From a virus: a stretch of 22,078 nt of DNA. Below, piece after piece: positions 1 through 22,078 of this stretch. Position 1 is the stretch's first letter; every line of letters begins with the position of its first letter. Under the pieces are notes generated by a model. It was not told where the DNA came from. It ran no database searches and saw only the letters and a program-made list of their open reading frames with translations. Position numbers and translations under genes: made by a program. The stretch spans positions 1 through 22,078 of the IMG/VR virus record IMGVR_UViG_3300034060_000918; one strand, given 5' to 3'.

Positions 1-153
1 ACTGAGGTAACTACTAGAACAAATAGAAAAGGTAAAGTAAGAGTTAATGACCAAAGTACTGGTAACATTAACACCCCTACTAACAGAATGACTGCACCAG
101 GTATGAAAAGAGGCGGAGCAATGAAAGCTACAACAACTAAAAGAAAAAAATAA
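1..153 (+). CDS. C-terminal end of a basic protein of unknown function (5' truncated)
   Basis: An open frame enters from the left edge in frame 1 and ends at TAA 151-153, giving the last 50 residues. The segment is very rich in Lys, Arg and Thr and ends in a Met/Lys/Gly-rich tail (GMKRGGAMK then KRKK). Tails of this kind are frequent on small phage structural or DNA-associated proteins, but no family can be named from 50 residues. Its stop overlaps the start of the next gene (TAATG at 151-155), so the two are translationally coupled and belong to one rightward module. That the module is structural is inferred from the usual two-arm layout of crAss-like genomes. Confidence 0.6.
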   Translation, partial: TEVTTRTNRKGKVRVNDQSTGNINTPTNRMTAPGMKRGGAMKATTTKRKK

Positions 154-290
154 TGGCTAAAGTAGCAACTATAAAAAGCAATTCCCCTAAGCGTACTAAA
201 GTTAGCCGCCCAGGGGTTATTGCAAAAACAAAAACTAGTCGATCAAAGACTAGTAAGTTGTATAAGAAAAGTTATAGAGGTCAGGGTTAA
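153..290 (+). CDS. Small Lys/Arg/Ser-rich basic protein (45 aa)
   Basis: ATG at 153-155 overlaps the upstream TAA (TAATG), and the frame runs to TAA 288-290. The 45-aa product starts MAKVATIKSN and contains SRPGVIAKTKTS then SKLYKKSYRGQG. It is extremely basic, with no hydrophobic core. From memory, short proteins with a PGV-AKTKTS ... SK-YKK-YRGQG layout recur in Bacteroidota and crAss-like phages; their function is unknown, and a DNA-binding or packaging role would be a guess from charge. The stop interlocks with the stop of the convergent minus-strand MazG-like gene at TTAA 287-290, so this is the last gene of the rightward module. Confidence 0.65.
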   Translation: MAKVATIKSNSPKRTKVSRPGVIAKTKTSRSKTSKLYKKSYRGQG

Positions 291-670
291 ACGTCCAGTA
301 TCTTAGTGATATTAGGTTTAAAGTAATTCTTACCTTTAAGGATCTTCCCATCTTCTCTGAGGATGGGTTTTCCATTTTCATCAAGCTTGCTCATGTTGGA
401 CCTATGGATTTCTGTGAAGACTTCTTCAATCCTATCTTGTAAGCCATGCTTAAGTATAGTCCCGTAAATGATATAAAGCTGGTCACCAAGAGCGTCAGCA
501 ATACCAACCAAGTCATCATCACCACAAGCTTCAAGGTACTCGTTATTCTCTTCTTCCAAGAGCCTGTGACGTAACTCATATTGTTCTTGTGTTAGTTGTT
601 TGTAATCTTGTGGGTCAGGCATATTAAACGCGGTATGGAACTCCGCTACCATATTGATATACTTCTTCAT
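287..670 (-). CDS. MazG-like NTP pyrophosphohydrolase (all-alpha NTP-PPase superfamily)
   Basis: The 127-aa protein has the layout of phage MazG/PRA-PH-like pyrophosphohydrolases (PF01503 type). A metal-binding acidic helix (LLEEENNEYLEA, about 38-49) is followed by a second helix with the conserved D-LGD pattern (ADALGDQLYIIYGT, about 58-71). The C-terminal part (MSKLDENGKPI, KGKNYFKP) is typical of this phage branch. The family hydrolyses (d)NTPs to monophosphates, so the likely role is nucleotide-pool control or removal of unwanted or alarmone nucleotides during infection; the substrate cannot be read from sequence. Its start abuts the stop of the DUF1599-like gene (position 670 shared). 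It is the last gene of the long leftward operon. Confidence 0.85.
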   Translation of the reverse strand: MKKYINMVAEFHTAFNMPDPQDYKQLTQEQYELRHRLLEEENNEYLEACGDDDLVGIADALGDQLYIIYGTILKHGLQDRIEEVFTEIHRSNMSKLDENGKPILREDGKILKGKNYFKPNITKILDV

Positions 671-1173
671 TAATATCCTTTATCTCCGTTACTATTATAA
701 TTTACTTTATCTATATCATGGTCAGTACCATTCTTAGACATGTTTACCAAGCCTAGCATATCTGTATTCTTAGTATAGTCACTAGTCCACATAGACAATC
801 TATCTACAGATTTGTTATAAAGCTTATGCTTAGCGTATGCTTCTTTAAGCTTACAGTGTCTTTCACCTTTCTCATTTAACATAGCCTCTAGTAAGATAAG
901 ATAGTTTATCACATCTCCAATCTTTTCAGACACTAGTTCATTTGTAACAGGTACATTATCAGATACTATATCTTTAATAGAAACTAAATGCTTAGTCATA
1001 TAGCTCCAGAGAACTTCAGCTGATGTGCTGTGGAGGGATAATCCCCCCGCAGCTTCATCAAAGTTTCTGAATACATTATCATCTTTAGCGTACTCTTTAT
1101 GTTTAGTTAGTAGAGATTGGCGCACCAGGTCGATGCGCTTCTCTACTCTTCTGCTAAAATCTTCTCTTGTCAT
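670..1173 (-). CDS. DUF1599-like protein (nucleotide modification associated domain 1 type)
   Basis: The 167-aa protein matches the pattern of the DUF1599 / nucleotide modification associated domain 1 family: KHKEYAKDDNVFRNF (about 24-38), then W-YMTKH--SIKDIV (about 56-70), then EKIGDVINYLILLEAML (about 84-100). This is a helical fold related to MazG-type enzymes, found often in phages and thought to act on modified nucleotides; the activity itself is not established. The C-terminal 60 residues are polar, Asn/Lys-rich and probably disordered. The ATG overlaps the upstream TGA (ATGA at 1170-1173). Two all-alpha NTP-PPase-like genes thus lie next to each other at the operon end. Confidence 0.75.
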   Translation of the reverse strand: MTREDFSRRVEKRIDLVRQSLLTKHKEYAKDDNVFRNFDEAAGGLSLHSTSAEVLWSYMTKHLVSIKDIVSDNVPVTNELVSEKIGDVINYLILLEAMLNEKGERHCKLKEAYAKHKLYNKSVDRLSMWTSDYTKNTDMLGLVNMSKNGTDHDIDKVNYNSNGDKGY

Positions 1174-2168
1174 AAATCAGGTAAATCAAATGTGGGTAAT
1201 TCGTCACCGTCAAAGTTAAAGAATTCTACCTTCTCCTCAACAACTTTTTCTTGAATTTCTTCCACTAAAAGACTTAAGTCATCTTCTATAACATCTGTAG
1301 GACTAGTAAGCTTAGGCTTAGTTATCTCAGCTATTACTTCAAAGATGTCTAGTTGATTAGTAGGTTGTACATCCTCATGTACAGGTTCTTGTACAATTCC
1401 ATACTCCATAGGGGTATCCATAGGGCAATCCATTTGTGTTAAAGTAGTTAACGCAAAGTATTTGTTAATAACTTTGTGGCATTCTGATTGATCCTCAAAC
1501 CAGTTCTTAGGATGTGACATACGTAATGCAGTAGCTACACAGTTGTAGAAGTTCCACGCATTAGTGTGGTCCATGTTGTCAAATAGGACAACTTTATTAA
1601 GGAGACGGTCCCTTACTGAAGAGGCTTGCTCTTTATTAAGACACTGCTTCTCAATAAACACCTCACCTACTAATTGCGAATAAGTATGCAAGCTAGCCGT
1701 CTGATTAATAAGCACATCTCTTGATTCAAGTAACTCAGCATAATGAACATTGGCCATATTAAGTTGAGTCTGAATCATAGAAATAGCTTCTTCATCAGCT
1801 TTGCCTGTATGCTTTCTAGCATAACTAGATAAGTCACCCGCAAAGATATAGTTACCAGTCTTTGGTATGTATACACCAACACCACACTTAAATCTCATAG
1901 ACTTATCATAAGAGTTACCCCAGATAAACATCATCTTCATATCAGGATCTGTACCCTGGTCTAGTATATATATACCGTTTGCAACATTACCGCCAATACT
2001 TGCACGGTATAATTCTGATTCTACATTAAAGCCACGAGTAACAAGTTCTTCATGAACTTTATCTATAATAGACTTGTGGCTAATAGGAGTATAGCGCCCA
2101 CCGTGGTTAGGTAGGGCTATACTTTCTAAGTACTCTCTGGTTATACCAGTTGGAATTCTTTTACTCAT
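1170..2168 (-). CDS. DUF932-like phage protein with acidic tail
   Basis: 332 aa. The first 240 residues resemble the DUF932 (phage/plasmid-related TIGR03299) family: RYTPISHKSIIDKVHEEL near the N terminus, a central NSYDKSMRFKCGVGVYI block (about 85-101) before a FAGD-Y-RKHTG block, and a late WNFYN--TALRM helix (about 205-216). Family function is unknown; members occur in plasmids and phages near replication and recombination genes. The remaining 90 residues are acidic, low complexity and probably disordered, with a QLDIF motif at 272-276 that resembles a beta-clamp-binding peptide. The gene starts 1 nt after the polymerase stop and ends overlapping the next ATG, so it is co-transcribed with the polymerase. 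The DUF932 call is by motif recall. Confidence 0.6.
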   Translation of the reverse strand: MSKRIPTGITREYLESIALPNHGGRYTPISHKSIIDKVHEELVTRGFNVESELYRASIGGNVANGIYILDQGTDPDMKMMFIWGNSYDKSMRFKCGVGVYIPKTGNYIFAGDLSSYARKHTGKADEEAISMIQTQLNMANVHYAELLESRDVLINQTASLHTYSQLVGEVFIEKQCLNKEQASSVRDRLLNKVVLFDNMDHTNAWNFYNCVATALRMSHPKNWFEDQSECHKVINKYFALTTLTQMDCPMDTPMEYGIVQEPVHEDVQPTNQLDIFEVIAEITKPKLTSPTDVIEDDLSLLVEEIQEKVVEEKVEFFNFDGDELPTFDLPDL

Positions 2169-2169
2169 T

Positions 2170-4164
2170 TTAAAATAAATTTAGTTGAGCACTTGCATTT
2201 TTCTTGTTAATGTGTTCTATCTCTTTATAGATCTTCTCAAGATAATAGTCATCATTAACATCATAGGAAAACCAAGGCTTGTTAACATACTCATTGAATA
2301 CAGTCTGCATCCATTTACCAGCCTCAGCTTGGATTTCTCGACCATCAGCAGAATTAATCTTAATAATTTTGCAACCATGATTTGATACATAATATCTTAC
2401 CACGTTCTGCAGCTCATTGTTTATTCTCTGGCCTTTTACAAAACACGTCTCCATAAAAAACCAATCTCCTTTCTTCTTTACACCAATACAATAATCAAAG
2501 ATGTTTCTATTGCGTTGCAGATAAGCTTCAGGTACTATGTTGTGAACAAAATAATAATAGATAGCCTTAGATACTATAAGTGATGACTTGTTTTTATGTA
2601 AAGCGAGATCGCTAAACTCAAACCGGCCTTTACACTTAGTAGCATTGTAAGTATATACATCATTGTTCTGTTTGTATACATAGTGGGGATTCTTAACTTT
2701 AAGCTCTTCCCACTCTTCTTTAGTTACCTTCTTATCCTTTAGTACCGCAATGTAATTGTTGACATCTCCGATGATCATTCTGGAATATTCATCATGCTCA
2801 AGCTGCAGATTAGTCATTTGCTCCCACTTAGTACATACGCCAAGATAAACTTCACGCATGTTAGCAGGTATCATCATTTCTAGACCATCTGTATTTTGCA
2901 TGAGAGGAATACTCCCAGGTATAGCATCAGATAACATCTCATATAACATAGTCAAACTAAGCTGACCATTGATAGTGATGCGCATAGTGAATTCAGGATC
3001 ATACAAGAAACAATTCTCATCATTACTTAAACCATAAGTACTGTTAAGTATGATCTTATATACATAGTTCTTTGGATCCTTCTTTGGAATCTTCTTTCTC
3101 TCATCAAAGAACCACTCATACTGCTCACAGAATTCTGCTTGCGGGATATGCGCAGGTGACCAGCCATTGCGGATAGCAAGGTTAGGATAGAAACTAGTAA
3201 CGTCAGACGTCATTATTATCATACCATTACCTGCTTCATACACACCAGCCTTAGTAGCACCATGCAAACCACCCAAACCATAATCAGTTTTAACACCTTT
3301 GTGAGTCAGAGAATACTTGAACCCACCTTTAGTCTCATTAGTATTTATAACTAGAGATTTAAACTTCTCGTGGATGTTTATAAACTCCTTACGTTTAAAC
3401 TTGATATACGGTAATATGATATCCCCTACATTGATGCTTTCTCTGATTGTCCTCATCTGCTTAAGATCATACTTGTTCATCCCTGTTTTCTCAGAAAGGA
3501 AATACAGGAACAACTCTTTAGATATCCTAGGCTCTGAAGCACTCATAAGATTAATGTTATACTCTGCAGTAAGAGATTTTCTGAGCATGATTTGATCTTT
3601 ACTCAGTTCCATAATCCGCTTAGTTGCAGCTACGTCATTGATGCAATAACTTATAATAGTATCTATTTGATCTTGGTCATTGATATAAGTGCTGTGGTGT
3701 ATTGGCATGTCTCGGACATTGTGCCAATCCATAGAGAACTCAATCCATTTAAGACTAGATCTTTTAGCAGGATTATCCCAGTGGTTAAGCTTGAAAACAT
3801 CTAACTGCTTGATATGCAAGTCTCTTTCAGAGAACTCACTAAACTCATTAGCATTAGAGCGATCAATAACCTCCTGTGCTTTTAGATATAGCAGGTGTGC
3901 TATTTCTTCAGCAGGCATATTCTCTAACCAGTCATAGTCACGTATCATATACTCAGTAATCTGAGAGTCAAAGTGAATACCGTTAAAAGAAATATGGAAT
4001 TGTTCCTCTACTATATTATCATTTAGAAAACTTGCTAGAGCAGTAAAATCATTACGACTACTATGGATAACAAAGACATGTGTCTCATCTGTCTTGTACT
4101 CAGTAAAAACTGCAACAAAACAATTGATCAGGGTCTCGTAGTCCATTACCCAATTTTTGCTCAT
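2170..4164 (-). CDS. Family B DNA polymerase with 3'-5' exonuclease domain
   Basis: 664-aa replicative polymerase. Exonuclease motifs are ExoI DYE at 8-10, ExoII NGIHFD at 61-66 and ExoIII YCIND at 173-177, so proofreading should be active. A YGLGGLHGA block (295-303) precedes polymerase motif A DVTSFYPN at 321-328, motif B KIILNSTYG at 370-378 and motif C as QNTDG at 423-427. In motif C the first Asp of the usual DTD is Asn, but the catalytic second Asp is kept. Only about 45 residues separate motifs A and B, a compact fingers region. The last five residues, QLNLF (660-664), match the bacterial beta-clamp-binding consensus QL(S/D)LF. No clamp gene is visible here, so use of the host clamp is inferred. 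A terminator-like hairpin lies just upstream of the start. Confidence 0.95.
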   Translation of the reverse strand: MSKNWVMDYETLINCFVAVFTEYKTDETHVFVIHSSRNDFTALASFLNDNIVEEQFHISFNGIHFDSQITEYMIRDYDWLENMPAEEIAHLLYLKAQEVIDRSNANEFSEFSERDLHIKQLDVFKLNHWDNPAKRSSLKWIEFSMDWHNVRDMPIHHSTYINDQDQIDTIISYCINDVAATKRIMELSKDQIMLRKSLTAEYNINLMSASEPRISKELFLYFLSEKTGMNKYDLKQMRTIRESINVGDIILPYIKFKRKEFINIHEKFKSLVINTNETKGGFKYSLTHKGVKTDYGLGGLHGATKAGVYEAGNGMIIMTSDVTSFYPNLAIRNGWSPAHIPQAEFCEQYEWFFDERKKIPKKDPKNYVYKIILNSTYGLSNDENCFLYDPEFTMRITINGQLSLTMLYEMLSDAIPGSIPLMQNTDGLEMMIPANMREVYLGVCTKWEQMTNLQLEHDEYSRMIIGDVNNYIAVLKDKKVTKEEWEELKVKNPHYVYKQNNDVYTYNATKCKGRFEFSDLALHKNKSSLIVSKAIYYYFVHNIVPEAYLQRNRNIFDYCIGVKKKGDWFFMETCFVKGQRINNELQNVVRYYVSNHGCKIIKINSADGREIQAEAGKWMQTVFNEYVNKPWFSYDVNDDYYLEKIYKEIEHINKKNASAQLNLF

Positions 4165-4176
4165 ACATTTACATTT

Positions 4177-4205
4177 AAAAAATAAAGGGAGGACATGCCT
4201 CCCTT
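4177..4205 (-). terminator. Rho-independent terminator after the 132-aa gene
   Basis: A perfect 8-bp stem (4185-4192 AAGGGAGG pairs with 4198-4205 CCTCCCTT) has a 5-nt loop. Read on the minus strand, it is followed at once by TATTTTTT (4184-4177). It lies between the 132-aa gene (ends 4226) and the polymerase start (4164). Because no promoter is evident in the roughly 12 nt that remain before the polymerase ATG, partial read-through (attenuation) is the likely way the polymerase is expressed. Confidence 0.8.
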
Positions 4206-4225
4206 GTATAAACTTTTTTTATTTA

Positions 4226-4624
4226 TTAGATGGTGGTGTTAGCCTCAGTTGGCGCAGCATCTAAAAATCCAGTATAATCATAAGAGTCTGCATTGATAGC
4301 AAACAATTTGATCATCTCCTCAATCTCAGAACGCTCCTCAATATAGTATTCTTGGAAACTTTCTAGTGTGCGGCGCTCTTGTTTATAAGGATTACCGTCT
4401 TGAGCAAGTGTTTTACGCTTTTCTGGATCACCGTTTAGATCAATCTTAGGAACCATGTGAAATACTTGCTTCTTAGTATCGCTTATCATAGCTAATACTT
4501 TAACATTTGGGTCATAAATACCTTCAATGAAAGGACACTCACGTGTAACAGGCATTAACTTAAAGGTTTTTTGATTATTCCATTGACCTGTGGTCAAAAT
4601 CATAGATTTATTTATACTCATCAT
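4226..4624 (-). CDS. Conserved phage protein of unknown function (132 aa), own promoter and terminator
   Basis: No known domain is recognised. The sequence has a mostly beta-like N-terminal half (KTFKLMPVTRECPFIEGIYDP, then VLAMIS and FHMVPKIDLNGD) and a Lys/Glu-rich helical half ending in AINADSYDYTGFLDA. Proteins with this V--DCPF-EGIYDP ... PK-D-NGDP layout recur, from memory, in Bacteroidota phages, always unnamed. There are two tandem ATG codons (4624 and 4621); either may be used. A Bacteroidota-type promoter lies just upstream (4638-4668) and a strong terminator just downstream (4177-4205), so the gene forms its own transcription unit within the operon. This suggests a product needed in larger amounts than the polymerase. 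Confidence 0.7.
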   Translation of the reverse strand: MMSINKSMILTTGQWNNQKTFKLMPVTRECPFIEGIYDPNVKVLAMISDTKKQVFHMVPKIDLNGDPEKRKTLAQDGNPYKQERRTLESFQEYYIEERSEIEEMIKLFAINADSYDYTGFLDAAPTEANTTI

Positions 4625-4637
4625 TATTTGGTTTTTA

Positions 4638-4668
4638 CAAATTTAGTTATTTGTTTGAGAAATCCAAC
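4638..4668 (-). promoter_or_regulatory. Bacteroidota-type promoter for the 132-aa gene
   Basis: On the minus strand a GTTG (4668-4665) is followed after 19 nt by TAAATTTG (4645-4638). The second element is an exact match to the Bacteroidota -7 consensus TAnnTTTG, and the first is close to the -33 consensus TTTG at a normal spacing. The ATG (4624) lies 13 nt further on, so the leader would be very short. The promoter overlaps the last codons of the upstream 183-aa gene. No transcript data are available. Confidence 0.55.
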
Positions 4669-5198
4669 TCTTTTTTTAAGACAGTTAGTTTTTCTTTCTT
4701 TAGATTTGGTGGGCTACACAATTGCCCCACCTCTTGCAGCACAGATTCATCAATATCTAAAGCTCTTGCGTAATCCCTATAATACTTTTCGGGATACAAA
4801 TAACTTTCAAGATGCTCTTTGTTAGCTGTTGATATGCCGTGACATTTAATAATCTTGTCCTTGTATGCATCAGGGAACTTGCTATAGTTGCCGGATATGA
4901 AGGCATCCCATATAGGTAAGCTAGCCATCCGAAATATATAGGCACCTCTTCCATTTGACAGCTCATAATAATCCTCAAATAATACATGATTCATAAGGCG
5001 AGCTTTTTCAAACTGATGAAATTCTGGTGTAGACTGTAAATCAAACACACAGATTAAGAACTTTGCATCGAGATCTAATTCATTATCCCATGCAACATAT
5101 GTCTGATACGGCATAAAATTAGACACATGTATGTCTAATGCAGGATATAAGAATATCCTAGACTTTTGAAAATACTTACCATATACATTTTTGATCAT
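4647..5198 (-). CDS. Conserved phage protein of unknown function (183 aa)
   Basis: No catalytic motif is recognised. The N-terminal half contains KSRIFLYPALDI and a YQTYVAWDNE--LDAKFLICVFDLQ block, then FEKARLMNH and GAYIFRM. The C-terminal half has a WDAFISGNYSKFPDAYKDKII segment, SYLYPEKYYRDYA and a QLCSPPNLKKE end. From memory this overall layout (LYP-L-I ... P-QTY-AW ... F--G-YSK ... E--LYPE-Y) belongs to an unnamed family seen in crAss-like and other Bacteroidota phages. It starts 3 nt after the nuclease stop and carries the next gene's promoter inside its 3' end. Its position between the nuclease and the polymerase suggests a DNA-metabolism link only by association. Confidence 0.65.
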   Translation of the reverse strand: MIKNVYGKYFQKSRIFLYPALDIHVSNFMPYQTYVAWDNELDLDAKFLICVFDLQSTPEFHQFEKARLMNHVLFEDYYELSNGRGAYIFRMASLPIWDAFISGNYSKFPDAYKDKIIKCHGISTANKEHLESYLYPEKYYRDYARALDIDESVLQEVGQLCSPPNLKKEKLTVLKKELDFSNK

Positions 5199-5201
5199 AC
5201 A

Positions 5202-6170
5202 TTATAAAATTACATTACCAACCTCATATTCATAAGGTAAGTCAAATTTTCTATTTGTGTAATGATAGTCTGCAATTTTCATTATCTCATCAAGCTTATC
5301 CATCCAGCTATTAAGAGTTACTTGACTAACTTCAAATGCATAACACTGGGTGAGCTTGTCAACCACTATGAAATGAAATTTAATCTTGTAATCGCTTAAG
5401 CCATAGTTAGCTCTTACTAATTTACAGTACACTGCAGCTTGCAACCAGTACTTATAATACTCTACGGTCTCCGGGAAATCTTGTAATAGTTTTCCACTAG
5501 TCTTGAGATCATTAATATAAATCACTTTGGCACCGTGATCAATATTAACGTTATCTACAAAACCTCTAAGACCAAAGGCATACTGTGTGTCCATTACAAA
5601 TGGCACCTCACTCATACTAAAGGGACCTCCTATATTGAGCAAGCCTGTAATTTTCTCATTAGATCTTACGATCTCAGCATAACCTTTTACTTTAGTCAGG
5701 GTTTCCTCGTCTATAACAGCCTTGTCACCCTTTGTAGTTAAGAAGTTATAGTAACTTATACTTGCGTCAGTTATTACTTTCTCAACTCTTTGTGCATCAG
5801 TCTTGAGACTCTGATACAGATTGATCTCCTTTAGTATATCAAGGATGCCAAACTCATTCTGCTCCAAAGATAAGTCAAGATTATTATTAGCCCATGCTCT
5901 TGTGAACACCTTGTCAATAACATTCTTAATGCTGTCACCCGGCAAATTTACCGGGGACACCACATACTTATCATGAAACTTATCCTCCTCTAAGAGAAGA
6001 CAGTGAAGCAGGCTACCTTCAATCAGGTGCTGCTCCATCTTATCCTCTCTTTGATTTAGGATATAGTGTTTATAAAATGCACTCGGGGCATACAACAACT
6101 TGTTGAACCCGGAATAACTAAAGTGAAACTTCTTCTTGTAGAAGTTCTCCTCCGCTTGGAAATCTATCAT
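5202..6170 (-). CDS. PD-(D/E)XK nuclease (RecE/DUF3799-like exonuclease)
   Basis: The 322-aa protein has the order of motifs of RecB/RecE-type PD-(D/E)XK nucleases: an N-terminal SYSGFNKLLYAPSAFYKHYI helix, an EGSLLHCLLLE motif (51-61), Glu188 in SEVPF, RGFVD with Asp206, the metal-binding IND-K core (Asp221, Lys223) and the downstream Q--VY helix (Gln244). This suits the 5'-3' exonuclease of a phage recombination system, making 3' single strands for the Sak4/SSB pair encoded further up the operon. It lacks the Cys cluster of Cas4/AddB, so it is not a Fe-S member. The first 53 nt overlap the end of the preceding gene; no other ATG is close by, so the overlap appears real. Confidence 0.8.
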   Translation of the reverse strand: MIDFQAEENFYKKKFHFSYSGFNKLLYAPSAFYKHYILNQREDKMEQHLIEGSLLHCLLLEEDKFHDKYVVSPVNLPGDSIKNVIDKVFTRAWANNNLDLSLEQNEFGILDILKEINLYQSLKTDAQRVEKVITDASISYYNFLTTKGDKAVIDEETLTKVKGYAEIVRSNEKITGLLNIGGPFSMSEVPFVMDTQYAFGLRGFVDNVNIDHGAKVIYINDLKTSGKLLQDFPETVEYYKYWLQAAVYCKLVRANYGLSDYKIKFHFIVVDKLTQCYAFEVSQVTLNSWMDKLDEIMKIADYHYTNRKFDLPYEYEVGNVIL

Positions 6171-7242
6171 CTTGCTTGTTTAAAATTTTATCTACCTTGA
6201 CCTGAACCTCAGCTGTTAATCTAACATCTACAACCTCATAGTTACTACTACCTGTATAAGAGTTACTTAATACACTAGCCTTAATAGTATCTAATAGTTC
6301 TTGAGTTAGTAACTTCTTTTCTATAGATACATCTAGGATAGCATCTTTATCCCAGCGATACTTGTTATAACCAAGCCAATTGAGTAAAGACTTAAAGCCT
6401 ACAGTGTTTCTATACTTATGGTTATAGATATGGTTTCTACCGAATTCCTCAAGGAGTAATGCTAAATAAACAAAGCTTTTCTCATAGTTACAACCGGCCA
6501 TAATAGTCATAGCAACTAAGTGATTATCCTTATCCATACTTGTTAGCATAGTTCTCAAAGATTCAAAGGCATCTCTATCAATAACTGTGTCACCAATAAG
6601 ATTGTTGAATACTTCTTGTGAATAAACATTACTAAGATTTGAACTAGTAAGTAAGAAGTCATCTATAACAGTTGTTATATAGTCACCATAGTACTCTCCA
6701 CTTCTAAATGAACTACCATGTAAGATGCTACCGTACATGTTTTTAGTAGGAGAATTGTGATTATTTATATAAAATGGTGTAATAACATTTCTATCTAGAA
6801 TGACATGCTTGCCTGTATAAGTGGCTAGCCGCTCTACAAGATTATGCGCATTACCTCCAATTTTAAAACCATCCGCAAACGGTTTTACATCAGAAGTTTT
6901 TATATAATAAAGGTGCTTTGTATCTAGACCTGCGTCTATAGAATCTGTACCTGCAATAATAATATCTGCAGTGTCCCTATCTCTAACAGTCTTAATCTTC
7001 TTCTCCTCCAAGAAAGGCTTAGCCTTATCTCTAGGAATGCTGCACTTAGGTGCAAAGTATATTGTTTTTACATTAGTGAGATCTAATTTCTTATCAGCAG
7101 TTGACTGCTTAAATACTTTTAGATACTCCTGTTCATTCCAGCGGTAATATAGATATTTTCCTTTATCATCCACTAGTACGCGGCTAGCTTCAAGTACTAG
7201 CTCATTATTACTTACAGTAAGTGTTAGTTGTTCTTGTATCAT
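6118..7242 (-). CDS. Paralog 1 of a MoxR/VWA-linked family (374 aa), BRCT-like N-terminal region
   Basis: No named family is recognised. Residues 59-100 (IYFAPKCSIPRDKAKPFLEE ... DTADIIIAG) have the look of a BRCT-type fold: a strand, a helix after an IPR--- turn, then a strand with a T/SKAD-hhhhG end. Residues 221-268 hold a helical domain (IDRDAFESLRTMLTSMDKDN, then CNYEKSFVYLALLLEEF) that is shared at nearly the same position with the adjacent 370-aa protein and with the shorter protein at 10742-11149. The C terminus overlaps the nuclease gene by 53 nt. It lies two genes downstream of the MoxR ATPase, so an adaptor or substrate-recognition role is possible but inferred. Confidence 0.7.
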   Translation of the reverse strand: MIQEQLTLTVSNNELVLEASRVLVDDKGKYLYYRWNEQEYLKVFKQSTADKKLDLTNVKTIYFAPKCSIPRDKAKPFLEEKKIKTVRDRDTADIIIAGTDSIDAGLDTKHLYYIKTSDVKPFADGFKIGGNAHNLVERLATYTGKHVILDRNVITPFYINNHNSPTKNMYGSILHGSSFRSGEYYGDYITTVIDDFLLTSSNLSNVYSQEVFNNLIGDTVIDRDAFESLRTMLTSMDKDNHLVAMTIMAGCNYEKSFVYLALLLEEFGRNHIYNHKYRNTVGFKSLLNWLGYNKYRWDKDAILDVSIEKKLLTQELLDTIKASVLSNSYTGSSNYEVVDVRLTAEVQVKVDKILNKQDDRFPSGGELLQEEVSL

Positions 7243-7244
7243 AA

Positions 7245-8357
7245 TTAAAATGGTGCTGAGGTCTCCGGTTTAGGCTCCTCTTTAGGTTTGTTTTCATCCA
7301 TAAACTCTTGGTAAGTCTTGGTCCACGAAGGTGTAAGCTTTACATACTTTCTTGCATCATCAGACATGTTATCTTTAACACAATCTTCAATTGTATCCGC
7401 AATAAGATTATCATATATCTCCTCATTTAACCAACCATTCTTATGGAATAGTTTTATAGCAGCGGGATAATCATTATGTCTAAGACTACTTAGATCTAAT
7501 TTACTATTCATAATATTAAAATTATTAGTAGTCATACTATTAGTTATAGTATAGTACTCAGCTTTGAAAAGCTTATAGATATAATACATAGAATTCTCAT
7601 AGTTACAATTGAATAACATCTCTGCAGCAACGTTGCGGTTTTCTATGTCAGCGTTAAACATACTAAATAGAGTATGATATACAGACTCATCTATGGTAAC
7701 ACGCTCTATAGAATTAAAGATCAACTCTTCATCTATAACAGGAGTCTTAGTAGATAGGATACGGTATAACATCTCTACAGTTCTTGGATGTAAGAAGTTA
7801 AAGTCTCTCTCACTATTATGTAAGGGAGACCAAGAATCATAGTACCTGTAATATGCTCTAGAGAATAATACACGATCTTCAGTATCCATTATAGTATTGA
7901 AGACACCACCTTTTGCTTTTATCTTTTCCCTACTAAAGTCATCAGGCATGCGATACTGCATTACAGAACAGTCTTTAACTACAAGACTATTAGGAACTTG
8001 TTGGTCTACATTACCTAAACTTACATTGTTACTATGACCAATAAAGAAATCTGCTTTAGATGCATCATTAGTAATGGTCCAGTTATTTATACGAGCAATG
8101 TCTCTCAACTGACCAACACTATATTTACAACCGGGTATAACATACCCTTTAGATTTAGCAGGTAGGGTAATTAATGCACCCCCCTGGAGGAGTGCATTAA
8201 TCTTTTCTACTGAATCATCATCTACAGTATACAGCCAAGTATGAGGAAGCGCTTTATGCTTCTTATCAACACTGGCATATCTTACCTTTGTTTTAATAAA
8301 TGGTAACTGCTTCAGCATGGTGTCTGTTACATTACCGAGATTCAAATCCATTTTCAT
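7245..8357 (-). CDS. Paralog 2 of the MoxR/VWA-linked family (370 aa)
   Basis: It is similar in length and layout to paralog 1. Residues 60-110 include YVIPGCKYSVGQLRDIARIN then NDASKADFFIGHSN, a BRCT-like pattern that aligns with residues 59-100 of paralog 1. Residues 222-268 (IDESVYHTLFSMFNADIENR, then CNYENSMYYIYKLFKAEY) align with 221-268 there, keeping ID------L--M----D--N--VA and CNYE-S--Y. The two copies have otherwise diverged, so the duplication is old. The C-terminal tail is Pro/Glu/Lys-rich and likely disordered. Its ATG overlaps the end of the MoxR gene (position 8357) and its stop lies 2 nt before paralog 1, so all three are translationally coupled. Confidence 0.7.
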   Translation of the reverse strand: MKMDLNLGNVTDTMLKQLPFIKTKVRYASVDKKHKALPHTWLYTVDDDSVEKINALLQGGALITLPAKSKGYVIPGCKYSVGQLRDIARINNWTITNDASKADFFIGHSNNVSLGNVDQQVPNSLVVKDCSVMQYRMPDDFSREKIKAKGGVFNTIMDTEDRVLFSRAYYRYYDSWSPLHNSERDFNFLHPRTVEMLYRILSTKTPVIDEELIFNSIERVTIDESVYHTLFSMFNADIENRNVAAEMLFNCNYENSMYYIYKLFKAEYYTITNSMTTNNFNIMNSKLDLSSLRHNDYPAAIKLFHKNGWLNEEIYDNLIADTIEDCVKDNMSDDARKYVKLTPSWTKTYQEFMDENKPKEEPKPETSAPF

Positions 8358-9547
8358 TACTTAACTGCAATAGCAGCGATGTTAGCGTTTAACATTAACT
8401 TGGTGAACTTCTTACTTCCGTTAAGGATACCCTTGATAACAGCATACTTCAAGTCATTAGTGAAGATGTCCTTATCAACGATGAAGTTAGTAACACGGTC
8501 AATAATCTTTTGGTCTACCGTATTATCTGTGCTATAATGAACAGCATAGTTAGTGAAGCGCAATGCCAAGATACTAGCAATGTCTGCACGGTATGCATCA
8601 TCCTTACCAATACAAGAATTCATCTGACCTTTAACATACTCCCAACTGTTGTTAGTCAACATGTCCTTAGGAGTAATTAACTTATCTAACTTGTTGTTAA
8701 TGAATGTAGTAAATAGAGTAGCAAACTCGCTACCTACACTACCCTCACCAATCATTTGGATAAGTGGTAAGTCTTTCTCAAAGTTCTCTATACTAGAGAT
8801 ACTATTAAAGAAAGTAGTAATACTACGAGCATTAGTAGTCTGTGTAACCAACTCAGGATGCATCAACAAAAAGTTAATACAACGAGAGTCAATGTTATTC
8901 TGCTCTGCCCAACGAGCCCAGCAATCTGCATCAAACTTTAAGTAAGCTGTGATAAAGCGAGTCTTCTGGGCAGCATCCATAGATGTTACTTGGTAGTCAC
9001 CATTATCTGGATTACTAGTCAATACAATATGCCAGTTCTTTGGTAGTTCCCATGAGATATACTTCTGACGGTCAATCAATTCCATAGCAGCTTGGGTAAA
9101 TCTTTGGTCAGCACGGCTGTAGTCATCTAGGATTAAGATACCACCTTCTTCCTTACCTTGAATCCACTCTGGAGCTGCATAACCCATACGCTTTTCTCCA
9201 CTAGGAACATACTTGTTCTGAATATACATAGGCATGATGTTCTCAGGTACCCACTTAGCTGTTTTCTTGCCATCATCTGTAGTCTTAACTACTTCAAATT
9301 CTTTAATAGGGAAACCTGTAAGGTCACCTAGCTCCTCGATCTGAGCAAGATTCAACTTAACTACATCTAGTCCTAGCTCTTTACCAATCTGCAAAATGGT
9401 AGTGGTCTTACCAATACCTGCCTCACCCTCAATGTTCACTGCTACAGGAATCTTTCCTTCAGTTTGGATGTGCTGGTTATTCTTTACAATGTGACCAATA
9501 AAGGTCTTCAACTCGTCTGTGTTTAAGTTAACTTGATTTGCGCTCAT
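8357..9547 (-). CDS. MoxR-type AAA+ ATPase (AAA_5)
   Basis: 396 aa. It has a Walker A GEAGIGKT at 41-48, a Walker B GILILDD at 136-142, a sensor-1 LTSNP at 176-180 and a DAAQKTRF arginine-containing segment at 191-198. The insertion with GFPIKEFE and the WIQGKEEGG stretch before Walker B are typical of MoxR/CbbQ/CobS-like ATPases. MoxR proteins form hexamers and act with a VWA partner to remodel or activate client proteins; the next gene upstream encodes such a partner. Phage copies are sometimes named CobS, but nothing here suggests cobalamin metabolism. It is spaced 4 nt from the VWA gene. ATPase function is near certain from motifs; the client is unknown. Confidence 0.9.
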   Translation of the reverse strand: MSANQVNLNTDELKTFIGHIVKNNQHIQTEGKIPVAVNIEGEAGIGKTTTILQIGKELGLDVVKLNLAQIEELGDLTGFPIKEFEVVKTTDDGKKTAKWVPENIMPMYIQNKYVPSGEKRMGYAAPEWIQGKEEGGILILDDYSRADQRFTQAAMELIDRQKYISWELPKNWHIVLTSNPDNGDYQVTSMDAAQKTRFITAYLKFDADCWARWAEQNNIDSRCINFLLMHPELVTQTTNARSITTFFNSISSIENFEKDLPLIQMIGEGSVGSEFATLFTTFINNKLDKLITPKDMLTNNSWEYVKGQMNSCIGKDDAYRADIASILALRFTNYAVHYSTDNTVDQKIIDRVTNFIVDKDIFTNDLKYAVIKGILNGSKKFTKLMLNANIAAIAVK

Positions 9548-9551
9548 ACTC

Positions 9552-10745
9552 TTAATTTAATTTAATTTGTGGACCAGGTAGATCCTTGTTTATACTTCCA
9601 CGGGTAGAGATTACCCACAACATTTTGCCTCTTGGCTTTACACTACAATCACATTCACCATCTGTTAAGTATATCAAACAAGTATACTTATCTTGGTGCT
9701 CATTGTACAATTCTAAAACAGGGTCAAAGTAAGTACCACCGCGACCATGTATCTCAATCTTATCTCCAGCCTTGTATGGCCCGATATGACGTATACTTGT
9801 ATCACATTGCACTATAGTTATTTCTGCACCTGTCTTATTGATATGATCAATCTCATGGAAGAACTCTTGTACTTCCTTATCGCTAACGGAACCGCTAGTA
9901 TCTACAGCAACTAAAATATGCTTACGGAATTTAATTTTAAGACCTGGGTTATCCTCAAATCTTTTATTAGATTTACGTCTAAGCTTCTTAGTAAATACTT
10001 TCTGACTACCTCCGGTAAACCTTCTAAGATAAGACTTCCAGTCAAACTTAGCTGGCTCACTACTGTTAAGCTTGTCTAGTAAACCCTTGAGTTCTCCAGG
10101 TACATGACCTCTAGACTTTGCTACTTGTTCTGCAATCTCTTTAAGCTGATGCTCCACTTGCTTTTGAATAAGCTTTTGTTCAGCCTCACTTAAGTCTTTG
10201 AAATCATCCCACGTGCTATGATCAGGAACAGGTTGACCATCACCATAGGTAGGTTGACCTTCATCCATAGCTTTCATCATCTGCTCAAACTTACTAGTAC
10301 CATCTCCGTTATCTTTCTGCTCTTGTAGTAGTTTGTAATACTCTCTACAGCCAGCTTTCTTAGGAAGATTCATAGGTGCAAACATCTCATTGTCAATGGT
10401 ACAACCACCGTCAGGAAGATACTGTGCATCTATATACTGATTAATCTCCAAGTCCATTGCTACATTAGCTAACTTAGGATCTGCAAAGTCATTGTGTATA
10501 GTAAGATGGAAGAATGCAATATGCAATAGCTCATGCTTCAACAAACCTATATGATGCTCAGGACTTAAGCTTTCCCAAAACTCCTCGTTGATCATCAACT
10601 GGAAGTTTATATTATGCTTGCATACACCTGCAGTAGGAACACGCTTGCTCCATAATTTATTTAGTCCAATGAGAAAGAGCCCGTAAAAAGGCTCCTTCAA
10701 CATTAGTTCTTTACTAGCTTTCGCTAGACTATCTTGTTTTGTCAT
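9552..10745 (-). CDS. VWA-like protein with N-terminal HExxH metallopeptidase domain (DUF2201 type)
   Basis: 397 aa. The N-terminal domain carries KHELLH at 70-75 (zinc metallopeptidase HExxH) followed by NVAMDLEINQYI (94-105), the usual downstream element of DUF2201. The C-terminal VWA-like domain has a complete metal-ion-dependent adhesion site: DTSGS at 282-286, Thr338 in GRGGTYFD and Asp362 in YLTDGE. A charged linker (about 150-270) joins them. Such proteins pair with MoxR ATPases, and the MoxR gene follows directly. Whether it cleaves anything, or acts only as a metal-dependent adaptor, cannot be told. The start overlaps the stop of the paralog-3 gene (10742-10745, ATGA). Confidence 0.9.
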   Translation of the reverse strand: MTKQDSLAKASKELMLKEPFYGLFLIGLNKLWSKRVPTAGVCKHNINFQLMINEEFWESLSPEHHIGLLKHELLHIAFFHLTIHNDFADPKLANVAMDLEINQYIDAQYLPDGGCTIDNEMFAPMNLPKKAGCREYYKLLQEQKDNGDGTSKFEQMMKAMDEGQPTYGDGQPVPDHSTWDDFKDLSEAEQKLIQKQVEHQLKEIAEQVAKSRGHVPGELKGLLDKLNSSEPAKFDWKSYLRRFTGGSQKVFTKKLRRKSNKRFEDNPGLKIKFRKHILVAVDTSGSVSDKEVQEFFHEIDHINKTGAEITIVQCDTSIRHIGPYKAGDKIEIHGRGGTYFDPVLELYNEHQDKYTCLIYLTDGECDCSVKPRGKMLWVISTRGSINKDLPGPQIKLN

Positions 10746-11149
10746 TTACCTTTTGGTATTAATGTTAATTGATATTTCTCCATGAAAGTAAAACCGGCAG
10801 TTTCTAATTGCCTCCCTAATTCTTCTGAAAATCTGTTAATAAAGAATCCCATAGCTATTGGATCAACATTCACATTTTTGTGAAGTACATCATACATACT
10901 ATTCCAAGTAAGGACACTGTTATAATCCAAACCAGTAATTTCTTTTAGCTTTGATACAGTATCTGAATCAAGATTTAGATTCTTATGTCCTGCTTCTTTA
11001 CATAACATAAGTATGTAGGGTAAATTAGCCTGGAGATCTGAAGATTCAATAAGATTCTTAACCACAACATGGTTCTCTTTATCTACAGACTTAGCCATTG
11101 ACAACAAGTTCTTATATGTTGATTCATCAAGTTTAAATACTTCTCCCAT
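10742..11149 (-). CDS. Short stand-alone member of the paralogous helical domain (paralog 3)
   Basis: The protein is 135 aa if started at 11149, or 146 aa from 11182. Its N-terminal part (KLDESTYKNLLSMAKSVDKE, then NLPYILMLCKEAG) aligns with residues 221-268 of the two large paralogs at 6118-8357, keeping D----Y--L-SM----D-EN--V and --YI--L-KE. It lacks their N-terminal BRCT-like part. The start at 11149 is preferred because it gives a TAATG overlap with the stop of the DUF6915 gene, the same arrangement seen at 151-155; the longer form would overlap by 34 nt. Together with the MoxR and VWA genes and both large paralogs it forms one coupled cluster. Confidence 0.65.
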   Translation of the reverse strand: MGEVFKLDESTYKNLLSMAKSVDKENHVVVKNLIESSDLQANLPYILMLCKEAGHKNLNLDSDTVSKLKEITGLDYNSVLTWNSMYDVLHKNVNVDPIAMGFFINRFSEELGRQLETAGFTFMEKYQLTLIPKGK

Positions 11150-11490
11150 TAGTCTTCTATTTTTAAAGTTTTTAACATCCATACCGGAGGGTTATTCATA
11201 TTAGTAATCCACTCCTTTGCACTTGGTAGATAACCATTGCAATCTTCTTTTACATGTTGCTCACCTACATAGCGAGTCATAACTTTTTTACCTACTGAGT
11301 TAACAAAAAAAGGTCCGAAGACCCTTTCACATTCAAAGATACCTTCGCTGTGATGCCTGAATAATCTATGCATACTGTGACCATACCAGGCCTTAGTAGC
11401 ATCAAACCACTCCTCAATATGGATGTATTCTTCCCAGGTTCCTCCCCACCGCCTTGCTGCGGATTTGGCGTGCTCTATAGGGTGGGACAT
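11149..11490 (-). CDS. DUF6915 family protein
   Basis: 113 aa. The sequence follows the DUF6915 pattern closely: MSHPIEHAKSAARRWGG at the start, W-D--KAWYGH--HRLFRHHSEGIF in the middle (conserved HR--RHH-EGIF), then NSVGK-V--RYVGEQHVKED and a final W-- ... PPVWM. Function is unknown. Homologs known to me occur in proteobacterial mobile elements, plasmids and phages. The conserved His residues suggest metal binding or catalysis, which is inferred. The HNH gene upstream ends inside its first codons (overlap 11475-11490), and its stop is fused to the paralog-3 start, so it may belong functionally to the MoxR/VWA cluster or be an independent accessory gene. Confidence 0.75.
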   Translation of the reverse strand: MSHPIEHAKSAARRWGGTWEEYIHIEEWFDATKAWYGHSMHRLFRHHSEGIFECERVFGPFFVNSVGKKVMTRYVGEQHVKEDCNGYLPSAKEWITNMNNPPVWMLKTLKIED

Positions 11491-12092
11491 ACTGTTAATT
11501 TTTTAATTGTTATCAAATGTACTTTCATAATCCAATTTTTAAAGTCTTCTAGACTCATATTACTTTTTGCTCTGTTACAAACTTTACAGCAGGTTACAAC
11601 GTTTTCTTTAGTGTAACCTTTAGAAGAGTCTACCCTATCTATACCATTGTATAATATGGGTACACCAGATCTTAATTTACCAGTTTTAGGATTCTTTAAT
11701 TGATAAACTTGTATAGGTTCAATACCGCAGTAGTTACAGTTTTTTTGTGTAAGCTCTTTAAAATAATCAGAGTCTAACTCAAAACTAAACCCTCTATCGC
11801 GAGCATGTTTTTTGTATACATATAGGATAGCTCTATGACCCACATCAGGATCTTTATCTCTTTCAGTTCCTCTACAAGGAGATAATCCACAAGAACTACT
11901 GTTACCATTTCTTATATTATTAAGACATATGGTTTTCAATCTACCACATTTACATTTTGCTTTAATATAACGTTTACCTGTGGTACCATTTTTTGATACA
12001 TCCTCTAAGTATGTCCAGTTTGTTTCTTCACCTTTACGGGTTTTTAGGATACCACCCGCTTTAAAAATAAGTGTTTGTTTAAATGAGCTCAT
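11475..12092 (-). CDS. Free-standing HNH homing endonuclease
   Basis: 205 aa from the chosen ATG at 12092 (MSSFKQTLIF); an ATG 17 codons upstream (12143) would add a hydrophobic stretch that does not fit the family. The N-terminal region has a Cys pattern (AKCKCGRLKTIC, then SSSCG) typical of phage HNH proteins with a zinc-binding or DNA-binding front end. The HNH core is at the C-terminal side: CNYCGIEP, then YNGIDRVDSSKGYTKENVV, then CCKVCNRAKSNMSLEDF. Such enzymes nick or cut DNA and spread their own gene. It is inserted between small accessory genes and the DUF6915 gene, with a 76-nt upstream region containing inverted repeats. Confidence 0.88.
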   Translation of the reverse strand: MSSFKQTLIFKAGGILKTRKGEETNWTYLEDVSKNGTTGKRYIKAKCKCGRLKTICLNNIRNGNSSSCGLSPCRGTERDKDPDVGHRAILYVYKKHARDRGFSFELDSDYFKELTQKNCNYCGIEPIQVYQLKNPKTGKLRSGVPILYNGIDRVDSSKGYTKENVVTCCKVCNRAKSNMSLEDFKNWIMKVHLITIKKLTVCPTL

Positions 12093-12096
12093 GTAC

Positions 12097-12145
12097 GTAT
12101 GATTATATGTTAATACATGTACAATGTACAACAAAATAATCATAC
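12097..12145. promoter_or_regulatory. Nested inverted repeats upstream of the HNH gene
   Basis: A perfect 10-bp inverted repeat (12097-12106 GTATGATTAT with 12136-12145 ATAATCATAC) flanks a 29-nt centre that itself holds TGTACA-A-TGTACA (6+1+6 dyad). The whole lies in the gap between the 84-aa gene stop (12169) and the HNH start (12092). It could be an operator for the endonuclease gene, a structured leader, or the scar of its insertion. Other than these dyads the gap shows nothing clear; no good -33/-7 pair was seen. Confidence 0.45.
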
Positions 12146-12168
12146 ATACAAGAATGAGCCATAATTAC

Positions 12169-12423
12169 TTACTCATCTTGACCTCCGTAAGTTTCGTTGT
12201 AGTATTCCTCATTACTTATTGAATATCCTTTAAACACAGCATCAATACCATCTTGTCTTGCATCAATAATCTGCTCCTTCTCCATTTGCTTGGCTACCTC
12301 CTCTCTTTCACATAAACAATCAATTAGGTTAGCATTTTTCTCATCACCTGCTTTTCTCATAACTTCGGATAAAGCTCTAAATTCTTGAAATAATAGTGTT
12401 ACCGCAGTTTGTTTCTTTTCCAT
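12169..12423 (-). CDS. Small accessory protein, EKEQI/EYYNETYG family (84 aa, copy A)
   Basis: It begins MEKKQTAV, has AKQMEKEQI in the middle and ends EEYYNETYGGQDE. These three blocks define a small-protein family that is, from memory, very common in Bacteroidota phages and prophages, often in several copies per genome. Function is unknown; the highly charged helical sequence suggests a helical hairpin or oligomer. The gene has the same blocks, identical at DNA level, as the 70-aa gene at 12627-12839, but the intervening parts differ. An A-rich leader of a repeated type precedes the ATG. Confidence 0.7.
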   Translation of the reverse strand: MEKKQTAVTLLFQEFRALSEVMRKAGDEKNANLIDCLCEREEVAKQMEKEQIIDARQDGIDAVFKGYSISNEEYYNETYGGQDE

Positions 12424-12429
12424 AGTTAT

Positions 12430-12624
12430 TTAGTTTTTAGTTATGTCAGTCCATTCCCATCCTAAGAACATCTTCATCATTGCACGATGAAAGAAGTTAG
12501 GTTTTTTTGTAAAAGAGATACACACTCCACCATAACCTCCACCATAACCTCCTATGCAATACTTACCTACATATGGAGGATTTAATAGTGCCTTAACTGA
12601 TGCTAATTGTTTTGTATTTTCCAT
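12430..12624 (-). CDS. Small Gly/Tyr-rich protein with basic-aromatic end (64 aa)
   Basis: No domain is known. The product has a Gly/Tyr-rich centre (CIGGYGGGYGGVCISF) encoded by a tandem 12-nt repeat, then a KPNFFHRAMMKMFLGWEW stretch. The latter, with P--FHR--MK---GW-W, resembles the ends of other unnamed small Bacteroidota phage proteins, and may form an amphipathic helix. The gene sits between the two ME-KKQTAV genes and is preceded and followed by the same A-rich leader, so it behaves as one exchangeable unit of the small-gene array. Confidence 0.6.
   Translation of the reverse strand: MENTKQLASVKALLNPPYVGKYCIGGYGGGYGGVCISFTKKPNFFHRAMMKMFLGWEWTDITKN
12527..12550 (-). repeat. Tandem 12-nt repeat inside the 64-aa gene
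   Basis: Two perfect copies of CCACCATAACCT (plus strand) lie at 12527-12538 and 12539-12550, followed by a partial copy (CCT). They encode the repeated Gly-Gly-Tyr-Gly unit of the 64-aa protein. Copy number could vary by slippage. Confidence 0.8.
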
Positions 12625-12626
12625 AG

Positions 12627-12839
12627 TTATAAATTTTTAGTTTTTCCGTAAGTTTCGTTGTAGTATTGTTCGGCATTTGTAGACTCACCATATATGCTAT
12701 GACCTTCAATGTAAGAATCAAGTATCTGCTCCTTCTCCATTTGCTTGGCTTTTTTAATAGCACTAATTAAACCTCTCTCAGATAATCCAAGATTGATTTG
12801 CCATTCCAACCATTCAACTGCAGTTTGTTTCTTTTCCAT
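12627..12839 (-). CDS. Small accessory protein, EKEQI/EYYNETYG family (70 aa, copy B)
   Basis: It begins MEKKQTAVEWLEWQINLGLS, contains AKQMEKEQILDSYIEGH and ends AEQYYNETYGKTKNL. It matches the commonest form of the Bacteroidota phage small-protein family better than copy A, because the WLE-Q block is kept. Its function is unknown. The stop codon and last codons (TKNL) lie in the A-rich leader of the next gene, so the C terminus is partly set by the leader sequence. Confidence 0.7.
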   Translation of the reverse strand: MEKKQTAVEWLEWQINLGLSERGLISAIKKAKQMEKEQILDSYIEGHSIYGESTNAEQYYNETYGKTKNL

Positions 12840-12841
12840 AT

Positions 12842-13063
12842 TTATTTAGTTTTTAGGTTTTCTAACAATTCAGAAAATAAATCTGCAACATCTTGTCTAC
12901 CTTGAAAAGTAGCGTCTATTAAATCTGCTAATTCTTCCTTACTATACATTTGTTTGGCTTGCCATTCAGCACCTTTTCTAGCACCGTCTTCCCATATCTC
13001 TTGGGTTCTACCTTCATCGTAGCCTTCTCTTTCTAAAAATTCTTCAAATGTTTCTTTTTCCAT
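12842..13063 (-). CDS. Small acidic helical protein, GAEWQAKQMYSKEE family (73 aa)
   Basis: The sequence starts MEKETFEEFLEREGY and has the block ARKGAEWQAKQMYSKEELADL, known to me as a frequent unnamed small-protein motif of Bacteroidota phages (GA-WQ---MYSEEE type). The charge pattern predicts nearly all helix. Function is unknown. The last residues LKTK are encoded within the repeated A-rich leader. It is the third distinct small family in the array. Confidence 0.65.
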   Translation of the reverse strand: MEKETFEEFLEREGYDEGRTQEIWEDGARKGAEWQAKQMYSKEELADLIDATFQGRQDVADLFSELLENLKTK

Positions 13064-13068
13064 AGCTT

Positions 13069-13323
13069 TTAATCTTGGTTTAATTGTTTCATAAAACGTA
13101 ACACCTCTTCATAGGGTGTGAAGATGAAGAATAGCTCTCCACTTTTTAGATAGACAACACACATATCAGGGTTAATAATGTCAGCCTCATCTGCATTTTG
13201 CCTAACTGCTACTATCTCATCGTACTTTATACATACATCAGCAAGGCTTTTATCTTGCTGCTCCATAAAGTCATACTCCTTATCATGAAGGAGTTCTGTC
13301 TTAGTGATTAGTAATTTACTCAT
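13069..13323 (-). CDS. Small protein of unknown function (84 aa)
   Basis: No family is recognised with confidence. The middle region (YDEIVAVRQNADEA, then CVVYLKSGELFFI-TPYEEVLRFMKQL) has the look of a small beta-sheet protein ending in a helix, similar in layout to FlbD-like or other short phage proteins with a V--L-SGE-F sheet. Function cannot be given. It is separated by 5 nt from the next gene and is preceded by the repeated A-rich leader, so it is part of the accessory array. Confidence 0.6.
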   Translation of the reverse strand: MSKLLITKTELLHDKEYDFMEQQDKSLADVCIKYDEIVAVRQNADEADIINPDMCVVYLKSGELFFIFTPYEEVLRFMKQLNQD

Positions 13324-13364
13324 AGTTTTTAGTTTTAATTATTAATGATCATATGGATGCGCCA

Positions 13365-13724
13365 TTACTCTTTCCACTTAATATCTGTGAGGTCAACTGA
13401 ACCATAAGCATCAGTAAGATTTCTTACATAACCATTGATATTTATAGTAGGAGGTTCCTCTTCAAAGTCAATGTCAATGGTTCCATAACCACCATCATTG
13501 TTATACCAGTCATACTGATAATGCTCCTCAAGTATATGATAAGCTAGGTCTTGCATATCCCCCTCATACATATCAGTAAGAACAGCTGTATCTAAATTTT
13601 CTCCATAAAAGTCTACATCTTCCACCTGGCCAGAGTCTCCTCCGCCATCATATCTAATTTCTACATGTGTTACACCAGCATCTTTCAATGCTGCAAATAA
13701 GGTTGCTGTCTTTAAGCTTGCCAT
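13365..13724 (-). CDS. DUF6878-like protein (119 aa)
   Basis: The segment ALKDAGVTHVEIRYDGGGDSGQVEDV (about 12-37) carries the YDG-GDSGQ-E signature I associate with the DUF6878 family, followed by an acidic body with LAYHILEEHYQYDWYNNDGGYG and a DIDF--E-P beta region. The family has no known function and is found in mobile elements and phages. The protein is strongly acidic, which would suit DNA mimicry, but that is speculation. It ends 41 nt before the next gene, an unusually wide gap in this operon. The start is 1 nt after the GIY-YIG gene stop. Confidence 0.6.
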   Translation of the reverse strand: MASLKTATLFAALKDAGVTHVEIRYDGGGDSGQVEDVDFYGENLDTAVLTDMYEGDMQDLAYHILEEHYQYDWYNNDGGYGTIDIDFEEEPPTININGYVRNLTDAYGSVDLTDIKWKE

Positions 13725-13725
13725 A

Positions 13726-14142
13726 TTACTTTTGTTTATAAAACCTACCTAAGATATTAGCGTTTAACCAGATGTCTTTCTCTAGTACCTCACACATAAA
13801 TTGGTATTTAACTTCTTGATAAGAGAGCTCTGTCTTAGAGTAGCATATCTTTAGGATAGTCCTTTTGATTTGTACTCCTGCCTTATGAGCTGCCTTAAGT
13901 TTTTCATTACTACTATAGTAATTTTGATATACAATTTTTCTTACACGCTTGTAGGACTTCAGGCGTTTGTCAGTGGGCATAGCCTTCTTAGAAAGCTTAG
14001 TCTTAACATCTGCAAAGAAGTTCTTCTTGCCAATGTAGGACTTGCGTTCACCATCTAGTATAACATCCATCTGGTATACAAATCCTACAGCACCATCAGG
14101 AATCATGTCCTCGGTAAATTCTTTTAATCTATAAACCCACAT
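13726..14142 (-). CDS. SegE-like GIY-YIG endonuclease
   Basis: 138 aa. The GIY-YIG motifs appear as GFVYQMDV (20-27) and SYIGKKNF (35-42), with a YYSSNEKLKAA helix (75-85), ILKICYSK (96-103), the catalytic Glu candidate at 110 in YQEVKYQF, and a DIWLNANILGR end carrying the conserved Asn (127). This follows the phage SegE-like branch of GIY-YIG nucleases. Such enzymes either act as homing endonucleases or process phage DNA. The gene overlaps the 90-aa gene upstream by 14 nt, so it is well integrated in the operon, less like a recent insertion than the HNH gene. Confidence 0.75.
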   Translation of the reverse strand: MWVYRLKEFTEDMIPDGAVGFVYQMDVILDGERKSYIGKKNFFADVKTKLSKKAMPTDKRLKSYKRVRKIVYQNYYSSNEKLKAAHKAGVQIKRTILKICYSKTELSYQEVKYQFMCEVLEKDIWLNANILGRFYKQK

Positions 14143-14401
14143 GCTTTCTAGCTATCTGCATTAGTAAATCATTTATATGACGGTGAGTCTCATCAGCATC
14201 ATAACCTTTAATAATATCAAGCATTTTAACTATTACCTTATCTGCTTGATCTGGTAAACAAAGCGGACTAATCTGATCAAGTAACTTCTCGTAATCATTA
14301 TTATAATATGCAGGTATAGTTTCAGGTAACGAATCATGCATAATTCCATATGTTGAATTCTGTAAAATTCTATGTGCTAATTTTAAATTCTCTTCTTCCA
14401 T
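14129..14401 (-). CDS. Hypothetical helical protein (90 aa)
   Basis: No family is recognised. The sequence is almost wholly helix-compatible, with LKLAHRILQNSTYGIM, EKLLDQISPLCLPDQADKVI and HINDLLMQIARKHVGL, and no signal peptide or membrane span. It lies between the primase (4-nt gap) and the SegE-like gene (14-nt overlap), so it is co-expressed with the replisome genes. Conservation alone would show whether it has a replication role. Confidence 0.6.
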   Translation of the reverse strand: MEEENLKLAHRILQNSTYGIMHDSLPETIPAYYNNDYEKLLDQISPLCLPDQADKVIVKMLDIIKGYDADETHRHINDLLMQIARKHVGL

Positions 14402-14405
14402 AATT

Positions 14406-15377
14406 TTATTTTTTTAATGCTTCTTTTAATAAGGGATGTAACACTTTTCTAGTCTCGGGTATACCGTAGTCCCTAACAGAATCAGATAGATCCTTAGACA
14501 TTGGTATGATAACACCTGGCAAATCATATAGCTCTTCATACTTCTGTGCAGCCTTAATGCCAGCTTCATCATTATCAAAGAGAGTACATATAGCTTTATA
14601 CTTCAGCTTGTACATTGACATAGCTCCATTAGGTATCACAGTATTCTCACTGTCTGGGGCAACAACTTCTGTGTTGTAACCAAAATTAGTAAGGCACATA
14701 GAATCCTTTAGAGAACTACATATAACAAGGTTAGGTTGATTAAACTTAAGCTGATCAGTACCTTGAATATAATTCTTTACCTTAAGAAATTTATGGTCTG
14801 TAACATAAGGCTGATATATTTTATATATGGTGCCATCAATTCTAGTATATGCATACAGGTGAGGTCCATTAATAATTAATCTATCAGTATCATCTTCTTT
14901 GGTCATAGTATAACTCTCCAAAGGAATTACATTAAAGTTTTCTAGTATAGCAGAACTGATTGCATACTTAGTCCAGAAAGTTCCATCTTGTTTTGTCCAC
15001 TCTCTTTTCTTGTGATACTTTACTTGATACTTAGCTTGCTTCTTAAAGTTACGTATGTCATCATCCTTTTTACCAGACATCATATACTCATTGTAATCAG
15101 TAATAATTTTTGCTGCAGCTCGACTTGCATCTATATTAAATAGATCTTTGACAAACTGCAGTGAATTACCACCTTTGCCGGTTGAAAAATCCTTGTAGAA
15201 ATAAACATCACCCTTCATATATATACAAAAGCTTGGTGTTTTTTCATCAGGTTTGAATACAGATTTAATCTTAATATCCTGACCTATAAGTCTTTCTGTT
15301 AAACAGCAATAATATTCAAAGACCCAGTAAGATGGTACTTTACAGGGATCATCTAACAAAGATTTTGTACTTATCAT
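14406..15377 (-). CDS. DnaG-type primase-like protein with degenerate zinc region and toprim motif
   Basis: 323 aa. The N-terminal part keeps the DnaG zinc-domain frame (FKPDEKTPSFCIY at 41-53, then DFSTGKGGNSLQFVKDLF at 63-80) but lacks the four metal-binding Cys/His. The C-terminal toprim domain has NLVICSSLKDSMCL (216-229), where the usual TEG-KD Glu is replaced by Ser, while the acidic DND-AG motif is kept at 268-272. The position between SSB and downstream replication genes and the match to known phage toprim proteins of the SSLKD type support a primase role. Whether it makes primers alone or needs a partner cannot be decided. A hairpin terminator precedes the start. Confidence 0.8.
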   Translation of the reverse strand: MISTKSLLDDPCKVPSYWVFEYYCCLTERLIGQDIKIKSVFKPDEKTPSFCIYMKGDVYFYKDFSTGKGGNSLQFVKDLFNIDASRAAAKIITDYNEYMMSGKKDDDIRNFKKQAKYQVKYHKKREWTKQDGTFWTKYAISSAILENFNVIPLESYTMTKEDDTDRLIINGPHLYAYTRIDGTIYKIYQPYVTDHKFLKVKNYIQGTDQLKFNQPNLVICSSLKDSMCLTNFGYNTEVVAPDSENTVIPNGAMSMYKLKYKAICTLFDNDEAGIKAAQKYEELYDLPGVIIPMSKDLSDSVRDYGIPETRKVLHPLLKEALKK

Positions 15378-15387
15378 AATTTATAGG

Positions 15388-15419
15388 GTAAAAGAAAGGG
15401 GAGTGAAAATACTCCCCTT
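15388..15419 (-). terminator. Rho-independent terminator or attenuator between SSB and primase
   Basis: A perfect 9-bp stem (15396-15404 AAGGGGAGT with 15411-15419 ACTCCCCTT) has a 6-nt loop. On the minus strand the stem is followed by a T-rich stretch (TCTTTTAC) ending 11 nt before the primase ATG. It is similar in stem sequence to the hairpin at 4185-4205. It would let the SSB gene be transcribed more than the primase. Confidence 0.7.
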
Positions 15420-15439
15420 CCTATTAACAACCAAATAAT

Positions 15440-16132
15440 TTACAACTCAAAATCGTTACTCACTGATGATGAGGTTGTTACAGGACCATCTCCAAAGGAT
15501 GTAACTGTATCTGACTTACTTTTCTTAATGTGAAGAGCAGAATCAAATTTCATAAGCTTACTATTCTCAGGTGCTACATCAGCTGACTCGTAACCATATT
15601 GACCACGAGCTGGCTTTACTACATATAAATCAAAGTTAGTATAGCCCTGTTTGTTTTGATACTCTTTACCACCAATACAGAAGTTAACAAACTTATCTGT
15701 ACAAGGAAGATCAGAATCAAATTGATTAACAAAAGATTCTATAGTATCATGCTGATTATCTTGCTTCTCAAACCAATCAGTGCATCCAGTTACTTTGCAC
15801 AGGTTCTGAAGAGCGCGCAATATTTCATAGTCACGGTTAACTTTAATACCACTTTTAGTAGTACCATCTTGGTAAGCATACTCACTAAGACGCACTCTAC
15901 CTACTTGACCTTTGTGACGACCCAGAGACTCATCATCCTTATTGATAAAGAATCCCTCAAAGTCTGATCCTAGATCATTACCTTCAAGGCTCAACATTAC
16001 ATTAAAAGCTTTAGGATCAAAGCGAGTTGGTTCAAGCTTCAAACCAAGAATTTTACAGGCATTGTTACCTGGTTGCAATGTCTTTGGTGTTGACGAGGAT
16101 TGTTCTCCTCCGATGTTTTTTGTGCTAATCAT
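15440..16132 (-). CDS. Probable single-stranded DNA-binding protein
   Basis: 230 aa from ATG 16132 (MISTKNIGGEQ). An ATG at 16150 would overlap the upstream gene; the 16132 start has an A-run leader just before it and leaves a 10-nt gap. The body is beta-rich (CKILGLKLE, FNVMLSLEG, FEGFFIN, GQVGRVRLSEYAY, YTNFDLYVVKPA), compatible with an OB fold, and is followed by a Ser/Thr-rich tail ending in SNDFEL. An acidic tip with a terminal hydrophobic residue is a usual SSB feature for partner binding. It lies between the Sak4-like ATPase and the primase, with a terminator directly downstream, which fits an abundant SSB. The call rests on context and layout, not on a decisive motif. Confidence 0.65.
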   Translation of the reverse strand: MISTKNIGGEQSSSTPKTLQPGNNACKILGLKLEPTRFDPKAFNVMLSLEGNDLGSDFEGFFINKDDESLGRHKGQVGRVRLSEYAYQDGTTKSGIKVNRDYEILRALQNLCKVTGCTDWFEKQDNQHDTIESFVNQFDSDLPCTDKFVNFCIGGKEYQNKQGYTNFDLYVVKPARGQYGYESADVAPENSKLMKFDSALHIKKSKSDTVTSFGDGPVTTSSSVSNDFEL

Positions 16133-16142
16133 TTTTTCTAGT

Positions 16143-16886
16143 TTAATCAATGTAAATTTTATCCCAGTTTGTAGTAATATTACCCTCGCTATCTATTTCA
16201 GATAGAATAATTTCTTGGTTACTCAAGTGCCTAGGTCTTGCACCACATGCAATCTCATCACTAGTCTTAAAGCTCAAGATATTCTTCTTACCTTTTCTGT
16301 AAAGATATCCAATAGAATCAGAATTAGATGCTGTAATTCTTTTTAGTTTACCTGTTAGATCTAAATCTAATGAGTTAAACTCAGCACCATCTTTCTCCAA
16401 CATTGTATCTTTCACGTGTCCTACTAGAATAATTCTAGGTGCCCATGTTTGAATATAGGCTACAGCTTTCGTAAAAGCTTCTCTAAGATACTGGTAACCA
16501 GCACCGTTAGGTAGTCCTATAATGGTTCCGTACTTAAGCTTACCATCAGTAGGCCAGTTCTTACCCATAGGAGTTTTCATATACAATTGTTCAGCATACG
16601 GAATACACATCTCTTCTAATGCAGTGATTGTGTCTACAGCAATATACTTATAGGGGTTACCTGCTTCTGTAATTGCTTTACCGATTTGCTTAATCTCCTC
16701 AATAGAGTGAGCTTCAACTTTCATCGCATCTACATACTTAGAGCCCTTTTCTAAATCTAGAATAAGACAGTTATCAAGCTGTGACAATAATGTTGTTTTG
16801 CCAGTCTTTGGCTTTGAAAAGATTACCAGGTTACGCGGACTTGATTGCTCAGCCGGAACCTTACTAGTAGGAAGTTTAATCTCCAT
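16143..16886 (-). CDS. Sak4-like RecA-fold ATPase (phage annealing/recombination protein)
   Basis: 247 aa. Walker A is SKPKTGKT at 24-31, followed by LILDLEKGSKYVDA, and Walker B is YIAVDT at 85-90. The IILVGHVKD strand (sensor-like), DLDLTGKLKR, and the late SDSIGYLYR and RPRHL segments match the phage AAA_24 / Sak4 single-strand annealing ATPases. In other phages this protein works with SSB to promote recombination. Here SSB follows 11 nt downstream, and a PD-(D/E)XK exonuclease is encoded further down the operon, completing a recombination set. The gene lies 1 nt from the 178-aa gene. Confidence 0.85.
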   Translation of the reverse strand: MEIKLPTSKVPAEQSSPRNLVIFSKPKTGKTTLLSQLDNCLILDLEKGSKYVDAMKVEAHSIEEIKQIGKAITEAGNPYKYIAVDTITALEEMCIPYAEQLYMKTPMGKNWPTDGKLKYGTIIGLPNGAGYQYLREAFTKAVAYIQTWAPRIILVGHVKDTMLEKDGAEFNSLDLDLTGKLKRITASNSDSIGYLYRKGKKNILSFKTSDEIACGARPRHLSNQEIILSEIDSEGNITTNWDKIYID

Positions 16887-16887
16887 G

Positions 16888-17424
16888 TTATTTAATTAAA
16901 TCATTTAACCATTTCTTATTACTTACAGGCTTCTTTAAAAGAATAGCTGCAAGATCTCTAACAGTCATTTGGTCAAGTGGTACATCCTGATCAGGATCAA
17001 TAATCTCAGAGAAGAATGTAATAAGATCTAATTGCTCAGAGGTTGCTACTTTCTTTTCTACAGGTGCAGACACCTTCATTAATTCTGATACAGGAATAAG
17101 ATATCTTACTTGACCATTAGCCATAGGCTCGGTAGTATCATATTCTTCTTCCCAGTGTGGATTAAACTGCCACAACCATAATGTTCTTGAAGGATCTTCT
17201 ACTTCAAGATCTCTACTTGCAAATTCAATGTAGATATCTTGCTTCTTTTTAAAATCTCCTAAGAAGAAACTCACATGAGCTTCTGTCTTTCCTTTAGGAA
17301 CATATGCTAACTTAGGTTGAAATAAAGCATCAGGTTGTCCTATTGCATCTAGCAATGGCTCATGATGTTTTCTAAGCTCAGCCACTTTGTCCCTTGAATC
17401 CTCGGTTTTTGTTGATATACTCAT
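16888..17424 (-). CDS. Conserved replication-module protein of unknown function (178 aa)
   Basis: No family is recognised. The central part (KLAYVPKGKTEAHVSFFLG, then DIYIEFASRD, then TLWLWQFNPHWE) looks beta-rich and contains a WLWQFNP block; the C-terminal part ends with a short helical domain (LDQMTVRDLAAILLKKP--NKKWLNDLI) that could be a protein-binding or DNA-binding knob. A QLDLI segment at 131-135 resembles a weak clamp-binding peptide. It overlaps the helicase stop by 4 nt and lies 1 nt from the Sak4-like gene, so it is surely part of the replisome operon. Confidence 0.65.
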   Translation of the reverse strand: MSISTKTEDSRDKVAELRKHHEPLLDAIGQPDALFQPKLAYVPKGKTEAHVSFFLGDFKKKQDIYIEFASRDLEVEDPSRTLWLWQFNPHWEEEYDTTEPMANGQVRYLIPVSELMKVSAPVEKKVATSEQLDLITFFSEIIDPDQDVPLDQMTVRDLAAILLKKPVSNKKWLNDLIK

Positions 17425-18434
17425 CTTGTTGTTAATTTTCTTTCTTGTTTAGGTGGGGTTTCCATTTCTGAAATCCTCATCTTTTCAAATTCTGCTCTGA
17501 AAAAACTCATGCGGTTATCACCATTACGGCACTTAAGAAAGTGTAGTACTAGGATACGATCATCTTCAATAAGGTATTTGTCAGGACCATACATTTTAAT
17601 CTTCTGTTTACCTGGCCTGTTAATACCAACAAGAGTATCCGCATGTTGCAATAGCGCATCTGAACCAAAAATATCAGACTCAAGTATGTAATTACCATAC
17701 CTACCGTCCTCATTCCTTTCAGGATTATCTATGCCTCTGTTTAATTGTGTCAGGATAATAAAAGCTATTGGGAACTTACGTTTAAGTTCTGTTATAGCCT
17801 CTCCTAAATTATACAAAGTATCATACTTGTCCTTTTCAAATGGCGCTTTCTTTAATAAGAGAGAGTGATCAAGTGTCACTACAGTCTTGCAATAAGCTAC
17901 AAAGTTTTTATCCTCATCTCTTATAGCATGAAAGTTCATATACTGTTGTACTATATCCTTTAACTCATTTACAGTAATAGGATTTTCTACAACATCTATT
18001 GGATACTTTACTCTCTCAACGGCATGTTGATAACATTTCTGGAGATCTTCAGTAGTGAGCTTGCCGTCAGCGCTACACAAATACTTATAAGATTTTCCAA
18101 GCACACTAGAGTATTCTCTAATGGCACTAGTCCGGGCTAGCATCTCAAACTGAAACTCTAGTACCCTAAATGATTCACCTTGATTAAGTTTAAAAGCTTC
18201 TCTTACAATTTGATCTTTAATAAGAGTTTTGCCACTGCCAGGTCTTCCACCTATAACAGTCATAGAATGCCATTCTAGACCGTCTGTTGTAGCATCATTA
18301 AACTTATCCCAAGGTGTCTTTAAACTTTTAATCCGACCTTCTTGTCTGCCCTTCATATAGTTGAGCGAGTCTAGGAAACCTTCTCGCTGACTATTCCAGG
18401 GAAGACTGTTTACATCTTCAGATTCATTAAGCAT
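17421..18434 (-). CDS. DnaB-type replicative helicase (RecA core only)
   Basis: 337 aa. Walker A is GRPGSGKT at 63-70, preceded by DGLEWHSMTVIG. The FEMLAR block (96-101) carries the catalytic Glu of DnaB helicases, Walker B is VVTLDH at 185-190 and the motif-H3-like LTQLNR is at 228-233; SDIFGSDALLQHAD and a late basic segment complete the family pattern. The N-terminal collar domain of bacterial DnaB (about 150 residues) is missing, so only about 50 residues precede the core. It should be the ring helicase of the phage fork. The 184-aa protein and membrane peptide just upstream might help loading, which is inferred. Confidence 0.9.
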   Translation of the reverse strand: MLNESEDVNSLPWNSQREGFLDSLNYMKGRQEGRIKSLKTPWDKFNDATTDGLEWHSMTVIGGRPGSGKTLIKDQIVREAFKLNQGESFRVLEFQFEMLARTSAIREYSSVLGKSYKYLCSADGKLTTEDLQKCYQHAVERVKYPIDVVENPITVNELKDIVQQYMNFHAIRDEDKNFVAYCKTVVTLDHSLLLKKAPFEKDKYDTLYNLGEAITELKRKFPIAFIILTQLNRGIDNPERNEDGRYGNYILESDIFGSDALLQHADTLVGINRPGKQKIKMYGPDKYLIEDDRILVLHFLKCRNGDNRMSFFRAEFEKMRISEMETPPKQERKLTTR

Positions 18435-18452
18435 TAATTATTGGGATTTACA

Positions 18453-18650
18453 TTATCTGGGTGTGTACCCATCGATTCTCTTCCATGCAAATATATAAAA
18501 AAACCTTGCCACAAGCAAGAGAAATTCTATAAAAAGATAGGATCCAAAACCAATTGGAGTAACCACATTATTTATAATTGTCCAGCACATTAGTGATACC
18601 ACAGCGGATACCAAAAACTTAGCTAAAAACTTTTCAGAAATTAAACTCAT
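18453..18650 (-). CDS. Small membrane protein with two spans (65 aa)
   Basis: Two hydrophobic segments are seen: about residues 10-31 (KFLVSAVVSLMCWTIINNVV) and 36-54 (SYLFIEFLLLVARFFYIFAW), with a short polar end. No family is recognised. Its ATG overlaps the stop of the 184-aa gene (18647-18650, ATGA), so translation is coupled, and it lies 18 nt from the helicase start. Holin-like or membrane-anchor roles are possible, but the context is replication, not lysis. Confidence 0.6.
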   Translation of the reverse strand: MSLISEKFLAKFLVSAVVSLMCWTIINNVVTPIGFGSYLFIEFLLLVARFFYIFAWKRIDGYTPR

Positions 18651-19201
18651 ACAACTCTATCAGTAAAATGAGATGTGTCTTCTTCATCTCCATTAATAAT
18701 AATCTCACAGTAATTAGCAAGCTCTGAGTCCCAAGATCTATCTGTATTTTGTTTACGGATAAAGTATTGAGAATTCCTCATATACATGAAATTACTTTTC
18801 TCATAGGTCTCAACATAATACAATGTTGCTTGTAGTATTACATCCCAGCTATAGTCATAGTTATTAAAGAACCACTTAAAAGCATCTTCAATATTTTTCT
18901 TGTTCACTCTGGCAGGTTTACCCGTAGGCAACTTACCCTTAGGGAATATAGAAATAAATGTATCAATGCTTGATGCACCTTCCTCAAAACTAAATTCTTT
19001 TACAGCTGGAGTATGTCCAATCAAAGCAAGAGCTGAGTCATTAAGCTTAGCACCCTTTACAAAGTTAGAAGCTTGTAATGCTCTAAGTTCTAGGTGAGCA
19101 TTAATATTCTTAGGCTTGTTACCCGTATGTATACACCATAAAAGATAGTACTGGTTAGGTGTAATCTTATTGGCTTCTAAAAACTCAAATAGCTCATTCA
19201 T
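18647..19201 (-). CDS. Conserved replication-module protein of unknown function (184 aa)
   Basis: The N-terminal part (MNELFEFLEANKITPNQYYLLWCI, then LELRALQASNFVKGAKLNDSALALIG) has a helix-turn-helix / winged-helix flavour, with the T-NQYYLLW helix common in phage replication-initiation and DnaD-like proteins. The C-terminal part (FKWFFNNYDYSWDVILQATLYYVE, then YMRNSQYFIRKQNTDRSW) is a conserved helical block. The position directly between the DnaA-like protein and the DnaB helicase makes a helicase loader or replication-initiation role likely on context, but no ATPase motif is seen. It overlaps the DnaA-like gene by 8 nt. Confidence 0.65.
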   Translation of the reverse strand: MNELFEFLEANKITPNQYYLLWCIHTGNKPKNINAHLELRALQASNFVKGAKLNDSALALIGHTPAVKEFSFEEGASSIDTFISIFPKGKLPTGKPARVNKKNIEDAFKWFFNNYDYSWDVILQATLYYVETYEKSNFMYMRNSQYFIRKQNTDRSWDSELANYCEIIINGDEEDTSHFTDRVV

Positions 19202-19679
19202 TTTGTTCTACATATTTAATTACAGCATTTATAATTTGCAACCTTATAGTCATGCACTTAGGATCATTAATGGACATTAAATCATTTATCTTCTTGACAC
19301 TATGGTCAATAGTAGCATGATTCTTAACAACCTTTTTATTATATATCTCATTGAGAGCGATATACATATGATTGTAACTATGACCCATTCCAGCACCTAT
19401 GTGATATGTTAGTTGCCTTATCAAAGGTATGCGATTAGTTCTAGAATTCAAATTAGTAGTAAAGGGTTCTTCCTTTGAAAAAGTCTTTTCTACAATAGCA
19501 ACAAGCTCTGGAAAGCTTACAGTGCATGGTAAGATTAAACTATTTTCTTGGATGTTCTCCTCAAGTACCTCACTCATTTGAGCAAAGAACTTATTTACTG
19601 CAAAATTGATAGAAGCATTAAGATCTTTAACATGACCATCAACACGCTGCTTCAGCAGTTTCAGTTCTTTCTTCTTCAT
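19194..19679 (-). CDS. DnaA domain IV-like DNA-binding protein
   Basis: 161 aa. The C-terminal half, about 77-135, follows the DnaA C-terminal (DnaA box-binding) domain: SRTNRIPLIRQLTYHIGAGM corresponds to the basic RQ-A-YL--- helix, and VVKNHATIDHSVKKINDL (117-134) to the signature G-RDHTTV-HA-KI. The N-terminal half is helical, Lys-rich and without an AAA+ ATPase. It thus carries only the DNA-binding part and could mark a phage origin or act as a regulator by competing with host DnaA. Its start lies inside the 96-aa gene (41-nt overlap). The assignment rests on motif order and is fairly strong. Confidence 0.7.
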   Translation of the reverse strand: MKKKELKLLKQRVDGHVKDLNASINFAVNKFFAQMSEVLEENIQENSLILPCTVSFPELVAIVEKTFSKEEPFTTNLNSRTNRIPLIRQLTYHIGAGMGHSYNHMYIALNEIYNKKVVKNHATIDHSVKKINDLMSINDPKCMTIRLQIINAVIKYVEQNE

Positions 19680-19929
19680 AGTCTTGCATTACTCTATAAT
19701 CTCTTAGATCAATATAATAGTTACGACAGCTTGCTATATCATTAGCAATAACCTTAACAATTTCCTTAGCACGGTCCATCTTGATATCAAACTTAGATAG
19801 AGCATCATATAAACATTTGTTCTTTATGGTTATTCTACCTTTACCTTCAACCTCAAACCACATCTCTCCAAAGTTTACATCTATAAATGCAGACACTTTT
19901 ACTTTACCAGGATATTTTGGTTCCTCCAT
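19639..19929 (-). CDS. Hypothetical protein (96 aa)
   Basis: No family is recognised. The N-terminal half is beta-rich (KVKVSAFIDVNFGEMWFEVE, then GRITI), the rest helical (LYDALSKFDIKMDRAKEIVK), and the tail acidic with a Glu/Thr run. It overlaps UDG upstream (26 nt) and the DnaA-like gene downstream (41 nt). Overlaps on both sides, in different frames, show an unusually compact arrangement and argue that it is a genuine coupled gene. Confidence 0.6.
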   Translation of the reverse strand: MEEPKYPGKVKVSAFIDVNFGEMWFEVEGKGRITIKNKCLYDALSKFDIKMDRAKEIVKVIANDIASCRNYYIDLRDYRVMQDYEEERTETAEAAC

Positions 19930-20611
19930 CTTGTTCTAAATATTTGTTAATCTTATTCCACATGTCTTCACAGTCCCATTCTTCTTGATTTTCATAAGCA
20001 GCACTCGCAGGATGCGATACCATAATCTTATAATTGTTATCAGGAATTAGATCTGCATACTCTTGAGCTTTCTTACCTAAGAACACATAGATGAGTCCGG
20101 GCTTTTCCCAAACTAAACTATCTAATACTTGTACAAGAAAAGGACGCCATAATAAATAGTGACTACCTGGTTTATTTATCACCGTAGTAAATGCACTATT
20201 TAATAATAACATACCTTGATTAGCCCAAGGCTTGAGATCACAACTACCGATATAACCGGGAACTGCTGTCTTTTTAATAGACCCGTGCATATATGCAAGA
20301 GAGGCTTCTATCTTACCTTTCTTACTACAGCTAAATGCTAAGCCATCAGCAACATTAAGTTGCGGATAGGGATCTTGACCGATGACAACTACTCTTGTAG
20401 TATCAAAAGGACATTCCTCAAAAGCATTAAAGATATCTTTAATCTTAGGAGTGAATCTTTTATTATCTAAGGCATCTTTGAGAAGCTTATCTAATATAAT
20501 ATCCATATCTTCTCCCAGCATAAAAGTTCTTAGCTTGGCACCCCAACCACAAGGTTGAAGTTTGCTTACGAGTTTTTGTTTTACATCTTGTAGGTTTACA
20601 CTTTCTAGCAT
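19904..20611 (-). CDS. Uracil-DNA glycosylase (family 1-like)
   Basis: 235 aa. The water-activating loop is VIGQDPYPQL (77-86) with catalytic Asp80, then DGLAFS (89-94). LLLNSAFTT (135-143) holds the uracil-binding Asn138, and the leucine-loop motif is SHPASAAY (199-206) with His200. This is the fold and order of family 1 UDG. The usual GQDPYH reads GQDPYP, and HPSPLS reads HPASAA. UDG is a regular member of crAss-like replication modules. It removes uracil from DNA and so could guard phage DNA together with the MazG-like enzymes. It lies 25 nt from the divergent plus-strand gene and overlaps the 96-aa gene. Confidence 0.92.
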   Translation of the reverse strand: MLESVNLQDVKQKLVSKLQPCGWGAKLRTFMLGEDMDIILDKLLKDALDNKRFTPKIKDIFNAFEECPFDTTRVVVIGQDPYPQLNVADGLAFSCSKKGKIEASLAYMHGSIKKTAVPGYIGSCDLKPWANQGMLLLNSAFTTVINKPGSHYLLWRPFLVQVLDSLVWEKPGLIYVFLGKKAQEYADLIPDNNYKIMVSHPASAAYENQEEWDCEDMWNKINKYLEQDGGTKISW

Positions 20612-20636
20612 ATCTTAGCTTTCTAAATTTAAATTT
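20612..20636. promoter_or_regulatory. 25-nt divergent intergenic gap
   Basis: Only 25 AT-rich nt separate the divergent starts of UDG (minus) and the 114-aa gene (plus). It holds the short palindrome AAATTTAAATTT. Any promoters must extend into both coding regions; no full -33/-7 pair was recognised on either strand. Confidence 0.35.
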
Positions 20637-20981
20637 ATGGCAAATAAAACTATTGACATTGATGTACTTGATGAGCAACAATCAGTAACTGTAGAAATTC
20701 CTGCAGCAATGTATGCTCAAATTAACAAACTAATTATTGATTTGCTTCCAAAAGATATGGACAGCTACAAACTATTAATGGAGTCTGTTAACTCTAGTAC
20801 ATCAGATGATAACCTAGATTTCTTTAAATACAAAGTTCTCTTTGGACTTACACTTCTAATTGAAGAAGCCGCAAGAGAACAAGGTAAGATTAAAAAAACT
20901 ACATTAGACGTAGAAACTGGTGAGATGGTTAATACAGAGAAAAACCCACAAGCTCCCCAATCTCAATCGACGCCTGAATAG
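20637..20981 (+). CDS. Lone plus-strand protein of unknown function (114 aa)
   Basis: The frame opens with MANKTIDIDVLDEQQSVTVE (beta-like), then a helical part (YAQINKLIIDLLP, LDFFKYKVLFGLTLLIEEAA) and a polar Gln/Pro/Ser-rich tail, ending at TAG 20979-20981. No family is recognised. No competing minus-strand gene covers 20637-20928, and codon content is normal, so it is likely real. It is the only plus-strand gene between 291 and 22078. Its 3' end overlaps the convergent 124-aa gene by 53 nt, so its disordered tail is coded antisense to that gene's C terminus. Confidence 0.75.
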   Translation: MANKTIDIDVLDEQQSVTVEIPAAMYAQINKLIIDLLPKDMDSYKLLMESVNSSTSDDNLDFFKYKVLFGLTLLIEEAAREQGKIKKTTLDVETGEMVNTEKNPQAPQSQSTPE

Positions 20982-21303
20982 CCATAGACACCTCTTCTTT
21001 GCTACAATCAGCAAAAGATTTGCAATCTGAATTATTACATAAACCAGCACGTAACTTAACCTGGAGTTTCATATCTTCAAATGAATCACCGGTATAACTA
21101 GCAAGTTCTCTAATATGCTTATGCACTTTACTCACTTGAGCATAGCTAGCATCATCATTCTGTACTTCATAAGTAATAATAATTGTATCACCCTCATCCA
21201 TACCCTGGATAAATTGAGACAACTTAGCAGACCCTAAGGGATCGATTTCTAGGTTCTTATTTACTACTTTTGCGCGTATACTTACGGGTAGTTGGTTTGC
21301 CAT
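20929..21303 (-). CDS. Possible NinB/Orf-like recombination protein (124 aa)
   Basis: The C-terminal part (YAQVSKVHKHIRELASYTGDSFEDMKLQVK, then AGLC, then KSFADCSKEEVSMAIQASIEIGELVGF) follows the order seen in NinB/Orf-type and related phage recombination proteins: a Q---VH-LI-ELA-Y-G-S-ED-K-QVK block, then KS----S-EE-S--I-----I. The N-terminal half is beta-rich (VSIRAKVVNKNLEID, DTIIITYEVQN). The assignment is tentative, since the family is diverse. It fits the recombination set (exonuclease, Sak4, SSB) in this module. Its last 53 nt overlap the plus-strand gene on the opposite strand, and its start overlaps the AT-hook gene by 47 nt. Confidence 0.5.
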   Translation of the reverse strand: MANQLPVSIRAKVVNKNLEIDPLGSAKLSQFIQGMDEGDTIIITYEVQNDDASYAQVSKVHKHIRELASYTGDSFEDMKLQVKLRAGLCNNSDCKSFADCSKEEVSMAIQASIEIGELVGFSLY

Positions 21304-21589
21304 TTACTTTAGGTTTATTAGTACTTCCTTTAGGTCTTCCTACTTTCTTCTTAACTACAACCTCTTCTTTCTTAACAGGAGGAATAGGTTTTAAATACTT
21401 CTCAAACTGTAGCTTGTGATTCTCAATAACACACTCAGCATAATCATCTGCTAAATCGCTGTACCTATTTTCTAGATAATCTAATTCATCTTGAAGATTC
21501 TTAGTCTTCTTATTTCTAATAGCTAAACCTATAGCCATACCGGTAGTTAAACCAGTAAATACAAATACACATGCATCAAATGTTTCCAT
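21257..21589 (-). CDS. Membrane-anchored coiled-coil protein with AT-hook
   Basis: 110 aa. One N-terminal membrane span (about 5-24, ACVFVFTGLTTGMAIGLAI) is followed by a probable coiled coil (about 30-65), a basic Pro/Lys linker and the AT-hook GRPKGS at 84-89 within a Lys/Arg-rich tail. AT-hooks bind the minor groove of AT-rich DNA, so the protein could tether phage DNA or its replication complex to the host membrane, or compact it. Combining a membrane span with an AT-hook in a 110-aa phage protein is unusual. No family name is given. It overlaps genes on both sides, by 47 nt and 14 nt. Confidence 0.75.
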   Translation of the reverse strand: METFDACVFVFTGLTTGMAIGLAIRNKKTKNLQDELDYLENRYSDLADDYAECVIENHKLQFEKYLKPIPPVKKEEVVVKKKVGRPKGSTNKPKVNGKPTTRKYTRKSSK

Positions 21590-21917
21590 TTCTTTTTTCT
21601 TTTAAATGATTTTCAATTAATTCCGCACACTCTTGCATTTCCAGATAATCCATATCTGTTATGAGCTCTGCAAACTTGCTCAATCTATTAGACATTTCTA
21701 CCATGTCTATCTGGTCAGGTATATCCCAGAATGCTTTCAGTAATGGACCGTGTTCTTTAACTACGATATCATTAAAGTTATTCAAGACATTCTTAGTCTT
21801 ATGCCTGTTAAACCACTTTATGTTAGCGGTTTCATCTGCTGCAAACACAGCCATCTGTAACCACACTACAAGATTAGCAATCTTGATTCTTTCTAAGTCC
21901 TTGTGTTCTAATGACAT
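21576..21917 (-). CDS. Hypothetical protein (113 aa)
   Basis: No family is recognised. The protein is helical throughout, with MSLEHKDLERIKIANLVVWL, then NIKWFNRHKTKNVLNNFNDI and LSKFAELITDMDYLEMQECA. No membrane span or catalytic motif is evident. Its ATG lies inside the end of the partial gene upstream (10-nt overlap), and its end overlaps the AT-hook gene by 14 nt, so it is part of the same coupled operon. Confidence 0.6.
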   Translation of the reverse strand: MSLEHKDLERIKIANLVVWLQMAVFAADETANIKWFNRHKTKNVLNNFNDIVVKEHGPLLKAFWDIPDQIDMVEMSNRLSKFAELITDMDYLEMQECAELIENHLKEKRNGNI

Positions 21918-22078
21918 AAATGTAATTTAGCTAACTTATCCTCTACTGTAATGTACTCTATCTTAAGACCTGCCCACTCTGGTAGAAAAGATCCCATGTC
22001 TGTACCATTTATCTCCTCACCATGCCATTCTGCTTGTGCAGTAATGTAGGGTCCACCACTAGGGTCAATCATAGAGAA
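21908..22078 (-). CDS. C-terminal end of an unknown protein (5' end beyond the window)
   Basis: An open minus-strand frame enters from the right edge and ends at TAG 21910-21908, giving 56 residues that include MIDPSGGPYITAQAEWHGEE and FLPEWAGLKIEYITVEDK. It overlaps the start of the 113-aa gene by 10 nt, in keeping with the coupling seen along the operon. Nothing about function can be said from the tail; the GGPYITA and Trp-rich stretch suggest a folded beta domain. It is also one of the clear cases where TAG serves as stop. Confidence 0.6.
   Translation of the reverse strand, partial: FSMIDPSGGPYITAQAEWHGEEINGTDMGSFLPEWAGLKIEYITVEDKLAKLHLCH

Follow-up and report, generated by a model that had tools for sequence, protein, structure and literature searches.

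A phage MoxR ATPase and DUF2201-type VWA protein encoded together with conserved paralogous partner proteins

Described MoxR–VWA systems and the block in the window

Many phages carry a conserved MoxR–VWA pair. In N4 (Schitoviridae) the pair is gp24 and gp25, both of which count among the 14 core genes of 25 N4-like phages but are entered there with no function assigned (PMC4193335). In group 2.2 jumbo phages, MoxR is paired with a metallopeptidase-vWA protein in which the peptidase is N-terminal to the vWA domain; the accessible text describes the pair without a third component and proposes a role in virion assembly (PMC7824862). The VMAP/iSTAND ternary conflict systems, which are bacterial, combine MoxR and vWA with a third component, and variable effector domains are carried on vWA; a strict gene order (VMAP-MoxR-vWA) and a fast-evolving third component are reported for the VMAP systems (PMC7159879). 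In Rea1/Midasin and the rubisco activase CbbQO, an AAA+ ring is joined with a MIDAS domain that grips an acidic residue: Rea1 has two substrates (Rsa4 and Ytm1) with one docking domain in common (PMC6624252), and the CbbO MIDAS grips rubisco (PMC4660213).

The window, i.e., the whole 22,078-nt stretch of IMG/VR record IMGVR_UViG_3300034060_000918, was compared with these systems. Its block has the gene order P5-VWA-MoxR-P2-P1 (Table 1). N4 and the jumbo phages already provide examples of the MoxR–VWA pair; what is new is the partner set P1, P2 and P5. N4 gp24 (E 1.7e-34) and gp25 (E 3.4e-37) matched the profiles of the window's MoxR/VWA family, whereas the order in N4 is MoxR, VWA and then dCTP deaminase, and no P match was found in the N4 or SBP1 record. 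The VMAP order is not matched by the block either, which is phage-borne, is arranged as VWA-MoxR-P, has its vWA fused to a zincin and carries partners in which BRCT-like and ARM/HEAT-like domains are probable. The likeness to Rea1/Midasin and CbbQO is limited to an analogous mechanism: docking involves a UBL domain or the surface of rubisco in those systems, whereas an unrelated helical domain is predicted to dock here.

Table 1. Genes of the block and its two neighbours (window coordinates)
Gene	Position	Strand	Remarks
PD-(D/E)XK nuclease (DUF3799 / exonuclease VIII-like)	5202-6170	-	Usual downstream neighbour
P1	6118-7242	-	Distal paralogue of P2
P2	7245-8357	-	MoxR-proximal partner; probable BRCT-like and ARM/HEAT-like helical domains
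MoxR-type AAA+ ATPase	8357-9547	-	PHROG 1297 'ATPase', 4.1e-39
VWA (DUF2201 zincin-like HELLH domain and VWA domain, complete MIDAS)	9552-10745	-	Pfam and PHROG 1314 matches
P5 (small helical-domain protein)	10742-11149	-	135 aa from internal ATG; 146 aa if start is 11182
DUF6915 protein	11149-11490	-	Pfam 1.6e-38; frequent upstream neighbour, not a constant block member

The five genes had been described in the initial annotation as at most 4 nt apart or overlapping, and this spacing was confirmed (P5/VWA −4, VWA/MoxR +4, MoxR/P2 −1 and P2/P1 +2 nt, all on one strand). The internal ATG that yields the shorter P5 is the start used in several relatives as well. A five-gene limit drawn from spacing alone was not accepted, since genes also overlap beyond both ends of the block: DUF6915 with P5, and P1 with the nuclease gene (by 53 nt). 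The block is hence defined by conservation and not by spacing.

Both core proteins were as complete as the initial annotation had proposed. The MoxR protein contains Walker A (GEAGIGKT), Walker B (LILDDYSRAD) and sensor 1 (LTSNPD). The Walker A and Walker B patterns occurred in 87/87 unique MoxR relatives of 380-440 aa, and the Walker B pair was DD in all 87, whereas it is usually DE in MoxR proteins, with Glu where the window protein has Asp. The aligned columns of the relatives further contained sensor 1 as LT[STA]NPD, TR[FY] and NxRS/A with conserved arginines. The Pfam scores were below the cut-offs for AAA_5 (17.9 bits, cut-off 22) and AAA_3 (13.8 bits, cut-off 27), and a sequence search of solved structures with MoxR gave five matches, all of them midasin. 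In relatives, group I introns interrupt MoxR inside the Walker B segment; such introns are commonly located in conserved sites of indispensable genes.

The VWA protein contains HELLH and the full MIDAS (DTSGS, GGT and TDGE), and both Pfam models exceeded their cut-offs: DUF2201_N (3.6e-18, 66.6 bits, cut-off 23.2) and DUF2201 (4.4e-17, 62.8 bits, cut-off 26.4). It also matched PHROG 1314 (8.6e-67) and proteins in 378 phage records. HExxH, DxSxS and GGT were present in all 93 unique relatives, and TDG[ED] in 91. A weak match to centrins in the solved-structure sequence search (E 0.0061) was discarded.

Conservation of the block and its carriers

The co-occurrence of the genes was counted in 80 IMG/VR loci identified by their MoxR gene, each time over the loci that were testable. 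VWA was upstream of MoxR in 78/78 loci (within 19 nt in 70), and a P1/P2-type gene was downstream in 65/65 (within 105 nt in 63). A P5 homologue stood in the position of P5 in 71/76 loci, comprising 65 in the first count and six found later, and a DUF6915 gene was upstream in 46/67. The genes thus counted occurred together in the same order over many related contigs. Moreover, P matches were confined to the cluster in 19 phage records of 98-123 kb that were searched whole. The partners did not occur regularly apart from MoxR and VWA: 26 of the 28 loci from P queries, on contigs that overlap largely with those found through MoxR, held both, and the two exceptions (L065 and L005) were cut by the end of the stretch or contig. 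One lineage (six tree rows) keeps the P2-type partner only; P1 was absent from 4/4 of its loci with enough sequence, the nuclease was absent from the same four, and P5 was absent from 5/5.

The searches beyond these relatives were largely negative. The cluster had no DNA-level match in phage records, and tblastn of P1 and P2 gave no match at E 0.1. No credible P homologue was present in nine named MoxR–VWA phage records, including N4, AR9 and RaK2; therefore, the basic job of the MoxR–VWA pair does not need P. The sole P match among 14 named phage records, in pYD6-A (E 0.0012), had four stops in frame and was regarded as noise. A fragment of the N4 RNA polymerase matched the P1 profile weakly (E 0.0033), which was ascribed to chance; the whole N4 record gave no P match. 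In one of 14 comparison regions, that of Vibrio phage phiKT1024, MoxR was present and a DUF2201-type VWA protein was not found. Among 299 genomes of one bacterial phylum (not Bacteroidota), P homologues were found in one genome only. This genome is a MAG from which the phage-like contig of locus L166 also comes, so the 299-genome sample held no cellular source of P.

The genomic setting was examined in a related contig of 120 kb (G001). The cluster is located there in a leftward replication block with nuclease and DNA polymerase genes, and the terminase, portal and virion genes run rightward, i.e., on the opposite strand. The terminase of this contig was matched by 135 records; the best 15 of the 135 were mostly 'uncultured phage cr...' records, with 23-27% identity over 85-91% of the query, and three of the matching records that were checked belong to Crassvirales. 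As judged from these terminase matches and not from a tree, the carriers are probably a phage group distantly related to crAss-like phages. A literature search that left most subscription journals outside its range returned no report of MoxR in crAss-like phages or Crassvirales and none of a phage BRCT domain with MIDAS and AAA+.

Partner proteins P1, P2 and P5

The families of P1, P2 and P5 lack accepted matches in Pfam and PHROG, and their predicted folds hint at DNA-linked work. BLASTP of the single pairs among them gave E values of 9e-6, 8e-7 and 0.002, and iterated profiles joined P1 and P2 over approximately 280-300 residues and linked P5 to the C-terminal part of both. On the basis of both results, the common domain is beyond chance. 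The earlier description of one helical domain in all three proteins was thus supported in part, but P1 and P2 also share their N-terminal half. P1 and P2 sorted into two separate clades, which is consistent with one old duplication behind them.

According to the models, P1 and P2 each combine an ARM/HEAT-like helical domain with a probable BRCT-like one, and P5 is the ARM/HEAT-like domain alone. AlphaFold2 gave a pLDDT of 87.9 and a pTM of 0.78 for P1, and 81.4 and 0.58 for P2. In VIA-align, the best BRCT match of P2 (Z 6.9, 67 residues, rmsd 2.8) and the match of P1 to a PARP BRCT (Z 6.4, 76 residues, rmsd 3.4) fell below Z 8, under which, according to the tool, a match may reflect merely a common arrangement. 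P1 also matched the MAST/Orbit N-terminal domain (Z 6.3). Foldseek of both models against the PDB gave no confident match (E 0.18 or worse), the Pfam scan of P1 and P2 gave no BRCT match, and nothing credible was obtained from a sequence search of solved structures with the P profile. A profile alignment placed the P proteins on the bacterial LigA BRCT, and its register agreed with that of the structural BRCT match. The LigA-BRCT profile scored 23.1 with the 17-row P alignment A1 and 17.6 with the 129-row alignment, against shuffle maxima of 16.2 and 16.3, but the unrelated alignments A5 and A4 scored 19.2 and 16.7.

The P proteins have a turn, S-x-D-x-[DE]-[ND], in common. Two of its positions carried an acidic residue in 79% and 88% of those P rows, out of 205 unique ones, that are not gapped at the position; in P5 the residues are D34 and E36 in the 146-aa numbering, with equivalents in P1 and P2.

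Proposed machine and alternative explanations

The block likely encodes a dedicated protein-remodelling machine, whose interactions and client we infer. This reading is based on the genes present, their intact motifs and near-constant co-occurrence, the paralogy of the partners, the predicted domains and the location in the replication block. It is tentatively proposed that the machine is an ATP-driven MoxR–MIDAS remodelling motor similar to Rea1 and CbbQO, with dedicated adaptors, which perhaps acts on replication or recombination complexes. The MoxR ring would carry one or a few DUF2201 proteins, and the MIDAS metal site of the latter would grip an acidic residue of a partner, by analogy with Rea1 and CbbO. 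P1, P2 and P5 may be alternative partners that dock via their common ARM/HEAT-like domain, with the conserved turn as a candidate ligand of the MIDAS. Through their BRCT-like domains, P1 and P2 might direct the machine to a complex in the phage replication/recombination apparatus, either a nucleoprotein complex or one at a DNA end, which ATP hydrolysis would then pull apart or activate. The HExxH domain may also clip a client, if it is an active peptidase. A more specific form of the proposal, which is rather improbable, is a Rea1/Midasin analogue in separate subunits: two or three paralogous adaptors would compete, through the acidic turn, for the MIDAS of one MoxR ring with one MIDAS-zincin subunit, and factors would be stripped from or loaded onto phage replication/recombination complexes by ATP. 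If true, a large crAss-related phage lineage would keep an adaptor-switched remodelling motor as standing equipment. Furthermore, a pair accompanied by dedicated partners offers candidate MIDAS ligands and hence a direct way to ask for the targets of these motors.

An action of MoxR–VWA in virion assembly, with the P proteins as assembly adaptors, is unlikely, although it is the role already proposed for the same pair of the jumbo phages (PMC7824862). ATV p618 is a virion component that binds p892 and three virion proteins, and not viral DNA, in the accessible text of PMC4124505; in RPP1, the genes of four virion proteins are located near the gp24/25 homologues (PMC4193335). However, N4 gp24/25 are middle transcripts (PMC4193335), and the cluster in the 120-kb contig lies among the leftward nuclease and polymerase genes, opposite to the terminase, portal and virion proteins.

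It is similarly improbable that a host protein, such as a defence complex or a nucleoid or transcription factor, is unfolded or cleaved for host takeover or counter-defence; the P proteins would then be recognition heads that keep pace with host variation. In VMAP ternary conflict systems, vWA and the third component show faster evolution than the other conserved proteins (PMC7159879). In the block, the median identity of 14 relatives to the window was lower for P2 (50%), P1 (70%) and P5 (77%) than for VWA (88%) and MoxR (93%). However, this divergence is unexceptional in the genome (70% for DNA polymerase, 43% and 54% for two neighbouring genes), and none of the three P proteins has an accepted Pfam domain. 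Moreover, the order and both paralogues are retained over a deep lineage, unlike anti-defence genes, whose spread is usually patchy.

Least probable is that the P proteins are clients and not adaptors, with a DNA-binding P1/P2 complex as the working part (e.g., as the recombination mediator of the nuclease encoded next to it) that MoxR–VWA merely assembles or recycles: P5 has no BRCT-like domain and sequence alone hardly separates this from the adaptor reading, although the BRCT and ARM/HEAT folds matched by P1 and P2 are frequent in DNA-repair scaffolds, and the PD-(D/E)XK nuclease gene was located within 2.5 kb past the last P gene in 47/51 testable loci.

Composition and constancy of the five-gene block

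All five genes were located on the minus strand of the window, a virus record of 22,078 bases, in the transcription order P5–VWA–MoxR–P2–P1 with successive intergenic gaps of -4, +4, -1 and +2 nt. P2 and P1 are the MoxR-proximal and distal partner proteins, respectively, and P5 is the small helical-domain partner. The VWA protein contained both Pfam halves of DUF2201, with HELLH in its zincin-like part and a full MIDAS in its VWA part. PHROG 1314 and many phage records label this family 'HNH endonuclease', which is probably a propagated misannotation. The MoxR-type AAA+ ATPase carried Walker A (GEAGIGKT), Walker B (LILDDYSRAD) and sensor 1 (LTSNPD). All 87 unique relatives with a length of 380-440 aa had Asp as the second acidic residue of the MoxR Walker B motif, where Glu is usual. 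Neither an accepted Pfam domain nor a PHROG hit at E 0.1 was obtained for P1, P2 or P5.

The constancy of the block was evaluated via a MoxR-alignment scan of IMG/VR, in which at least 599 stretches were matched, at least 524 of them relatives. The best 80 of the 524 were analysed; these loci are not independent because near-duplicates were included and the ranking followed MoxR similarity. In this set, VWA was upstream of MoxR in 78/78 testable loci (70 at ≤19 nt, eight at 158-810 nt), and a P1/P2-type gene was downstream in 65/65 (63 at ≤105 nt, two at 613 and 735 nt). Where downstream sequence extended for 3 kb or more (55 loci), 38 had two P1/P2-type genes and 17 had one. P5 was detected upstream in 65 of 76 loci at first, and a more sensitive search recovered it in six of the other 11 (E 1.6e-6 to 3.8e-4), giving 71/76. 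The five loci in which this search did not find P5 (L125, L134, L137, L152 and L161) formed, together with L135, one clade of P2-type proteins. The four members of this clade with enough sequence (L125, L134, L135 and L161) had no second P gene and no PD-(D/E)XK gene within 2.5 kb. Such a nuclease gene followed the block in 47/51 testable loci. With the P proteins as starting queries, VWA and MoxR were present in 26 of 28 loci; the exceptions were L065, which starts inside P2 at a contig end, and L005, which starts inside MoxR. Moreover, P matches were confined to the cluster in the searched phage records (n=19, 98-123 kb).

Kinship and predicted fold of the partner proteins

By sequence comparison, the three partners are truly related. 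Single-pair BLASTP gave E values of 9e-6 (P1–P2), 8e-7 (P1–P5) and 0.002 (P2–P5) over stretches of 49-60 residues; iterated profiles over relatives joined P1 and P2 across roughly 280-300 residues and placed P5 on their C-terminal part. Hence, the single helical domain that the initial annotation ascribed to all three was upheld, with the addition that P1 and P2 also share their N-terminal half. A constant feature of the helical domain was M-x-x-S-x-D-x-[DE]-[ND], in which Ser was present in 83% and the two acidic sites were acidic in 79% and 88%, respectively (205 unique rows).

In a midpoint-rooted FastTree tree of 97 P1/P2-type proteins, one clade held all 33 MoxR-proximal copies plus 13 single copies and the other all 37 distal copies plus 14 single copies, the single-copy class including loci truncated at a contig end. 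The tree is most simply explained by a single ancient duplication followed by losses. Measured against the window in 14 relatives, median identity was 93% for MoxR, 88% for VWA, 77% for P5, 70% for P1 and 50% for P2. P1 was not unusually fast, since the DNA polymerase had 70% and two neighbouring genes had 43% and 54% (13 relatives).

The AlphaFold2 models had pLDDT 81.4 and pTM 0.58 for P2 (17 sequences), and 87.9 and 0.78 for P1 (97 sequences). In VIA-align, the best 29 rows for P2 were BRCT domains (top Z 6.9 over 67 residues), most by title and a few (SMARCC1, XRCC1 and TopBP1 entries) presumably so. The best row for P1 was a PARP BRCT, with Z 6.4 over 76 residues; BRCT domains made up eight of its 50 rows, five by title and three presumably so, and most others were helical-repeat structures on residues 217-311 (best Z 6.3). 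According to the tool's own warning, Z below 8 may reflect merely a common arrangement. Foldseek by itself gave no significant match for either model. A bacterial LigA BRCT profile aligned in the same register with the 17-row P alignment at a score of 23.1 (200 column shuffles gave at most 16.2). Sequence support was weak: with the 129-row alignment the score was 17.6 (shuffle maximum 16.3), and A5 and A4, both real but unrelated alignments, had 19.2 and 16.7. From the models, the N-terminal domain of P1 and P2 is likely, although not proven, to be BRCT-like.

Phage lineage, known systems and possible role

G001, a related contig of 120,320 bases, had PHROG matches for terminase and portal. 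Its terminase matched 135 phage records, the best 15 mostly 'uncultured phage cr...' (23-27% identity); all three of the records inspected are classed as Crassvirales, Suoliviridae. Against viral structures, the P1 model had only four matches at E 0.001 or better, all uncharacterised proteins, including one of 'CrAss-like virus sp. ctYsL76' and two from phage ctz6O13. Neither P nor the VWA protein was found in Cellulophaga phi38:1 or in four named Crassvirales phages. The lineage is called crAss-related and is not placed as a member of Crassvirales.

The pairing of MoxR with a DUF2201 protein is already known in phages. The VWA protein matched 378 phage records by tblastn, and N4 gp24 and gp25 were homologues of the pair by profile; both belong to the core set of 14 genes shared by 25 N4-like phages, where they are given as unknown and vWFA (PMC4193335). 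A cyanophage study also described a phage MoxR ATPase (PMC9964418). In the bacterial VMAP and iSTAND ternary systems, a third component is added to MoxR-vWA (PMC7159879). The present block is real, conserved and partly new, namely a known motor pair with an additional partner set; literature searches of limited reach, on phage/crAss-like MoxR and on BRCT with MIDAS, found no earlier description of that set.

For the Rea1 MIDAS, the metal site together with a ligand glutamate mediates binding to the UBL domains of two substrates (PMC6624252), and the CbbO MIDAS was modelled as binding an acidic rubisco residue, with MIDAS-mediated target binding predicted in similar systems (PMC4660213). By analogy, the block fits this prediction and offers candidate ligands as well: a single motor and a single MIDAS subunit would act with up to three paralogues, whose common domain carries a conserved acidic turn as candidate ligand. 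That the clients may be DNA-linked is suggested by the probable BRCT-like domains, by the nuclease gene that comes next and by the position on the replication side, all interactions being predicted. Virion assembly is a less likely alternative role; it was proposed for the MoxR–vWA pair, regarded as chaperone and cochaperone, in a jumbo-phage survey (PMC7824862) that builds on ATV p618/p892 work (reviewed in PMC4124505). In G001, the cluster and the polymerase–nuclease block were oriented leftward, and the terminase, portal and virion genes rightward. A host target, one of the roles suggested initially for a self-contained remodelling machine, is another less likely alternative.

Introns, mobile genes and other features

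Of the group I introns interrupting MoxR in relatives, those of L041 and L042 look like mutual copies. MoxR of L084 was split near the same place, and in L042 MoxR was additionally split at about codon 75 and VWA at about codon 99. The Endonuclease VII/HNH-like ORF was 100% identical in L009, L014 and L031 and was not found in L003, L006 and L007, which are equally close in MoxR, a distribution that a mobile homing endonuclease gene would be expected to show. The gene between nuclease and polymerase had 42-46% identity in 13 relatives (MoxR 72-99% in 14) yet 99% in L010, which looks like allele replacement.

Coordinates of additional features in the window and in related loci
Location	Feature	Remark
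L041:3604-3830	Group I intron (Rfam RF00028)	MoxR near codons 146-148, inside Walker B segment
L042:9731-9957	Group I intron (RF00028)	Same site
L043:9714-9950	Group I intron (RF00028)	Same site
L134:3948-4802	284-aa ORF immediately upstream of VWA (P5-less locus)	C-x3-C-x2-C, radical-SAM-like by eye
L137:524-1378	284-aa ORF, as in L134	Same motif
L152:529-1383	284-aa ORF, as in L134	Same motif
L204:3970-18417	4,815-residue ORF	On contig G001
Window 4647-5198	Gene between nuclease and polymerase	
Window 11475-12143	Endonuclease VII/HNH-like ORF	Overlaps DUF6915 gene
Window 19904-20611	235-aa ORF, match to PHROG 12143 of unknown function	Presumably uracil-DNA glycosylase-like, by eye (VIGQDPYP)
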